From Halarcobacter sp. (GTDB lineage Bacteria; Campylobacterota; Campylobacteria; Campylobacterales; Arcobacteraceae): a stretch of 64,000 nucleotides of DNA. The DNA lies in contig NZ_OY780939.1 of the NCBI RefSeq assembly GCF_963675975.1, positions 930,001-994,000 on the forward strand, read 5' to 3'. This document shows, piece by piece, positions 1-64,000 of the stretch (position 1 is its first letter; every line of letters starts with the position of its first letter). The notes below the pieces were generated by a model. The model made no database searches, was not told the DNA's origin, and was given only the letters and a program-made list of their open reading frames with translations. Both the position numbers and the translations under genes were made by a program.

Positions 1-592
1 TCTTTTCATATTTTATTTTAGTTTCATTTGGCTTATACCAAAAGAGGTTGGTAAAGGTTTCATTCTCAGTTTTTAATTTTTCAAGTGAATTTATAATAGT
101 GTTTATTGTTTCACTTTTTCTTCTCTCATATATATTTGTATTTTCAAAGTCAGGATTAATTGGATGTAGAATAATACTTCCATATAAGTCATTTATATAA
201 AAATAGCTTCTACCCTCATTAAATCTGATTGGACGTAAGGCTTCTTTTATTTGTGTTAAGAGAGCTTGTCTATTTAGATTGGGATTTTTCTTATAAATAT
301 TTTCAATTACAGCGTATGCCTCATTTACCCTATTTTTTAGGTCTTCTTTTACTTGTGTCTCTAAGGCATCTTTTTTTTCTTTTATGAGTGAAAAAACTTT
401 TTCAACATGTAGTTTTGCAATCTCTTTATTTGTATCTATATAGTTTTTTTCATATATTTCCATATCTTTTTCAAAGTTTTTTAAATTTTGATAATAGATT
501 AATGCGTTAACTAACAATGCAATTAAGATAATAATAACTACAGGAGAATATTTAATAAAATCTAAAAGATTTTTTTCACTTTTTATTAGCAT
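1..592 (-). CDS. Cache-domain membrane sensor protein, N-terminal part (cut by window edge)
   Basis: An open frame of 197 codons runs off the left edge, so the C-terminal output domain is unseen. Residues about 11-34 form a hydrophobic membrane segment. A helical, charged stretch follows, then residues about 125-146 with NEGRSYFYINDLYG, typical of single Cache (sCache_2-like) periplasmic ligand-binding domains of chemoreceptors, histidine kinases and diguanylate cyclases. The ATG follows directly on the TAG stop of the lipoprotein gene upstream, so the two are probably cotranscribed. Whether the output is kinase, GGDEF or chemotaxis cannot be decided here. Domain call is from recognisable sequence pattern; ligand is unknown. 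Confidence 0.75.
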   Translation of the reverse strand, partial: MLIKSEKNLLDFIKYSPVVIIILIALLVNALIYYQNLKNFEKDMEIYEKNYIDTNKEIAKLHVEKVFSLIKEKKDALETQVKEDLKNRVNEAYAVIENIYKKNPNLNRQALLTQIKEALRPIRFNEGRSYFYINDLYGSIILHPINPDFENTNIYERRKSETINTIINSLEKLKTENETFTNLFWYKPNETKIKYEK

Positions 593-1168
593 CTATTCTT
601 CCAATTGCCTCATGATTTGGGCTTTTGCTCTATTTGATAAAATATTTTCATATAAATGATAATCAACATTAAAAAGTTTTTTACTACTTAGTTGAATATC
701 TTCGGCAAGTGTTGAGGTATCTAGTTTTATTAGTGTAAAAAGTTGTTTTTTATTGTTTTCCCAAAAACCTATAATCTTAGCTTTGTCTAAAGATTTTAGT
801 GCTATTTGTTCAGCTTCTTTTCTCAAATCTTTTTCAAAAACTTTACTTGGAACTTTTTCTAAATAGTTTTTTAGTATTTTCATAGTTTTTATATAAACTT
901 TTCTACTAAGATTGTGTCCGGCACTTATCAAAGCTTTTTGTTTTGATAGTTTTGGTTGCTCTTGGTTTACATTTTTTGTAGCACCAAGAGCAACAATATT
1001 GTTTTTTTCTTTTTGTTCTTTTAGCCAAATGGGAGCTTCATCTGGAATCTCTATTTTAACCCTGTTTTCATCATCCTTTGAGTCAGAAAAAGGGTTTAAT
1101 GAAGAGAATGAAAAACACCCACCAAATAAAGATATTATTAAAACCGAAAGAATAAAACTTTTTTTCAT
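593..1168 (-). CDS. LPP20-type lipoprotein
   Basis: A short secreted protein with a lipoprotein signal peptide: two lysines, a hydrophobic run and the lipobox LFGGC with the acylated Cys at about residue 18, so it is expected to be membrane-anchored in the periplasm or outer membrane. The mature part has the pattern of the LPP20 family (IWLKEQKEK, then VALGATKNV, then helices rich in Lys and Leu). An in-frame TTG three codons upstream would overlap purT; the ATG at 1168 places the start just after the purT stop and is preferred. It lies between purT and a Cache-domain sensor gene. LPP20-family proteins are common in Campylobacterota but their function is poorly defined. Confidence 0.7.
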   Translation of the reverse strand: MKKSFILSVLIISLFGGCFSFSSLNPFSDSKDDENRVKIEIPDEAPIWLKEQKEKNNIVALGATKNVNQEQPKLSKQKALISAGHNLSRKVYIKTMKILKNYLEKVPSKVFEKDLRKEAEQIALKSLDKAKIIGFWENNKKQLFTLIKLDTSTLAEDIQLSSKKLFNVDYHLYENILSNRAKAQIMRQLEE

Positions 1169-1170
1169 AA

Positions 1171-2340
1171 TTAACAATCAGTAAATTTTGAGATAATCTC
1201 TCTTGACTTATCTAATGCAGTCTTACTTGAATCTTTATCAAATACAAGAGCTACAGCCATTCTTCTTCCTTCATGTGATTGAGGTTTACTAAATACTCTT
1301 ACATAACTATTTTCTGTAAAAGCAGAATCTTCTATATCAATAACTGGAGTAAAAGTATCATTTTCAGCTTTATATGCTGCACTTGCTCCACAACCATAAT
1401 CAATATAATCTAATGGCAGACCTAATACAGCTCTAACATGAAGTGCAAATTCACTTTGACTTTGAGTAATCATAGTAACCATTCCTGTATCATGTGGTCT
1501 TGGACTTACTTCACTAAAATAAACTTCATCGCCTTTAATAAATAGTTCAACTCCAAAAATACCTCTACCACCTAAACCATCGGTAATTGTCTTAGCTATC
1601 TCTTGTGCTTTTGTTTTAGCTGTTTCACTCATTTCCATTGGTTGCCATGAGAATACATAGTCACCATTTTTTTGGATATGTCCAATAGGTTCACAGAAAA
1701 CTGTTTGGTTCTCATTTCTTGCAGTTAACATAGTGATCTCATAATCAAAAGTGATAAACTCTTCAACTATTAACTCACTTGCATCTCCTCTAGCTTCTTT
1801 TGCTAACTCCCAAGAGTCCATTAGATCCCCAGCATTTCTTGCAATACTTTGACCATGACCTGATGAACTCATTACAGGTTTAATCACACAAGGAAATCCA
1901 ATCTCTTTTGCAGCATCTTCTAAAGCTTCAAATGTAGTTACAAACTTATAGTTACTTGTTGGTAGGTTTAATCTTTCAGCAGCAAACTCTCTGATGTTTT
2001 TTCTGTTCATAGTTTTATTTACAGCTTCTGCATTTGGGATTACATGAAAACCTTCCTCTTCGGCATCAAATAGTGCTTGAATATTGATTGCTTCAACTTC
2101 AGGCAAAATATATGTTGGTTTTTCTCTTCTGATTACATCTAAAACTTCATTTTTATTTTTCATATTTATTGTATAAGCTTTATTTGCAACTAATTGAGCT
2201 GGAGCATTATTATAAGAATCCACAGCAATAGTTTCAATTCCTAATCTTTGTGCTTCAATTATTACTTCTTTACCTAATTCTCCACTTCCAAGAAGCATAA
2301 TCTTAATCGAATCAGATTTAAGCGGCGCAGTAAATTTCAT
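1171..2340 (-). CDS. purT: Formate-dependent phosphoribosylglycinamide formyltransferase (GAR transformylase 2)
   Basis: Makes formyl-GAR from GAR, formate and ATP in the third step of purine synthesis, replacing the folate-dependent PurN. The 389-residue length is normal for PurT. It has the N-terminal pre-ATP-grasp fold ([18 protein letters not shown], residues about 16-34), the central ATP-binding loop ([14 protein letters not shown]) and the C-terminal ATP-grasp metal site ([20 protein letters not shown] followed by HDTG). It sits 13 nt downstream of the glucosaminidase gene and directly before the lipoprotein gene in a minus-strand run, so it is likely read as part of an operon. purM and purA occur elsewhere in this window. 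Confidence 0.96.
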
Positions 2341-2353
2341 TTTTTTCCTTTTG

Positions 2354-3088
2354 TTAATCTAGATTTTTTATTTTTTCAAAAAATTTAATATCGTATTCTA
2401 TTAATTTATTTTTTGTAATTATTGACTGTAAAATTTTTACATAGTCATGACCAATACCTGAATATTTTGTCATTGTAGCACTCAAAGATAAACCATTGAT
2501 AAATATTTTACTATTTCTCATATTTTCTCTAAGTGTTCTAAAGTTTTTATATGCAGATGTACGGTTTAGGTTTAACATATATGCTGCAATTGAGTCTTCT
2601 AAAGTAGCGAAAACTCTTACTAAGTGTCGTTTTCCTTCTGGTCTATCTAAAGGTACCATTCCAATTTTAGGATTATAAGTCCAGTGACCGAATATATTAT
2701 TTGCTTGTTTGAAGAATCTACTTTTCCCCCAACCACTCTCGGTAGCTGCCTGAGCTAAAGCCATAGAAGGGGGAACAATATCTATTCTTTTTATATATTT
2801 AGGATAATCAAATATATCTTGGATTTTATATCTTTTTTGTAGAAATTCTAGTTTTTCGTACTCTAAAGAGCCTTTTATTGGCAAAGGAGATTTTTCTAAA
2901 GATTTAATAAAAAGTCTATCCGCTAGTATCTTTATATTTTCAATCTCTATTCTTTTTTCAAAATATTCAAAAAAGAAATCTTTTGCTTTTTTTGAAGACA
3001 TTTTATAATACTCATCTGGAAAACCAGATTGAGCATAACTTACACTAAAAAAAACAAGAACTAATAAAATTTTTGATAAAAAATTCAT
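2354..3088 (-). CDS. Bax-type glucosaminidase, exported peptidoglycan hydrolase
   Basis: A 244-residue protein with an N-terminal signal peptide (residues 1-19, ending SVSYAQS) and a Bax/FlgJ-like glucosaminidase domain (GH73 group). The core motif [16 protein letters not shown] at about residues 111-126 carries the presumed catalytic Glu, followed by QANNIFGHW, the usual second signature of this fold. The protein should cleave N-acetylglucosaminyl bonds of murein in the periplasm. It starts next to the dapF stop, with dapF making the murein precursor diaminopimelate, so the pairing makes sense functionally. No SH3 or LysM cell-wall binding module is seen. The exact bond specificity is inferred from the family. 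Confidence 0.85.
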
Positions 3089-3089
3089 G

Positions 3090-3830
3090 TTAATCGAATG
3101 TAGCAGTAAACACTTTTTTTACTGCCCCTTTAAAAAATATTTTATTATCAACAATTGAAACTGTTAACTCTTCTTTACTTTTTGGATAAACAAGGGCTAA
3201 ATCTTCCACTAGGTTTAATTGGTTTGCTCTTAAAAAACAAGCAACCATACCAGTTCCACAAGCTAAAGTTTCTCCCTCAACACCTCTTTCGTAAGTTCTT
3301 ACATAGATTTTTCCATCTTCTACTTTTGCAAAGTTTACATTTGCATTGTGTTCATATCTCATTTTTGCACATAAATCATGGTTATATTGTTCTAAATCAT
3401 CTACAAATGTAACTAAGTGAGGAACTCCCGTATCTATTAAATACCAAGTGAAACCCTCTTGTTCAAACTCTTCTTTTATAACTTTAGGCTCAGTCATTTG
3501 TGTTTTTACCACATTTTGTGTAACTTCAGACTCTATGATTCCTGCTTCAGTTAAAAATTTCATTTTTGAAGCTGCTAAGTTATTGTTGTATGCATAGTGT
3601 GCAACTGCTCTTGTGGCATTTCCACACATTGCGGCATCACTTCCATCACTGTTATAAAATTTCCATTTAAAATCTGCATCTTCACAAGGAAGTAGGGCAA
3701 CTAAACCGTCTGCTCCAATACCTTCTGTTCTATTACATAGTCTTATGGCATCTTGTGTAAAATCTTTCTCTACAAAAGAGTGAAATATAACAAAGTCATT
3801 TCCACTTGCAGAGTATTTTGCATAGGTCAT
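3090..3830 (-). CDS. dapF: Diaminopimelate epimerase
   Basis: Interconverts LL- and meso-diaminopimelate, the last branch point for lysine and peptidoglycan precursor. Both active-site cysteines are present in their usual contexts: MCGNATRAVAHY near residue 68 and ACGTGMVA near residue 190. The N-terminal KYSASGNDFV motif is also typical, and 246 residues is the normal size. Its start overlaps the coaE stop by 4 nt (ATGA type), which points to translational coupling. Upstream of the glucosaminidase gene, it forms part of the coaE-dapF-bax-purT run. Confidence 0.96.
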   Translation of the reverse strand: MTYAKYSASGNDFVIFHSFVEKDFTQDAIRLCNRTEGIGADGLVALLPCEDADFKWKFYNSDGSDAAMCGNATRAVAHYAYNNNLAASKMKFLTEAGIIESEVTQNVVKTQMTEPKVIKEEFEQEGFTWYLIDTGVPHLVTFVDDLEQYNHDLCAKMRYEHNANVNFAKVEDGKIYVRTYERGVEGETLACGTGMVACFLRANQLNLVEDLALVYPKSKEELTVSIVDNKIFFKGAVKKVFTATFD

Positions 3831-4417
3831 AAAATCTCCTTAATAATTCTTTCTACTTCATTTTGCAAATTTTTTAAATTTGAAGAGTTATCAATAACTA
3901 AATTAGCTAACTCTTTTTTCTTTTCTATATCCATTTGATTGGACATTTTGATTTTTGCTTCCTCTTCATCTATATTATCCCTTTGCATCAATCTTTGAAC
4001 TTGCAACTCTTTTGGAGTATACACAACCAAAGATTTAGAGATTGGATATTGCATTTTCTCAAAAAACAAAGGAATATCTATAAAGTAAGGTTTCCCTTGA
4101 CTTTCAAATACTCTTGATTCTTTTACAATCTCCTCTTTTATTAATGGGTGAAGAAGTGCCTCTAGTTTTAATTTGTTTTCTTCATTTGAAAATATGATTT
4201 TTCCTAGTTTTTTTCTAAGAACTTTACCGTTTTCAACATACTCATCTCCAAACATTGAAGCTATTTTCCCACTATTTTGATCAAGAAGTTTATGGGCTAT
4301 TTTATCAGCATCAATTGTTAAAAAGCCATGAAGCTTTAAAAGATTACAAACTGTACTTTTTCCTGTAGCAATTCCACCTGTAAGTGCAATTGCATATTTA
4401 AATAAATCATTACTCAT
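3827..4417 (-). CDS. coaE: Dephospho-CoA kinase
   Basis: Phosphorylates the 3'-hydroxyl of dephospho-CoA, the last step of coenzyme A synthesis. A P-loop at residues about 14-22 (GGIATGKST), the DADKIAH motif, and the lid region with QRLMQRDN identify the family; 196 residues is the standard length. The gene overlaps dapF by 4 nt downstream and lies 57 nt after the speE-like gene, so it probably belongs to the same minus-strand operon. Confidence 0.95.
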   Translation of the reverse strand: MSNDLFKYAIALTGGIATGKSTVCNLLKLHGFLTIDADKIAHKLLDQNSGKIASMFGDEYVENGKVLRKKLGKIIFSNEENKLKLEALLHPLIKEEIVKESRVFESQGKPYFIDIPLFFEKMQYPISKSLVVYTPKELQVQRLMQRDNIDEEEAKIKMSNQMDIEKKKELANLVIDNSSNLKNLQNEVERIIKEIL

Positions 4418-4474
4418 AGTATTTATTTTACTAAAATAATGATTTATTTTTTATTATTAAGATATTTTTAGGGA

Positions 4475-5017
4475 TTATCTCTTAGCTATACCAGTAAGAG
4501 CTTTGTGTTGAGCAGCTGGAAATACAAATGAAGCTGAGTGTATTTCTGTAGAATAATATTCTAAATCAACTAATAAATCTGATCTTTGTAAGATTATATC
4601 AGCTGTAGGGTGATATTTTTTAGAAGCTAAAATAGCTGTATCGTGTCCAAATCTAAATGGCATAGCGATCCAGAACTGTTCCCCAACCAATTTTAAATCA
4701 GCTTTTAGTTTCTCTTCATCTTTATGATAACTTTCAGTTGCAAATGTGATGATACCATCATCTTTTAAAACTCTTTGAATATTTGCTAAAAGTAGTTCAT
4801 CGATATTTACATCAGTAAAAATCACAACATCTACATCTTTTTCATTTTTTGCATTAAAAGTTGCTAAATCTATAAACTCAATATTTCCTGTATGTTTAGA
4901 AGCCTCTTTTTTTATACCTTCGTTAATTGTTCCTACTATTGAAACATTTTGTGCTTCTTTATGTGTACACAATGGCGTATGTACCATCATTTCATTAAAA
5001 GCTTGATTTTCTTTCAT
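4475..5017 (-). CDS. Shortened spermidine synthase-like protein
   Basis: About 180 residues that match the C-terminal, Rossmann-like part of Campylobacterota spermidine synthases (SpeE): the N-terminus MMVHTPLCTH corresponds to the conserved strand before the nucleotide-binding loop, and the C-terminus LEYYSTEIHSASFVFP is a good family match. The N-terminal beta domain is absent (full SpeE is about 260-280 residues), and the usual glycine-rich GGGDG loop reads IVGTINEG. It may be a divergent or inactive paralogue. An ATG at 5017 lies about 10 nt after an AGGA ribosome site; a TTG at 5026 is too close to it. Probably first gene of the coaE-dapF-purT run. Confidence 0.65.
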   Translation of the reverse strand: MKENQAFNEMMVHTPLCTHKEAQNVSIVGTINEGIKKEASKHTGNIEFIDLATFNAKNEKDVDVVIFTDVNIDELLLANIQRVLKDDGIITFATESYHKDEEKLKADLKLVGEQFWIAMPFRFGHDTAILASKKYHPTADIILQRSDLLVDLEYYSTEIHSASFVFPAAQHKALTGIAKR

Positions 5018-5051
5018 CTTATTCAAGTCCTTATTTTATAAAAATTTCGAT

Positions 5052-5057
5052 ATAATA
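5052..5057 (+). promoter_or_regulatory. Candidate -10 box for purM
   Basis: A consensus TATAAT lies 90 nt before the purM start in the divergent gap between the speE-like gene and purM. The surrounding sequence is A/T-rich, as usual for Campylobacterota sigma-70 promoters, which lack a strong -35. A second A/T-rich hexamer near 5113 is an alternative. Confidence 0.4.
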
Positions 5058-5146
5058 CCACAAATTTTTTAAATTGCAAGGATATATTAACTAAGCAATC
5101 TTAAGATGCTTTGAATATATTACTCTAATTAACAATAAGGAACGTA

Positions 5147-6142
5147 ATGTCAACTGTAAGTTACAAAGATGCAGGTGTAGATATAGATGCTGGAAATCAG
5201 TTTGTAGAAAATATTAAACCACATGTAAAATCAACTATGATACCAGGTGTTTTAGGTGGAATTGGATCTTTCGCTGGAGCTTTTGAGCTACCAACAGGAT
5301 ACAAAGAACCTGTACTTCTTTCTGGAACAGACGGTGTTGGAACAAAACTAAAATTAGCAATTGATTCTAAAAAATTTGACACAGTAGGGATTGACTTAGT
5401 TGCTATGTGTACAAATGACTTGTTATGTAATTTTGGTGAGCCACTATTTTTCTTAGATTATTATGCAACTGCAAAACTTGAAGTAGATGAAGCAACAGAT
5501 GTTGTAAAAGGTATTGCTGAGGGTTGTATAAGAAGTGAATGTGCATTAGTTGGTGGTGAAACTGCTGAGATGCCAGGTATGTACAAAGAGGGTGATTTCG
5601 ATTTAGCTGGTTTTTGTGTAGGTATTGCAGAAAAATCTGAATTAAATAGAATTGAAAAAATTGAAAGTGGTGATGTGTTAATCGCTTTACCATCTTCAGG
5701 TGTACATTCAAATGGTTTCTCTTTAGTAAGAAAACTTCTTTTAGAAAAATTAGGTATGACTTTAGAAGATGAATTTGATGGAAAACCATTAAAAGATATA
5801 CTTTTAGAGCCAACTAGAATTTATGTAAAAGAGTTCAAAGCGAATAAAGAAAATATCAATGCTTTAGCACATATTACAGGTGGAGGAATTACTGAAAACC
5901 TTCCAAGAGTATTACCTGACAATTTAAAAGCTGTAGTTGATAGAAGTAAAATTCAAGTATTACCTATTTTTGAATTTATGTCTCAATTTGTAGAAGTTGA
6001 AGAGATGTATAGAACATTTAATATGGGTGTAGGAATGGTGCTTGTTGTAAATCCAAAAAATGTTGACAGTGTATTAGCTAATACTGATGGATATGTTATT
6101 GGAGAAATAGCACAAGGTGAAAAAGGTGTTGAGTTTATTTAA
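5147..6142 (+). CDS. purM: Phosphoribosylformylglycinamidine cyclo-ligase (AIR synthetase)
   Basis: Closes the imidazole ring to give aminoimidazole ribotide in purine synthesis, using ATP. The 331-residue length and motifs are standard: N-terminal [24 protein letters not shown] at about residues 62-73, [12 protein letters not shown] near residue 140, and [14 protein letters not shown] near residue 241. A ribosome-binding site (AAGGAACGTA) precedes the ATG at good spacing. It is transcribed alone, diverging from the speE-coaE-dapF run and converging on the pirin gene with only 11 nt between stops. Confidence 0.97.
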
Positions 6143-6153
6143 ACTCAAACCTT

Positions 6154-6855
6154 TTAACTAGCCATTTCAATAAAAAGAAAATGTGAATTTTCTAAAGCTT
6201 CAATTTTTATAGATTTCTCTTCTGTAATCTCAAGTGCATCCCCATAGTCTAAAATAATATCATTTATATTTGCTTTACCCTCAATTAATACAAAATAGAT
6301 TTGTCTGTTAGTTTTTATATCATATTCTAGTTCTTTATTTTTATCAAGTTCACTAACATACATATTTATATCTTGATGTATTTTTACTTTTGCTTCACCA
6401 TTTGTAGAAGATACAATATTTAATAAGTTGTTTTTTCTTTCTTCTTCTTTAAACTTATGTGAACCATAAAGTTTTGGTAAACCATTTTTGGGTGGTAAAA
6501 TCCATATTTGTAAAAGTCTTAATATTTTTGAATTGTGAAGATTATGTTCACTGTGATATATACCATCTCCAGCACTTAAGTATTGAACTTCACCTCTTTT
6601 TAGTGTTTCTTCATTTCCCATAGAATCTTTATGTGTAATCTCACCATCTATAACATATGAGATAATCTCCATATTTGAATGAGGGTGAGTATTAAATCCA
6701 GAGTTTGGTTCTATTAAATCATCATTTATAACTCTTAACACACCAAAATTCATATTTTGGGGATTATAGTATTCAGCAAAAGAGAAATGAAATCTACTTC
6801 TTAACCAACCTAGGTTGGAACCTCCCATATTCTCTTTTGGTAGTTTTTTTAACAT
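6154..6855 (-). CDS. Pirin family cupin protein
   Basis: A 233-residue bicupin of the pirin/YhhW family. The N-terminal cupin keeps the metal-binding residues: the HPHSNME motif near residue 58 supplies two His, and SAGDGIYHSEHN near residue 95 supplies the third His and a Glu. Pirins of this type bind iron and some cleave flavonols such as quercetin (YhhW); their natural role in bacteria is often linked to oxidative or electrophile stress. It is last in the yceI-dioxygenase-reductase-pirin run, 3 nt after the FMN reductase gene, so it is expected to share the MarR-controlled promoter upstream of yceI. Confidence 0.88.
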   Translation of the reverse strand: MLKKLPKENMGGSNLGWLRSRFHFSFAEYYNPQNMNFGVLRVINDDLIEPNSGFNTHPHSNMEIISYVIDGEITHKDSMGNEETLKRGEVQYLSAGDGIYHSEHNLHNSKILRLLQIWILPPKNGLPKLYGSHKFKEEERKNNLLNIVSSTNGEAKVKIHQDINMYVSELDKNKELEYDIKTNRQIYFVLIEGKANINDIILDYGDALEITEEKSIKIEALENSHFLFIEMAS

Positions 6856-6858
6856 AAC

Positions 6859-7362
6859 TTATTCTTTGATTAGACTTGAAAATTGATCTAATATTCTATT
6901 TGAGCTATCTTCTCTTAGAGGATTAGTGTATGATGTTACAATCTCTCTTGGTATTACAATTGAACCTAGTCTTGTAAATTGGGCTCTAAGTGAGTTCATT
7001 AAATCAATTCCATTACTTCCTGAGTGAGTAGCTAATTGTATTTTTTTAAAAGAAAATAAAGCTCTAAAATCATCTCCAATTCTTGATACCCAAGATATCA
7101 TATTTACTAACACAGGAGGAACACCAAAGTTATATTCAGGTGAAACAAAAATATATCCTGAAGCAGTTTTCATTTTTTCACTTAAATCTAAAGCTTTTTG
7201 AGGAATACCATCATTTTGCTCTTTATTTGTATCATACATTGGTAAATCTAAGTCTACCAAGTTTATTATTTCACTATTTAAATTTTTATCATTTAATTGA
7301 GTTTGTAGCTTTTGAGCTAATTTTACATTTTCATTTAAACTTGCAACAAATATTAATATCAT
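6859..7362 (-). CDS. NADPH-dependent FMN reductase family oxidoreductase
   Basis: A 167-residue flavodoxin-like protein of the NADPH-dependent FMN reductase/quinone reductase group (relatives: ChrR, YieF, azoreductase-like). The segment FVSPEYNFGVPPVLVNMISW at about residues 93-112 is the conserved flavin-contact region, and LATHSGSNG near residue 131 is a second family motif. Likely reduces quinones, azo or other electrophilic substrates by two-electron transfer in the cytoplasm. It is encoded between the dioxygenase and pirin genes with 3-nt gaps, which fits a detoxification operon under the MarR repressor at 8772-9221. Substrate is inferred, not shown. Confidence 0.88.
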   Translation of the reverse strand: MILIFVASLNENVKLAQKLQTQLNDKNLNSEIINLVDLDLPMYDTNKEQNDGIPQKALDLSEKMKTASGYIFVSPEYNFGVPPVLVNMISWVSRIGDDFRALFSFKKIQLATHSGSNGIDLMNSLRAQFTRLGSIVIPREIVTSYTNPLREDSSNRILDQFSSLIKE

Positions 7363-7365
7363 TAT

Positions 7366-8142
7366 TTACCCTTTAAATATTATTGAATCCATTGATTGAT
7401 TGCCATACATATATGTGTCATGTAGGCTTTCTCCTATTTTGTCTTTTGAGCTTCCAAGTGTTACATAAAATGGTAAAAAATGTTCAGGAGTAGGGTGGTT
7501 TTGTCTAAAATATTTACTTTTTGATTCTATATCAAGTAAAGTATTATAATCTGCTTCTTTTACATTTTCAACAACCCAGTCATGGAAACCTTTTGCATAA
7601 TCTTTTATATGTTTACTATCTTCTACCCAATCAATATCTCTTAAGTTATGAGTCATTGCACCACTTGCAATAATTAATGTATTTTTTCTTAAACTTTGTA
7701 ATGCTTCACCCAATTTAAATAATTGATACTGGTTAAAAGTATATGGCAAAGATAGCTGTATTACAGGTATATCTGCTTTGGGATACATAAATCTAAGTGG
7801 TGACCATACACCATGGTCATAACCACCTCTAGAATAATCTTTTTCTACTTCAAAACCTTCATTGTTTAGAAGGTTAATTATCTCATCTGCTTTTTGTAAA
7901 TCACTATTTGCAGGATAAGTTAATCTATATAATTCTTCTGGAAAATTATAGAAGTCATAAATCAAAGAGGGTGACTCTTCGTATAAAATCTTCAAATTAT
8001 TTGTCACCCAGTGAGCAGATATTACCAAGATAAATTCAGGCTTTTCATATTTAGTTGACAACTCTTTTAAAAATTCAGTTGTATTATTATTCATGATCAT
8101 CAACATAGGTGAGCCGTGAGATACATATATACTTGGTAACAT
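7366..8142 (-). CDS. DODA-type extradiol ring-cleavage dioxygenase
   Basis: A 258-residue protein of the class III extradiol (LigB/DODA, YgiD) family. Metal-binding histidines are visible in SHGSPM (residues 9-14), ISAHWVT near residue 42, and YDHGVWSPLRFMYP near residue 108. These enzymes open catechol-type rings between or next to the hydroxyls; bacterial YgiD acts on DOPA. With a quinone-type reductase and pirin in the same run, a role in clearing catechol or hydroquinone products is plausible. It lies 9 nt downstream of yceI and 3 nt before the reductase gene. Confidence 0.9.
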   Translation of the reverse strand: MLPSIYVSHGSPMLMIMNNNTTEFLKELSTKYEKPEFILVISAHWVTNNLKILYEESPSLIYDFYNFPEELYRLTYPANSDLQKADEIINLLNNEGFEVEKDYSRGGYDHGVWSPLRFMYPKADIPVIQLSLPYTFNQYQLFKLGEALQSLRKNTLIIASGAMTHNLRDIDWVEDSKHIKDYAKGFHDWVVENVKEADYNTLLDIESKSKYFRQNHPTPEHFLPFYVTLGSSKDKIGESLHDTYMYGNQSMDSIIFKG

Positions 8143-8151
8143 CGTTTTTCC

Positions 8152-8718
8152 TTATTTTTCTAAAATACCTTGGATTTCTAGATTAATGTTTACTTCTTCA
8201 CTAACCATTACTCCACCAGCTTCAAGTGCTTTATTCCAGTTAAGACCGAAATCTTTTCTATTTACTTCACCTTCAATCTCTAAAGCAACTCTTTTATTTC
8301 CCCATGGATCTACTGCTTCACCAGTTTTTTCAATTTCAAATACAACATCTTTTGTAACACCTCTCATAGTTAATTTACCATAAGCTTTTTCACCTTCAAC
8401 TTTTTCAATTTTTAAAGTTAATTTTGGGTGGTTTGCAGCATCAAAGAAATCAGCTGATTTTAAGTGACCATCTCTTTTTTCATTATCTGTGTTAATAGAA
8501 TCAACTTCTGCTGTACCTGTTACTGATTTTATTGCTCCTGTTTTTTCATCATATACAAAAGAACCAGCAAATTTTTCAAAATTTCCTCTTACATTTGAGA
8601 TCATAAGGTGTTTAACCTTGAATCCAACATTTGAGTGTGCAGGGTCTACGTTATAAGTTCCTGCATATAATGCACCTGCTGCGATAATTGATGCTAATCC
8701 TACTTTAATTAATTTCAT
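8152..8718 (-). CDS. YceI family periplasmic lipid-binding protein
   Basis: A 188-residue secreted protein: signal peptide residues 1-19 (ending ALYAG), then the YceI lipocalin-like fold with YNVDPAHSNVGFKVKHLMIS at its start and DFGLNWNK near residue 156. YceI proteins bind polyisoprenoid chains, such as quinones or their precursors, in the periplasm. It is first in the four-gene detoxification run. A MarR-type operator lies 22-33 bp upstream of its start (8740-8751), so repression of the whole run from here is expected. Confidence 0.93.
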   Translation of the reverse strand: MKLIKVGLASIIAAGALYAGTYNVDPAHSNVGFKVKHLMISNVRGNFEKFAGSFVYDEKTGAIKSVTGTAEVDSINTDNEKRDGHLKSADFFDAANHPKLTLKIEKVEGEKAYGKLTMRGVTKDVVFEIEKTGEAVDPWGNKRVALEIEGEVNRKDFGLNWNKALEAGGVMVSEEVNINLEIQGILEK

Positions 8719-8739
8719 TTTTTTTCCTTTTGTTTAAAT

Positions 8740-8751
8740 TACTAGTTAGTA
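8740..8751. promoter_or_regulatory. MarR operator upstream of yceI
   Basis: TACTAGTTAGTA, an inverted repeat TACTA-N2-TAGTA within the 16-bp string TTACTAGTTAGTACTA (8739-8754). The same 16-bp string recurs exactly at 9289-9304, and a perfect palindromic version is at 9248-9259 in the marR promoter. Its position 22-33 bp before the yceI start suggests overlap with the promoter or transcription start. Confidence 0.8.
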
Positions 8752-8771
8752 CTATGTGATTAAAAAAAAGC

Positions 8772-9221
8772 TTATGCTTTATAAACTTTTCTCAACAAAT
8801 TATAAAGAGTTTCAAGCTCATCTTCCTCTAAAACACCCATATAATCAAATATATTTTGTGCATGTTGAGGGAAAATTGCTTTCATTTTATCTTTACCCTT
8901 TTGAGTAATAGATAAAATACTTGCTCTTTTATCTTCAGGATTTACAACTGATGTAATCCAACCGTCTCTTTTTAAATTTTTTACCACTACAGTGATATTT
9001 CCTGGTGTACTAAGAGTTAACTTAGTAATAGAACCAATACTTAAATCACCTCTATGGTAAAGTACTTCCAAAACCTTAAATTGATTAAAAGTTAATTCAT
9101 GTTCAGAAAAATATTTAAGTTCTTGAGTAAAAAATTTATTATATGTCTTTGAAACTTGTACCCAAGTTTTCATAGATATATCTGTTTTTTTACCATAACT
9201 AATTAAACTTTTTCTTTCCAT
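8772..9221 (-). CDS. MarR family transcriptional repressor
   Basis: A 149-residue winged-helix regulator. The recognition region LTLSTPGNITVVVKNLKRDGWI and wing VNPEDKRASILSITQKGK are classic MarR features; flanking helices form the dimer interface. It contains no cysteine, so a thiol switch such as OhrR is unlikely and direct ligand binding is more probable. It faces the same way as the yceI run but has its own consensus promoter with an operator in the spacer, so autorepression plus repression of yceI-dioxygenase-reductase-pirin is inferred. By analogy with MhqR-type regulators next to ring-cleaving dioxygenases and quinone reductases, the signal may be a quinone or phenolic compound. Confidence 0.9.
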   Translation of the reverse strand: MERKSLISYGKKTDISMKTWVQVSKTYNKFFTQELKYFSEHELTFNQFKVLEVLYHRGDLSIGSITKLTLSTPGNITVVVKNLKRDGWITSVVNPEDKRASILSITQKGKDKMKAIFPQHAQNIFDYMGVLEEDELETLYNLLRKVYKA

Positions 9222-9240
9222 CTTTAACTCCTTGGATGAA

Positions 9241-9270
9241 ATTATAGTACTAATTAGTAGTAAATGTCAA
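9241..9270 (-). promoter_or_regulatory. marR promoter with operator in the spacer
   Basis: On the minus strand the sequence reads TTGACA (9270-9265), an 18-bp spacer, then TATAAT (9246-9241), a full sigma-70 consensus, with the marR start 20 bp further on and an AAGGAG ribosome site. The spacer contains the perfect 12-bp palindrome TACTAATTAGTA (9248-9259), so bound repressor would block polymerase. Confidence 0.85.
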
Positions 9271-9289
9271 GGGGTAAAAATAAATTTAT

Positions 9290-9301
9290 TACTAGTTAGT
9301 A
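9290..9301. promoter_or_regulatory. Third, upstream MarR operator
   Basis: TACTAGTTAGTA inside the 16-bp string at 9289-9304 that is identical to the yceI-proximal site. Its centre lies 42 bp (four helical turns) upstream of the operator in the marR promoter, which would allow cooperative binding on one face of the DNA. Confidence 0.7.
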
Positions 9302-9404
9302 CTATATTTATTTGAAAAAGTTCGATTTTTAGGTGTTTAGATAAATTTAAAAATTTTTTGAAATTTGTTTAGATGAATTAGAAATAAGGGAATATTTTAA
9401 TAGC

Positions 9405-9426
9405 GACAGCAGAAAAATCTGCTGTC
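9405..9426 (-). terminator. Hairpin after the histone-like gene
   Basis: GACAGCAG (9405-9412), 6-nt loop, CTGCTGTC (9419-9426): a perfect 8-bp stem just downstream of the stop of the minus-strand lysine-rich gene. The trailing sequence on that strand is A/T-rich but has only a weak T run. Confidence 0.65.
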
Positions 9427-9435
9427 AAAGAGAAA

Positions 9436-9621
9436 TTAAGCAGCTTTTTTTGCTATTTTTTTAGCAGCAGCTTTTGCTTTTTTAGGTTTTGTAAGTTTTA
9501 ATTTAACAACTTTTTTAGTAACTTTTTTAGCAACTTTTTTTACATCTTTTTTCTTAGCAACTTTAGCAGCAGCTTTTTTAGCTATTTTAGCAACTTTTTT
9601 TTCTTTTAATTCTTTTGCCAT
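9436..9621 (-). CDS. Histone H1-like lysine/alanine-rich small protein
   Basis: Sixty-one residues, nearly all Lys, Ala and Val, arranged as repeats of the AAKK/VAKK type, with one short LKLTKPKKAK segment. No acidic stretch beyond a few residues at the N-terminus. The composition matches bacterial H1-like proteins (HctB, AlgP tails), which bind DNA through charge. The gene has a good ribosome site (AAAAGGACGCCC then ATG) and a hairpin terminator, so it looks like a real, separately transcribed gene rather than random A-rich sequence. DNA compaction is an inference; RNA or polyphosphate binding is also possible. Confidence 0.75.
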   Translation of the reverse strand: MAKELKEKKVAKIAKKAAAKVAKKKDVKKVAKKVTKKVVKLKLTKPKKAKAAAKKIAKKAA

Positions 9622-9828
9622 TGGGCGTCCTTTTATAATAGTTTTTATCTATTACTTATATTCTAAAGTAATAAAATATAGAGAATTATAACAATAATTA
9701 TTTATTTTGTCAAATATTATTAAAGAATCTTTATAAAAGATTGTAAATTTATACTTAACCTCTTCGTAATTTTCTTTTAGATAAAATATCACGCTTTACT
9801 GTAAATAGAGAATTTATAATTAGAGGAT

Positions 9829-10944
9829 ATGAAAATGCTTTTAACACCAGGACCAACTCCTGTACCAGAGTTTGTTAGAAAAGCTATGGCTGATGTGACT
9901 ATTCACCATAGAACGCCAGAGTTTGAAAAAATATTTGAAGAAACAAGAGAACTATTATTTGAATTATATGGAATGGATGAGGTAGTAATGCTTGCATCTA
10001 GTGGTTCAGGTGCTATGGAAGCTTGTGTTACAAACTTAACTCATAAAAAAGCGCTTACAATCAATTCAGGGAAATTTGGTGACAGATTTGGAAAAATCTG
10101 TAAGGCTTTTGATATAGATTATACAGAAATAAAAAATGAATGGAACACTCCAGTTAGTGTAGAAGAAGTAGTAGAAACAATAAAAAATGATAAAGATATT
10201 GATGCAATTTTTATTCAGCTTTGTGAAAGTGCTGGAGGTTTAAGACACCCAGTTGAAGAGATGGCAAAAGCTGTTAAAGAGATTAACCCAGATATTATGA
10301 TAGTTGCAGATGGAATTACAGCAATTGGTGTAGAAAAGATTGATGTAACAAATTTAGATGCGGTAATCACTGGAAGTCAAAAAGCTTTAATGCTACCACC
10401 AGGTTTAGCAATAATTGGATTATCAAATAAAGCTGTAGCAAAAATAGAAGAGAAATCAAGAGGTTTTTATTTTAATTTAGCAACAGAAATAAAAAAACAA
10501 AAAACAAATACTACAGCGTGGACTGCAGCAACTACTTTGATTATTGGATTAAAAGAGATTTTAGCTCATATCAAAGAGAATGGTGGTTTTGATAAGTTAT
10601 ATGCAGATACTGAAAAAAGAGCAAAAGCTACAAGAGAAGCTTTAAAAGCAATTGGATGTGAAATTTATCCAAAAACTCCTGCTAATGCAATGACAACTGT
10701 ATATACTGAACATGCACCAGCAATTAGAAAAATATTAAAAACAAAGTATAATGTAAATATTGCAGGTGGACAAGACCATATTAAAACATTAATTTTTAGA
10801 ATAAACCATATGGGACTTGTTGAAGATTTTGAAGCTTCATGGGTTGTAAACGCAGTTGAACTAGCAATGGATGAATTAGGTTTAAGAACTTTTGATGGTA
10901 CAGCTAGCAAAGTTCTTTTAGAGAATATGTTTAAAGGTAACTAA
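9829..10944 (+). CDS. Class V PLP-dependent aminotransferase (alanine-glyoxylate/serine-pyruvate family)
   Basis: A 371-residue fold-type I enzyme. The N-terminal LTPGPTPVPEFVRKAM is diagnostic of the alanine-glyoxylate/serine-pyruvate aminotransferase family; Asp161 in VADGITAIG should contact the pyridine nitrogen and Lys185 in TGSQKALMLPPG should bind PLP. Cytosolic. It is first in a run with hisZ (1-nt overlap) and purA, so a biosynthetic role, for example in serine/glycine metabolism as a phosphoserine aminotransferase substitute, is possible. The family includes several specificities and the sequence alone does not settle the substrate. Confidence 0.85.
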   Translation: MKMLLTPGPTPVPEFVRKAMADVTIHHRTPEFEKIFEETRELLFELYGMDEVVMLASSGSGAMEACVTNLTHKKALTINSGKFGDRFGKICKAFDIDYTEIKNEWNTPVSVEEVVETIKNDKDIDAIFIQLCESAGGLRHPVEEMAKAVKEINPDIMIVADGITAIGVEKIDVTNLDAVITGSQKALMLPPGLAIIGLSNKAVAKIEEKSRGFYFNLATEIKKQKTNTTAWTAATTLIIGLKEILAHIKENGGFDKLYADTEKRAKATREALKAIGCEIYPKTPANAMTTVYTEHAPAIRKILKTKYNVNIAGGQDHIKTLIFRINHMGLVEDFEASWVVNAVELAMDELGLRTFDGTASKVLLENMFKGN

Positions 10945-11789
10945 TGATATTTGAACACGAAATACCAAAAGGTAGTAGATTATATTTTGGTAAAGCCGCT
11001 AAAGCAAAAAGAGAACTTGAATATAAAATCAGTACTCTTTTAGACAATAGAGGTTTTGAAGAGATTGTTACACCAAACTTCTCTTATTCGCAACATCAAT
11101 CAATTGCAAATGAAAGAAAACTAATAAAGTTTTCTGATGAGAAAAATGAGCAAGTATCATTGCGAGCTGATTCAACGCTGGATGTGGTAAGAATCATTAC
11201 AAAAAGATTAGGAAGAGCAACTGACCATAAAAAATGGTTTTATGTTCAACCAATCTTTACATATCCATCATCAGAAGATTATCAAATAGGTTGTGAATGG
11301 ATTTGTCATGACAATATAGTTGATATATTAAATCTAACAGGAGATATCTTAGTAGATTTAGATATTAATCCTATTTTACAACTATCAAATATCAATATTC
11401 CAAAACTTGTATCAAAAGAGTTGGATATAGATATTGAACTTTTCAAAAATGGTGAAATAGCAAAACTTTTAAGTTTAAAAGTTGATTGGTTAAATGAACT
11501 TATAAAAGTAAAAGATATAGAAGATTTAGAAAATAGTATAAAAACTGCGCCAAAAGTTATCAAGAATGAACTTGAAAAGCTGTTAAAAACAGCAAAAGAG
11601 GTTTCATATAAAAACTTAGTAATAGCTCCGTTATATCACGGAAGTTTAAAATATTATGATGATGTATATTATAGAGTAATTCAAGATAATTATGTTTTAT
11701 GCAAAGGTGGAAAATATAGTTCTGAGGGGATCAGTTCTTTAGGTTTTGCACTATATACAGACAGTTTATTAAAAATTTTAGAGGATTAG
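10944..11789 (+). CDS. hisZ: ATP phosphoribosyltransferase regulatory subunit
   Basis: A 281-residue relative of the histidyl-tRNA synthetase catalytic core that lacks the C-terminal anticodon domain, as expected of HisZ. The N-terminal PKGSRLYFGKAAKAKRELE and motif-2-like VSLRADSTLDVVR with YVQPIFTYP are visible. HisZ joins the short form of HisG to activate the first step of histidine synthesis. The ATG overlaps the stop of the aminotransferase gene (TAATG), and purA follows after 3 nt. hisG itself is not in the window. Confidence 0.85.
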   Translation: MIFEHEIPKGSRLYFGKAAKAKRELEYKISTLLDNRGFEEIVTPNFSYSQHQSIANERKLIKFSDEKNEQVSLRADSTLDVVRIITKRLGRATDHKKWFYVQPIFTYPSSEDYQIGCEWICHDNIVDILNLTGDILVDLDINPILQLSNINIPKLVSKELDIDIELFKNGEIAKLLSLKVDWLNELIKVKDIEDLENSIKTAPKVIKNELEKLLKTAKEVSYKNLVIAPLYHGSLKYYDDVYYRVIQDNYVLCKGGKYSSEGISSLGFALYTDSLLKILED

Positions 11790-13046
<1,257 letters not shown>

Positions 13047-13050
13047 GCCT

Positions 13051-13602
13051 ATGAGAATGAAGTTACATCATACACCATATATTTCAAGACGAATATCAAG
13101 AGATTTGGTAAACTGCAATTTTGTTGAGATAAGAAAAACAAAAGATGAGATTACTGATGAGATAGAAAAGATTTTGGATGAGGACATCGAAAAAGAGTTT
13201 GCACTAGATGAAAAAGTTAGTGAAATATTAGAGGGTCAAGAAGATAATATAGAGTTTTATAATGCTGATTATAGACAACTTTTTTGGTTAACTAAAAAAA
13301 GGTTAGCTAATGATTTTGGTGTAATTTTAAATAACGAAGATAGATTTTCTGATATTGCACATAAAATTTTAGATTTTTTATGGGAAGAGGATTATATCCA
13401 TTATACTTGTTCAGATAACCAAATAAAAAATGTAATATTCTCATCTATCGATGAATTTTTAAAAGGTTTTGAAAAAGCTGATGATGCTGTAATGGAAAAA
13501 ATTAAACATTATAAAAGAAAGTTAATACCGGGAACTGAGGAATATGATATTGTATATCATAGACTATATGAAGAAGAATTAATTAAACGAGGGTTAATGT
13601 AA
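13051..13602 (+). CDS. DUF507 family protein
   Basis: A 183-residue, highly charged protein with no signal peptide or membrane segment. The start MRMKLHHTPYISRRISRDLVN and the repeated pattern of two similar helical halves (residues about 1-90 and 90-183) match DUF507, a family common in Campylobacterota and Aquificota and without assigned function. It lies between purA and carA in a tightly spaced run, 4 nt after purA and 1 nt before carA, so it is cotranscribed with nucleotide genes. Function unknown. Confidence 0.8.
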   Translation: MRMKLHHTPYISRRISRDLVNCNFVEIRKTKDEITDEIEKILDEDIEKEFALDEKVSEILEGQEDNIEFYNADYRQLFWLTKKRLANDFGVILNNEDRFSDIAHKILDFLWEEDYIHYTCSDNQIKNVIFSSIDEFLKGFEKADDAVMEKIKHYKRKLIPGTEEYDIVYHRLYEEELIKRGLM

Positions 13603-13603
13603 G

Positions 13604-14728
13604 ATGCAAAAAGTATGGATTTATATAGAAAATGGCACTTTTTTAGAGGCTAATTCTTTTGGTGCAACAGGTACTGCTGTTGGAGAGATTGTATTTAATA
13701 CTTCATTAACAGGATATCAAGAGATCATTACTGATCCAAGTTATGCTGGTCAATTTGTTACATTTACTATGCCAGAGATTGGGAATGTTGGAGTAAATAA
13801 AGATGATATGGAGAGCCAAGGTGCACACTGTAAAGGTGTATTAGTTAGAAATTATCATCATGAACATTCAAATTTTAGAGCCGAAGGTGATTTAGAATCA
13901 CTTTTAAAAGAGCAAAATGTACTTGGTATTTGTAATATTGATACAAGATATTTAACTAAAATGATTAGAGATGAAGGTGCAATGATGATGATTGCATCAA
14001 CAGAAATCTCTGATAAAGATGAGTTAGCTAAAGTATTAAGTGAAAGTCCAAGAATTGAAGATATCAATTATATCAAAGAGGTTACAACAAAAGAGGCTTA
14101 TGTTCATAAGTTTGGAGCTTGGAACCATGATAATCTAGCCTATGATAAAGCTGTTATGAGTGATAAAAAGATTGTAGCTATTGATTTTGGTATTAAAAGA
14201 AATATCTTAAATGAATTAGTTGCATCAGGACTTGAAGTTGAAGTTATCCCAGCTTCTTTTAAAGCTGATGATTTAATAGCAAGATTTGAAGCTGGTGAGA
14301 TTGGTGGAGTATTTTTATCAAATGGACCTGGTGACCCTTTAACTTTAACAGAAGAAAAAGAGCAAATTCAAAAACTAATAGATAAAGATATCCCAATGTT
14401 TGCAATTTGTTTAGGACACCAAATGTTATCAATTGCACATGGATTTGATACATATAAATTAAAATTTGGTCAACATGGTGGAAACCATCCTGTAGCTAAT
14501 TCAGAAACAAAAGTTGTTGAAATCACAGCTCAAAACCATAACTATAATGTTCCTGATAATATCACTGAGATTGCAGATGTAACACATATGAATCTATTTG
14601 ATAATACAATTGAGGGTGTAAAATACAAAAATAAACCAATATTTTCAGTACAACATCACCCAGAAGCAAGTCCAGGACCACACGAATCAAAATATATTTT
14701 TGGTGAATTCGCAAAAATCGTAAAATAA
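13604..14728 (+). CDS. carA: Carbamoyl-phosphate synthase small (glutaminase) subunit
   Basis: Supplies ammonia from glutamine to the CarB subunit for carbamoyl phosphate used in pyrimidine and arginine synthesis. 374 residues. The N-terminal CarA domain begins YIENGTFLEANSFGATGT; the class I glutaminase triad is complete, with the nucleophile Cys in FAICLGHQML near residue 268 and the His/Glu pair in QHHPEASPGP near residue 351. It is the last gene of the run ending in a strong terminator at 14735. carB is not in the window. Confidence 0.97.
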   Translation: MQKVWIYIENGTFLEANSFGATGTAVGEIVFNTSLTGYQEIITDPSYAGQFVTFTMPEIGNVGVNKDDMESQGAHCKGVLVRNYHHEHSNFRAEGDLESLLKEQNVLGICNIDTRYLTKMIRDEGAMMMIASTEISDKDELAKVLSESPRIEDINYIKEVTTKEAYVHKFGAWNHDNLAYDKAVMSDKKIVAIDFGIKRNILNELVASGLEVEVIPASFKADDLIARFEAGEIGGVFLSNGPGDPLTLTEEKEQIQKLIDKDIPMFAICLGHQMLSIAHGFDTYKLKFGQHGGNHPVANSETKVVEITAQNHNYNVPDNITEIADVTHMNLFDNTIEGVKYKNKPIFSVQHHPEASPGPHESKYIFGEFAKIVK

Positions 14729-14734
14729 TTCTTT

Positions 14735-14754
14735 AAGAAGGGTCTTCCCTTCTT
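14735..14754 (+). terminator. Terminator after carA
   Basis: AAGAAGGG (14735-14742), loop TCTT, CCCTTCTT (14747-14754), a perfect 8-bp stem beginning 7 nt after the carA stop and followed by T-rich sequence. Confidence 0.8.
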
Positions 14755-14799
14755 ACTTCTTAACTCTTTTAGTTTTAACTTTCGTACAAAAGGCAAATT

Positions 14800-15675
14800 A
14801 TGCAAAGTAGATCTGCAGTAGCAATTTTTTTATTATTAGGCATAGTTTGGGGTAGTAATTTTATCTATATGAAATGGGCAAGTGAGTTTATTACTCCTTT
14901 ACAAGTTGTTATAGTAAGAGTTTTATTTGGTTTTATACCTGTATTAATATATGCACTTTATAAAAAAGTTATAAAAATAGAGCACTTTAAATATAGTTTC
15001 CACTTTTTTATGATGTCTTTATTAGGCACAACTGTTTATTACTATTTTTTCGTAAAAGCTACTTCTTTATTGTTATCTGGAGTAACTGGAGCTTTAAGTG
15101 GCTCGATTCCTTTATTTGCTTTTCTTTTAGGAATAATATTTTTAAAAGAGGAAAAACTAGATAGAAGGATTATAGGAATATTTATTGGAATGTTAGGGGT
15201 AATATTTATATCCAAACCTTTTAATACAAATCTTTTTGAATCTAATCTTGAAGGTATTATTGATATTATATTAGGTTCTTTAATAGTAGGATCTTCTTTT
15301 GTATATGCAAAAAGATTTTTATCTCCTTTAAAAATACATTTTGCAGCTTTAACAACTTATCAACTAGGTTTTGCTTTAGTTACACTATTGTTTATAACTG
15401 ATTTAAATGGCTTAACAAGTATCACAAATGATATTCATGTATTTTTAGGGTCGGTTATAGGTTTAGGTTTATTAGGTACAGGATTAGCTTTTATTTTATA
15501 TTATTACTTAATAGAAAACTTAGGAGCAATTGCTGCTTCATCTGCGACATATATGCCACCAGTTGTAGCTTTGATAATAGGTTACTTTTTTATTGGTGAA
15601 GAGATTGATTTAATAGATTGTTTAGGTACTGTTTTAATTTTTGGTGGAGTTTTTTTAGTGAACAAAAAAAAGTAA
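14800..15675 (+). CDS. EamA/DMT family transporter
   Basis: A 291-residue integral membrane protein with about ten hydrophobic segments forming two EamA repeats. The first repeat opens with LLGIVWGSNFIYMKWA, and each repeat ends in a proline/glycine-containing segment (LSGSIPLFAFLLGIIFLKEE and ATYMPPVVALIIGYFFIGEE), the typical drug/metabolite transporter pattern. Probably exports or imports a small metabolite or amino acid; the substrate cannot be read from sequence. It stands alone after the carA terminator and converges on pgpA. Confidence 0.88.
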   Translation: MQSRSAVAIFLLLGIVWGSNFIYMKWASEFITPLQVVIVRVLFGFIPVLIYALYKKVIKIEHFKYSFHFFMMSLLGTTVYYYFFVKATSLLLSGVTGALSGSIPLFAFLLGIIFLKEEKLDRRIIGIFIGMLGVIFISKPFNTNLFESNLEGIIDIILGSLIVGSSFVYAKRFLSPLKIHFAALTTYQLGFALVTLLFITDLNGLTSITNDIHVFLGSVIGLGLLGTGLAFILYYYLIENLGAIAASSATYMPPVVALIIGYFFIGEEIDLIDCLGTVLIFGGVFLVNKKK

Positions 15676-15693
15676 TTGTTCACAAGGTATTAA

Positions 15694-16164
15694 TTATAAA
15701 ACAAATTTATCTAATAAGGTATAAACAGCAGAGGCAGAGATACCACCAGCGATACCAGCAATTATATCATCACCCATTACACCCCAACCACCTTTTACGG
15801 TTTTATCTATTTTACCAATAATTGAAGGTTTCCATATATCAAATACTCTAAAGAAGATAAATGCCAATGCACCCATGATATAAAGATTTTCTTGGTTTAT
15901 TCCACAAATTGATAGGGCAATCCACATACCAGCTAGTTCATCAATAACTATCTCTTTACTGTCATGTTCTCCAACTTCTTTTTCATATTTATCAATCTCT
16001 TTAATAGCAATTGCTGTGATTAAAAAAGCAAGTAAGAAAAGTGTAGTTTCATGAACATATTGAATTAGTAATAAACCTAAAATTAAAGCAACAAACGAAC
16101 CAACAGTTCCTGGTGCCTTAGGACTTAGTCCACTATAAAAAAGTGTTAAAAAAAGTTTTCTCAT
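15694..16164 (-). CDS. pgpA: Phosphatidylglycerophosphatase A
   Basis: Removes the terminal phosphate of phosphatidylglycerol phosphate at the inner membrane. The 156-residue protein has family motifs GLSPKAPGTVGSF (residues about 12-24), IVIDELAGMW near residue 87 and KGGWGVMGDDIIAG near residue 127, whose acidic residues bind metal, and about four hydrophobic segments. It begins right after the HP1021-type regulator stop in the order ispDF-regulator-pgpA, a local order also seen in Campylobacter and Helicobacter. Confidence 0.93.
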   Translation of the reverse strand: MRKLFLTLFYSGLSPKAPGTVGSFVALILGLLLIQYVHETTLFLLAFLITAIAIKEIDKYEKEVGEHDSKEIVIDELAGMWIALSICGINQENLYIMGALAFIFFRVFDIWKPSIIGKIDKTVKGGWGVMGDDIIAGIAGGISASAVYTLLDKFVL

Positions 16165-17049
16165 CTATTTTTTCTTCTCTATTCCAAGTTTTTTTCTTTT
16201 TTCCCAAAGAGATTTTCTAGAGATACCAAGTTTTTTACTTAATTCTGTATCTGGATATTTTGACTGGTAAGATAATACCATCATTTTCACATAATCATTT
16301 ATTGTCATAATACTGTTTGAAAGCATCAGTTCATCATCTTTGTGGAAATCAACTTTTGTATAAGGGAAATCATCTTCTGTTTCTAAAGAGACTAGAATTG
16401 CTTTTTTCTCTTCAATTATTCTAATAATACTCTCTTTTGAACTTTTTTTAAGTGCATGAAAATCTGTTAGGTAAAGTATTCCATTAAATCTTTCATTAAC
16501 TTTTTTCTGCCAGTTATCACTACTTAATGAGATAAATTTCATTTGTAAGTCTAGTTTTCTCGATAATTCAAAAGCTAATTTATCTGCACTAATTTGAGAA
16601 TTAGTTTCTATTAGAAGAGGAAAAGTAGTTGGTAATACTGAACCAGCTGTATCTACACTGTTAAATTGGAATTCTAGATACTCTCTTAGTGTTTGTAACT
16701 CTTTTCTAATTGATTTACACTCTCTATAATGGTAGATTTTTCTAACTAACTCATCCATTATAAATGGTTTCATAATATAATCTTTTGCACCCTCTTTAAT
16801 AGGATCAGTTACTGTCTCATCTGAGATATAAGATACTAAAAGTAAAATAATAGAATCACTATATCTTCTAATTATAGTTTTACATAATGATGCAGGAAGA
16901 GACGTAGATAAAAGGATAATATCATAATCTTTTGTTAGGTTATCAATATTTGGTGACTCTACAAAATCACAGTTATGTCCATCATCAAGAAGCCTAGAAA
17001 CAACTTTTTGAGCTAAATAAATCTCACTTTCTATTATTAGTATGTTCAT
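16165..17049 (-). CDS. HP1021/CemR-type atypical orphan response regulator
   Basis: A 294-residue DNA-binding regulator: a receiver-like N-terminal domain (residues 1-120), a middle domain, and a C-terminal Fis-type helix-turn-helix (ELSKKLGISRKSLWEKRKKLG). The phosphoacceptor Asp is replaced by Ser48 and the acidic pocket is only Glu7, while the conserved Lys94 (MKPF) remains, so classical phosphorylation is unlikely. It matches the family studied as HP1021 in Helicobacter, Cj1608/CemR in Campylobacter and Abu0127 in Arcobacter, linked to replication control, redox response and energy metabolism. The ATG overlaps the ispDF stop by 4 nt (ATGA), which fixes the start. No partner kinase gene adjoins it. 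Confidence 0.88.
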   Translation of the reverse strand: MNILIIESEIYLAQKVVSRLLDDGHNCDFVESPNIDNLTKDYDIILLSTSLPASLCKTIIRRYSDSIILLLVSYISDETVTDPIKEGAKDYIMKPFIMDELVRKIYHYRECKSIRKELQTLREYLEFQFNSVDTAGSVLPTTFPLLIETNSQISADKLAFELSRKLDLQMKFISLSSDNWQKKVNERFNGILYLTDFHALKKSSKESIIRIIEEKKAILVSLETEDDFPYTKVDFHKDDELMLSNSIMTINDYVKMMVLSYQSKYPDTELSKKLGISRKSLWEKRKKLGIEKKK

Positions 17050-18170
17050 TTTCTTTTCCAATCATAATATTTAAGTGTTGCAATACTTTGAACTGCTACA
17101 CCTTCACTTCTTCCTATAAAACCAAGTTTTTCAGCAGTAGTTGCTTTTATATTTACAAATTGTTTTTCTATATTTAGATAATTTGCAATTGTTGATTTTA
17201 TAGTTTGTTTGTGGGGATTAATTTTTGGCTTTTGAGCAATTATTGTTAAATCTACATTTACTATTTCATAACCTACGTTATAAATAAATTTAACAATATC
17301 ACTAAGCAAAATTTTTGAATCTATATCTTTAAATTCATCACTAGTATCTGGGAAAAACTCCCCAATGTCACCAGCACCAGCAGCACCTAAAAGGGCATCA
17401 ATTAATGAGTGAATTAATACATCTCCGTCACTATGAGCTTTGAATCCATAAGGAACATCAATCTCAATTCCACCTAAAAACATTTTTTTATTATCTTCAA
17501 ATGGATGAATATCAAAACCAGTACCTGTAAAGAAGTTTGTAGAAGGTGAAGATAAAGATGAAATTGTATCTATATCCTCTTCAAAAGTAATTTTTTTGCT
17601 TTCAATACTTCCTTGTACATATTTAACAGTTCCACCAATATCTTTAATAGCTGAACTGTCATCTGTGAACTCTTTATTTGTATTAAGTGCTTGTTTTAAA
17701 ATATCAACTTTAGAAAGTTGTGGAGTTTGTATAAGTTTTACTTCATCTCGATTTATAGTTTCATTTTTAAATACAACAGTATCGTTTACATTTAAAACTG
17801 GAACTATACAATTGGCATCATCTTTTGCAGTTATTAAGTTTTCAATAACTTTTTTTGGTATACATGCTCTTGCAACATCAGTAAACATTACATATTCACT
17901 GCTTACTTGCTCTAAAGCATTTTGCATAGATTTTTGTCTTGTTTCCCCACCCTCTACAAATGTAAATTCATCAGTAAAGTTTTTCATGTAATTTAATTCA
18001 TTTTTATGGGAAGCAATAATTATTTTTTCAAAGTTGTAAAACCCTTTAAGTCTATTTGTAACAAATAGCCACAGAGGTGAATTATCAATTCTAAGCCATT
18101 GTTTTTTAGCAGTACGTTCGAATCGCGAAGAGTTACCTGCACATAAAACTACTAATGTAATACCTGACAC
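17046..18170 (-). CDS. ispDF: Bifunctional IspD/IspF isoprenoid synthesis enzyme
   Basis: A fusion that carries out two steps of the MEP pathway. Residues about 1-205 are the IspD cytidylyltransferase (VVLCAGNSSRF, EGGETRQKSMQNAL, FTDVARA), making CDP-ME; residues about 215-374 are the IspF cyclase (GFDIHPFE, FKAHSDGDVLIHSLIDALLGA, GFIGRSEGVAVQS) with its zinc ligands. The fused form is typical of Campylobacterota. A GTG at 18170 lies 4-5 nt after an AAAGGGG ribosome site and is preferred to the TTG directly before it. It overlaps the regulator gene by 4 nt. Confidence 0.95.
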   Translation of the reverse strand: MSGITLVVLCAGNSSRFERTAKKQWLRIDNSPLWLFVTNRLKGFYNFEKIIIASHKNELNYMKNFTDEFTFVEGGETRQKSMQNALEQVSSEYVMFTDVARACIPKKVIENLITAKDDANCIVPVLNVNDTVVFKNETINRDEVKLIQTPQLSKVDILKQALNTNKEFTDDSSAIKDIGGTVKYVQGSIESKKITFEEDIDTISSLSSPSTNFFTGTGFDIHPFEDNKKMFLGGIEIDVPYGFKAHSDGDVLIHSLIDALLGAAGAGDIGEFFPDTSDEFKDIDSKILLSDIVKFIYNVGYEIVNVDLTIIAQKPKINPHKQTIKSTIANYLNIEKQFVNIKATTAEKLGFIGRSEGVAVQSIATLKYYDWKRK

Positions 18171-18226
18171 CAAGCCCCTTTGAGTAAAAAAGTTACATAT
18201 TATACTTTAATGTAACTTATGAAAGC

Positions 18227-19048
18227 TTAAAGATCATTTTCTAATTTAAATTTAATAGAATCAATTGATTGTAAAAGTGGTTCAGTGTCAATCCCATATT
18301 CATTGGCTTTATTTAAAGCTCTTTGTACATTTTGGTCTGAAAGTGGGTTTCTAATATCACATAAGATTTTAATTATTTCTAAAATTTTTACTTTTTCAAC
18401 ATAATCTTTAGGACAATGTTCTAAGTCCTCTACAAAACCAATTGTAAATATAAGATTATGACTTAGGTTCCAATGTTTAAATATATTTGCAGTAATTCTT
18501 GCACAAGAGTAACCTAAAAACTCCTTTTCAACATTAGATATATTTTTACTAATTTCAAGTCTACTTAAGAAGTCCTCTTTTTTATCACTTTCGATAATTA
18601 CTTCAGAGATAACAAATTTTCCTACCTCTTGTAAAAACGCAGGAAGGATTAATTCCTCTTTTAAATCAAAACTAATTTTTGATACCCAAGTATTAACAAG
18701 TGATGAAGCTAAATTTGAAGAAAACATAAAGTCATCTGTTGAGACATTGTAAGCATTTAGATTTGTATTTACTAAGCTTTGAATAACTGTACCTAAAGCA
18801 ATTGATATTGTAAAGTTAACACCTAAAAGTGATATGGCTCGGCTTGGAGTTTCCACTTCACTTACAAAACCAAACATTGCAGAGTTTGCAACTCTTAATA
18901 CAGTTGTAATAATTAAAGGATCTTTTTCAATTATTTTTAGTAAGTCTAATGGCTCTTGATTAGACATTTTTCTAAATTCTTCTAGTTCTATTACACTCTT
19001 CGGTAGAGGAGGTAATGAATCAATCTTCTCAATAATAAGTTTCTTCAT
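18227..19048 (-). CDS. HDOD domain signalling protein
   Basis: A 273-residue protein made of a single HDOD domain, a catalytically inert relative of the HD phosphohydrolases. Motifs: LPPLPKSVIELEEF near the start, IIEKDPLIITTVLRVANSAMFG (residues about 39-60) and SRAISLLGVNFTISIALG, all typical HDOD helices. HDOD proteins act as adaptors in stress, chemotaxis and second-messenger signalling. It is encoded downstream of an unknown 305-residue protein with a 22-nt gap and before ispDF. Confidence 0.88.
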   Translation of the reverse strand: MKKLIIEKIDSLPPLPKSVIELEEFRKMSNQEPLDLLKIIEKDPLIITTVLRVANSAMFGFVSEVETPSRAISLLGVNFTISIALGTVIQSLVNTNLNAYNVSTDDFMFSSNLASSLVNTWVSKISFDLKEELILPAFLQEVGKFVISEVIIESDKKEDFLSRLEISKNISNVEKEFLGYSCARITANIFKHWNLSHNLIFTIGFVEDLEHCPKDYVEKVKILEIIKILCDIRNPLSDQNVQRALNKANEYGIDTEPLLQSIDSIKFKLENDL

Positions 19049-19070
19049 TTTACGTCCTATTTCAATCTAA

Positions 19071-19988
19071 CTACTTTAATTGTGATATAATATCAATTAA
19101 TTCTTTATACTCATCTGTATTTAGAGTTAATATTGATATTTTTTCATCATAATAATGCTTTTTATTATTCAAAATAAGCTTTTTTGAACTATCTTTGAAT
19201 TCATCTAGCAAAAAAGTTTTAAAATTTTTTATATCTATATCTACATTAAAAAACGACAATTCACTTATATATTGAAAAATCTTTTGATAATTGGGATTTT
19301 CATTAATATCTAGCTTAGGAAAATAAAAATCTATTTTGTAAATCATTGAGAGTAATAAAAAACTTAGATTGTTTTTTACTTTCAGCAGTTCAATATTTAT
19401 ATTAATTTTTGAATTGTTTCCAAAATTGGTTGATTGTGAAAGTTCATATCCATCAATAATTTTTTCAGATGAATAAATATAATAATCAAATATATAATCA
19501 ATATCTTTTTTATCAATATCTATATAATCAGAATGTGTAAATTTATATAAATGTTGTCCTATGATATTGTTTATAATATTTATAATCTCTCCATCAAGGG
19601 GAATGGAAAGTTTTAACATATTTTTTGATTCTTGCATAATTTGTAAAATTTGTTTTACTTGTTCTCGATTTGTATTATGTGTATATATCTTTCTGCATAA
19701 ATGTGAAAATAGTTTTATAAGATGAAGATATAATGTAAATTGCATATGAAACAATTTTTTATCTATTGGAAAGGATCTTTTCATGATTGTTTCATAAAAC
19801 TTAAAAATTTTTTTTATTGAAGTTATATTGTAAGTATTATTGGTAAATATTAAATAGTTACTGTCAATACTTAGTTCTACAATAAGTTTATTTAAATTTT
19901 GTTCATTTAAAGAATCATTTTTTAATAGAGTTTTTAAATCATTTTTAGATTTTATATAAATCGATTCTAACTTACTTAATGTATACAT
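19071..19988 (-). CDS. Uncharacterised protein, very AT-rich
   Basis: A 305-residue protein that I do not recognise. It is rich in Ile, Lys, Asn, Tyr and Leu, has no signal peptide and no clear membrane span, and looks mostly helical, with acidic and lysine-rich stretches alternating. Stop is 22 nt before the HDOD gene, so the two may be cotranscribed and could work in one signalling unit, but that is inference from position only. The A/T content is higher than in neighbouring core genes, as often found for lineage-specific genes. Confidence 0.6.
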   Translation of the reverse strand: MYTLSKLESIYIKSKNDLKTLLKNDSLNEQNLNKLIVELSIDSNYLIFTNNTYNITSIKKIFKFYETIMKRSFPIDKKLFHMQFTLYLHLIKLFSHLCRKIYTHNTNREQVKQILQIMQESKNMLKLSIPLDGEIINIINNIIGQHLYKFTHSDYIDIDKKDIDYIFDYYIYSSEKIIDGYELSQSTNFGNNSKININIELLKVKNNLSFLLLSMIYKIDFYFPKLDINENPNYQKIFQYISELSFFNVDIDIKNFKTFLLDEFKDSSKKLILNNKKHYYDEKISILTLNTDEYKELIDIISQLK

Positions 19989-20092
19989 GTTGCTCCAAAC
20001 AAATCTTGGTAACCATTATATAGAATTGAAACTTATATGAATTATAAAATTAAATTAATATGAAGAATTAAGTTTATATAAACTAAATTTGA

Positions 20093-20098
20093 TATAAT
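20093..20098 (+). promoter_or_regulatory. Candidate -10 box for thiC
   Basis: TATAAT in the context TTTGATATAATCAG lies 29 nt before the thiC start, with an AGGGAT ribosome site between. No THI-box riboswitch is visible in the 138-bp gap. Confidence 0.6.
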
Positions 20099-20126
20099 CA
20101 GAGAAAATTTTTATTAGGGATATTAA

Positions 20127-21476
<1,350 letters not shown>

Positions 21477-21479
21477 GTG

Positions 21480-21510
21480 AAGTTTTTCAAGGGTTTTCCT
21501 TGAGAAACTT
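21480..21510 (+). terminator. Terminator after thiC
   Basis: Arms 21480-21492 and 21498-21510 pair over 13 bp with a single G-U, 5-nt loop, followed by a T-rich tail, directly downstream of the thiC stop. Confidence 0.9.
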
Positions 21511-21553
21511 TTTATTTTAGTGGTAATTAAGACAAAAATTATCCTATTTAAAT

Positions 21554-21559
21554 TATAAT
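21554..21559 (+). promoter_or_regulatory. Candidate -10 box for mrp
   Basis: TATAAT 32 nt before the start of the Mrp gene, downstream of the thiC terminator; an AAGGAA ribosome site follows. Confidence 0.5.
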
Positions 21560-21591
21560 ACGAAAAATATTACATAAGATAAGGAAAATAT

Positions 21592-22755
21592 ATGGCAACT
21601 GTAGCTGATATAAATGATAAATTAACGAAAGTTTTATATCCAGGGTTCCAAAAATCAATTATGGACTTTGGATTTGTAAAAGATGTACAAGTTGGAGACA
21701 ATGGTTGTATCATTGTTTTAGATATTACATCTAGTGCACCAGAAGTAGAAGAGCAATTAAAAAAAGATATTACAGCTGTATTAGCTGATACTGTATCAAA
21801 TGTAGAGATTAAAATCACAAAACCAGAAGCACCAAAACAACAAAGTAATAGTACAAGTGGACAAAATATTGCACCACAAATTAAAAACTTTGTAATGGTA
21901 AGTTCTGGAAAAGGTGGTGTTGGAAAATCTACTACAACTGTAAACTTAGCAGTAGCTGCTGCTATGCAAGGTAAAAAAGTTGGTATTTTAGATGCAGATA
22001 TTTATGGACCAAATATTCCTAGAATGATGGGGATAGCTGGAAAAGAAGTAGAGATTGTAGGAAATAAAGCTAAACCATTTAATGCTTATGGTGTTGATGT
22101 TATGTCAATGGGTTCATTAATGGATGAAGGTCATGCGCTAATTTGGAGAGGTGCAATGATTATGAAAGCTGTACAACAACTTCTAAGAGATATCCTTTGG
22201 GAAGAGTTAGATATCTTATTTATTGATATGCCTCCTGGAACTGGTGATGCTCAATTAACAATTGCTCAAAGTGTTCCTGTAACATGTGGTGTAAATGTAA
22301 CTACTCCTCAACATGTAGCTTTAGATGACTCAAGAAGATCTTTAGATATGTTCAAAAAACTTCATATTCCAATTGCAGGTATTGTTGAAAATATGAGTGG
22401 ATTTATTTGTCCAGAGTGTAATACAGAATCTGATATTTTTGGAATGGGAACTTGTGAACCTTTAGCTGAACAATATAATACTCAAGTTTTAGGTAATCTT
22501 CCAATTGAACCTGCAATTAGAGAAGGTGGTGATTCTGGTAAACCTATAGTTTACTGTAATCCAGAATCTGAATCTGCAAAAAGATATATGAGTACAACAG
22601 CAAAACTGTTAGAATATATTGATGATGTAAGTTCAAGTGCTTCTAATGCAGAGATTCAACCAACAACACCTCCTGGTGTATCAGCTTGTTCTACTGCTGG
22701 TGCATCTTCACAACAATCTTCTCACTCAGGTGGAAGTTGTGGTTGTGGCAACTAA
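21592..22755 (+). CDS. apbC: Mrp/ApbC family iron-sulfur cluster carrier ATPase
   Basis: A 387-residue P-loop protein that binds and delivers iron-sulfur clusters. Residues about 1-85 form a MIP18 (DUF59) domain; SSGKGGVGKSTTT near residue 104 is the deviant Walker A, DADIYGPNIPRM follows, and CPECN near residue 275 is the CxxC that bridges the cluster at the dimer interface. The C-terminal tail is Ser/Gly rich and ends in CGCGN, giving extra cysteines. Independent transcript between two terminators. A supply role for the many Fe-S enzymes here (ThiC, LeuC, PFORs) is plausible. Confidence 0.93.
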   Translation: MATVADINDKLTKVLYPGFQKSIMDFGFVKDVQVGDNGCIIVLDITSSAPEVEEQLKKDITAVLADTVSNVEIKITKPEAPKQQSNSTSGQNIAPQIKNFVMVSSGKGGVGKSTTTVNLAVAAAMQGKKVGILDADIYGPNIPRMMGIAGKEVEIVGNKAKPFNAYGVDVMSMGSLMDEGHALIWRGAMIMKAVQQLLRDILWEELDILFIDMPPGTGDAQLTIAQSVPVTCGVNVTTPQHVALDDSRRSLDMFKKLHIPIAGIVENMSGFICPECNTESDIFGMGTCEPLAEQYNTQVLGNLPIEPAIREGGDSGKPIVYCNPESESAKRYMSTTAKLLEYIDDVSSSASNAEIQPTTPPGVSACSTAGASSQQSSHSGGSCGCGN

Positions 22756-22783
22756 ATAAAAAGAGAGTTTCTCTCTTTTTATT
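22755..22783 (+). terminator. Terminator after mrp
   Basis: Perfect 13-bp arms (22755-22767 and 22771-22783) with a 3-nt loop, core AAGAGAG/CTCTCTT, A-rich before and T-rich after, so it may work in both directions. Confidence 0.88.
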
Positions 22784-22867
22784 ATATAAAAACCTTATTT
22801 CCCCATCTTTTTCAGTTTATAAATTAAATCAATTTTAGTCAGAATCTCATTTTATATTTAATAAGTA

Positions 22868-22882
22868 TGATAATAATTATCA
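22868..22882. promoter_or_regulatory. Fur-box-like palindrome upstream of the fur transcript
   Basis: TGATAATAATTATCA is a perfect inverted repeat around one central base and resembles the 7-1-7 Fur/PerR box. It ends 27 bp before a TATAAT (22910-22915), covering the -35 region of the promoter for the small peptide and fur genes, so autoregulation is inferred. Confidence 0.75.
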
Positions 22883-22909
22883 TTAAATATTAATTAAGTT
22901 TAAGGTGAG

Positions 22910-22915
22910 TATAAT
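22910..22915 (+). promoter_or_regulatory. -10 box of the fur transcript
   Basis: TATAAT in the context GTGAGTATAATTTTG, 28 nt before the 46-residue peptide start, with a Fur-box-like palindrome upstream. Confidence 0.6.
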
Positions 22916-22943
22916 TTTGATATTCATTATTAAGGAATAGATT

Positions 22944-23084
22944 ATGCTTTTAAAACATGAAAAAAATAGTTTCGAATCATCTATGTTTTATAAAACAAAT
23001 ATGAAGATAAATAGAAATCTTCCAAAAGTTTATCTTGCTACATTGGTTATAGCTGTTATTATCGGTTATATTGGAACTAATTAA
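22944..23084 (+). CDS. 46-residue single-span membrane peptide upstream of fur
   Basis: ATG with an AAGGAA ribosome site 7 nt ahead opens a 46-codon frame. The N-terminal half is polar and charged; residues about 28-43 (VYLATLVIAVIIGYIG) are one membrane segment. Its stop overlaps the fur start (TAATG), which is a strong sign of real, coupled translation. No family recognised. Position behind a Fur-box-like site and in front of fur suggests an iron-linked role or simply translational control of fur. Confidence 0.65.
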   Translation: MLLKHEKNSFESSMFYKTNMKINRNLPKVYLATLVIAVIIGYIGTN

Positions 23085-23551
23085 TGATGCCATTAGAAAA
23101 TATAGAGACTAAAGAATTTGATATATTTATTAAAAATTTTAAAGAGCATATTAGTAAATTAGGGTATAAAAATACAATACAAAAAGACTATATACTAAAA
23201 GTAATGTATTATAGTAATGATCACTTAAGTGCCGAAGAGATAGCACAAAAAATTCAAAAAGAATTTAACCTTGATATTGGAATAGCTACAGTTTATAGAA
23301 GCCTAAACTTTTTTGAAGAAATGGATTTAATAAAATCTCTTGATGTGGGAGATGGAGTTAGAAGATTTGAATTTAAAACAGAACATGAACATCATGACCA
23401 TATGGTTTGTATAAAATGTGGAAAAATTATCGAATTTTCTGATGATCTAATTGAATTAAATCAAATAAAAATTGCAGAAAAAAATGGCTTTGTTTTAAAA
23501 GACCATATAATGACTATATATGGCATCTGTCAACAATGCGACAATAAATAA
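23084..23551 (+). CDS. fur: Fur family metalloregulator
   Basis: A 155-residue repressor with an N-terminal winged helix (HLSAEEIAQKIQ then GIATVYRSLNFFEEMDLI) and a C-terminal metal and dimer domain. The His-rich HEHHDHMVC at residues 101-109 and the pairs Cys109/Cys112 and Cys149/Cys152 are the usual regulatory and structural metal ligands. Most like Fur; PerR is an alternative that sequence alone does not exclude. It overlaps the peptide gene upstream by 1 nt. Two ATGs in a row start the frame; the second is at 23087. Fur-box-like sites lie before its transcript and before the next small gene. Confidence 0.88.
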   Translation: MMPLENIETKEFDIFIKNFKEHISKLGYKNTIQKDYILKVMYYSNDHLSAEEIAQKIQKEFNLDIGIATVYRSLNFFEEMDLIKSLDVGDGVRRFEFKTEHEHHDHMVCIKCGKIIEFSDDLIELNQIKIAEKNGFVLKDHIMTIYGICQQCDNK

Positions 23552-23585
23552 ATCAAAATCAAAAATATGGAATAGTTATTGCAAA

Positions 23586-23600
23586 TGATATTTATTATCA
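23586..23600. promoter_or_regulatory. Second Fur-box-like site
   Basis: TGATATTTATTATCA is a 7-1-7 inverted repeat with one mismatch and differs from the site at 22868 mainly in its centre. It lies 33 bp before a TATAAT box (23634-23639) that serves the 41-residue peptide gene. Confidence 0.6.
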
Positions 23601-23633
23601 GTTTTAATTAATACTTCTTGTAGTATAATTTTA

Positions 23634-23639
23634 ATAATT
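23634..23639 (+). promoter_or_regulatory. -10 box for the 41-residue peptide gene
   Basis: TATAAT in the extended context TGTAGTATAAT, 20 nt before the ATG at 23660, with a Fur-box-like site upstream. Confidence 0.6.
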
Positions 23640-23659
23640 AATATCAAAAAAGGAATACT

Positions 23660-23785
23660 ATGCCACTTTTAATACCAATTGCTATGGCAATATCAACAGC
23701 ATTAACTGTGAAAACATTAAATGGTACAATAAAAAAAATAGAAAAGAAAAAAGCTAGAAGAGAAAGAAGAAATAAAATTTTATAA
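23660..23785 (+). CDS. 41-residue amphipathic basic peptide
   Basis: An ATG 6 nt after an AAAAAGGAA ribosome site opens a 41-codon frame with its own -10 box. Residues 1-18 are hydrophobic (LLIPIAMAISTALTV) and residues 24-41 are strongly basic (KKIEKKKARRERRNK), a pattern that suits a peptide inserted in the inner membrane with a cytoplasmic basic tail. I do not know a matching family. The Fur-box-like site upstream suggests iron-controlled expression. Confidence 0.55.
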   Translation: MPLLIPIAMAISTALTVKTLNGTIKKIEKKKARRERRNKIL

Positions 23786-23855
23786 TATAACAAGTAGTTA
23801 TAAGTAAAATATAAAATAAAGTTATCATTTTATTTTAATTTTTAAAAATTTATCC

Positions 23856-23861
23856 TATAAT
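23856..23861 (+). promoter_or_regulatory. -10 box for the 38-residue peptide gene
   Basis: TATAAT in the context TCCTATAATAAAT, 59 nt before the ATG at 23921. Confidence 0.45.
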
Positions 23862-23920
23862 AAATTTGTCTAGGGATGAGTTTGTTTTATTGTATATGCA
23901 TGAAATATAAGGAGGAGGTT

Positions 23921-24037
23921 ATGTATTTAACTGAAATTTTTATATTTATATTCTTTGGATTAATTCTTTTTATGGGATTAAGCTATATAGTAAAACGCTA
24001 TATTAGGGAAAAAGACAAACTTGAAGAGAAAGTATAG
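23921..24037 (+). CDS. 38-residue single-span membrane peptide
   Basis: Has the strongest ribosome-binding site of the window, AGGAGGAGG ending 3 nt before the ATG, and a terminator whose stem starts at its stop codon, so it is very probably expressed. Residues about 5-24 form one hydrophobic helix; the tail KRYIREKDKLEEKV is charged. This layout resembles small subunits of membrane complexes (for instance CcoQ-like peptides), but no such complex is encoded nearby and no family can be named. Confidence 0.65.
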   Translation: MYLTEIFIFIFFGLILFMGLSYIVKRYIREKDKLEEKV

Positions 24038-24051
24038 CTTTTGCTATACTT
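24030..24051. terminator. Bidirectional terminator between the small peptide gene and hisIE
   Basis: AAGTATAGC (24030-24038), loop TTTT, GCTATACTT (24043-24051), perfect 9-bp stem, overlapping the peptide stop and 2 nt before the hisIE stop on the other strand; T-rich on the plus side. Confidence 0.8.
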
Positions 24052-24053
24052 CT

Positions 24054-24737
24054 CTATTTTTCAGTTCGCGAATTTTTTTCTTCAATTCCTGACATTCCAA
24101 ATCTTCTTGCTAATTCTTGTTTAACTCTATCTGGACTTATATTTTTAGAAGCTAGGGCAACTAAAACATGATAAGTTATATCTGCTGCTTCATAGATAGC
24201 TTCTTCATTATCATTATCTTTTATTGCAAAAGTAAATTCACCTGCTTCCTCAACAATTTTTTTAAGCATAGAGTTTTCTTTTCCGTTTAATAGTTTTGAT
24301 GTGTACGATTTTTTAGGATCATCATTTTTTCTATCTTGGATTACATGGTATAAAGTATCTATAACTCCATATGCACTAGTTGTATCAACTTCAACTTTTG
24401 ATATTTCCTCTTTTGTTTCTAGGTTTGTAAAGAAACAAGATTTTCTACCAGTGTGACAAGCTACACCATTTTGTTTTACTTTTAATAAAATTGTATCGTT
24501 GTCACAATCAATTAGGACATCTTTTACCTCTTGTGTATGGTTTGAACTTTCACCCTTTTTCCAAATTCTTTGTTTACTTCTACTAAAATAGTGAGCAAAT
24601 TTTGTATCAAGAGTTAATTGTAAAGCTTCTTTATCCATATATGCAAGCATTAAAACTTCATTTGTCTCAAAGTCTTGTGTTATTACAGGAATTAAGCCTT
24701 CCATTTTTTCCCAATCAATAAGTTCTATATTTTCCAT
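24054..24737 (-). CDS. hisIE: Bifunctional phosphoribosyl-AMP cyclohydrolase/phosphoribosyl-ATP pyrophosphatase
   Basis: Catalyses steps two and three of histidine synthesis. Residues about 1-115 are HisI, with MLAYMDKEAL, FSRSKQRIWKKGESS and the zinc motif CHTGRKSCF; residues about 125-227 are HisE, with KKIVEEAGEFTFAIKD and the helical Glu/Asp metal site followed by AADITYHVLVAL. 227 residues fits the fused enzyme. It is the last gene of the ilvE-SPFH-secreted protein-hisIE run, 8 nt after the secreted protein gene. Confidence 0.96.
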   Translation of the reverse strand: MENIELIDWEKMEGLIPVITQDFETNEVLMLAYMDKEALQLTLDTKFAHYFSRSKQRIWKKGESSNHTQEVKDVLIDCDNDTILLKVKQNGVACHTGRKSCFFTNLETKEEISKVEVDTTSAYGVIDTLYHVIQDRKNDDPKKSYTSKLLNGKENSMLKKIVEEAGEFTFAIKDNDNEEAIYEAADITYHVLVALASKNISPDRVKQELARRFGMSGIEEKNSRTEK

Positions 24738-24745
24738 TTTGTACC

Positions 24746-25036
24746 TTAAAATTTTGTTCCTAAATTTATATTTACACCATCTACTTTTTTATGTTCTTTA
24801 TCTATTTTAACATTTCCATCGATCTCTATATCATCGCTTTTATGCTCTTTTTTTTCAGAATCTACAGGAATAGGTGCTTTTTTTAATTTATCTTTATCTT
24901 CGTAATCTTTTTTTGTTTTATTTGGTAGATTTTTTGGATTTATAACTTGGATATTTAAGTTTTTATCTTCTAAATCTATTTTATCAGATGAGAAAACACA
25001 AATAAATGAAAGTGATACAATTAAGATTTTAAACAT
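24746..25036 (-). CDS. Small exported lysine- and aspartate-rich protein
   Basis: About 96 residues. The ATG at 25036 starts a short hydrophobic leader (MFKILIVSLSFICVFSS); the in-frame TTG 15 nt upstream lies within the GAGAGG ribosome-site region and is unlikely. The mature part is very polar, with alternating Lys, Asp and Glu and several NIQV/NVKI beta-like pieces, and may be periplasmic. No family recognised. A 10-bp hairpin lies just upstream, between it and the SPFH gene. Confidence 0.55.
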   Translation of the reverse strand: MFKILIVSLSFICVFSSDKIDLEDKNLNIQVINPKNLPNKTKKDYEDKDKLKKAPIPVDSEKKEHKSDDIEIDGNVKIDKEHKKVDGVNINLGTKF

Positions 25037-25048
25037 ACTGAGACCTCT

Positions 25049-25072
25049 CAATAAGAGTAAAAACTCTTATTG
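25049..25072 (-). other. Intercistronic hairpin between SPFH gene and small exported protein gene
   Basis: CAATAAGAGT (25049-25058), 4-nt loop, ACTCTTATTG (25063-25072): a perfect 10-bp stem that overlaps the SPFH stop codon and ends right before the GAGAGG ribosome site of the next gene. No T run follows, so an mRNA processing, stability or translation-control element is more likely than a full terminator. Confidence 0.5.
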
Positions 25073-26155
25073 ATTTATTGCTGTGTCTCTAGTTTTGTTT
25101 TTTGTATCAACCCAAATATTTGGAGTAGATCCACCAGGAGTTAAGAATATCTTAGCATCTTTATTTTCTCTAAGTGCTTCGTTAAACTTACCTTGAACTT
25201 GAATTTGTTGCATTTGAAGTAATTTTGGAGTTAAAGAGTTTGCAATCTCTTGGTTAGCTTTTGCTTGCGCTTTAGCTTCAATAGTTACAGCATCTGCTCT
25301 ACCTTGTGCTTCAATTCTGTTTTTGTCAGCTTCCCCTTTTGCAAGTGCAGCTTTTTTCTCTGCTTCTTGTTTAGCTCTTTCAACTTCATATCTTACTCTT
25401 TGAGCTTCTTGGTTTGCTATTTGAACTCTTTCAATTTGATCTTTGATTTTTGGAGGTAAAACTATCTCTCTTAGTTGAACTGATTCAACTGATACTGGTT
25501 TACCTTCTAAAGATTCAATTTGTGTTCTAATACCATTTTCAATCATAGTTGCAATTTCATTTCTTCTTGTTGGTAACTCTTCAGCATTAAACCCACCAAC
25601 AACATTTCTAACAATATTTCTAACAACTGGGTTTACAATTTTGTCTTCCCATGCTGGACCCCAAGTCGCAATAGTAAGTGGAGCACCACTAGCTGTAAGT
25701 CTATATTGAACAGTAAGTTCGATAGAAACTGGTAAACCTCTTGCATCAAGAATGTTAATTGCTGGATTACTTCTAATACTTTGATCAAAACCTGTACTTG
25801 TTTCTACAGATGCATAATTCATAAGTCTAACTTTTGTATCTACAACTGTAACTTTTTGGTATCCAGGAACAATAAAGTGGAAACCTGGTCTTAATGGTTG
25901 CTCTTCATATTTTCCTAAAGTTTGTTTAATCCCTACATTACCTGACTCAATAGTCATAAAAGGTTTAGTAAGGAAAAGTATTGCAATTACAATAATAACT
26001 GCATAAATAATTCCCGCTTTTTTCCCAAAGTTTTTAAAAAATTCAGGTGGCTCAAATGGTGGTTGGTAGTTTCCTCCACCGCCATTGTTAGAGTTGTTTC
26101 CTCCACCTTTATTCTGCTGTTGTCTATTTTTAAAATAGTCGTTATCAATTGGCAT
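25067..26155 (-). CDS. SPFH/prohibitin (HflK-like) membrane protein
   Basis: A 362-residue protein with a Gly/Asn/Gln-rich cytoplasmic tail (residues about 8-30), a membrane segment (about 49-68, IIYAVIIVIAILFLTKPF), an SPFH/band 7 domain (about 70-270, beginning ESGNVGIKQTLGKYEEQPLRPGFHF) and a long coiled coil rich in Ala, Glu and Lys (about 250-320). Such proteins form ring-like scaffolds around membrane proteases such as FtsH. The glycine-rich N-terminus recalls HflK. It sits after ilvE, an arrangement also found in Campylobacter. Confidence 0.88.
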   Translation of the reverse strand: MPIDNDYFKNRQQQNKGGGNNSNNGGGGNYQPPFEPPEFFKNFGKKAGIIYAVIIVIAILFLTKPFMTIESGNVGIKQTLGKYEEQPLRPGFHFIVPGYQKVTVVDTKVRLMNYASVETSTGFDQSIRSNPAINILDARGLPVSIELTVQYRLTASGAPLTIATWGPAWEDKIVNPVVRNIVRNVVGGFNAEELPTRRNEIATMIENGIRTQIESLEGKPVSVESVQLREIVLPPKIKDQIERVQIANQEAQRVRYEVERAKQEAEKKAALAKGEADKNRIEAQGRADAVTIEAKAQAKANQEIANSLTPKLLQMQQIQVQGKFNEALRENKDAKIFLTPGGSTPNIWVDTKNKTRDTAINQ

Positions 26156-26167
26156 AAATATTCCCTT

Positions 26168-27088
26168 TTAGTTTATATAAGTTAAGTACTTTTCGTACTT
26201 TTCGTTCTTCCCTTGAACTACATCGAAATATGCTTTTTGAAGAGCTTCTGTTATTGGTCCTCTTTGTCCCTCACCAATAACTCTACAATCAACTTCTCTA
26301 ATAGGTGTTACTTCTACAGCAGTACCTGTAAAGAAAGCTTCATCAGCAACATAAATCTCTTCTCTTGTGATTCTTCTTCTAATTACCTCATAACCTAAAT
26401 CTTCAGCTATATCAATTACAGTTGCTTGAGTAATTGATTCTAAAGAGTTGTCATTAGGTGGAGTGATTATTTTACCATCTCTTACAATAAAGAAACAAGC
26501 ACCAGATGCCTCAGCAATATAACCTTGGTCATCTCTTAATAAAGCTTCGTCATAACCAGCTTCAACAGCTTCAAATTTTGCCATTTGAGAGTTTAAGTAG
26601 TTTGCAACTGCTTTTGCTTTTCCCATACCTGAAGTATTTGGAGTTCTTGTCATAGATGATATTTTTACTCTAACACCTTTTTTCATTCCCTCTTCACCTA
26701 AGTATGCTCCCCATTCCCATGCAGAAATAGAAACTTGTGCAGGTGCATCTTTATGGTAAAGTCCCATAACACCATAACCTAAATAAACAAGAGGTCTAAT
26801 ATAAGCACCTTCAAATAATTCATTTTTTTGTAGTAGTTCAATTTGTGCTTCATTTAATTCATCAACACTAAATGGCACATCAATTAGTGTCATTTTTGCT
26901 GAATTAATAAGTCTTTTTGTATGTTCATTTAGTTTAAAAATCGCACATCTACCATCATGTGTTTTATATGCTTTTGTTCCTTCAATCGCACCATTACCGT
27001 AATGTAAAGTGTGACTTAATACGTGAACTTTTGCGTCTTTCCAATCAACAAATTTTCCATCCATCCAGATGTATTTTGCTTCAGTCAT
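26168..27088 (-). CDS. ilvE: Branched-chain amino acid aminotransferase
   Basis: Fold-type IV PLP enzyme that makes leucine, isoleucine and valine from their keto acids. 306 residues. Seen: YIWMDGKFVDWKDAKVHVLS at the N-terminus, HYGNGAIEGTKAY, the PLP Lys within MGKAKAVANYLNS near residue 157, EALLRDDQGYIAEASGACFF and the C-terminal TGTAVEVTPI. First gene of a minus-strand run with the SPFH gene 12 nt downstream. Confidence 0.95.
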   Translation of the reverse strand: MTEAKYIWMDGKFVDWKDAKVHVLSHTLHYGNGAIEGTKAYKTHDGRCAIFKLNEHTKRLINSAKMTLIDVPFSVDELNEAQIELLQKNELFEGAYIRPLVYLGYGVMGLYHKDAPAQVSISAWEWGAYLGEEGMKKGVRVKISSMTRTPNTSGMGKAKAVANYLNSQMAKFEAVEAGYDEALLRDDQGYIAEASGACFFIVRDGKIITPPNDNSLESITQATVIDIAEDLGYEVIRRRITREEIYVADEAFFTGTAVEVTPIREVDCRVIGEGQRGPITEALQKAYFDVVQGKNEKYEKYLTYIN

Positions 27089-27230
27089 ATTAAATATCCT
27101 GTCTAAAATTTTTAGATAATATGTTATCTAAAGAAATATTAAAATAAAGTTTGATAATTATTATAACTATATATGCAAAAAAAATCTAATCTTTTTTTGT
27201 TAGAATTCGAAAAAAATATAAGAGAGTATT

Positions 27231-27833
27231 ATGAGTCAGCAACATTTTTGGAATGAAAAGTTTTCTAGAGAAGGGTATTTATATGGTAAAAGACCAAATG
27301 AATTTATTGAATCTTGTAGTGATTATTTTGATAGGAAAAAAGGTTTTTTATGTTTAGGTGAGGGTGAAGGAAGAAATGCAATACATTTTGCAAAAAAAGG
27401 CTTTGATATTACAGCTTTAGATGCTTCTGATATTGGACTGAAAAAACTTGAAGAGTTTGCAAAATATGAGAATGTACATGTAAAAACCAAATGTATTGAT
27501 TTAAACGAATGGAACCCAAGTAAAAAATATGGTTCTATTGTAGCTTCATACTTACATATGCATAAAGATGAAAGAAAACCTTTATTTGAAAAAATTGAAA
27601 ATAGTTTAGAAAAAGATGGAGTATTTGTTGGAGAGTTTTTTTCAACTGAACAATTAAATTACAACAGTGGTGGACCTAAAAGTATTGACTTATTATATAC
27701 AGTAGATGATTTTTTAGATACATTCTCTTCTTGTAAAAAAATAAAAGTTGAAAAGGTTTTGACTAATCTAGATGAAGGAAAAGGTCATATTGGTGAGGCT
27801 AGTGTTATTAGAGTGATTTTACAAAAAAACTAG
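27231..27833 (+). CDS. Class I SAM-dependent methyltransferase (TehB-like)
   Basis: A 200-residue cytosolic methyltransferase. The start HFWNEKFSREGYLYGKRPNEF is typical of the TehB/thiopurine methyltransferase-like group; motif I is LCLGEGEGRNAIHFAKKGF near residue 42, followed by the acidic ribose-binding residue in ITALDAS. The acceptor substrate is not known; relatives act on tellurite, selenite or small thiols. Stands alone before metH with its own AGAGAG ribosome site. Confidence 0.8.
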   Translation: MSQQHFWNEKFSREGYLYGKRPNEFIESCSDYFDRKKGFLCLGEGEGRNAIHFAKKGFDITALDASDIGLKKLEEFAKYENVHVKTKCIDLNEWNPSKKYGSIVASYLHMHKDERKPLFEKIENSLEKDGVFVGEFFSTEQLNYNSGGPKSIDLLYTVDDFLDTFSSCKKIKVEKVLTNLDEGKGHIGEASVIRVILQKN

Positions 27834-27932
27834 CTTATTTACTTTACAAGTATTTAAACCATTTTTTTATATACTATTTACTTAATTTAAAGATAAACTT
27901 TACTTATTTTATAGGAATTAATAAACAAAATA

Positions 27933-30900
27933 ATGATTGAAAAAATAAAAAAATTAATAGATGAAAAAGTTTTAATAATTGATGGTGCAATGGGTACACA
28001 ACTTCAACTTGCACAGATCAAACAAGAAGAGTGGCAATATGAAGGAAATGATTTAGAAGGTTGTAATGAACTTCTAAACTTGACTGCACCTCATATTTTA
28101 GAAACAATACATGATAACTATGCTAAAGCGGGAGCAGATTTAATTACAACTAATACTTTTGGTTCTATGCCTTGGGTATTAGATGAATATCAAATTCCTG
28201 AAACCTCTTACGAACTTTCAAAGCTAGGTGCGGAACTTGTAAAAAAATCTTGTGATAAATACAGTACACCAGAAAAACCAAGATTTGTATTAGGTTCTAT
28301 TGGACCTGGAACAAAATTACCAAGTTTGGGACATATTTCATATGATGAGATGTTTGAAGGTTATAAAATCATGGCTAAAGGTTTAGTTGATGGTGGAACA
28401 GATATTTTTCTACTTGAAACTTGTCAAGATCCTTTACAAATAAAAGCAGCACTTCATGCCTTAAATGATGTGGCACCTCAAATTCCTATTATGGTTTCTG
28501 TAACTATTGAACTTAGTGGAACTATGCTTATAGGAACAGATGCTATGACTATTGCAGCTATTTTAAGCCCATTTAATATTTTATCTTTAGGGTTTAACTG
28601 TGGAACTGGTCCAAAACAAGTACATAAACATGTAAAAGCTTTAAGTGAAGTTTGCAGATTTCCTATATCTGTGCATTCAAATGCGGGATTACCACAAAAT
28701 AAAGGTGGGGTAACTTATTATCCGATGCAACCAAAAGAGTTTACAGAACTTAGTAAAGAGTTTTTAAACTTTAATGGGGTTTCATTTTTAGGTGGTTGTT
28801 GTGGAACTACACCAGAACATATTGCTGCATTAAGTAAAGATGTAGAAGGGATAAAACCTAAAAAACCAAGTGGATTTTTAAAAGCCTCTTTGGCTTCACT
28901 TTTTAATGTAGTTCCATTAAAACAAGACCCAGCTCCACTTCTAATTGGTGAAAGATCTAATGCAACTGGAAGTAAAGCCTTTAGAGAACTTCTTAAAGCA
29001 AACGATTATGAAGGTACTTTATCTGTAGGTCAACAACAAGTAAGAGCAGGGGCCCATGTAATTGATGTTTCTGTTGGTTTCGCTGGACGTGATGAGAGAG
29101 AAGATATGGATAAAGTTGTGTCTTTATATTCTCAAAAAGTTGCACTTCCACTTATGCCAGATTCAACTCAAGTTCCTGCACTTGAAGCAGCTTTAAAACA
29201 AATTGGTGGAAGACCTATTATTAACTCAGTTAACCTAGAAGATGGGGAAGATAAATTTGATGAGGTTTGTAAGTTAGCCAAAAAATTTGGAGCAGCTTTA
29301 GTTTGTCTAGTAATTGATGAAATAGGTATGGCAAAGACTTGTGAGCGAAAGCTTGAAGTTGCAGAAAGAATTTATGATTTATGTGTAAATAGACATGGAT
29401 TTAACCCTGAAGATTTAGTATTTGATATGCTTACATTTACTATTGGTTCTGGAGATGAAGAGTATAGAACAGCAGGGATTGAAACACTTGAAGCTATTAG
29501 AGAGTTTCAAATAAGACACCCTGAAGTTGGTACCACTTTAGGTTTATCAAATATCTCTTTTGGACTTTCAATAAATGCAAGGGTTTATCTAAACTCAATC
29601 TATCTTGATCATTGTGTCAAAGCTGGTTTAACAAGTGCAATTGTAAATGTAAAACATATTTTACCACTAAATAAAATCAGTGATGAAGATAGAAAAGCTT
29701 GTGATGATTTAATCTTTAACAATCAAGAAAATGGTGACCCACTTTTTGCTTTTATAGACCATTTCTCAAATGTTGAAAAACAAGAAGATAAAAGTGATGA
29801 AGAGTATGAAAAACTTGAGCCTATTGAAAAAGTAAAACAACTTCTTTTAGATGGTGATAAAGAGAGAATGCTTCCATTGGTTGAAGAGTTAAGACATACT
29901 GTTAAACCAGAAATTATAGTAAATGAATGGCTTATTGATGGTATGAAAGTTATTGGAGAACTATTTGGAAATGGGCAAATGCAGTTACCTTTTGTTCTTC
30001 AAAGTGCTGAAACTATGAAAGCTACAGTTGATGCTTTAAATCCATATTTACCAAAAGAGGATAAAGCAAGTGAAACAGTTCTTGTACTAGGAACTGTAAA
30101 AGGTGATGTTCATGATGTTGGTAAAAACCTTGTTGATATAATATTAAGTAACAATGGATTTAAAGTTATAAATATCGGAATAAAAGCTGATTTAAATGAG
30201 TTTATAATTGCAGTCAAAGAGCATAAAGCGCATGCTATTGGTATGAGTGGATTACTTGTAAAATCAACAGCAGTTATGAAAGAAAACCTTGAAGAGCTAC
30301 AAAAACAAGGTATTGATATTCCTGTATTACTTGGTGGAGCAGCACTTACTAAAGGTTTTGTAAACGATTATTGCAGACCACTATATGACGGCCCAATTTT
30401 TTATTGTAGAGATGCCTTTGATGGAGTTGTTTCTATGCAAAGAATAGAAGAGGGTGAATTAGAAAATACTGCACTTGCTGCTGATTTGTATGATGAAGAA
30501 GAGCTTGTAAAAAAAGAGGAAGAGGAAGTTATAGTAAATGAAGAAGATGTAGAGCTTCCTGAACCCTCAACATTTACTTTTCCTCCACTTTGGGGTAGAG
30601 TTGCTCAAAACCCAAGTATGATTGATAAAGATTTATCTTTTAAATGGATAAACCACAGGGTTTTATTTAGACAAAGATGGGGATATAAAAGAGGTAAACA
30701 AGACTCAAAAGAGTTCTTAAAGCATGAACAAGAAGTTGTTGAGCCTTTATATGAAAAGTTAAAAGAGGAATTAATAGAAAAAGATCTTTTTGACCCAATT
30801 GCTATTTATGCATATTTCCCTTGTATCTCAAAAGAGAACAAACTATATGTATTTAGTGAAGAGTATGCTTTCCATTCAGAAGAGGAAGCTAAAAATATTC

Positions 30901-31403
30901 CACCTTTAGAAAAAGCTATTAAAGTATTTGAGTTTCCTAGACAAAAAAGAAAACCACATAGATGTATAGCTGATTTTTTTGCAAATGACAGACTTGATGT
31001 TGTTGCATTTTCACTTGCAAGTGCAGGGCTTAAACTAACTCCTTATGAAGCAGAACTTTATAAAGAAAGTAAGTTCTCAGAGTATTATCAAGTTCATGGT
31101 TTAGGTGTAGAACTTGCTGAAGCTTTAGCTGAGGTTATTCACAAGCAAGTAAGACTTGACTTGGATATAGTGCCAAAAGAGGGACACACTTTATATGATG
31201 TACAGATGAAACAATATGTAGGGTGTAGATATTCTCCTGGATATGCAGCTTGTCCAGAACTGGAATTGAGCAAAGATATATTTGATTTATTAAATCCACA
31301 AGAGTTTGGAATAGAACTTTCTGAGACTTTTCAAATACATCCGGAGCAATCAACTTGTGCCATAATTGTACCTCACCACAAAGCAAACTATTATAATATA
31401 TAG
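27933..31403 (+). CDS. metH: Cobalamin-dependent methionine synthase
   Basis: A 1156-residue modular enzyme with all four modules: homocysteine-binding domain (residues about 1-320, IDGAMGTQLQ, zinc cysteines in GFNCGTGP and GGCCGTTPEH), folate-binding pterin domain (about 335-600, IGERSNATGSKAF), cobalamin domain (about 640-860, with the B12 lower-ligand motif DVHDVGKNLVD) and the C-terminal SAM-dependent reactivation domain (about 885-1156, with RCSPGYAAC-like segment GCRYSPGYAACPEL). Regenerates methionine from homocysteine. luxS, which returns homocysteine from the methyl cycle, is 3.4 kb away. Ends in a strong terminator. Confidence 0.97.
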   Translation: MIEKIKKLIDEKVLIIDGAMGTQLQLAQIKQEEWQYEGNDLEGCNELLNLTAPHILETIHDNYAKAGADLITTNTFGSMPWVLDEYQIPETSYELSKLGAELVKKSCDKYSTPEKPRFVLGSIGPGTKLPSLGHISYDEMFEGYKIMAKGLVDGGTDIFLLETCQDPLQIKAALHALNDVAPQIPIMVSVTIELSGTMLIGTDAMTIAAILSPFNILSLGFNCGTGPKQVHKHVKALSEVCRFPISVHSNAGLPQNKGGVTYYPMQPKEFTELSKEFLNFNGVSFLGGCCGTTPEHIAALSKDVEGIKPKKPSGFLKASLASLFNVVPLKQDPAPLLIGERSNATGSKAFRELLKANDYEGTLSVGQQQVRAGAHVIDVSVGFAGRDEREDMDKVVSLYSQKVALPLMPDSTQVPALEAALKQIGGRPIINSVNLEDGEDKFDEVCKLAKKFGAALVCLVIDEIGMAKTCERKLEVAERIYDLCVNRHGFNPEDLVFDMLTFTIGSGDEEYRTAGIETLEAIREFQIRHPEVGTTLGLSNISFGLSINARVYLNSIYLDHCVKAGLTSAIVNVKHILPLNKISDEDRKACDDLIFNNQENGDPLFAFIDHFSNVEKQEDKSDEEYEKLEPIEKVKQLLLDGDKERMLPLVEELRHTVKPEIIVNEWLIDGMKVIGELFGNGQMQLPFVLQSAETMKATVDALNPYLPKEDKASETVLVLGTVKGDVHDVGKNLVDIILSNNGFKVINIGIKADLNEFIIAVKEHKAHAIGMSGLLVKSTAVMKENLEELQKQGIDIPVLLGGAALTKGFVNDYCRPLYDGPIFYCRDAFDGVVSMQRIEEGELENTALAADLYDEEELVKKEEEEVIVNEEDVELPEPSTFTFPPLWGRVAQNPSMIDKDLSFKWINHRVLFRQRWGYKRGKQDSKEFLKHEQEVVEPLYEKLKEELIEKDLFDPIAIYAYFPCISKENKLYVFSEEYAFHSEEEAKNIPPLEKAIKVFEFPRQKRKPHRCIADFFANDRLDVVAFSLASAGLKLTPYEAELYKESKFSEYYQVHGLGVELAEALAEVIHKQVRLDLDIVPKEGHTLYDVQMKQYVGCRYSPGYAACPELELSKDIFDLLNPQEFGIELSETFQIHPEQSTCAIIVPHHKANYYNI

Positions 31404-31427
31404 AAAATGTCTTTTATGACATTTTCT
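31402..31427 (+). terminator. Terminator after metH
   Basis: AGAAAATGTC (31402-31411), 6-nt loop, GACATTTTCT (31418-31427): a perfect 10-bp stem overlapping the metH stop. Confidence 0.85.
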
Positions 31428-31490
31428 AATTTCAATTAATTTTACTAATAATTTTGATAAAATATTCTTTATTAAAAAATAGGAATTAGC

Positions 31491-31991
31491 ATGACAAAAG
31501 AAAAAAGTTTTAAAGAAAAGATTTTAGACTATATTTATATTTTATCAAAACAACCAATTCTTTTAAGAGATTTATTAGAAGCAAATAGACAATATAACGA
31601 AAAGATGCATGTAGATCCATCAAAATTAGGTTTTAGACTTAAATTAGGTAGAGCATATTTAGTATATATTCTTATTGTTTTAGCAATACTAATTCCAATA
31701 TCTGCAATACTTCATAAACCTTTAGCAAATATTGATCCACATATTTCTATTTTAGGAGCTATGGTTATAACAGCAGTTATTTTTATGGGTTTTAATTTTT
31801 TTAGAGCTAAAATGAGAGATGAGATTACCTATAAACAAATAAAAAAATCATGGGCTTTAAGATTTCCATATTTTCCTTATGATGAATATAATAAAAAAAT
31901 TGAAGATATTTATCTAAAAGCTATAAAAGATGAAGTGGCAAAAAGAGATTTAGAAAAATATATCTTAGATAAACTAGTAAACGAAGATTAA
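31491..31991 (+). CDS. Uncharacterised two-span membrane protein
   Basis: A 166-residue protein with polar ends and two adjacent hydrophobic segments (residues about 54-73, AYLVYILIVLAILIPISAIL, and 85-105, ISILGAMVITAVIFMGFNFF). The cytoplasmic tail is rich in Lys, Asp and aromatic residues. I recognise no family. It precedes the hemerythrin gene by 43 nt and may share its transcript. Confidence 0.65.
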   Translation: MTKEKSFKEKILDYIYILSKQPILLRDLLEANRQYNEKMHVDPSKLGFRLKLGRAYLVYILIVLAILIPISAILHKPLANIDPHISILGAMVITAVIFMGFNFFRAKMRDEITYKQIKKSWALRFPYFPYDEYNKKIEDIYLKAIKDEVAKRDLEKYILDKLVNED

Positions 31992-32034
31992 TATAAGTTA
32001 AAAATTTGTCCTCAATTAAAATTTAGGAGAATCA

Positions 32035-32850
32035 ATGGAAGGTAAATTAATAAATCCACAATTTACAACTTGGGACAAAGCTTATTGTATTGGTCATGAA
32101 AAAATTGATTCTGAACACAAAAAACTCTTTGATATAGCAAATGAGATTAATGATTGCAAAGAGGATGAAGAAAAAGTTATAGAGATTGTTAAAGAGTTAA
32201 TAAAATATACAAAATTTCATTTTAAAAATGAAGAAAACTTTATGAAATCAATTGGATTCCCAAAACTTGCTGAACATAAAAAACTACATGCAAAACTAGT
32301 AAAAAAGTTAGGCGATATTGTAAAAAATATTACATATCAACCTATATATCTAACTATAATTCAACTTAGTGATTTAGTAAATAAAAATATTTTACAACAT
32401 ATTTTAATTGAGGACAAAAAAGTTCATTATGCTTTAAAAACAAGAGATGAACTAAAAGAAAGATTTATATGGAAAATGGAATATCAGTTAAGAAATGAGC
32501 TTTTAGATAAAGAGCATGAAAAACTATTTGATATTGCAATTGAATCTTTAAATTATCATAATACAGATATAAGAACCCATGTAAAAATTACAATAAAAGA
32601 ATTGTATGAATATATGAAAACTCATTTTAAACATGAAGAAGAGTTTATGGAAGAGATTGGATACCCAGAATTAGAAGCACATAAGAAACTCCATGAAGAT
32701 ATTATCGAACATATGAATAAATTTTTAAAAAGTTTACCTAAACTAGATATTACAGAGTTTGAAAAGAGATTAATTGAATATATGGATATATGGCTTATAA
32801 ATCATATACTTTATGATGATAGAAAGATAATTAATTTTCTAAAATATTAA
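32035..32850 (+). CDS. Tandem-domain bacteriohemerythrin
   Basis: Two hemerythrin domains in one 271-residue chain, each with a complete set of di-iron ligands. Domain 1: His28, His62, Glu66, His81, His85, His122, Asp127. Domain 2: His161, His197, Glu201, His216, His220, His257, Asp262. Each bundle repeats the HKKLF/HEKLF, HFKxEE and HKKLH motifs. Bacteriohemerythrins bind O2 reversibly and may store or deliver oxygen or protect iron-sulfur enzymes in microaerobes. Single-domain forms are usual; the duplication is less common. Good AGGAGA ribosome site. Its 3' end overlaps the convergent N-formylglutamate amidohydrolase-like gene by 20 bp. Confidence 0.93.
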   Translation: MEGKLINPQFTTWDKAYCIGHEKIDSEHKKLFDIANEINDCKEDEEKVIEIVKELIKYTKFHFKNEENFMKSIGFPKLAEHKKLHAKLVKKLGDIVKNITYQPIYLTIIQLSDLVNKNILQHILIEDKKVHYALKTRDELKERFIWKMEYQLRNELLDKEHEKLFDIAIESLNYHNTDIRTHVKITIKELYEYMKTHFKHEEEFMEEIGYPELEAHKKLHEDIIEHMNKFLKSLPKLDITEFEKRLIEYMDIWLINHILYDDRKIINFLKY

Positions 32851-33658
32851 TATTCTTTAAATTTATTCCTAAATGTATTTTTGAAAATTTAATTATTGTT
32901 TTTACAAAAGCTTTTGCACATTTTTTTCTATTTTTTTTAGAATCTCTACAGTTTTTATAGGGAAATTCAACTTGAATTCCATTTATAACTCCCTCATCCA
33001 AAGAACCATATTTAAAAGTATTAAAAGCTCCTTCAAAATAGTTATCATCTTTTGCATAAGGGATTTTTTTTGAAGGAACAGATTTATATCCTTTTTTTGA
33101 CATTAGAGTGCCTAAAGAGTTTTTCCCTTTTATTTGCTTTATAAAAGATTTAGATGAAAAGTTTGAAAGGGTTTTTATACTTGAGCTATTTTTATATTTT
33201 TTTAGTCTTTTCTTTTTTAGTTTTAATATGTCATTATTAAGTAGATATCCAAACTCAATAAAACCATGGGAATGTGATTGTCCATGTATATCAAAATATA
33301 ATCCTTTTTGAAACTCTCTTTTTACTTTAGCCCTTGCAGTTTTAATTAGTGAATGAAACTGATTATAAGGAATACTAGCTTTCTCATCAAAATATGCTTC
33401 TGATGATTTACGATTTATATCTACTTTTTCTCTGGAGATTGTAGCTATTATACAATAAGGAGTTTTTTGTATCTGTTTTTCAAACTCTTTTATTATCTCT
33501 TCTGTTAATTCAAAAGTATAATCATCTTTTTCAAATACACCCTTTTTTCTTGTTTTTATATCTTTAGGTTTTTCATCTCCTCCGTGGGGTGCACTTATTA
33601 TAATAGGAAGGTTACCATCATAATATTTTATATGGTTTTCTATAAAGTTATTTGTCAT
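32831..33658 (-). CDS. N-formylglutamate amidohydrolase-like protein
   Basis: A 275-residue member of the N-formylglutamate amidohydrolase fold. Typical elements: LPIIISAPHGGDE near residue 15, REKVDINRKSSEAYFDE near residue 74, and YFDIHGQSHSHG near residue 120, whose His, Asp and Glu residues should bind metal. The true substrate may be another N-acyl amino acid or peptide, since no histidine-degradation genes are near. It overlaps the methyltransferase gene upstream by 11 nt and converges with the hemerythrin gene with a 20-bp overlap. Confidence 0.75.
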   Translation of the reverse strand: MTNNFIENHIKYYDGNLPIIISAPHGGDEKPKDIKTRKKGVFEKDDYTFELTEEIIKEFEKQIQKTPYCIIATISREKVDINRKSSEAYFDEKASIPYNQFHSLIKTARAKVKREFQKGLYFDIHGQSHSHGFIEFGYLLNNDILKLKKKRLKKYKNSSSIKTLSNFSSKSFIKQIKGKNSLGTLMSKKGYKSVPSKKIPYAKDDNYFEGAFNTFKYGSLDEGVINGIQVEFPYKNCRDSKKNRKKCAKAFVKTIIKFSKIHLGINLKNINILEN

Positions 33659-34382
33659 AAATAGCTTTAGCCTCTTTATTTCTTTGTTTTTTTAGTTCCA
33701 TATCTATATATTTAGCATCAATAGATTTTTTTTCTTTTAAAGCAAAAGTTTGTTTTCTATTTCCACTAGGATTAATCTCATAGATTGTAAATCCAGCTTC
33801 ATATAAAGAGAGTCTGACATTTGTTGCAATTGAGTAAGTGGTTACTATACAATCATTATTTGAACACTTATAAATATCTTTAAAATACTCTACACTCCAC
33901 AACTCTTTGTTTACCTCTGAACTAAAAGCATCTTGATAAACTATATCTATATCTTTGATTGTTTTGATATACTCTCTTGCATCCCCTATATAAAGTTCAA
34001 TTTTTAAATTTCCATCTTCATATTTTTTATTTTCTGCTAACTCTAGTATTATTTGTTTTAGATTTTCAAACTCTTTTGGATACTCAAACTCTTTAAGTGA
34101 TTCTATAAGTTCTAAATCAAACTCAGGAGAATAGATTTCTAGTTTTTTTTCTAAATTGTTCTTTTGTACATAATAGATTGTTGATAAAGTGTTGTATCCA
34201 AGACCAAAACAGATATCTACTATTTTTAAGTTTTTTTTCTCTTTATGATAAGTAAAAGCAGGAACTATATGTTTTACTAAAGACTCTTTTATTGCTCCTG
34301 TTTTTATATCATGGAAATATTGTTTATATTTTGATGAATATAAAGTATTAGATCCATCAGGTGTTTTTATAAATTCAGTCAC
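33648..34382 (-). CDS. MnmD-like tRNA methyltransferase (MnmC methyltransferase domain)
   Basis: A 244-residue SAM-dependent methyltransferase of the MnmC N-domain/MnmD type, which methylates the aminomethyl group on wobble uridine 34 of tRNA. TPDGSNTLYSSKYKQYFHD with GAIKES at the N-terminus is the family signature; the SAM loop is DICFGLGYNTL near residue 57, and IVYQDAFSSEVNKELWS near residue 150 matches the catalytic region. There is no FAD oxidase domain, so a separate MnmC-C or another route would be needed. The GTG start shares one base with the stop of the gene upstream. Confidence 0.8.
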   Translation of the reverse strand: MTEFIKTPDGSNTLYSSKYKQYFHDIKTGAIKESLVKHIVPAFTYHKEKKNLKIVDICFGLGYNTLSTIYYVQKNNLEKKLEIYSPEFDLELIESLKEFEYPKEFENLKQIILELAENKKYEDGNLKIELYIGDAREYIKTIKDIDIVYQDAFSSEVNKELWSVEYFKDIYKCSNNDCIVTTYSIATNVRLSLYEAGFTIYEINPSGNRKQTFALKEKKSIDAKYIDMELKKQRNKEAKAIYDK

Positions 34383-34825
34383 TATAAACCACTACCCCAC
34401 ATATGAAGTTTTTTTGCAGTGATAAGTTCATAATTATCAAAAAGCTCTATACTATTGATTGCTACAAAAGAGGTTTTATCTAATAGTTCTCGAATCTCAT
34501 CTAAGTTATTATTTGTTTTATTTTCCAGTATTATTATATTTGCTGAGTTTTCAAGAGCTCTATAACATTTTTGTAAAAGCAGCTCTTTTTTTTCATACTT
34601 ATTTATAATATCACCTAGAACTATATATTCAAACTCTCTCATATAATGGTTTAGTTTTAAGTATTTTTCTTCTATAAAATCGATTTTATTAAGTTTACCT
34701 TCGTTTGTTTTTACAACCTCTTCTAAAGTAGACTCAATAAAATCTGTATTATTGTTTATAAAAAAAACAGATAAGTTTGTAAAAGGTTGAAATAAACCTT
34801 TAAATAGTTCTAGCTTTTTTTTCAA
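34382..34825 (-). CDS. Uncharacterised protein, possibly a degenerate methyltransferase-like fold
   Basis: A 147-residue protein I cannot assign. The run YIVLGDIINKYEKKELLLQ followed by ANIIILENKTNNN looks like the later strands of a Rossmann methyltransferase, but no glycine-rich SAM loop is present. It is tightly placed between luxS (adjacent stop/start) and the MnmD-like gene (1-nt overlap), so it is surely part of that operon. It could be an accessory subunit; that is a guess. Confidence 0.55.
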   Translation of the reverse strand: MKKKLELFKGLFQPFTNLSVFFINNNTDFIESTLEEVVKTNEGKLNKIDFIEEKYLKLNHYMREFEYIVLGDIINKYEKKELLLQKCYRALENSANIIILENKTNNNLDEIRELLDKTSFVAINSIELFDNYELITAKKLHMWGSGL

Positions 34826-35341
34826 TTAGTTTCCTAAACTGTTTAGTTTCTCTTCTGGTAAATATAGTTTTTCATTTGACATAGTTCCTATATCTTTACT
34901 TAATATCTCTTTTGCAATCTCTTTTGCTTCATCTAATGAGTGCATTTTATATGTACCACACTGGTAAACATTTAGTTCTGGAATATCTTCTTGAGATTTT
35001 ACATTAAGTACATCTTCCATTGCTGCTTTCCAAGCTTTTGCAACCTCTTCCTCTTTTGGAGTACCTAATAAACTCATATAAAAACCTGTTCTACAACCCA
35101 TTGGAGATACATCAATAATCTCAACTTTGTCTGAATTTAAATGTTCTCTAATAAAACCTGCAAAAAGGTGCTCTAAGGTATGAATACCTTTTTCACCCAT
35201 CATTGCTTCATTTGGAACACAGAATCTTAAATCAAAAACTGTAATTACATCCCCTGAAGGTGATTTCATTGTTTTTGCAACTCTTACAGCAGGTGCAGGC
35301 ATAATTGTATGATCAACTCTAAAACTATCTAATAATGGCAT
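34826..35341 (-). CDS. luxS: S-ribosylhomocysteine lyase
   Basis: Splits S-ribosylhomocysteine to homocysteine and DPD, the autoinducer-2 precursor. All key residues are seen: metal ligands His54 and His58 (HTLEH, with catalytic Glu57) and Cys128 (QCGTY), and the catalytic Cys83 in GCRTGFYM. 171 residues is the normal length. First gene of the luxS-unknown-mnmD-amidohydrolase run. With metH in this window it closes the activated methyl cycle; a Pfs nucleosidase gene is not here. Confidence 0.97.
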
Positions 35342-35454
35342 TTTTAAATCCTTGAATTATTTTTTGTGATTTTATCAAAATTCCTATTTTAAAGTCTTAA
35401 ATTTCATATGTAATCATTTTTAAAGAGTTTTGTTTATTAAAAAGAATAATTGTT

Positions 35455-35811
35455 TTAAAGTAAATTTAGATTTTCTCTAACCATTTTTTTAAAAGCTTTC
35501 ATATGAACTTTTAACATAGAAGGTATAACCTCTACTCTGCAGGCATGAACAATATTGGCATATTCAGGTTTTGAATAGATAGTATTTCTATCCCGTGCAA
35601 GAAGAACAAGTTTGTTTACATCATCATCCAGAGTTATATCATCTCTATCTGAAATTGCATCATAAACATAAAAAAACATTTTTCTATCTTCTGCTGACAT
35701 TTGACAAGAATCATCTAACATTTTTAATGCTAATTTTGTTGCATACTCAATCTGTATTGGTTCAAAGTTATGAGTTTTTGCCCAATCATAAGCTTTTTGA
35801 TATATATCCAT
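35455..35811 (-). CDS. Uncharacterised 118-residue acidic helical protein
   Basis: A mostly helical, soluble protein without leader or membrane segment. The second ATG (35811) has an AAAGG site 8 nt ahead and is preferred; an ATG two codons upstream is too close. Residues near 50-70 (DAISDRDDITLDDDVN) are very acidic, while the C-terminus is basic. No family recognised. It stands between luxS and a small membrane protein gene on the same strand. Confidence 0.6.
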   Translation of the reverse strand: MDIYQKAYDWAKTHNFEPIQIEYATKLALKMLDDSCQMSAEDRKMFFYVYDAISDRDDITLDDDVNKLVLLARDRNTIYSKPEYANIVHACRVEVIPSMLKVHMKAFKKMVRENLNLL

Positions 35812-35842
35812 TTGCATATCCTTTTTAAGATGAATGCAAATA

Positions 35843-36241
35843 CTATTCCGAAGAAGTCTCTTTTTTTAGTTTTTCAAAAGTAGTTTCAATATATTTTGTA
35901 GAGGACTTTTTTTGTAAATAAGCAAAAGCTGCAACAAGTATCACACCAATACCGTAAGTTAAAAGAATACCAAGAACTATTAAAATTACTAATATCCAAG
36001 CATTTTGAAGTTCCCCTTCAAAATCTATTGCAAAAGATTCTTTAGATTCTCTTACTGTAGCTTTTAAATCATAACTAAGAAATGTTTTTTCAGCTTTAAA
36101 TTTTTTAAATATATAAAGATTATTATTTGATTCAAACTCTTCACTAATAGGCTCAAATGTATTGATTAGATTATTAATAATTTCATCTTTTTTTTCTATA
36201 TTATGAGATTTCTGCTGAGTTGAAATATCAAATATACCCAT
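35843..36241 (-). CDS. Uncharacterised membrane protein with C-terminal helical hairpin
   Basis: A 132-residue protein. Residues about 1-80 are polar; about 81-110 form one long or two short membrane segments (AWILVILIVLGILLTYGIGV then ILVAAFAY); a basic tail of about 20 residues follows. No signal peptide and no family recognised. Encoded 25 nt upstream of the 118-residue protein gene, so the two may be cotranscribed. Confidence 0.6.
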   Translation of the reverse strand: MGIFDISTQQKSHNIEKKDEIINNLINTFEPISEEFESNNNLYIFKKFKAEKTFLSYDLKATVRESKESFAIDFEGELQNAWILVILIVLGILLTYGIGVILVAAFAYLQKKSSTKYIETTFEKLKKETSSE

Positions 36242-36374
36242 AGGTTTCCTTAAAAATTTTTTTGAAGTATAGCAAAATTGTATTTTAGATGTAAACTAAC
36301 GATGATTAATAAATATACAAAAAAGCAAGTTTTTTTTATAAACAGGTGAGTATTATTTATAAGTTTTAACTTCA

Positions 36375-36411
36375 AAATACAAGAAGTGAATATTCATCAT
36401 TTCTTGTATTT
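36375..36411 (-). terminator. Terminator of the por operon
   Basis: Arms AAATACAAGAA (36375-36385) and TTCTTGTATTT (36401-36411) form a perfect 11-bp stem; the loop contains the palindrome TGAATATTCA. It begins 13 nt after the porB stop. The rest of the gap (36242-36374) shows nothing clear besides A/T-rich sequence. Confidence 0.65.
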
Positions 36412-36423
36412 GAATATGTATAA

Positions 36424-37380
36424 TTAAACTCTAGCTTCTTCTCTTCTTTGAAGATATTCCCAGTTTTTGTCAACTCTTCTTTGCCACTCTTCAATGATAT
36501 GCTCATTTTCAGGTTTAAACAAGTGTTTAAATCTTGGTTGGAAAGCTAAATAATCCCTAACTGGAACTATATTTTTTGGTCTGTAAGTGATATTTAATTC
36601 TGTTCCATCAACTATTTCATAAAGTGGAAATACAAGTGAATCAACAGCTAAATCAGAAGCTTCAATTGTTTCATGTGGTTGGAATTTCCACTCAGTTGTA
36701 CAAGCAGACATTGCATTTATAAATACTGGTCCTTTTGTATCAAAACCTTTTTGGATTTTTTTAACCATATCTTTCCATTTATTTGGAGCAACTTGTGCCA
36801 CATAAGGTGAGCCATGTGCTGCCATAATTTGAAGCATATCTTTTTTAACTTGCTTTTCACCATATGAAGTTGAACCAGCAGGTGCAGTAGTAGTTGATGC
36901 TCCAATAGGAGTAGAAGATGATCTTTGACCACCTGTATTTGCATAAACTTCATTGTCTAAACAAACATACATCATATCATGACCTCTTTCAAAACATCCA
37001 GATATCCATTGAAAACCAATATCATATGTAGCACCATCTCCACCAAAAGCAACAAATTTTGGCTCAGGAGTATCAGCACTAATTCTTCCTTTGTTTCTTA
37101 AAGCTTTGTTCATAGCTTCAGCTCCTGCAATTGCAGTAGAAGCATTTTCAAATCCAATATGAATCCAAGAACAATCCCAAGATGTATGTGGATATATTGC
37201 TGTACATACTTCTAAACAACCAGTTGCAGCAGATACTACAAGATTATCATTTGTAGCATTTAAAACCTCTCTTACTATAATAGAGTGGGCACAACCTGGA
37301 CATAAAACGTGAGAACCCTCAAATCTTTCAGCAGCAGTTGAAAATGTTTTTAAGTTTTTAATTACTTTTTGATTACTCAT
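36424..37380 (-). CDS. porB: Pyruvate:ferredoxin oxidoreductase beta subunit
   Basis: The thiamine-diphosphate subunit of the four-part enzyme that oxidises pyruvate to acetyl-CoA and reduces ferredoxin or flavodoxin. 318 residues. GSHVLCPGCAHS near residue 24 starts the TPP-binding domain, VAFGGDGATYDIGFQW near residue 109 is the TPP/Mg motif, and LDNEVYANTGGQRSSSTP is the adjoining conserved loop. Four cysteines are positioned to hold the proximal Fe-S cluster. Last gene of porCDAB. Confidence 0.95.
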   Translation of the reverse strand: MSNQKVIKNLKTFSTAAERFEGSHVLCPGCAHSIIVREVLNATNDNLVVSAATGCLEVCTAIYPHTSWDCSWIHIGFENASTAIAGAEAMNKALRNKGRISADTPEPKFVAFGGDGATYDIGFQWISGCFERGHDMMYVCLDNEVYANTGGQRSSSTPIGASTTTAPAGSTSYGEKQVKKDMLQIMAAHGSPYVAQVAPNKWKDMVKKIQKGFDTKGPVFINAMSACTTEWKFQPHETIEASDLAVDSLVFPLYEIVDGTELNITYRPKNIVPVRDYLAFQPRFKHLFKPENEHIIEEWQRRVDKNWEYLQRREEARV

Positions 37381-37389
37381 ATCTCTTCC

Positions 37390-38616
37390 TTACAGCTCAT
37401 AAAAGCTTAGTTCTGGTCCTCTAACTCCGTGAAGTCTTTGGATCTTTCCAGTTAATTTACCATTTTTTGCATCACTGTCTAAATTAGTAAAAATTTCTTT
37501 TAACTCATTTACAGTAATATCTCTACCCCCAAGTCCATAAATTAGGTTTCTAAGTACTGGTCTAGCAGGAGTGTTAAATAGGGCACCAGCAACTTCATTA
37601 TATAAAGCTCCAACAGTTCCACCAGGAGCTGATCTATCCATACATGCAAGTGCTTTTACATTTTGTAGTTTTTGTGCTAATTGAACTAATGGAAAAGGTC
37701 TAAATAATCTAGGTGCAATAACTCCAGCTTTAATCCCTTGTTCTCTTAATTCATCAGCTGCAATTGTTGCTGTTTCATAAGTTGTACCTAAACAAACAAT
37801 AGCCACATCAGCATCATCCATTTTATGTGTTTCAACTATATTGTATTCTCTTCCAGTTAACTCTTTAAACTCTTTAAATACCTCTTCAACTACAGGTAAT
37901 GAACCTTGAAGGGCTGCATGCTGTTTTGCTTTATGTTCAAAATGCCAATCATGTTCTGTTTGAACACCATGTGTAACAGGTTTTGAAAAATCTAACATTG
38001 CATTAACTTGTACATAATCACCAACAAAGTTATATGCATCTTTATCAGAAAGTGGTCTAACTGTTTGGGCTGTGTGTGAAGTCAAAAATCCATCTTGATT
38101 AGAAATAACAGGAAGTCTAACATCTTTGTGTTCACCAATTTTAAACGACATAAGTGTTAAATCATATGCATCTTGCGCATTAAATGAATCAAGTTGGATC
38201 CAACCAGAATCCCTAGTAAGATACATATCTGAGTGGTCACCATTTACATTTAGGGGAGCAGCAAGTGCTCTATTTACTAAACATAATACAGCTGGTAATC
38301 TCATCCCTGCACATTGATATAATACTTCAACCATAAGTGCACAACCTTGTGAAGATGTTGCAGTTGCCACTCTTCCTCCAGCTGCAGCAGCACCAACACA
38401 TGCAGACATTGCAGCGTGTTCTGATTCAACCATTACAAATTCACCATCAACATAACCATTTGCATGCATTGTCGCATAGTTTTCAACTGTATTAGTAGAA
38501 GGGGTAATAGGATAAGCAGCAACTACATCAACACCAGCTTGTCTAAAAGCTTGTGCATTACATGTATTTCCATCCCATACTTCTACAGTATTTAATTCCA
38601 TCTCTTTTCTATTCAT
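37390..38616 (-). CDS. porA: Pyruvate:ferredoxin oxidoreductase alpha subunit
   Basis: A 408-residue subunit with the pyrimidine-binding domain of TPP enzymes (residues about 15-245, opening with WDGNTCNAQAFRQAGVDVVAAYPITPSTN) and the transketolase C-terminal-like domain (about 260-380). ESEHAAMSACVGAAAAGGR carries the conserved catalytic Glu near residue 65. Starts on the last base of the porD gene and is followed by porB after 9 nt. Confidence 0.95.
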   Translation of the reverse strand: MNRKEMELNTVEVWDGNTCNAQAFRQAGVDVVAAYPITPSTNTVENYATMHANGYVDGEFVMVESEHAAMSACVGAAAAGGRVATATSSQGCALMVEVLYQCAGMRLPAVLCLVNRALAAPLNVNGDHSDMYLTRDSGWIQLDSFNAQDAYDLTLMSFKIGEHKDVRLPVISNQDGFLTSHTAQTVRPLSDKDAYNFVGDYVQVNAMLDFSKPVTHGVQTEHDWHFEHKAKQHAALQGSLPVVEEVFKEFKELTGREYNIVETHKMDDADVAIVCLGTTYETATIAADELREQGIKAGVIAPRLFRPFPLVQLAQKLQNVKALACMDRSAPGGTVGALYNEVAGALFNTPARPVLRNLIYGLGGRDITVNELKEIFTNLDSDAKNGKLTGKIQRLHGVRGPELSFYEL

Positions 38617-39029
38617 TACTCTTCACCCTTTTTTTTCTTTTCAGGCCACTTTGTAAGTGCTTCTTCATTTTTTTCTGTTTCATTAAACATTAATAATGAT
38701 TTTGGATTTGTTGGACACACTTCTACACAGATACCACAACCTTTGCAGTGGTCATAATCAACACCAACCATCTCTTTGTTTCTTGAGATAATTGCCGTAT
38801 CTGGACAGAATAACCAACAGTTTTGACAGTCAATACATAATTCACTATTCCATACTGGCTTAAAAACTCTCCAATCTCCAACATAAGCATTTTTTGAATT
38901 TGTTTCAGCATAAATTCTATCTTCAGGCTGAGTTTCACTCATTTGATAATCTACATTAGCATCAAATGCATATAAAGCAGCACCAGGTACTAATTCATCC
39001 CATCCCATCTCTTTTATTGATTTGCTCAT
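38616..39029 (-). CDS. porD: Pyruvate:ferredoxin oxidoreductase delta subunit (ferredoxin-like)
   Basis: A 137-residue subunit that carries two 4Fe-4S clusters and passes electrons from the TPP site. The cluster motifs are Cys65/68/71/75 (CIDCQNCWLFC) and Cys95/98/101/105 (CKGCGICVEVC), each followed by Pro. The N-terminal 60 residues form the usual lead segment of PorD. Overlaps porA by 1 nt and follows porC by 8 nt. Confidence 0.95.
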   Translation of the reverse strand: MSKSIKEMGWDELVPGAALYAFDANVDYQMSETQPEDRIYAETNSKNAYVGDWRVFKPVWNSELCIDCQNCWLFCPDTAIISRNKEMVGVDYDHCKGCGICVEVCPTNPKSLLMFNETEKNEEALTKWPEKKKKGEE

Positions 39030-39037
39030 TGTATCTC

Positions 39038-39601
39038 CTAATGTACTTCGTTATATGCTCTTTGAATAGCAATCATATTTGCATCGATTACTTTTTGAGG
39101 CAGTTTTTTTAGTACTTTTTTCATTGCATTTTGAAAATACTCAAGTTCAAACATTCCACTTATTTTCATAAAAGCACCAAGCATTGGAGTATTTGGAATT
39201 GGTCTTCCAATTGTTTCTTGAGATATTTTTAAACAATCTAAAGTATATGTTCTTTCTTCTCTTCCTTTAAGTGCAGGTACTAACTCAATCAGCTCTTGTT
39301 TTGTTAAGTGTGTAGTTATAATATATTGCGTTTTTTCAGTCTCGTGTGCAGTAAAATCATCTGTAAAGGCTAACGCAGGATCTAGTATAAATACATAATC
39401 AGGGTGCATAAACTTTTCATGGTTTATAATTTGTTTATTATCAATTCTATTATATGCAGTCATTGATGCACCTCTTTTTGCAGAACCATAGAATGCAAAA
39501 GCTTGTACCTCTTTACCTGTTTCAGCCACAACAGAACCAAGTCCTTTTGCACCTGTAACAGCACCTTGACCAGCACGGCTGTGCCATCTAATTTCTAGCA
39601 T
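39038..39601 (-). CDS. porC: Pyruvate:ferredoxin oxidoreductase gamma subunit
   Basis: A 187-residue subunit of the 2-oxoacid oxidoreductase gamma family: EIRWHSRAGQGAVTGAKGLGSV at the N-terminus is the family signature, followed by FAFYGSAKRGASMTAYNRI. First gene of the por operon, with a TTTTAGGAGC ribosome site. A promoter with two palindromic sites lies about 130-190 bp upstream. Order porC-porD-porA-porB equals that of Helicobacter pylori, where this enzyme is essential for microaerobic growth. Confidence 0.93.
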   Translation of the reverse strand: MLEIRWHSRAGQGAVTGAKGLGSVVAETGKEVQAFAFYGSAKRGASMTAYNRIDNKQIINHEKFMHPDYVFILDPALAFTDDFTAHETEKTQYIITTHLTKQELIELVPALKGREERTYTLDCLKISQETIGRPIPNTPMLGAFMKISGMFELEYFQNAMKKVLKKLPQKVIDANMIAIQRAYNEVH

Positions 39602-39741
39602 GTTTGCTCCTAAAATTTATCTAAATTAGTAGAGACATCTAATTTGTCCGATTGAAGTTTAGGAAAAGAAAACTTAGCTTAATATTAAAATATGTAATAA
39701 TTATGTATAAATATTTAAAAAAGCCATAATATAGTAAACCT

Positions 39742-39757
39742 ATGAACATATGTCCAT
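39742..39757. promoter_or_regulatory. Palindromic operator 1 in the por promoter region
   Basis: ATGAACATATGTCCAT, one mismatch from the perfect palindrome at 39775. Lies 9 bp upstream of a minus-strand TATATT hexamer, so it would cover the -35 region of the por promoter. Confidence 0.65.
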
Positions 39758-39774
39758 TTTATGGTATCTCTGTT

Positions 39775-39790
39775 ATGAACATATGTTCAT
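39775..39790. promoter_or_regulatory. Palindromic operator 2 in the por promoter region
   Basis: ATGAACATATGTTCAT, a perfect 16-bp palindrome. Its centre is 33 bp from that of operator 1, about three helical turns. The half-site layout TGAAC-N4-GTTCA recalls CRP/FNR-type sites and also the Gram-positive SOS box; the binding protein is unknown. Confidence 0.7.
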
Positions 39791-39950
39791 TTTTATACCT
39801 ATTTTAATAAGTTTTTCTTATGTATTTAAAATTATAAAATGATAATTAATATTGATAATATTATTAAAGAGATTTAAAAATTGTATTTTTATAGTAAGGT
39901 TGTTTAGTTTTGATTATATAAAAGAAAAGGGAGTTTGGAATAAAAAAATA

Positions 39951-39978
39951 GATAGTAAGGTATAAATACCTTACTATC
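39951..39978 (-). terminator. Strong terminator after nifJ
   Basis: Perfect 13-bp arms (39951-39963 and 39966-39978) with a 2-nt loop, starting 2 nt after the nifJ stop; on the minus strand it is followed by TATTTTTTTATT. It should isolate nifJ from the por operon. Confidence 0.92.
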
Positions 39979-39980
39979 TT

Positions 39981-42900
39981 TTATGCATCTTCTAATTCGT
40001 CAGAATAATCAGCTGCTGCCATTCTAGATAATTGTCTATATCTATATTGTGCATCTTTTTTATTTTGTGCTAATAAGAAATCTGCTTGTTCTGGATTAAG
40101 TTTTTTAAGAGATCTATATCTGTTCTCTTTCATTAGGAATTCATCATAAACATCCCAATTTGGTTTTTTACCAGAAATTTTAATTGGATTTTTACCCTCT
40201 TCAATTTTTCTTGGATCGAAAGTATAAATTGGCCAATAACCACAATCTGTAGCTAATTGTCCATGTTCAACTGATTTCATTAAACCACCTTGGATACCAT
40301 GGGCAATACAAGGAGAGTAAGCAATAATTAATGATGGTCCATCATACTCTTCTGCTTCTTTCATAGCTTGAACGGCATGTTTTTGATTTGCTCTTGAGTT
40401 GATTTGTGCTACAAAGATGTTTCCATAAGTCATAGAGATATAACCTAAATCTTTTTTAGCATTTGGTTTACCATCATTTGTAAAGTCTGCAATCGAACCT
40501 GTTCTTGCTGCTTTTGAAGATTGACCACCAGTATTAGAATAAACTTCTGTATCAACAACTAACATATTTACATTTTCACCAGTTGAAAGTACGTGATCTA
40601 GTCCACCATAACCAATATCATAGGCCCAACCATCTCCACCAATCATCCATTGAGATTTTCTTACTATGTATTTTTTAAGAGATAATAGAACTTTTACACC
40701 TGGTAAATCTTGATTTTGTTCTAGTTGAGGAACAAGTTTATCTCTGATTTCTTGAGTTTTAGCTCCATTACTTCTATTTTCTAACCATTCTTTATAAAGA
40801 CCTTTTAGAGGATTAGTTACCTCTTCCATTGTCTCTTTCATAATTGTACCAATTCTATTTCTAATAGTTTCATTTGCTGCGTGCATACCATAACCAAACT
40901 CTGCTGCATCTTCAAATAATGAGTTAGCCCATGCTGGACCTTCCCCTTTTGCATTTTTAGTAAATGGTGTAGATGGTGCTGATGCTGAATAAATAGATGA
41001 GCATCCAGTTGCATTAGAAACCATCATTCTATCTCCAAATAGTTGAGTAGCTAAGGTGATATATGGAGTTTCACCACAACCTGGACATGCCGAGTGGAAC
41101 TCAAATAATGGTTGAGCAAATTGAGAACCTTGAACTGTGTCTGCTTTAACTAAATGTTCTTTATAAGATACATCATTAAATAAGTAGTCTGCATTTTCTT
41201 GTTCATTGTTTTCATCCTCAACTTCATATGGAACCATTTTAAGAGATTTTTCTTTTGTAGGACAAATGTCAACACAAACATTACATCCAGTACAGTCCAT
41301 AATTGATACTTGAATTTTGTATTTAAGTCCTTGGTCTTTTGTTCCTTTTGCTTTTGAATCAAGAGAGTGAGTTTTTACTCCATCTGGTGCTTTTTCAAAC
41401 TCTTCTTCATCCATTAAAAATGGTCTAATAACTGCATGTGGGCACTCAAATGCACATTGGTTACATTGGATACATGTATCTTCATTCCATTGAGGTACCA
41501 TTGTAGCAATAGATCTTTTTTCGTATTTAGTAGAACCATTCTCAAATGTTCCACCTTCCATACCAAGGTTAACTACAGAAGATACAGGAATCTCGTCCCC
41601 TTTTGCTGCATTTACAACTTTAGCAAAGTTTTCAACATATTCACTACCTTTGTACTTAGATTGTACAACTAGTTTTCCACCCTCTAAGTTTGACCATGCT
41701 TCATCAACTGGAACTTGAACTAATCCCTCTTCACCTGAATCAATAGCTAAATAGTTCATTCTAACTATCTCTTCACCTTTATTTCCATAAGCTTTTTCTG
41801 CATACTCTTTCATGTATGTTTTTGCTTCTTCATAAGGGATAATATCTGCAAGTTTAAAGAAAGCAGCCTGCATAATAGTATTTGTTCTATTACCAAGTCC
41901 AATATCTCTTGCTAGTTTAGTAGCATTGATGATATAAAAATTAACTTTTTTATCTGCAAGTATTTTCTTAACTCTGTCAGGGATTCTTTGAACTATCTCT
42001 TCAGCTGAATATATTGAGTTAAGTAAGAAAGTTCCACCATCTTTGATTTTATCTATAACTTCATATTGTTCTAAATAAACCTCTTTTGAACAGGCAACAA
42101 ATCCTGGATTTGATACAAGATACGTTGATCTAATTGGATTTTTACTAAATCTTAAGTGTGATCTTGTGTATCCACCAGATTTTTTTGAATCATATGCAAA
42201 GTATGCTTGAGCATAAAGATCTGTTTTATCCCCAATAATTTTAACTGAATTTTTATTAGCTCCAACAGTACCATCTGCACCTAATCCATAGAATAGACAC
42301 TCGTTTACATCTTCAACAACAGATACATTTTCTCCTACATCAATAGAAGTAAATGTAACATCATCATTTATACCAACAGTAAAGTGGTTTTTAGAGTTAT
42401 CTGCTGCTAAATTATCATATAGAGCTATAATTTGATTTGGTGGAACATCTTTTGAAGATAACCCGTATCTACCACCAATAATTTTTGGTTTCTTTTCTTC
42501 ATCATAGAATACAGCTTTTACATCAAGATATAATGGTTCACCTAAACTTCCTGGCTCTTTTGTTCTATCTATAACACAGATGTTTTCAACACTGTCAGGT
42601 AAAGCATCTAAAAAGTATTTTGTACTAAATGGTCTATATAAATGAACAGTTAGAAGTCCTACTTTTCTTCCTTGTGTTTCTCTTAAAAAGTCAACAGTTT
42701 CTCTAATAGTTTCATTTACAGAACCCATAGCAACAATAACATCTGTAGCTTCAGGGTCACCATAATATGTAAATGGAGCATAATTTCTACCAGTTACTTT
42801 TGAAATCTCTTGCATATATTCATTTACAATATCAGGAACTGCATCATAAAATTTATTTGATGCTTCTCTTCCTTGGAAATAAATATCATCATTTTGTGCT

Positions 42901-43553
42901 GTACCTCTTGTGATAGGTGATTCTGGATTTAAAGATGTGTCTCTAAACTTTTGAACAGCATCATAATCTATAAGTCTGTCAAAAACATCATAATCCATAA
43001 CTTCAACTTTGTTTATTTCATGTGAAGTTCTAAATCCATCAAAGAAATGTAAGAAAGGAACTCTTCCTTTGATTGCTGCAAGGTGTGCAACACCACCAAT
43101 ATCCATAACTTCTTGCACAGAACCAGTTGCAAGCATAGCAAAACCAGTTGCTCTTGCACTCATAACATCTTGATGGTCACCAAAGATTGAAAGTGCATGT
43201 GCTGCTAAAGCTCTAGCTGATACATGGATAACCCCAGGTAATAATTGTCCAGCAACTTTATACATATTAGGAATTTTAAGAAGTAAACCTTGTGATGCTG
43301 TATAAGTTGTTGTTAAAGCACCAGCTTGCAGTGAACCGTGGAATGTTCCAGCTGCACCAGCTTCACTTTGCATCTCAATAACTTTTACAGTTGAACCAAA
43401 TAAATTCTTTTTGCCTTGAGTTGCCCATTTTTCAGTATTATCACCCATTTGTGACGATGGAGTAATAGGATAAACACCAGCAACTTCTGTAAATGCATAA
43501 GATACATATGAAGCAGCTTCATTCCCATCCATAGTAGCAAATTTTTTTGTCAT
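39981..43553 (-). CDS. nifJ: Single-chain pyruvate:ferredoxin (flavodoxin) oxidoreductase
   Basis: A 1190-residue all-in-one pyruvate oxidoreductase. Order of domains: pyrimidine-binding (residues about 1-255, YPITPSSQMGDNTEKWA), transketolase-C-like (about 265-400), gamma-type (about 415-630, GLGADGTVGANKNSVKII), two-cluster ferredoxin (CIQCNQCAFECP near 691 and CTGCNVCVDICP near 751) and TPP-binding (HSACPGCGETPY near 820, MIGGDGWAYDIGYGGLDHV near 970). All cofactor motifs are intact. It sits directly upstream of the separate four-subunit enzyme but has its own promoter and terminator. An AAAGGG ribosome site precedes the ATG. Confidence 0.97.
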   Translation of the reverse strand: MTKKFATMDGNEAASYVSYAFTEVAGVYPITPSSQMGDNTEKWATQGKKNLFGSTVKVIEMQSEAGAAGTFHGSLQAGALTTTYTASQGLLLKIPNMYKVAGQLLPGVIHVSARALAAHALSIFGDHQDVMSARATGFAMLATGSVQEVMDIGGVAHLAAIKGRVPFLHFFDGFRTSHEINKVEVMDYDVFDRLIDYDAVQKFRDTSLNPESPITRGTAQNDDIYFQGREASNKFYDAVPDIVNEYMQEISKVTGRNYAPFTYYGDPEATDVIVAMGSVNETIRETVDFLRETQGRKVGLLTVHLYRPFSTKYFLDALPDSVENICVIDRTKEPGSLGEPLYLDVKAVFYDEEKKPKIIGGRYGLSSKDVPPNQIIALYDNLAADNSKNHFTVGINDDVTFTSIDVGENVSVVEDVNECLFYGLGADGTVGANKNSVKIIGDKTDLYAQAYFAYDSKKSGGYTRSHLRFSKNPIRSTYLVSNPGFVACSKEVYLEQYEVIDKIKDGGTFLLNSIYSAEEIVQRIPDRVKKILADKKVNFYIINATKLARDIGLGNRTNTIMQAAFFKLADIIPYEEAKTYMKEYAEKAYGNKGEEIVRMNYLAIDSGEEGLVQVPVDEAWSNLEGGKLVVQSKYKGSEYVENFAKVVNAAKGDEIPVSSVVNLGMEGGTFENGSTKYEKRSIATMVPQWNEDTCIQCNQCAFECPHAVIRPFLMDEEEFEKAPDGVKTHSLDSKAKGTKDQGLKYKIQVSIMDCTGCNVCVDICPTKEKSLKMVPYEVEDENNEQENADYLFNDVSYKEHLVKADTVQGSQFAQPLFEFHSACPGCGETPYITLATQLFGDRMMVSNATGCSSIYSASAPSTPFTKNAKGEGPAWANSLFEDAAEFGYGMHAANETIRNRIGTIMKETMEEVTNPLKGLYKEWLENRSNGAKTQEIRDKLVPQLEQNQDLPGVKVLLSLKKYIVRKSQWMIGGDGWAYDIGYGGLDHVLSTGENVNMLVVDTEVYSNTGGQSSKAARTGSIADFTNDGKPNAKKDLGYISMTYGNIFVAQINSRANQKHAVQAMKEAEEYDGPSLIIAYSPCIAHGIQGGLMKSVEHGQLATDCGYWPIYTFDPRKIEEGKNPIKISGKKPNWDVYDEFLMKENRYRSLKKLNPEQADFLLAQNKKDAQYRYRQLSRMAAADYSDELEDA

Positions 43554-43759
43554 AATTTTCCCTTTAATTATATTTCATTCTTATAATTCCATAATAATTA
43601 AAGTAAACTTATATAATCTTGAATGTAAACATAAATAAGTTGATATTAATTAAGATAATTAATTATATACACAAATTATGTATAATTTAAGAATATAAAA
43701 AATATAAATTCTAATTAAAAATAAAAAAATATTTAATTAGAATATTTTATATTTTTTAA

Positions 43760-44413
43760 TTAAATTTGTGAAAGATTTTTTATAATTTTTACAGCTTCTA
43801 AAGGGTTAGGTGCAATATAAGAAGTATATTCTTTTAATGTGTTTTCTTTCCCATATCCGCAAAGTACTCCAACTGAATTAACTCCGGCACTATTTGCAGC
43901 TATTAAATCAAGTTCTGTATCTCCAACCATCCAAATATCACAAGTTCCTTCTATTTTCATTAGATCTAAAGTTTTATGGATTGGTTCTGGATGAGGTTTT
44001 GGATTTTCTACATGCTCTCTACCTGTAACAAATTCAAAATATTCCATAAGTTTTAAATGCTCTAGTAATTCAATACTATAAAGTCCTGTTTTTGTTGTAA
44101 CTACAGATAGCCTTGCAAAAGTGTTTGCTAACTCTATTGCTTCTTTTGCAAATTTTAATAGCTCTGTTTGTTGTTTTGATATCTCTCTGTATCTTTTTTT
44201 ATAAGTATCCACATAATCCCAAACTATATCTTGAGGTACACCTAAGTCTTGGAACATAATATCTAAAGGGTGACCAATTAAAGATTTTATATCTTCATCT
44301 TCACCTTTAAAATCATATTTCATCTCTTTAAATGTATGATGAAAAGTTGAAAGTATTGCATCTGTTGAGTCGATTAGTGTCCCATCTAAGTCAAAAAGTA
44401 TAATTTTTTCCAA
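43760..44413 (-). CDS. HAD family hydrolase, phosphoglycolate phosphatase-like
   Basis: A 217-residue haloacid dehalogenase superfamily phosphatase. Motif I is FDLDGTLIDSTDAIL (residues 7-21, nucleophile Asp8), motif II is VVTTKTG near residue 100, motif III Lys precedes HPEPIH near residue 140, and motif IV is WMVGDTELDLIAANSAG near residue 161. A helical cap (residues 17-85) places it in the Gph/PGP-like subclass. The physiological phosphate ester is not certain. Stands alone, 80 nt after the peptide-binding protein gene. Confidence 0.85.
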   Translation of the reverse strand: MEKIILFDLDGTLIDSTDAILSTFHHTFKEMKYDFKGEDEDIKSLIGHPLDIMFQDLGVPQDIVWDYVDTYKKRYREISKQQTELLKFAKEAIELANTFARLSVVTTKTGLYSIELLEHLKLMEYFEFVTGREHVENPKPHPEPIHKTLDLMKIEGTCDIWMVGDTELDLIAANSAGVNSVGVLCGYGKENTLKEYTSYIAPNPLEAVKIIKNLSQI

Positions 44414-44493
44414 ATAATTGCCTTTGTATATATATAAATGTAGTTTAGTAGAAAATAAATTATAAATGAATATAATTTAAATATTAATATTTA

Positions 44494-46005
44494 TTAGGGT
44501 TTTATCCAATCTTTTTGATTATGCAGAATACCAATAAATGCAGGTTCTACATTTTTGATTTTATTATTTACAACACTTATAGAGTTCGGAATATATAAAA
44601 ACAGATAAGGGTTATCATTAGCAATGATAGTAAATAGTTTTTTATATATTTTTGCCAATTCATTCATATCAATTGTAGTAGAGCCCTTTTCAATAAGTTC
44701 ATCAACCTCTTTATTATGATATCCAACAAGATTAAATCCACCTAATACATCAGCTTTACTATGCCATAAAGGGTAAGCATCAGGCATAAGAGCTAAACTC
44801 CATCCTAAAAGAACTGTTTCAAAATTTCTAGGGTGCACTATAGTATTTAAAAAAGCTTGCCACTCCATAACTTTGATTGTAACATTTACCCCAATTTTTG
44901 ATAATTGATACTGGATAATTTGAGCTGCATTAATTCTTATATCATTTCCCGTATTTGTAGTTATTTCAAAAGAGAAAGGATGATTGTCATCATATCCAGC
45001 TTCTTTTAAAAGCTCTTTTGCTTTTTGTAAATTTTGTTTAACAGGTTTAATTTTTTCATTAAAGGCAAAACTACCTGGCAAAAAAGGTCCTGTACAAACT
45101 TTTCCATGACCAAAAAATAAAATATCAACCATCTCTTTTCTATTTATTGCCAGAGATAAAGCTTCTCTAATTTTTGGATTTTTAAACTTCTCATTTTTTA
45201 GGTTAAATCCCAAATAGTCATATGCAAAACTTGGTTTTTCAATAATTTTATAATCATTTTTAAAACTTGTATCGATTTGTCTATCTATTTGTAAAGGAGT
45301 TAATCCTCCAAGATCAAGTTGATTTTGTTTTAACATCAAAAATGAGGTGTTTGGATCAGGTATAAATTTATAGTGGATTTTTTCTATTTTGGGTTTTCCT
45401 TCAAAATAGTCTTCATTTGCAAAAAGATTTATATCTGAACCAGTTTTTAATTCCTTTATTTTATAAGGACCTGTTCCAATTGGTTTTCTATCAAAAAAAG
45501 AGCTCATAAGATTTTCCTCTTTTTTTAGCAAATGTTTAGGAATAATCTCCATCATCCATACTATTAAAGCTTTAAAATAAGGTCTTTTATAAATTACTTC
45601 AATAGTATATTTATCAAGTTTTTTTACTGATTCAACCTCTTTGAAATTTGATTTTCTTGGGGTATAGATGTTTTTATCCATAATTTTTTCATAAGTAAAA
45701 ACTACATCATCAGCTGTAAACTCAACTCCATCATGCCATTTTATACCCTTTTTTAGTTTGAAAATAAGTTTCGTATTTGTTTTAAATTCATATGATTTTG
45801 CTAAGTCTGTAACTATATTTCCGTCTTTATCATATTTTACAAGCCCATTAAAAAGCCATTGTGTAATCTCTGAACTTGCTGTATCTGATGCTATTATGGG
45901 ATTAAGTCTGCTTGGACTTGATGAGAGTGATAGGTTTAATGTACTTGAATAAAGATTTAGTATTAAAAATATATTGATTGAGATAATTATAATAAACTTT
46001 TTCAT
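44494..46005 (-). CDS. Periplasmic peptide-binding protein of an ABC transporter (SBP_bac_5)
   Basis: A 503-residue family 5 solute-binding protein with an N-terminal signal peptide (MKKFIIIISINIFLILNLYSS). The domain runs from about residue 25 to the end and has family motifs AKSYEFKTNTKLIFKLKKGIKWHDG and IGTGPYKIKEL. These proteins bind peptides, nickel chelates or opines. No permease or ATPase genes are adjacent, so it is an orphan receptor that must share or lack a transporter. Specificity cannot be read from the sequence. Confidence 0.88.
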   Translation of the reverse strand: MKKFIIIISINIFLILNLYSSTLNLSLSSSPSRLNPIIASDTASSEITQWLFNGLVKYDKDGNIVTDLAKSYEFKTNTKLIFKLKKGIKWHDGVEFTADDVVFTYEKIMDKNIYTPRKSNFKEVESVKKLDKYTIEVIYKRPYFKALIVWMMEIIPKHLLKKEENLMSSFFDRKPIGTGPYKIKELKTGSDINLFANEDYFEGKPKIEKIHYKFIPDPNTSFLMLKQNQLDLGGLTPLQIDRQIDTSFKNDYKIIEKPSFAYDYLGFNLKNEKFKNPKIREALSLAINRKEMVDILFFGHGKVCTGPFLPGSFAFNEKIKPVKQNLQKAKELLKEAGYDDNHPFSFEITTNTGNDIRINAAQIIQYQLSKIGVNVTIKVMEWQAFLNTIVHPRNFETVLLGWSLALMPDAYPLWHSKADVLGGFNLVGYHNKEVDELIEKGSTTIDMNELAKIYKKLFTIIANDNPYLFLYIPNSISVVNNKIKNVEPAFIGILHNQKDWIKP

Positions 46006-46066
46006 ATTTGGATTATATCCTATTAATACTTTTTATGAAACTAAATAATTGTTTTGATTTGAATAA

Positions 46067-46099
46067 AAAAAGGGAAAAGACCTGAAGTCTTTCCCTTTT
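46067..46099 (-). terminator. Terminator of the rplM-rpsI operon
   Basis: Stem GGGAAAAGAC/GTCTTTCCC with A-rich and T-rich flanks (46067-46081 and 46087-46099), one bulged A, 5-nt loop; on the minus strand it ends in a T-rich run, 40 nt after the rpsI stop. Confidence 0.8.
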
Positions 46100-46138
46100 G
46101 AAGAAATAAAGTTTGTAATCTTTGATAAGATAAAAAGA

Positions 46139-46528
46139 TTATCTTTTTGAGAACTGAGTTGACTTTCTCGCTTTTTTCTTTCCGTATTTTTTTCTCTCAA
46201 CAGATCTTGCATCTCTTGTTAATAATCCATAAGGTTTTAAGATTGCTCTGAATTGCTCATCATAAGCAACTAAAGCTCTTGAAATACCATGTTTAACTGC
46301 ATCTGCTTGAGCTGAGTAACCACCACCAAGTGTTTTTACTACTACGTTTACAGAAGTTTCTTGTTTAGCTACTTCTAATGGTTGCATAACTCTTTTTTTA
46401 ATAGCTTCGTGTCCACCTAACCATGCATCTAAAGTTTGACCGTTGATTGTAAGTTGACCGTTTCCATTTTCTAACCATACTTTAGCGATAGCAGATTTTC
46501 TTCTTCCAGTTGCGTATACTTTTGCCAT
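46139..46528 (-). CDS. rpsI: 30S ribosomal protein S9
   Basis: Small-subunit protein whose C-terminal tail reaches the P-site tRNA. 129 residues, beginning [16 protein letters not shown] and ending in the basic tail [17 protein letters not shown] with the invariant terminal Lys-Arg. Follows rplM by 5 nt, the universal L13-S9 pair. Confidence 0.98.
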
Positions 46529-46533
46529 TAGTC

Positions 46534-46953
46534 TTATCCTTTAATTTGCGCAGTGTGTGGGTGTTCGCTTCCTGCGTATACTTTTAATTTTTTTAACATT
46601 TCTTTACCAAGTTTTGTTTTTGGTAACATCCCTCTAGTAGCTAGTTTGAATAATTTTTCTGGGTTATTTTCTAGCATATCAGACATTTTGTGTGTTTTAG
46701 TACTTCCAAAATATCCTGAGTGAGTATAATAGTTTTTATCTTCTAATTTTGCTCCAGTAAATTTTGCTTTAGAAGCATTAATAATAATAACATTGTCTCC
46801 ACAGTCTACATGAGGAGTATATGAAGGCTTGTGTTTACCTCTTAATAGTGTTGCAACTTCAGTAATAATTCTACCGAATATTTTGTCTGTTGCATCAACT
46901 ACTATCCAATCTCTTTCGATTTCGTTAGCTTTTGCCATTTGAGTAAATTTCAT
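46534..46953 (-). CDS. rplM: 50S ribosomal protein L13
   Basis: Early-assembly large-subunit protein. 139 residues with [36 protein letters not shown] and the C-terminal [14 protein letters not shown] motifs. First gene of the rplM-rpsI operon; the upstream gap holds a 27-bp A/T palindrome (47005-47031). Confidence 0.98.
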
Positions 46954-47004
46954 TTATTTTCTCCGATTTTGTTAATGAGGTGGAATATTAGTCTAAGTAT
47001 GCTT

Positions 47005-47031
47005 AAATATTACTTAAATTAAGTAATATTT
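47005..47031. other. 27-bp A/T-rich perfect palindrome between the histidine kinase gene and rplM
   Basis: Arms 47005-47017 and 47019-47031, AAATATTACTTAA and its complement around one A. It overlaps the histidine kinase stop codon. It may serve as a weak terminator for the kinase gene (no T run follows) or as a protein site in the rplM promoter. Confidence 0.4.
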
Positions 47032-48406
47032 AATATTTTATTTGAAATTCTGAACCTTCATGTATTTTACTATGAATAATAAGTTCAAAATTGTGCAGTT
47101 TTAAAATAGAATGAACAATAAAAAGTCCCAATCCTAAAGAGTTATTCCAGCCATTTTGTGAGACCCTGTAAAATTTTTGATTGATTTTTCTTATTTCGTC
47201 TTCATCTATTCCAATCCCTTTATCAATTACGCAGATTGAATCTTGTTCAATTTTTATTGTAACTTCATCTTCTGAATATTTTAAGGCATTTTCAATTAAA
47301 TTAGTTAAAACCATAGAAAAAAGAGTTTCATCTATTTTTATTTTTACGTCTTCCCCTAAAATATGAATCTCTCTTTGTGTATATTTGTCTTGTAAATCAG
47401 AAACAATTTCATCAAGTAATTTACGTAAAGAGCACTCGGTAGTCATTATATTTTGTTTACCCTCTTCAAGTTTTAAAGTAAGCCTTAATTTATCAATAAT
47501 ATGAGACATTTTATTCCCATTACTATAAATCTTATTTAAGAAATTAGTTTGCATCTTATCAGGTAGCTCTTTATCATTTAAAATAGTTTCTGCATAACCT
47601 GTAATAATTGCAATTGGATTTTTAAACTCATGGGAAATTGCTGAGATTATCTCATCTTTTTGTCTATTAGCAACTTTCAATTTTGCTGTTTGTTTAGCTT
47701 TTTGTTTCTCTCTTTTTGACAACTTACTTGCAACTTTATTTAAAAGTCTTGTTATTTTGTTAAACTCTTCACAAAAATCTGAATATATCTCTTGTCGGGG
47801 TTTTTTATTACTCATTTGAATTAGATATTCAAGTATAGAGTTTGTTTCATCTTTTATTTTTAAACTAAGATAATATGTTACAAAAAAGAATCCCACTAAA
47901 AATAGTGTTAAAAATGCTATAAGCTGATATACCAATTCTGTAAAGTTATCTTGGATTTTATAAGTATAATCCGCTAATCTAATATAATAGATTTTATCAT
48001 CAACAACAATTTTTTTTGCCACATAAAGTAGTTCTTGATTTAAAGTGTGGGAAAATCTAATTTTTTTACCATAACCATTATATTTAGCATGAATGATTTC
48101 ATATCTATTAGAATGGTTTTCCATTCGTTTAATATTTTTATCACTGTCGGCTATTACAGTACCTTTTTCATCAATAATAGTTATTCTATTTCCAGTTTTT
48201 GCTTTAAAGGTTTTTACAATATATTTTACATTGTCCAAACTTGTAAAAGAAAAAGAGAGTGAATCAATATTTTGTGATAAGTTTTTTTCTATTTGATCCA
48301 AATAGATATGTTTTGACCATAAATATATCGTAACACTTAATACAAGTAACATAAGTAAAAATATAAGTGAAAAGGTACGTAAAAACAGCTGGTGAAGTTT
48401 TAGCAA
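47030..48406 (-). CDS. Phosphate-locus sensor histidine kinase (PhoR-like)
   Basis: A 458-residue membrane kinase. TM1 is about residues 10-31, TM2 about 163-184, enclosing a periplasmic sensor region. The dimerisation and phosphoacceptor box is ISAISHEFKNPIAIITGYAE (His near residue 260); the ATPase domain has the N box NLIENALKYS, G1 VIDKGIGIDEDEI and a G2 loop SLGLGLFIVHSI. Last gene of the pst run, overlapping the regulator gene by 7 nt, so it is the cognate kinase. A full periplasmic domain differs from E. coli PhoR, and recalls the Campylobacter PhosS type. Confidence 0.9.
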   Translation of the reverse strand: MLKLHQLFLRTFSLIFLLMLLVLSVTIYLWSKHIYLDQIEKNLSQNIDSLSFSFTSLDNVKYIVKTFKAKTGNRITIIDEKGTVIADSDKNIKRMENHSNRYEIIHAKYNGYGKKIRFSHTLNQELLYVAKKIVVDDKIYYIRLADYTYKIQDNFTELVYQLIAFLTLFLVGFFFVTYYLSLKIKDETNSILEYLIQMSNKKPRQEIYSDFCEEFNKITRLLNKVASKLSKREKQKAKQTAKLKVANRQKDEIISAISHEFKNPIAIITGYAETILNDKELPDKMQTNFLNKIYSNGNKMSHIIDKLRLTLKLEEGKQNIMTTECSLRKLLDEIVSDLQDKYTQREIHILGEDVKIKIDETLFSMVLTNLIENALKYSEDEVTIKIEQDSICVIDKGIGIDEDEIRKINQKFYRVSQNGWNNSLGLGLFIVHSILKLHNFELIIHSKIHEGSEFQIKY

Positions 48407-49074
48407 AACAGGTAACCTTCCCCTCTAACTGATTTTATATATTCTTTTTTATTATTTGGGTCTATTTTCGCTTTTAATCTTTTTATTGCAACATTTACAG
48501 TTTTAAGTTTTTTATCATAAGAGTCTTCCCAAACTGCTTCAAGTAGATGCTCTCTTGTCATTAAAATATCTTTATTCTTTATAAATTCTAATAATAAGTC
48601 GTGTTCAAGGTGTGTTAATTCAACCTCTTCACCTTCAATATAGAATTTTTTATTTGTAGCTTTATATATAATATCTCTTACTCTTAATACATCAACATCA
48701 TTATTTGATCTTCTAATTATAGCTTTTATTCTAGCAAGAGTCTCTTTTATATTAAAAGGTTTAGTAATATAATCATCAGCATGGGCATCAAAACCTTCAA
48801 GAATATCTTCATCTCTATCTTTTGCTGTAAGATAAACAACTGGTGCATTGTAACCTTTTTTCTTTATACTTGATATAAATTCTGTTCCATCAATACCTGG
48901 TAAATTTCTATCCATAATAATCAAATCTATAGGTTCTTCTTCTAAAACTTTTTCAAGATTTTCATTTACATTTAAAAATCCAATAGTTTCATATCCCTCT
49001 TTTTGAAGTGAGTATTCAAGAAGTTCTAAAATATCCTCTTCATCTTCAACGATTAATATTAGTTTTTCATTCAT
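48400..49074 (-). CDS. OmpR/PhoB-type response regulator of the phosphate locus
   Basis: A 224-residue regulator: receiver domain (residues 1-120, acidic pair VEDEED, phosphoacceptor Asp in IIMDRNLPGIDG near residue 55, YLTAKD, and Lys in ITKPFN) and a winged-helix DNA-binding domain (about 125-224, LTHLEHDLLLEFI, TVNVAIKRLKAKI, VRGEGYLF). Encoded between psiE (8-nt overlap) and the kinase. It should bind the Pho-box-like repeats in front of pstS and pstC, the Campylobacterota PhosR equivalent. Confidence 0.93.
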   Translation of the reverse strand: MNEKLILIVEDEEDILELLEYSLQKEGYETIGFLNVNENLEKVLEEEPIDLIIMDRNLPGIDGTEFISSIKKKGYNAPVVYLTAKDRDEDILEGFDAHADDYITKPFNIKETLARIKAIIRRSNNDVDVLRVRDIIYKATNKKFYIEGEEVELTHLEHDLLLEFIKNKDILMTREHLLEAVWEDSYDKKLKTVNVAIKRLKAKIDPNNKKEYIKSVRGEGYLFC

Positions 49075-49474
49075 TAGTTATTTCTTTTTTAGTATTTAGT
49101 TTTTCAGAGATGTTTATAACTCCTGGGGAATATTTTATTGCTAAAATCCTGAAAATAAAGAATATAAAAATCACAAAAAGAAGAAAAAGTATAGTAAAAT
49201 AGTCTTTATTTGGAAGGGAAGCATTAATAATTACATCTCTTATTAGGAATATAATAAATATGTCTATCACAAATCTAAGTCTTAATTTCTCTTTTTTTAT
49301 AAAATCAGAAATCATCTTTACAACTTCCATAACAACTATGAATTCCAGCATAAGAACAATCGCTTTATAAAACTCTTGCTTAGTTCCTACAACTATTAGA
49401 AATATAATAGTTGCAGCTAGAACTTCATAGTTGTTGCTAAAGTATGTTTGTATATTTGTAAATAGCTTTTTCAT
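49067..49474 (-). CDS. PsiE-like membrane protein
   Basis: A 135-residue protein with four hydrophobic segments (residues about 14-31, 36-54, 72-88 and 93-111), matching the PsiE family named for phosphate-starvation induction in E. coli. The function of PsiE is not known. Being inside the pst/two-component run, between phoU (5-nt gap) and the response regulator (8-nt overlap), supports both the family call and induction by phosphate limitation. Confidence 0.75.
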   Translation of the reverse strand: MKKLFTNIQTYFSNNYEVLAATIIFLIVVGTKQEFYKAIVLMLEFIVVMEVVKMISDFIKKEKLRLRFVIDIFIIFLIRDVIINASLPNKDYFTILFLLFVIFIFFIFRILAIKYSPGVINISEKLNTKKEITNE

Positions 49475-49479
49475 TAAAC

Positions 49480-50151
49480 CTATTTTGCTTGTTCTATTGA
49501 ACCACCAATTTCAGCAAACAATAAAAGATTAGCTATAGATGCAGCTCTATCAGCTGTTTTTTCAAGTCTTCTTAAACTACTTAAAACATCAAAATAGTCT
49601 TTTGATAATTCAATATTTTTTGTGATAAGTTTTAAAGTATTTTTTTCAATGATTGCATATAAATCATCTGTTTTACTCTCTTCTACACATACTTTATTAA
49701 AACCAGACTCAATTGATAACTCTTTTGGGTCTTTTAGTAGGCTTACTGCTATTTCTAAAGCTAAATTTGAAGCTTTTAATAAAGGAATAGCATACTCTAA
49801 TATTGTATGTTTATCTAAGTCTTCAGTAAAAGATTTTTTAAATGTCTTTACAAAAGATTTAGAGTTTGCACCAGCTCTTAATAGTTCATTAGTGATTTTA
49901 AGATAAGACACCATCTCTCTTAAATCTCTAGCCTCTGGTGAATATAAAGCTAATGTTTTAACTATTAAATTATCTATCTCATTAGATTTTACTGATAAAG
50001 TTCTAATTGATAGATTTACATCTTTTAACATAGTAAGATCATTCTCTTTTAATGCAGATAGTGATATCTTATTTGCATGAATCACTTCTTGACCTATACT
50101 ATAAATCTCTTCTTTTATTTTTTGTACATTTTCTTCATATGGCTTTAACAT
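49480..50151 (-). CDS. phoU: Phosphate signalling protein PhoU
   Basis: A 223-residue all-helical protein with the tandem PhoU three-helix repeats; each repeat has a conserved acidic/metal-binding motif (NEIDNLIVKTLALYSPEARDLR and the later KTDDLYAIIEK). PhoU links the PstSCAB transporter to the histidine kinase and represses the Pho response when phosphate is plentiful. Starts on the last base of pstB. Confidence 0.93.
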   Translation of the reverse strand: MLKPYEENVQKIKEEIYSIGQEVIHANKISLSALKENDLTMLKDVNLSIRTLSVKSNEIDNLIVKTLALYSPEARDLREMVSYLKITNELLRAGANSKSFVKTFKKSFTEDLDKHTILEYAIPLLKASNLALEIAVSLLKDPKELSIESGFNKVCVEESKTDDLYAIIEKNTLKLITKNIELSKDYFDVLSSLRRLEKTADRAASIANLLLFAEIGGSIEQAK

Positions 50152-50918
50152 TATCCGAACCTTCCTGTAATATAATCTTCAGTCTTTTTATTTGATGGAT
50201 TAACAAATATTGTATCTGTTTCATCATACTCAATCAGTTTTCCTAAGTGGAAAAATGCTGTATAGTCTGCAACTCTTGCCGCTTGTTGCATATTATGGGT
50301 AACAGTGATAATTGTATATTTCTCTTTTAATTCAAGCATTAATGCTTCAATTTTTTCAGTTGAAATAGGGTCAAGTGCAGAAGTTGGTTCATCCATTAAA
50401 ATTACTTCTGGTTTAACAGCAATTGTTCTTGCGATACATAATCTTTGTTGTTGACCACCTGAAAGTGATGTTCCTGGATCATTTAATTTATCTTTTACTT
50501 CTTCCCAAAGTCCAGCATCTCTTAATGATTTTTCCACAAGGTCATCACAATCTTTTCCTTTTTTTACAAGGCTATGTTTTAAAGGTGCATAGGCAACATT
50601 ATCATAAATTGATTTTGGAAATGGATTTGGTTGTTGAAAAACCATACCAATTCTTTTTCTAACACTTACTTCATCTACATCTTTATCATAAATGTTTTTC
50701 TCATCAATTACAACAGAACCATCAATTTTTACTATTGAAATTAAATCATTCATTCTATTTAAACATCTAAGGAATGTTGATTTACCACAACCTGATGGTC
50801 CGATTAGTGCTGTAATTTTATTTTCATATAGTGGTACAGTAATATTATGAAGCGCATGATTCTCTCCGTACCAAAGGTTTAATTCTTTTACATCTACTTT
50901 AATTTTATTATCTGACAT
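50151..50918 (-). CDS. pstB: Phosphate ABC transporter ATPase
   Basis: A 255-residue ABC ATPase. Walker [11 protein letters not shown] near residue 39, Q-loop [20 protein letters not shown], signature [16 protein letters not shown], Walker [14 protein letters not shown] and H-switch [17 protein letters not shown]. The [11 protein letters not shown] segment is distinctive of PstB. Powers phosphate uptake through PstC/PstA. It follows pstA by 13 nt. Confidence 0.98.
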
Positions 50919-50931
50919 TTTTATTTTTCCT

Positions 50932-52116
50932 CTACCATTTTACTTCATATTTTTTTCTTAGATAAATTGCTAATGAATTTAAAGAAATTAGAATTGTTAA
51001 TAACACCATAATTCCTGCTGCAGTTTTTTCTACATACATTCTTTCTGGCATACCTGCCCAAGTAAATAATTGTGCTGGCATAACAGTTGCAGCTTCAAAA
51101 ATTGAACCTGGAGAATCTGGAATAAATGCAATCATACCAATAATAATAAGTGGTGCTGTTTCACCCATCGCTTGAGCTAAACCAATAATTGAACCAGTTA
51201 AAATACCAGGAAAAGCCAGTGGTAAAACATGGTCTCTTGTTACTTCAATTTTTGTTAAACCTAAACCATATCCAGCTTGTCTAATAGAATCAGGAACTGC
51301 TCTTAGTGCTGCTCTTGAACTTACAATAATGATTGGTAGAGTCATAAGTGCTAAAGTTAAACCACCAACTAAAGGTGAGGATCTAGGAAATCCAAATAGA
51401 TTAATAAATATAGCTAAACCTAAAAGACCAAAAAGAATTGATGGAATAGCTGCTAGGTTATTAATATTTACTTCAATTGTTTGGGTGAATTTATTATCAT
51501 CTGCAAACTCTTCAAGATAAATTGCTGTCATAACTCCAATAGGAAATGCAAAAAGCATTGTAATAATAAGAGTTAATACTGAACCAATAATTGCTGATTG
51601 TAAACCTGCATATTCAGGAGTTTTTGAATCCCCATTTTTAAAGAAGATTTCATTGAATTTAAGTTCAATATCTCCAAATGCTTTCATATCATCAACTAAA
51701 GCTCTATCTTTTCTTTTTAGTTTATAATAGTGCCCTTTTAAATATTGGTCTACTTGATCATCTGCTAAAACCCATGTTTTAATAGTTTTTCCCATTAGTT
51801 CTGGATTTTCTTCAATCATCTTTGGAACCATTCTTAACCATGCTCTTGATACTATTCTTGAATATTTTCTATCAATTGCTTTTCTATAACTCTTTTTTGA
51901 TTCTTGTGAATAAGTCACATCTATATGTAAATAAGCTTGTTGGAAAGCAGGGCTTCCTTTAGATACCATATCATAAAGGAAAAATACAAGAAATGCTATT
52001 GAAAAAACTAAAGATGATACTGTAAAAGTTTTAAATCTTTTAGAACTTCTATGTCTTTTCGTCAATGATGGATCGTAAAAAGGGTTATCTATATTTTTAT
52101 TTTTTCTTTTCATCAT
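50932..52116 (-). CDS. pstA: Phosphate ABC transporter permease PstA with long periplasmic insert
   Basis: A 394-residue permease, about 100 residues longer than E. coli PstA. After TM1 (residues about 30-49) comes a charged stretch of roughly 125 residues (about 52-178) on the outer face, as in the DUF3333-containing PstA group; then five or more membrane segments with the EAA-type loop [19 protein letters not shown] followed by [23 protein letters not shown]. Starts with a 4-nt overlap on pstC. The insert may interact with PstS or the histidine kinase sensor domain, which is inference. Confidence 0.93.
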
Positions 52117-53042
52117 AATGTATTCACTTTATATTTTTCTTTAAATTTTCTAATCATTGTTAATGAGATAATATTCAAAATCAATGTTACAACAAATAAT
52201 GCAAGACCTAATGCAAAAGCAGAAAGTGTTTCAGGAGAGTTAAACGCTTGATCCCCAACTAAAGCATCAACGATTCTAACTGTTACCGTTGTCATATCTT
52301 CTAATGGGTTGATTGATAAGTTTGGTCGTAAACCTGCTGCCATAACAACAATCATTGTTTCCCCAATTGCTTTTGAAAAACCAAGAAGTGTTGCAGATAT
52401 AATACCTGGAAGAGCAGAAGGTAATACGATATTTTTAATAGTTTCACCTTGAGTCATACCCAGACCTAAAGAAGCTTTTCTTTGACTATCTGGAACTGCA
52501 CGAATTACATCATCAGATAGTGATGATATTACAGGAATAATCATAATACCCATTACAATTCCAGAAGCTAATGCAGAATTAAATGTCGCTTCTAATCCAA
52601 AAAAATCAGCAGCTTTTACAACAAATGGAGCAACTGTAATTGCAGCAAAGAAACCATATACAACCGTTGGAATACCTGCAAGTATCTCTAATATAGGTTT
52701 TAAATAATCTCTTGTTTTTCCACTTGCATATTCACTCATATAAACTGCACTACCAAGACCTACTGGAATAGCTACTAACATTGCTATAAATGTAATCATT
52801 AATGTACCAGCAAAAATAGGAACTGCACCAAACTTACTTCCTACGATACCAGGAGACCATTCTAGACCTGTTAGGAAATACCAAAAGCTTCTCAATTGAA
52901 AAAATGAAATAGCTTCAAAAAGTATTGAAAAAAGAATACCAAACGTTGTAAGAATAGATATAGTAGAAGCTACAATCAATGCTGTTTTGATTATTCTTTC
53001 TTTCATTACTGTTGATCTGTTTTTAGACTCAAATGAATGCAA
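52113..53042 (-). CDS. pstC: Phosphate ABC transporter permease PstC
   Basis: A 309-residue permease with six membrane segments and the loop AVPDSQRKASLGLGMTQGETI before LPSALPGIISATLLGFSKAIGETM, the conserved ATPase-contact site. A TTG start at 53042 has an AAAGG ribosome site at 6-nt spacing; the first ATG is 12 codons later. Pairs with PstA to form the phosphate channel. A Pho-box-like repeat lies 33-59 bp upstream, overlapping the end of the EAL gene. Confidence 0.95.
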   Translation of the reverse strand: MHSFESKNRSTVMKERIIKTALIVASTISILTTFGILFSILFEAISFFQLRSFWYFLTGLEWSPGIVGSKFGAVPIFAGTLMITFIAMLVAIPVGLGSAVYMSEYASGKTRDYLKPILEILAGIPTVVYGFFAAITVAPFVVKAADFFGLEATFNSALASGIVMGIMIIPVISSLSDDVIRAVPDSQRKASLGLGMTQGETIKNIVLPSALPGIISATLLGFSKAIGETMIVVMAAGLRPNLSINPLEDMTTVTVRIVDALVGDQAFNSPETLSAFALGLALFVVTLILNIISLTMIRKFKEKYKVNTL

Positions 53043-53074
53043 TATTTACCTTTCAAATAAATTTTGAGAATTGT

Positions 53075-53101
53075 ATTACAAAATGGTTACAGTAAAGTTA
53101 C
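53075..53101 (-). promoter_or_regulatory. Pho-box-like repeat upstream of pstC
   Basis: On the minus strand the pentamer GTAAC/GTAAC/GTAAT repeats with an 11-bp period (53101-53097, 53090-53086, 53079-53075). The 16-bp part 53075-53090 matches the site before pstS except in its central three bases. It overlaps the EAL gene stop codon. Confidence 0.65.
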
Positions 53102-54813
53102 ATATTTATGCAGATACCAAAAGGTTTATTAACAGCTTTTGATCTTTTTTTTATCTCCCCAAGTTTTGAGTTAAAGTTCTCAATACTACTATTTTCATTT
53201 ACTTCAATAATTGATGCTGAGATACTTAACAGTTCAAACTCTCTTGTTGTGCCATATCTATCTTTTGCAGTGATATGACCTTTTTTTAAATCATTTTCAT
53301 TGTAAAGACTTTGTACATTGTGCTCAAACTCTTTTTGTATATTAAAAATCATATTATAAACATTTTCATAACTCATATTTACAAAACCAACAAAGAAATC
53401 ATCTCCACCTATATGAGCTATGAAGCTTTCCCTTGAAAGATATTTTTGAAGTATTTCTGAAAACATCAAAATTGCTCTATCTCCAAGTCTAAACCCATAT
53501 GTGTCGTTAAAAGGTTTAAAATCATTAAAATCGAAATATATTATTTGTGCCTGCAATTTTTTATCAAATATATTATAAATAAAATCATCAATTTGATTGT
53601 TTCCTGGCAGTTTAGTAAGGGGGTTTTGGTTTTCTGCAATTTCTATATTTCTTTTATAGGATAAAAGAAGAAGATTGTTTAGACTGATAAATCCATAATA
53701 TATTGAATCTTTACTAACAAAAATACCTTTAGCATCATTTCTCATATTAAAAATCTCTAAGGCTTTATCAATTCCCCAACTTATATCTATTTCAGGTACT
53801 GGTTGTAAGTAGTGTTTTAATTTTGCTTTAAATGATTGATTTTTTGCAAGAGATAAGCCATACTGAGAATAAGATATTTTTTTTATATCTACTTCATATA
53901 TGGCTCCTAAAATCTTTTTTTCAGAGTTTACTACTGGTACAAAGGTATTTTTTGTATGTTCTTTAAAGTATATAAAAAGGTCATGTAAAGAAGAATCATC
54001 GGTTATAGCATCAACTTTTTCAATAAATGATTTATCAATATTGTTACTTAATAGTCTTCTATCTTTTTTTAAAAAACTTTTTCCTTTATAACTCTTTTTA
54101 ATCTCTTCTATATCTGTTGTGGGTCTGCAAAAAAGGTAACCTTGTAGGTAATCAACTTTTATATCTTTGCAAGTTAGATACTCCTCGACTCTTTCAATAC
54201 CTTCTGCAATTACTTGTATTCCCATAGTGTGTGCCATTTCAACTATTGAAGAACAAAAAAGTCTTTTTTTAGGATCTTTATCAATATGGGAAATAAAGAA
54301 TTTATCTATTTTTACAAAATTTGTATCTGAAATATAAAGAAGGTGTAATCCTGAAACTCCTGTACCAAAATCATCAATTGCAGTTTTAATCTCATTATGA
54401 TTATAGTTTTTAATTGCGTCTTGAAGGTTTTTTTCATCTTCAAAAAGATTATGCTCTGTTAACTCAAAACACAATCTATCGGGTTTTATATCTAATTCCT
54501 TTAATATTTCTAGTGTTTTACCAAGTTTTTTATTTGGCATATTAAAAACTCTATTATCAAGATTGTAAAAAAGCTTTATATTAGGAAGATCAATTTTCTT
54601 GAATTTTTTTAGAGCTTTTTTTCTTAATTTAATATCATAATCAAAAAGTATCTCCTCTTTGGCTAGATAATCAAAGAAGTTATTTATTGATTTGAAGTTA
54701 AGTTCTTGACAGTTTCTAAGTAATGCTTCTACAGCAAAAGTTTTACCTGAGTTAGTATTAATTATTGGTTGAAAGGCAAAATCTAGTTTACCTATATCAA
54801 TTTTATTTTCTAT
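53098..54813 (-). CDS. EAL-CBS-GGDEF cyclic-di-GMP protein with non-standard (ATA) start
   Basis: A 572-codon frame between pstS and pstC. EAL domain, residues about 10-245: EALLR, NLDN, ELTEHN, TAIDDFGTG, KIDKFF, AEGIE and QGYLF are all present, so phosphodiesterase activity is likely. A CBS pair follows (about 275-385), then GGDEF (about 415-571) with the signature GGDDF instead of GGDEF, so cyclase activity is uncertain. The first ATG (54540) would delete EALLR and the conserved Asn. The frame opens after a TAA at 54831-54829 with no ATG, GTG or TTG; ATA at 54813-54811, 7 nt after an AAGG site, stands where ATG is expected. A mutated start (pseudogene) or rare initiation are both possible. 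Confidence 0.75.
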   Translation of the reverse strand: MENKIDIGKLDFAFQPIINTNSGKTFAVEALLRNCQELNFKSINNFFDYLAKEEILFDYDIKLRKKALKKFKKIDLPNIKLFYNLDNRVFNMPNKKLGKTLEILKELDIKPDRLCFELTEHNLFEDEKNLQDAIKNYNHNEIKTAIDDFGTGVSGLHLLYISDTNFVKIDKFFISHIDKDPKKRLFCSSIVEMAHTMGIQVIAEGIERVEEYLTCKDIKVDYLQGYLFCRPTTDIEEIKKSYKGKSFLKKDRRLLSNNIDKSFIEKVDAITDDSSLHDLFIYFKEHTKNTFVPVVNSEKKILGAIYEVDIKKISYSQYGLSLAKNQSFKAKLKHYLQPVPEIDISWGIDKALEIFNMRNDAKGIFVSKDSIYYGFISLNNLLLLSYKRNIEIAENQNPLTKLPGNNQIDDFIYNIFDKKLQAQIIYFDFNDFKPFNDTYGFRLGDRAILMFSEILQKYLSRESFIAHIGGDDFFVGFVNMSYENVYNMIFNIQKEFEHNVQSLYNENDLKKGHITAKDRYGTTREFELLSISASIIEVNENSSIENFNSKLGEIKKRSKAVNKPFGICINM

Positions 54814-54891
54814 TTTTTTGCCTTGAGATTAGACTTATAACTAAGTTTTATTTGGATAAATAGATAAAACCTAGTTATAAATTTAACAGTT

Positions 54892-54916
54892 AAAAGAGAA
54901 GCATTGCTTCTCTTTT
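54892..54916 (-). terminator. Terminator after pstS
   Basis: AAAAGAGAAGC (54892-54902), 3-nt loop, GCTTCTCTTTT (54906-54916): perfect 11-bp stem 8 nt after the pstS stop. It should uncouple pstS from the EAL gene and pstCAB, at least in part. Confidence 0.85.
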
Positions 54917-54924
54917 AATTTAGA

Positions 54925-55980
54925 TTAGTGTTTTAAAGCATCTAATGTAAGTTTTTTACCTTCTAAAACAGCTTTTCTAATAGCAGTTCTTTCAGATCCT
55001 GGTAAAGGAATAAGACCAATTTCAGTTAAAATACCATTGTTACCAATCATATTTTCAGACATAAACATCTCAATATATTTGTTCATTGCAGGAACATCTT
55101 TTTTGTGAGAGTTTTTAGTATAGAAGAATAATGATCTAGATACTGGGTATTTAGCAGAAGAGATGTTATCTGGAGTTGGAGCTATTCCATTGATTGTAGA
55201 ACCAGATAGTTTATCTTCGTTTTCTTCTAAGAAAGAGAATCCAAAAATACCGAATGCTTCTTTATTTTTAGTTAATTTTTGAACAATAATATTGTCATTT
55301 TCACCAGATGGAACATAAACACCATCTGTTCTAATTACAGAGTATTTTTTATATTTTTTGTTTGCAGTTTTATCAGCTTTATAAAGGTCTGTATATACAG
55401 CCATTTTTTTGAATACATGTTGCATTACTAATTCTTCAAAGGCATCTCTTGTACCAGAAGATTTTGGTGGTCCATAAACAATAATTTCTCTATTTGGTAA
55501 AGAAGCATCAATATCTGACCATTTTTTATATGGGTTAGCAATTAATGATTTACCATCTTTTGATGGAACTTCAGCAGCAACAGCTAATGCTAATTGTTCT
55601 CTAGTTACGTTAAAAGCAGAGTTTGATTTATCTTGAGCAAATGCGATACCATCATATCCAATTACTGATTCAGTAATATCAGTTACACCATTTTTTTCAC
55701 AAAGTGTAAACTCTTTAGTTTTCATTCTTCTTGATGCATTTGTAATATCTGGAGTATTTAAATCATTTCCAGCACAAAATAGTTTCATACCACCACCTGA
55801 ACCAGTTGATTCAACTACTGGAGTTGGGTATTTAGTTGTTGCACCTAGTTCTTCAGCTACAGCAGAAGAGAATGGATAAACTGTAGATGAACCTACAATT
55901 TTAATTTGGTCTCTAGCACTTAAAGATACAGTAAGTGCAGCAGATGCTAATAAAGCAAGTGTTGTTTTTTTCATTGTCAT
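54925..55980 (-). CDS. pstS: Phosphate ABC transporter substrate-binding protein
   Basis: A 351-residue periplasmic phosphate receptor. Signal peptide residues 1-23 (MTMKKTTLALLASAALTVSLSA), then IKIVGSSTVYPFSSAVAEELG with the phosphate-binding Ser/Thr, VESTGSGGGMKLFCAG, and GPPKSSGTRDAFEEL. A GGAG site lies 6 nt before the first ATG. Own promoter: TATAAT on the minus strand (56016-56011) with a Pho-box-like repeat in place of a -35 box. Followed by a strong terminator, so pstS can be made in excess over the permease. Confidence 0.96.
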   Translation of the reverse strand: MTMKKTTLALLASAALTVSLSARDQIKIVGSSTVYPFSSAVAEELGATTKYPTPVVESTGSGGGMKLFCAGNDLNTPDITNASRRMKTKEFTLCEKNGVTDITESVIGYDGIAFAQDKSNSAFNVTREQLALAVAAEVPSKDGKSLIANPYKKWSDIDASLPNREIIVYGPPKSSGTRDAFEELVMQHVFKKMAVYTDLYKADKTANKKYKKYSVIRTDGVYVPSGENDNIIVQKLTKNKEAFGIFGFSFLEENEDKLSGSTINGIAPTPDNISSAKYPVSRSLFFYTKNSHKKDVPAMNKYIEMFMSENMIGNNGILTEIGLIPLPGSERTAIRKAVLEGKKLTLDALKH

Positions 55981-56010
55981 TTTTGTCTCCGTAAAAAATT
56001 AAGATATGGA

Positions 56011-56042
56011 ATTATATATGGAAACAATTACATTTTGGTTAC
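56011..56042 (-). promoter_or_regulatory. pstS promoter with Pho-box-like repeat
   Basis: Minus strand: GTAACCAAAATGTAAT (56042-56027), 10 bp, TATAAT (56016-56011). The two GTAAC/GTAAT units are 11 bp apart. Activator site in place of the -35 box is the classical Pho promoter layout. The same repeat, with a different central triplet, lies before pstC. Confidence 0.8.
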
Positions 56043-56112
56043 TTTAACCTTTATGTATTATTAGGATAAAAAAGTGTTTTTTTGAATTTTTGTAAGGTAT
56101 AGGTAATGGATT

Positions 56113-57180
56113 TTATAATCCATTAGCCTCTATTAGTCTTGCTTGATAGTCTGTTATCAGTGGGTCAATTATTTCATTAAATAGACCATCATTCATAATA
56201 TAATCAAGTCTATACAAAGTTAAATTTATTCTATGGTCTGAAACTCTATTTTGTGGATAATTATATGTTCTAATTCTTCCACTTCTATCACCAGTTCCAA
56301 CTTGTTCTTTTCTGTTAGCACCCTCTGCTTCCATTTTCTCTTGCATTTGTATATCATAAAGCCTAGCTTTTAACACTTTCATGGCTTTGTCTTTATTTTT
56401 ATGCTGAGATTTTTGGTCTTGGTTTGTAACAACAATTCCTGTTGGAATATGTGTGATTCTTACTGCTGAATCTGTAGTATTTACTGATTGCCCACCATTA
56501 CCACTTGCTCTCATCACATCAATTTTAAGATCATTTGGATTTATCTCAATCTCAACATCATCAACTTCAGGCATTACAGCAACTGTTATTGCTGAAGTAT
56601 GAACTCTTCCTTGAGATTCTGTTGCAGGTACCCTTTGAACTCTATGAGTACCACCTTCAAACTTTAGTTTTGAGTAAACATGGTCACCTTTAAATAAGGC
56701 AACAATCTCTTTATAGCCACCAGCTTCACTCTCACTTTGGTTCATGATCTCTACTTTCCAACCATTATTTTCTGCATATCTTAAATAACCTCTAAAAAGG
56801 TCACCTACGAAAATTGCAGCTTCATCTCCACCAGTTCCTGCTCTAAGCTCTAAATATATATTTTTTTCATCATTAGGATCTTTTGGAATCATTAAGAATT
56901 TTATCTCTTCTTCCAATTGAGGTTTTAATGATTCTAAATCTTTTAATTCCTCTTTTGCTAATTCACCTAATTCATCATCGTCAAGCATTAGTTTATTATC
57001 TTCTATATCTTCTAATACTTTCTTATATTCTTTTGCTTTAGTAACAATTGGTTCAATACTTGATTGTTCTTTAGAAAGATCTGTCATCTTTTTTATATCA
57101 GATGTGATGTCAGGAGAGATTAATAAATTATTAATCTCTTCATATCTGTCTATAAAAGGCTGTAGTTTATCTTGTAGCAT
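56113..57180 (-). CDS. prfA: Peptide chain release factor 1
   Basis: Releases finished proteins at UAA and UAG. 355 residues. The class I release-factor GGQ is in [19 protein letters not shown] near residue 230; the codon-recognition tripeptide of RF1 lies in [19 protein letters not shown] (PAT). Follows rpsT by 53 nt on the same strand, a pairing also found in other Campylobacterota. Confidence 0.97.
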
Positions 57181-57233
57181 ATATTTGTTTGTATTTATTA
57201 AATGTTATAGACTAAATATATAAAATATTAAAG

Positions 57234-57494
57234 TTATATAGCATTTACTTTAGTTTGTAATCTACTAACTTTTCTTGCTGCGTTACCTTTTTTAAGGATA
57301 CCTTTTGAAACACAGTGGTGAATATATTTGTTAGCAGCTTTGATTGCTTCAGCAGCTTTTTCTTTATCAGCAGCTTCGATTGCAACTAATACATCTTTTG
57401 TTACGTTTTTAATTCTAGTTTTGTAAAATCTGTTTCTTTCAGTTTTTACCTTAGTTTGTCTTGCTCTTTTTTCAGCAGATTTATGATTTGCCAT
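57234..57494 (-). CDS. rpsT: 30S ribosomal protein S20
   Basis: 86 residues, helical and lysine-rich, with [22 protein letters not shown] at residues 1-22 and the C-terminal [15 protein letters not shown] motif. Binds 16S rRNA early in assembly. The promoter lies in the 104-bp gap shared with the divergent glmM gene. Confidence 0.97.
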
Positions 57495-57598
57495 ATTAAT
57501 TTAACCTCTTTGTAAAATTTTTAAGGGTAGAATAATATCCAAATAACTTTAAAGTTAGTTTAAAATAAGGTAAGTTTAATAAAAAAGTAGGAAATTAC

Positions 57599-58933
57599 AT
57601 GAAACTATTTGGAACTGATGGGGTTCGTGGTAAAGCGGGCGAATTTTTAGATGCAATTACAGTATTAAAGTTAGCAAAAGCAGCTGGTATATATTTTAGA
57701 AAATTTTCAACAACAAATAAAATATTAGTAGGAAAAGATACAAGAAGAAGTGGTTATATGATTGAAAATGCACTTGTAAGTGGATTAACATCAGTTGGAT
57801 ATGACGTTATTCAAATTGGACCAATGCCAACACCAGCAATTGCATATTTAACTGAATCTATGAGATGTGATGGCGGTATTATGATATCTGCTTCTCATAA
57901 TCCCTTTGAAGATAATGGAATTAAGTTTTTTGATAACCATGGAGACAAGTTAAGCAGCGATGGTGAATCAGAAATTGAAAAAATATTTCAAAATAGAGAA
58001 TTATTACAAGAAGAAGAGATGACAGGAAGAGAGATTGGCTCTTCAAAAAGAATTGATGATGTAATAGGAAGATATATAGTATCTATTAAAAGTACTTTTC
58101 CACAAGATTTAACATTAAAAGGTATTAGAATTGTTCTTGACTGTGCAAATGGTGCAGCATATAAAGTAGCTCCAACAATATTAGATGAATTGGGTGCAGA
58201 TGTTATAACAATCAATGATGAGCCAAATGGTTATAATATAAATGAAAGTTGTGGCGCACTACACCCTGAACAAGTTGGCAAATTAGTTAGAGAATATAGA
58301 GCTGATATTGGAATTGCACTTGATGGTGATGCAGATAGACTTGTAGTAGTTGATGAAAAAGGTAATGTAATCCATGGGGATAAACTTTTAGGAGCTCTTG
58401 CATTATTTTTAAAACAAGAAAATATTTTAAAAGGTGATGCTTGCGTTGCTACAGTGATGTCAAATAAAGCATTAGAAGATTTTTTAAACTCTTATGAGCT
58501 TAAGCTATTAAGATCTGATGTTGGTGATAAACACGTGTTAGAACAAATGAAGAAAAATGGTGTAAATTTTGGTGGAGAACAAAGTGGTCATATAATATTT
58601 TCAGATGTTGCAAAAACAGGTGATGGCTTAGCCTCAGCACTTCAAGTATTAGCTTTAATGTTAAGAAGTAAGAAAAAAGCAAGTGAAATATTAAACCCTT
58701 TTGATCTTTATCCCCAACTTTTAGTTAATGTAAAAGTCACAGAAAAAAAACCATTAGAGCAAGTTGAAGGTTTAGAAGAACTCTTAAATAGTATTAGACA
58801 AAAGGGTATTAGGGATTTAATAAGATATTCGGGGACAGAAAATAAAATAAGACTTCTTTTAGAAGGTAAAAATAAAAAAGATGTTGAAAAGTCTATGAAC
58901 GAATTAGAAAAGTTTATTAAAAAGTCTTTATGA
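57599..58933 (+). CDS. glmM: Phosphoglucosamine mutase
   Basis: Converts glucosamine-6-phosphate to glucosamine-1-phosphate for murein and lipopolysaccharide precursors. 444 residues with [12 protein letters not shown] at the N-terminus, the phosphoserine loop [16 protein letters not shown] near residue 99, the metal loop DGDADR near residue 242, the sugar loop GGEQSGHI near residue 323 and the phosphate loop [10 protein letters not shown] near residue 411. Overlaps lspA by 4 nt (ATGA). Confidence 0.97.
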
Positions 58934-59412
58934 AAAATAGAATAAAAATTACATTTTTTATCTTTGCATCAATATTTATTATTGATCAGATAATTAAATA
59001 TGGCTTTGCTAATTTTGATTGGGATGTAGAAGGTCCAATAATGTCATTACAATTGGCATATAATTATGGTGTGGCATTTTCTATGTTTTCATTTTTAGCT
59101 GAATATCTTAAGTTTATTCAATTAGCTTTAGTTTTAGCTGGAACAATATATTTGTATAAAAATAAAGATGTATTTTATGAATATTATATTCCAGTAGGCT
59201 TATTGTATGCTGGGGGCTTATCTAATATCTTAGATAGGTTTACTTATGGGGGAGTTGTTGATTATCTTTATTGGCATTACGGTTTTGAATTTGCAATATT
59301 TAACTTAGCAGATGTGATAATAGATTTAGCTGTTGTTATAATTATTTATAAACAAATTAAAGATTCAAAAAAAGTTAATCAAGAAAAAGAAGAAAATGGT
59401 AAGAATTTGTAG
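58930..59412 (+). CDS. lspA: Lipoprotein signal peptidase
   Basis: Inner-membrane aspartyl protease that removes signal peptides of lipoproteins. 160 residues with four membrane segments. Catalytic Asp residues lie in [16 protein letters not shown] near residue 103 and [13 protein letters not shown] near residue 129; NYGVAFSMF near residue 45 is also conserved. Cotranscribed with glmM, a common pairing in Campylobacterota. Confidence 0.95.
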
Positions 59413-59428
59413 TTAAAAGAAATTTAGC

Positions 59429-59434
59429 TATAAT
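59429..59434 (+). promoter_or_regulatory. Candidate -10 box for leuC
   Basis: TATAAT in the context TTTAGCTATAATCC, 33 nt before the leuC start, with an AAGAGAG ribosome site between. Confidence 0.55.
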
Positions 59435-59466
59435 CCATCAAAAATTAAAAATTAAGAGAGTAATTA

Positions 59467-60747
59467 ATGGGTCAAACAATTACAGAAAAAATATTTAGTG
59501 AACACGTAGGAAGAGAAGTTTTTGCAGGTGAGATTGTAAGAAGTCCAATTGATATGGTTATTGGAAATGATATTACAACTCCTATTTCAATTAGAGCATT
59601 TGAAGAGGGTGGATTTGAAAAATTAGCTAATCCTGAAGGGTTTGCAATTGTATTAGATCACTTTATTCCAGCAAAAGATATTGCATCTGCTAATCAAGCA
59701 AAAATCTCAAGAGATTTTGCTATGAAGCATGATTTAAAATATTTCTTTGATGAAAAAGATATGGGAATTGAGCATGCTTTATTACCAGAAAAAGGTTTAG
59801 TATTACCAGGAGATGTTATTATTGGTGCAGATTCACATACATGTACACATGGTGGATTAGGTGCATTTTCTACTGGTATGGGATCTACAGATATCTCATT
59901 TGGTATGATTACTGGTGGTAACTGGTTTAAGGTTCCAGAATCAATTAAAGTTGTAATGACTGGTAAACCAAGTGAATATGTTTCAGGAAAAGATATTATT
60001 CTTGAGGTTATTAGACAATTAGGTGTTGATGGAGCTTTATATCAAGCTTTAGAATTTACTGGTGATACAGTTCAATATTTAACTATGGATGATAGATTCT
60101 CTATTTGTAATATGGCAATTGAAGCTGGTGCAAAAAATGGTATCTTCGCTTATGATGAAACTACTGAAGAGTTTTTAAAGAAAACTACTGAAGCAAATGG
60201 TGGATTAAGAGCAGAACCAAAAATTCACTATTCTGATGAAGATGCGAAATATACAAAAATCATTGAGATTGATGTTGCTAATTTAGAGCCAGTGATTGCT
60301 TATCCTTTCTTACCAGATAATGGACACTCAGTTTCTCAAGCAGTAGCAGATGAAATCAGAGTTGACCAAGTATTTATTGGATCATGTACAAATGGTAGAT
60401 TATCTGACTTTAAAATCGCAGCAGAGATTTTAGAAGGTAAAAAAGTTGCAAGACATGTAAGAATGATCTTAACACCTGGAACTCAAAAAATCCTTAGAGA
60501 AGCTACAAAATTAGGATATATTGATACACTAGTTGATGCTGGTGCGGTTGTTTCAAATCCTACATGTGGAGCATGTTTAGGTGGATATATGGGAATCTTA
60601 GGAGATGAAGAGGTTTGTATCTCAACAACTAATAGAAACTTTGTAGGAAGAATGGGTTCTAGAAGCTCTAAAATCTACTTAGCTAATAGTGCAGTTGCAG
60701 CAGCAAGTGCAATCTCAGGATATATCACAGACCCTAAAAGTTTATAA
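59467..60747 (+). CDS. leuC: 3-isopropylmalate dehydratase large subunit
   Basis: Aconitase-family enzyme of leucine synthesis that isomerises 2- to 3-isopropylmalate with the small subunit LeuD. 426 residues, the size of the archaeal-like LeuC/HacA branch, smaller than the 466-residue E. coli form. Cluster cysteines are in FIGSCTNGR near residue 303 and NPTCGACLGG near residue 363; GADSHTCTHGG near residue 119 is the substrate motif. leuD, leuA and leuB are not in the window, which is unusual; the following gene is mobA. Confidence 0.94.
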   Translation: MGQTITEKIFSEHVGREVFAGEIVRSPIDMVIGNDITTPISIRAFEEGGFEKLANPEGFAIVLDHFIPAKDIASANQAKISRDFAMKHDLKYFFDEKDMGIEHALLPEKGLVLPGDVIIGADSHTCTHGGLGAFSTGMGSTDISFGMITGGNWFKVPESIKVVMTGKPSEYVSGKDIILEVIRQLGVDGALYQALEFTGDTVQYLTMDDRFSICNMAIEAGAKNGIFAYDETTEEFLKKTTEANGGLRAEPKIHYSDEDAKYTKIIEIDVANLEPVIAYPFLPDNGHSVSQAVADEIRVDQVFIGSCTNGRLSDFKIAAEILEGKKVARHVRMILTPGTQKILREATKLGYIDTLVDAGAVVSNPTCGACLGGYMGILGDEEVCISTTNRNFVGRMGSRSSKIYLANSAVAAASAISGYITDPKSL

Positions 60748-60748
60748 T

Positions 60749-61327
60749 ATGGATTCTTCACTCTATTTTGATATACCTTGTGTAATTCTTTGTGGAGGGA
60801 AAAGTTCAAGAATGGGAGAAGACAAAGCTCTTCTTCCTTTTTCAAATCATAATACCTTATCTCAATACCAATACGATAGATTAAAACTTCATTTTAAAAA
60901 AATATATATATCATCTAAAACTGATAAATTTGACTTTGATAAAAATTTAATTTTGGATAAAGGAGAAATCTATTCTCCGATAGTTGCATTGGAAACTATA
61001 TTTAAAACATTAGAAAATGAACAAAGAATATTTATAATTACAGTTGATACTCCATTTGTAAAAATTGAAACAATAAAAAAAATAATTGATTTATCAATAA
61101 ATTACGATATTGTAATACCTGAAGCGGAAAAAACACATAATTTATGTGGTGTGTTTAATAAATCTTGCTTATCATTAATCAAAGAGATGTTAAATAATAA
61201 TATTCATAAAGTAAATTACTTAATTAAAAATTCAAAAACAAAAATCCTACAATGTGACGATGAGAACGAGTTTTTGAATCTAAATGACAAAACCCAATAT
61301 AACTTAGCTAAATCATTTATAAGCTGA
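60749..61327 (+). CDS. mobA: Molybdenum cofactor guanylyltransferase
   Basis: Attaches GMP to molybdopterin for bis-MGD enzymes such as formate dehydrogenase or nitrate reductase. 192 residues; the nucleotide loop VILCGGKSSRMGEDKALLPF at residues 11-30 is characteristic, and ITVDTPFVKIET holds the conserved Asp. The ATG at 60749 lies 1 nt after the leuC stop; longer in-frame starts would lie inside leuC and are rejected. Probably coupled to leuC translation. Confidence 0.88.
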   Translation: MDSSLYFDIPCVILCGGKSSRMGEDKALLPFSNHNTLSQYQYDRLKLHFKKIYISSKTDKFDFDKNLILDKGEIYSPIVALETIFKTLENEQRIFIITVDTPFVKIETIKKIIDLSINYDIVIPEAEKTHNLCGVFNKSCLSLIKEMLNNNIHKVNYLIKNSKTKILQCDDENEFLNLNDKTQYNLAKSFIS

Positions 61328-61421
61328 ACTAATAATTATAATTATTAAATTCAGTATACTTTAAGTTTTGTATTATCTAAAATTAGATAATCTATATAAA
61401 ACAATTTTAAAGGACTTTAGT

Positions 61422-62906
61422 ATGGTTAATAACGACGAGCTTAAAAAAGCTTTAGATATGTTAGATTCAGAACTTAAAAAAAAGGGTATATCAAGAAGGG
61501 ATGCTCTTAAACTAGCTGGACTTGGTTCAGCATCATTCTTAATGGGAAATGGTACAGAAGCACAAGCAGCAACTGTTGCTAATGCAAGTGAAGCAAAAGG
61601 GAAAATTGTAATTGTTGGTGGAGGACTTGCAGGTATTGCAACGGCAGCAAAACTATCTAGTGATTTATCAAACCCAGATATTACAGTAATTGAGCCAAAT
61701 CCAATATCAGTATCATATCAACCAGGACAAACATTAGTAGCTGCTGGTATATGGGAAAAATCAGATATTGTTTATAATACAAAAGATTTTGTACCAAGTG
61801 GTGTAAAAATGATAAAAGATAAAGTAGCTGAATTTAATCCAGAGGCAAATAAAGTGATAACAGAAAGTGGGGAAACTATCTCTTATGACTTCTTAATAGT
61901 TGCTACTGGATTGGTTTTAGATTACGGACAAATTAAAGGTTTAGAAGGGGTAGGTCACTCTGCAGAAGCAAATGAAAAAGTATCAGAAAAAATTGGTAAA
62001 AATGGATTACATTCTATATATTATGCTGATGGCGCAGTTAATACTTGGAAAGGTATGCAAGAGCTAATCTCTGAAGCAAAATCTGGTAAAAAATTAAAAG
62101 CTTTATACACTCACCCAAATACTCCAATAAAATGTGGTGGAGCTCCAAAGAAAATTATGTATCTTACAAATGCAAGACTAAATGAAGCAGGTGTTAGAGA
62201 TAACGTGGATATGTGGTTTTATCCAAACGGTTCAAAAATGTTTGGTGTTCCAGAATATCATGAGGCAATTGTTAAACAATTTGAAGCTAGAAATATGAAC
62301 TGGGAATATAAAAACAATCTTATAGAAGTTGATACAGAAAATAAAATAGCAACTTTTGAGAAAAGATGGTTTGAAAAAGGTGAATGGGATGAAGATTTAG
62401 AAGAGTATGAGATGATTCCTGTAAGTAAAAAAGTTCAAAGAGAATATGATTTCATGCATGTAACACCACCAATGAGAGCACCTGATGCAGTTAAAAACTC
62501 TAGTTTAGCATGGCAAAGAGGTAGTGCTTCAAAAGGTGGATGGGTTGAACTAAACAAAGAAACATTACAACATACAAGATATCCAAATGTATTTGGTATT
62601 GGGGATGTTGCTGGTATTCCTATGGGAAAAACAGGAGGAAGTGCAAGAAAACAATATAAAGTTTTAGTAGAAAACTTAATTGCAGCAATGGAAGGAAAAG
62701 AATTAGCAGCTAAATATGCAGGTTATACTGTGTGTCCTTTAATTACAGATATTGGAAAAGTTATGTTAGCGGAGTTTAATTGGACTAAAAAACCAACTCC
62801 ATCTTTCCCTCTTGATCCTACACAAGAGAGATATATTTGGTGGTTATTAAAAGTTTATTTACTTAAACCAATGACAGTTTATGGAATGTTATCAGGTAAA
62901 GCATAA
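61422..62906 (+). CDS. Tat-exported sulfide:quinone reductase-like flavoprotein
   Basis: A 494-residue FAD enzyme. Twin-arginine signal ISRRDALKLAGLGSASFLMG (residues 23-42); FAD-binding IVIVGGGLAGIATA near residue 62; second FAD motif VFGIGDVAGIPMGKTGG near residue 390. The redox cysteines Cys238 (PIKCGGAPKK) and Cys438 (TVCPLIT) are those of the type II-like sulfide:quinone oxidoreductases, and a C-terminal amphipathic/hydrophobic piece (WWLLKVYLLKPMTVYGML) suits membrane attachment. Oxidises sulfide and passes electrons to quinone or to the cytochrome encoded downstream. An AAAGGAC site favours the ATG at 61422. Flavocytochrome c sulfide dehydrogenase is an alternative. Confidence 0.82.
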   Translation: MVNNDELKKALDMLDSELKKKGISRRDALKLAGLGSASFLMGNGTEAQAATVANASEAKGKIVIVGGGLAGIATAAKLSSDLSNPDITVIEPNPISVSYQPGQTLVAAGIWEKSDIVYNTKDFVPSGVKMIKDKVAEFNPEANKVITESGETISYDFLIVATGLVLDYGQIKGLEGVGHSAEANEKVSEKIGKNGLHSIYYADGAVNTWKGMQELISEAKSGKKLKALYTHPNTPIKCGGAPKKIMYLTNARLNEAGVRDNVDMWFYPNGSKMFGVPEYHEAIVKQFEARNMNWEYKNNLIEVDTENKIATFEKRWFEKGEWDEDLEEYEMIPVSKKVQREYDFMHVTPPMRAPDAVKNSSLAWQRGSASKGGWVELNKETLQHTRYPNVFGIGDVAGIPMGKTGGSARKQYKVLVENLIAAMEGKELAAKYAGYTVCPLITDIGKVMLAEFNWTKKPTPSFPLDPTQERYIWWLLKVYLLKPMTVYGMLSGKA

Positions 62907-62917
62907 GAGAGGCTATT

Positions 62918-63496
62918 TTGAAAAAACAATTTAAGGCAATAGCAATTTTTATTTTAATTGGTAGTTTATCTTTGATTTATGCTCAGAAATTAACTTTAGA
63001 AGGTGTAAAAAAAACAGCTTCAAAAGTTACAAAAGAGTTTGAATCTAGATTAAAAAAAGAGTTAAAAGATGCAAAAAGATCTGGTGGTACTAAAACTATG
63101 ACTGATTTTTGTATAAATGATTCTAAAAAAATTCAAAAAGAGATAAGTGAAAAGTATGGTTCAAAAATTTCTATAAAAAGAATTAGTTTAAATAATAGAA
63201 ATGATAAAGCAAAACCAGAAGAAAATGAGATAAAAATACTAGAAGCTTTTGATTTAATTCAAAAATCAGATGCCTATGAGCCAGAACAAATTGTTCAAAT
63301 AGTTGATGATAACACTTATAAAGTCTATTCACCTATTCAAATGAATAGTAGAGATTGTAAAAAATGTCATGGTTTAGATAGAAAAGTTGATAAAGAAGCT
63401 AAAAAGAGGTTCTCTGAAATTTATAAAAATGACAGAGGATATGGACATAAAAGTGGAGATATTAGAGGTGCAGTTGTAGTGACTGTCTCTAAGTAA
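62918..63496 (+). CDS. DUF3365 (Tll0287-like) periplasmic heme protein
   Basis: A 192-residue exported protein with a signal peptide (residues 1-22, ending LIYAQ) and a DUF3365 domain, a PAS-like heme-binding fold. The heme motif is C147-x2-C150-H151 (DCKKCHG). A TTG start follows a GAGAGG site. It begins 11 nt after the sulfide:quinone reductase-like gene and 18 nt before the cytochrome gene, so the three are probably one transcript. It could sense redox state or relay electrons. Confidence 0.8.
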   Translation: MKKQFKAIAIFILIGSLSLIYAQKLTLEGVKKTASKVTKEFESRLKKELKDAKRSGGTKTMTDFCINDSKKIQKEISEKYGSKISIKRISLNNRNDKAKPEENEIKILEAFDLIQKSDAYEPEQIVQIVDDNTYKVYSPIQMNSRDCKKCHGLDRKVDKEAKKRFSEIYKNDRGYGHKSGDIRGAVVVTVSK

Positions 63497-63514
63497 TTAA
63501 AAAAAGGAATTTAA

Positions 63515-64000
63515 ATGCAAGTTAAAAAAGCAGTTTTATTAGGTTTCATAGCATGTTTCTTTGCCTTTGAAGCTACAGCAGCAGATATGAGTTATACAAA
63601 TGCTGAAATTTATACAAAAATGTGTTCTAAATGTCATGGATTAAGTGCAGAGGGAAACCCAGCTAAAAAAGGTCCAGCTTTAAATGACCAAACTGCTCAT
63701 GAACTTGAAATCAGTTTATATGATTTAAAAAGTGGAGGATTAAACCAATCTTCAGGAACTGAGCACGAAGTTATGGAACATAATATGAAAAAGATTATTG
63801 AAAAAGGTATGAATTATGAGCCAAAATCTATGGCTGAATATATCTTTACATCTTTTAATTCAGAGGCAAAATATTATAAAAAAACTACTGGAAAAACAAA
63901 TTATACTGTATCAGAAATTTATGCAGAAATGTGTTCAAAATGTCATGGTCGAAATGCAGAGGGAAATCCTGCTAAAAAAGGTCCTGCACTTAATGATAAA
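63515..64000 (+). CDS. Multi-heme cytochrome c with duplicated units, 3' end cut by window edge
   Basis: Signal peptide (residues 1-24, ending ATAAD), then two class I-like heme units 103 codons (309 bp) apart: the first CSKCH at residues 37-41 (63623-63637), the second at 63932-63946. The phrases EIYxxMCSKCHG and AEGNPAKKGPALND are shared by both units, which shows an internal duplication; more units may follow beyond 64000. Periplasmic electron carrier, probably partner of the sulfide:quinone reductase-like enzyme or of a terminal oxidase. AAAAAGGAA ribosome site upstream. Confidence 0.88.
   Translation, partial: MQVKKAVLLGFIACFFAFEATAADMSYTNAEIYTKMCSKCHGLSAEGNPAKKGPALNDQTAHELEISLYDLKSGGLNQSSGTEHEVMEHNMKKIIEKGMNYEPKSMAEYIFTSFNSEAKYYKKTTGKTNYTVSEIYAEMCSKCHGRNAEGNPAKKGPALNDK

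Follow-up and report, generated by a model that had tools for sequence, protein, structure and literature searches.

Twin palindromes before the por operon of a Halarcobacter species are predicted operators of a DUF134 protein, with further boxes at aceEF-lpd, suf and its own gene

IscR and SufR are autoregulated, Fe-S-responsive regulators of suf and of Fe-S-dependent metabolism, and PdhR, a GntR-family protein of Enterobacteria, controls pyruvate dehydrogenase according to metabolic state. The DUF134 protein considered here is predicted to resemble the former in autoregulation and in the control of suf and Fe-S-dependent metabolism, and the latter in the control of pyruvate dehydrogenase. 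However, IscR and SufR belong to DNA-binding protein families other than DUF134, in which Fe-S sensing is a prediction, whereas PdhR is unrelated in both protein family and operator, and the predicted DUF134 regulon also contains suf and por. Two further described systems correspond to the two halves of the DUF134 protein. Bacillus subtilis DeoR, of the SorC family, contacts TTGAACA half-sites in the operator ATTGAACAAAATTTCAAT, in which several half-sites are spread over 39 bp, and its residues R34 and R39 contact bases (PMC11229326). Nitro_FeMo-Co domains bind Fe-S or Mo-Cu sulphide clusters in MrpORP/ORP; MrpORP, for which a CxHFGHC motif is described, acts in Fe-S biogenesis (PMC6345978).

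The palindromes lie in a window of 64,000 nucleotides (positions 930,001 to 994,000 of contig NZ_OY780939.1). Re-reading of the sequence confirmed the original prediction of twin 16-mers before porCDAB, 33 bp apart from centre to centre. Both fall inside the 379-bp gap between nifJ and porC, which are both on the minus strand. The features of this region are as follows.

39981..43553, minus strand: nifJ, single-chain pyruvate:ferredoxin/flavodoxin oxidoreductase (named by sequence reading)
39950..39979, minus strand: strong intrinsic terminator of nifJ (z -5.25)
39775..39790: box A, porC-distal, ATGAACATATGTTCAT, a perfect palindrome; predicted DUF134 operator
Between box A and box B: CATAAAAT, an alternative por -10 (from the alignment)
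39742..39757: box B, porC-proximal, ATGAACATATGTCCAT with one mismatch; predicted DUF134 operator, kept in 4/4 por-bearing genus members
39728..39756, minus strand: possible por promoter, TGGACA (within box B), a 17-nucleotide spacer and TATATT (weak consensus scan, with alignment)
39038..39601, minus strand: porC, pyruvate:ferredoxin oxidoreductase gamma subunit (Pfam POR, E 1.3e-35)
38616..39029, minus strand: ORF, putative porD, 4Fe-4S delta subunit (named by sequence reading)
37390..38616, minus strand: ORF, putative porA, alpha subunit (named by sequence reading)
36424..37380, minus strand: ORF, putative porB, beta subunit (named by sequence reading)

Because the nifJ terminator separates the boxes from nifJ, the boxes are part of the por promoter region. 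The palindromes themselves were rejected as a terminator, since the actual one is found some 160 bp ahead of box A, on its upstream side with respect to transcription. The promoter consensus scan is weak, with 6 matches found against 3.8 expected from shuffling.

The boxes are rare and sharply confined. The 14-mer TGAACATATGTTCA would be expected by chance in 0.05 exact copies in the 3.27-Mb genome; two are present, one at por and one in the lplA/aceE gap, with none for the reversed control, and the one-mismatch copy at por (box B) comes in addition. The wider pattern TGRRCATATG, in genome-wide work that consisted of pattern searches plus chosen stretches, gave 28 rows against 2 for its reversed control. 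Ten of these rows represent seven boxes at four promoters, and the other 18 all lie within ORFs, so that intergenic sites occur exclusively before por (two boxes), aceE of the pyruvate dehydrogenase genes aceEF-lpd (two), the DUF134 gene (two) and sufB (one). Pairs of CATATG spaced N16-34 number five in the genome, those at por and at the DUF134 gene being two of them. A chance origin was rejected on the rarity of TGAACATATGTTCA, the reversed controls, the shuffles and the cross-phylum counts given below, and the genome-wide distribution is non-random. No box was found upstream of nifJ, and NifJ was rejected as a co-target. It had been proposed that a dedicated regulator chooses between the two pyruvate oxidoreductases. 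Control of pyruvate oxidation through twin operators is upheld, with DUF134 as the predicted binder, but the pair concerned is Por and pyruvate dehydrogenase rather than Por and NifJ: with no box before nifJ, the shared control would embrace Por, pyruvate dehydrogenase (aceE) and suf.

The search for the binder was led to DUF134 genes by exact box copies in genomes beyond the genus. The genome holds a single DUF134 (PF02001/UPF0251) gene, which lies outside the window (genome position 3080495-3081085; L086:7496-8086), encodes 196 aa and carries twin boxes upstream, 30 bp apart; its product scores 58.6-60.6 bits against PF02001, above the curated cut-off of 27. This lead was found post hoc in a handful of loci, and the next test was made on 80 new loci from many phyla. 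Among the Campylobacterota, 44/45 DUF134 genes have an upstream box with up to three mismatches (4.8% in shuffles) and 30/45 have one with up to two (0.3%). In other phyla, CATATG occurs within 130 bp upstream of 32/52 DUF134 genes, compared with 2.7 expected, and has palindromic flanks at 31 of the 52, compared with 0.7 expected; about 40% of DUF134 genes in these phyla have no upstream CATATG box. The flanks differ by lineage (TGAA, TGAG, TTAG or TGAT).

ArsR/SmtB-type repressors use TGAA-N6-TTCA palindromes, and one of these or another winged-helix repressor could in principle bind the boxes, with the DUF134 gene merely a target. In one other genome (L290) an ArsR-type gene has the identical palindrome, as the exact ATATGAACATATGTTCATAT, directly upstream; presence of the box is therefore not confined to DUF134. 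An ArsR-like gene was looked for beside the boxes of the present genome and none was seen, and the box accompanies DUF134 genes in many phyla and varies in step with the recognition helix of DUF134, which leaves such a binder quite unlikely.

Several other occurrences of the box were recorded. In L290 (1490-1525) the palindrome, extended to ATATGAACATATGTTCATAT, precedes both the ArsR-type gene and a cation-ATPase-like gene. Genome G043 has a second DUF134 gene, which diverges from a cydA-like gene for a cytochrome bd oxidase (L100/L032), with one exact box and one further box in the gap between them. At L297:1501-1706 and L298:1501-1680 an exact box directly precedes the gene of a small Cys-rich protein (MACNNSTCIKSTECERYDLF...GCKKF), which in L297 is followed by a Nitro_FeMo-Co-like gene.

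That the DUF134 protein itself reads the box is suggested by covariation between protein and DNA. The residue after TF in the recognition motif SRxTFxR varies together with the base immediately 5' of CATATG (Fisher 1.5e-16, uncorrected for relatedness). A Gly at this position mostly goes with G or T in front of CATATG (half-sites not-A:A, 27:5), and Ser, Ala or Thr with A (1:55). Outside the Campylobacterota alone the association persists (Fisher 4e-9, again uncorrected for relatedness). On the tree there are several concordant switches, with Fitch counts of 5 residue and 4 base changes, and the exceptions are L033 and L217. The covariation is evidence that DUF134 would read the box, with a real weight lowered by relatedness.

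A mode of recognition is suggested by comparison with DeoR. The best PDB relative of the DUF134 profile is the DNA-binding domain of B. subtilis DeoR (E 2e-5). A modelled short DUF134 relative (pLDDT 85; not the protein of this bacterium) has DeoR-operator complexes as its top Foldseek matches and superposes on operator-bound DeoR at 0.7 A over 41 columns; no Foldseek match with this model falls below E 0.001, and domains of sigma-factor region 4 reach similar scores. DeoR and DUF134 have in common the type of HTH with an SRxTxSR recognition helix, and the DeoR operator and the present boxes both have the half-site TTGAACA in the spacing TTGAA-N6-TTCAA. DeoR R34 and R39 would correspond to the invariant DUF134 residues R61 and R66, the offset in numbering being counted along the alignment. 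The likeness ends at the partner domain, which is Nitro_FeMo-Co rather than the SorC effector domain: no C-terminal sugar-phosphate effector-binding domain was found in the DUF134 protein of this genome, for which Pfam gives DUF134 alone (196 aa). The operators differ too, in that the centre CATATG is conserved in the present boxes whereas DeoR has a loose linker.

The conserved centre also bears on two readings put forward earlier. The palindrome formally matches the 5-4-5 layout of CRP/FNR-type sites, and GAAC-N4-GTTC is likewise the SOS box of Gram-positive LexA (DinR). In the alignments, conservation spans the whole CATATG centre, unlike an N4 spacer; no LexA DNA-binding domain was found in the genome at E 0.01; and the sites stand at genes of metabolism and of Fe-S assembly rather than of the SOS response. 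The SOS reading was abandoned on the missing LexA domain and on the position of the remaining sites away from SOS genes. The CRP/FNR layout appears coincidental, the best-supported binder being the DUF134 HTH, a relative of DeoR and sigma region 4. A LexA-like box or a site for a CRP/FNR paralogue is thus scarcely credible. Very probably, the binder of the por boxes is the DUF134 protein.

Conservation among related genomes suggests that the predicted regulon was assembled at different times. The original prediction had named the region upstream of porC in related genomes as a place to check, and the palindromes are indeed kept there: PorC is present in only 4/16 genus genomes, and all four carry the twin boxes, at spacings of 33, 33, 33 and 32 bp. 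No boxes were found at the por operons of sister genera, which suggests that the por box probably arose within the genus; it was rejected as an ancestral feature, and control of por by the boxes looks recent. The aceE boxes are, as judged by their distribution, older. Their CATATG cores lie exactly 58 bp apart in 18/18 genomes (16 of the genus and 2 of sister genus g15), all of which are DUF134-positive, and 0/6 DUF134-less genomes with aceE have them. They are also absent from five other DUF134-bearing genomes (G020, G023, G027, G040 and G043), and G024 has a weaker site at aceE. The suf box TTTAATGAACATATGTTA, CATATG core included, is found in 14/15 genus genomes, and none was seen outside the genus. 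Since some DUF134-bearing genera have no box at aceE, por or suf, these members of the regulon are lineage-specific.

The aceE region brings in another candidate binder. The genes lplA-lipA are divergent from the pyruvate dehydrogenase genes, and beside lipA-lplA-aceE stands a gene for an IclR-family protein (L016:5314-6051). IclR regulators can bind pyruvate or glyoxylate, and the synteny with the aceE cluster is conserved in the genus genomes examined, so that this protein might be both binder and pyruvate sensor. Its own divergent promoter has another conserved element, TTTCACAnTGTGAGAAAA, and no good box; it adjoins an hpcH-ligase-maoC operon, its likelier target; and the box occurs with DUF134 genes in unrelated phyla. 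The IclR neighbour was rejected as binder because the box is missing from its own promoter, and a role for it at the boxes is very improbable.

Other conserved elements and gene arrangements were noted around these loci. In the genus, the stretch from the DUF134 box to the start codon of sufB holds a conserved palindrome, AAATAGGAC-N8-GTCCTATTT (L123:6421-6460 and the other sufB loci, L124-L138), which could be a hairpin or a second operator. The hpcH/iclR intergenic region (L016:4946-5313 and homologues) has TGAGAATATGATAGTTTCACAnTGTGAGAAAA, kept in many genus genomes and perhaps a weak DUF134-like box adjoining an IclR operator. Genus member G003 has two extra genes, of 937 and 159 aa, between lipA and iclR (L051:10685-14032). 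In G024 the genes of an AgcS-type symporter and of a thioredoxin reductase have an exact box between them (L017:1501); the homologous gene pair of the present genome has no box between.

The C-terminal half of the DUF134 protein offers a candidate sensor. Profile comparison by hhalign relates it to Nitro_FeMo-Co (PF02579; NifX/MTH1175-type) at 95% (E 4e-8), and PF02579 matches 7/17 DUF134 homologues in Pfam, the best at 3.3e-7; the protein of this genome searched alone gave no Pfam Nitro_FeMo-Co match. MTH1175 and a protein resembling NifB are weak PDB matches of this half. Of the 80 cross-phylum DUF134 loci, 62 have a Nitro_FeMo-Co ORF either nearby or fused, with fusions in Spirochaetes and one Campylobacterota MAG. 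Cys99 is invariant in the DUF134 alignments and the only such Cys; the cluster-binding CxHFGHC motif is absent from them (A1/A3), and HFGHC is present in the Spirochaete fusions. The C-terminal domain family is common to DUF134 and the Desulfovibrio ORP/MrpORP Di-Nase proteins. The latter, however, do not belong to the HTH regulators, and sigma-54 governs their operons; compared with ORP/MrpORP, the Arcobacteraceae-type domain is without CxHFGHC and keeps one invariant Cys. Divergent from the DUF134 gene of this genome is a 112-aa protein (L086:6803-7141, minus strand) with no Pfam match, Nitro_FeMo-Co-like by eye.

Taken together, we estimate a probability of roughly 0.86 that the twin palindromes are two operators of the genome's single DUF134 protein, which would regulate por, aceEF-lpd, suf and itself. 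The supported steps, all read from sequence, are box identity, conservation, association with DUF134 genes, residue-base covariation, HTH homology and domain make-up. In the proposed mechanism, a DUF134 dimer would bind TGAA-CATATG-TTCA through the half-site TTGAAC. The twin-box spacing of 30-33 bp, about three helical turns, suggests that two dimers would sit on one face of the DNA, where they could plausibly cooperate. The protein would regulate its own gene through boxes 30 bp apart, aceEF-lpd through two boxes 58 bp apart, sufBCDSUT through one box, and porCDAB, in species having por, through two boxes spaced 33 bp. Sensing of an Fe-S/metal-sulphide or redox state would fall to the Nitro_FeMo-Co domain, in which Cys99 is invariant. 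The nature of the targets, namely Fe-S assembly, an Fe-S-dependent pyruvate oxidoreductase, pyruvate dehydrogenase and the regulator itself, suggests a response to Fe-S or redox state.

The sign of this control is a separate matter, on which the balance tips towards repression. At aceE, suf and por, the proximal box either abuts a -10-like AAT or covers the -35-like TGGACA, which favours repression of these three from operators on or next to the core promoter. A variant compatible with the core of the explanation, in which DUF134 binds the boxes as an activator, is possible but the more doubtful expectation. In the alignment of the DUF134 gene's own promoter, the boxes are centred near -41.5 and -71.5 relative to a conserved extended -10 (TGnTAAAAT), where activators typically bind; against activation, at aceE, suf and, in one reading, por, the proximal box abutting the -10-like AAT would cover the start site, the -10 calls there being weak.

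No function is given for DUF134 in Pfam or NCBIfam, and no functional study was found in the open-access literature searched, where the word matches read concerned other DUFs (e.g. DUF1349) or a bare mention of UPF0251. What is new is therefore the unassigned family, its unexpected partner domain and the regulon, whereas the HTH regulator and the half-site are familiar. The widespread DUF134 family gains a predicted role as transcription factor and a predicted operator readable across many phyla, together with a recognition rule that links residue to base and a small predicted regulon. More tentatively, DUF134 proteins may form an unnamed, phylum-spanning class of transcription factors that regulate their own genes and respond to Fe-S or metal-sulphide status through a Nitro_FeMo-Co domain, fused or as a partner; in this genus, one of them may work as a switch of the IscR kind, coupling suf to the balance of oxygen-tolerant pyruvate dehydrogenase against Fe-S-dependent Por. 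The predicted regulon also offers a candidate connection from Fe-S supply to the route by which pyruvate is oxidised, in bacteria without prior assigned control of these genes.
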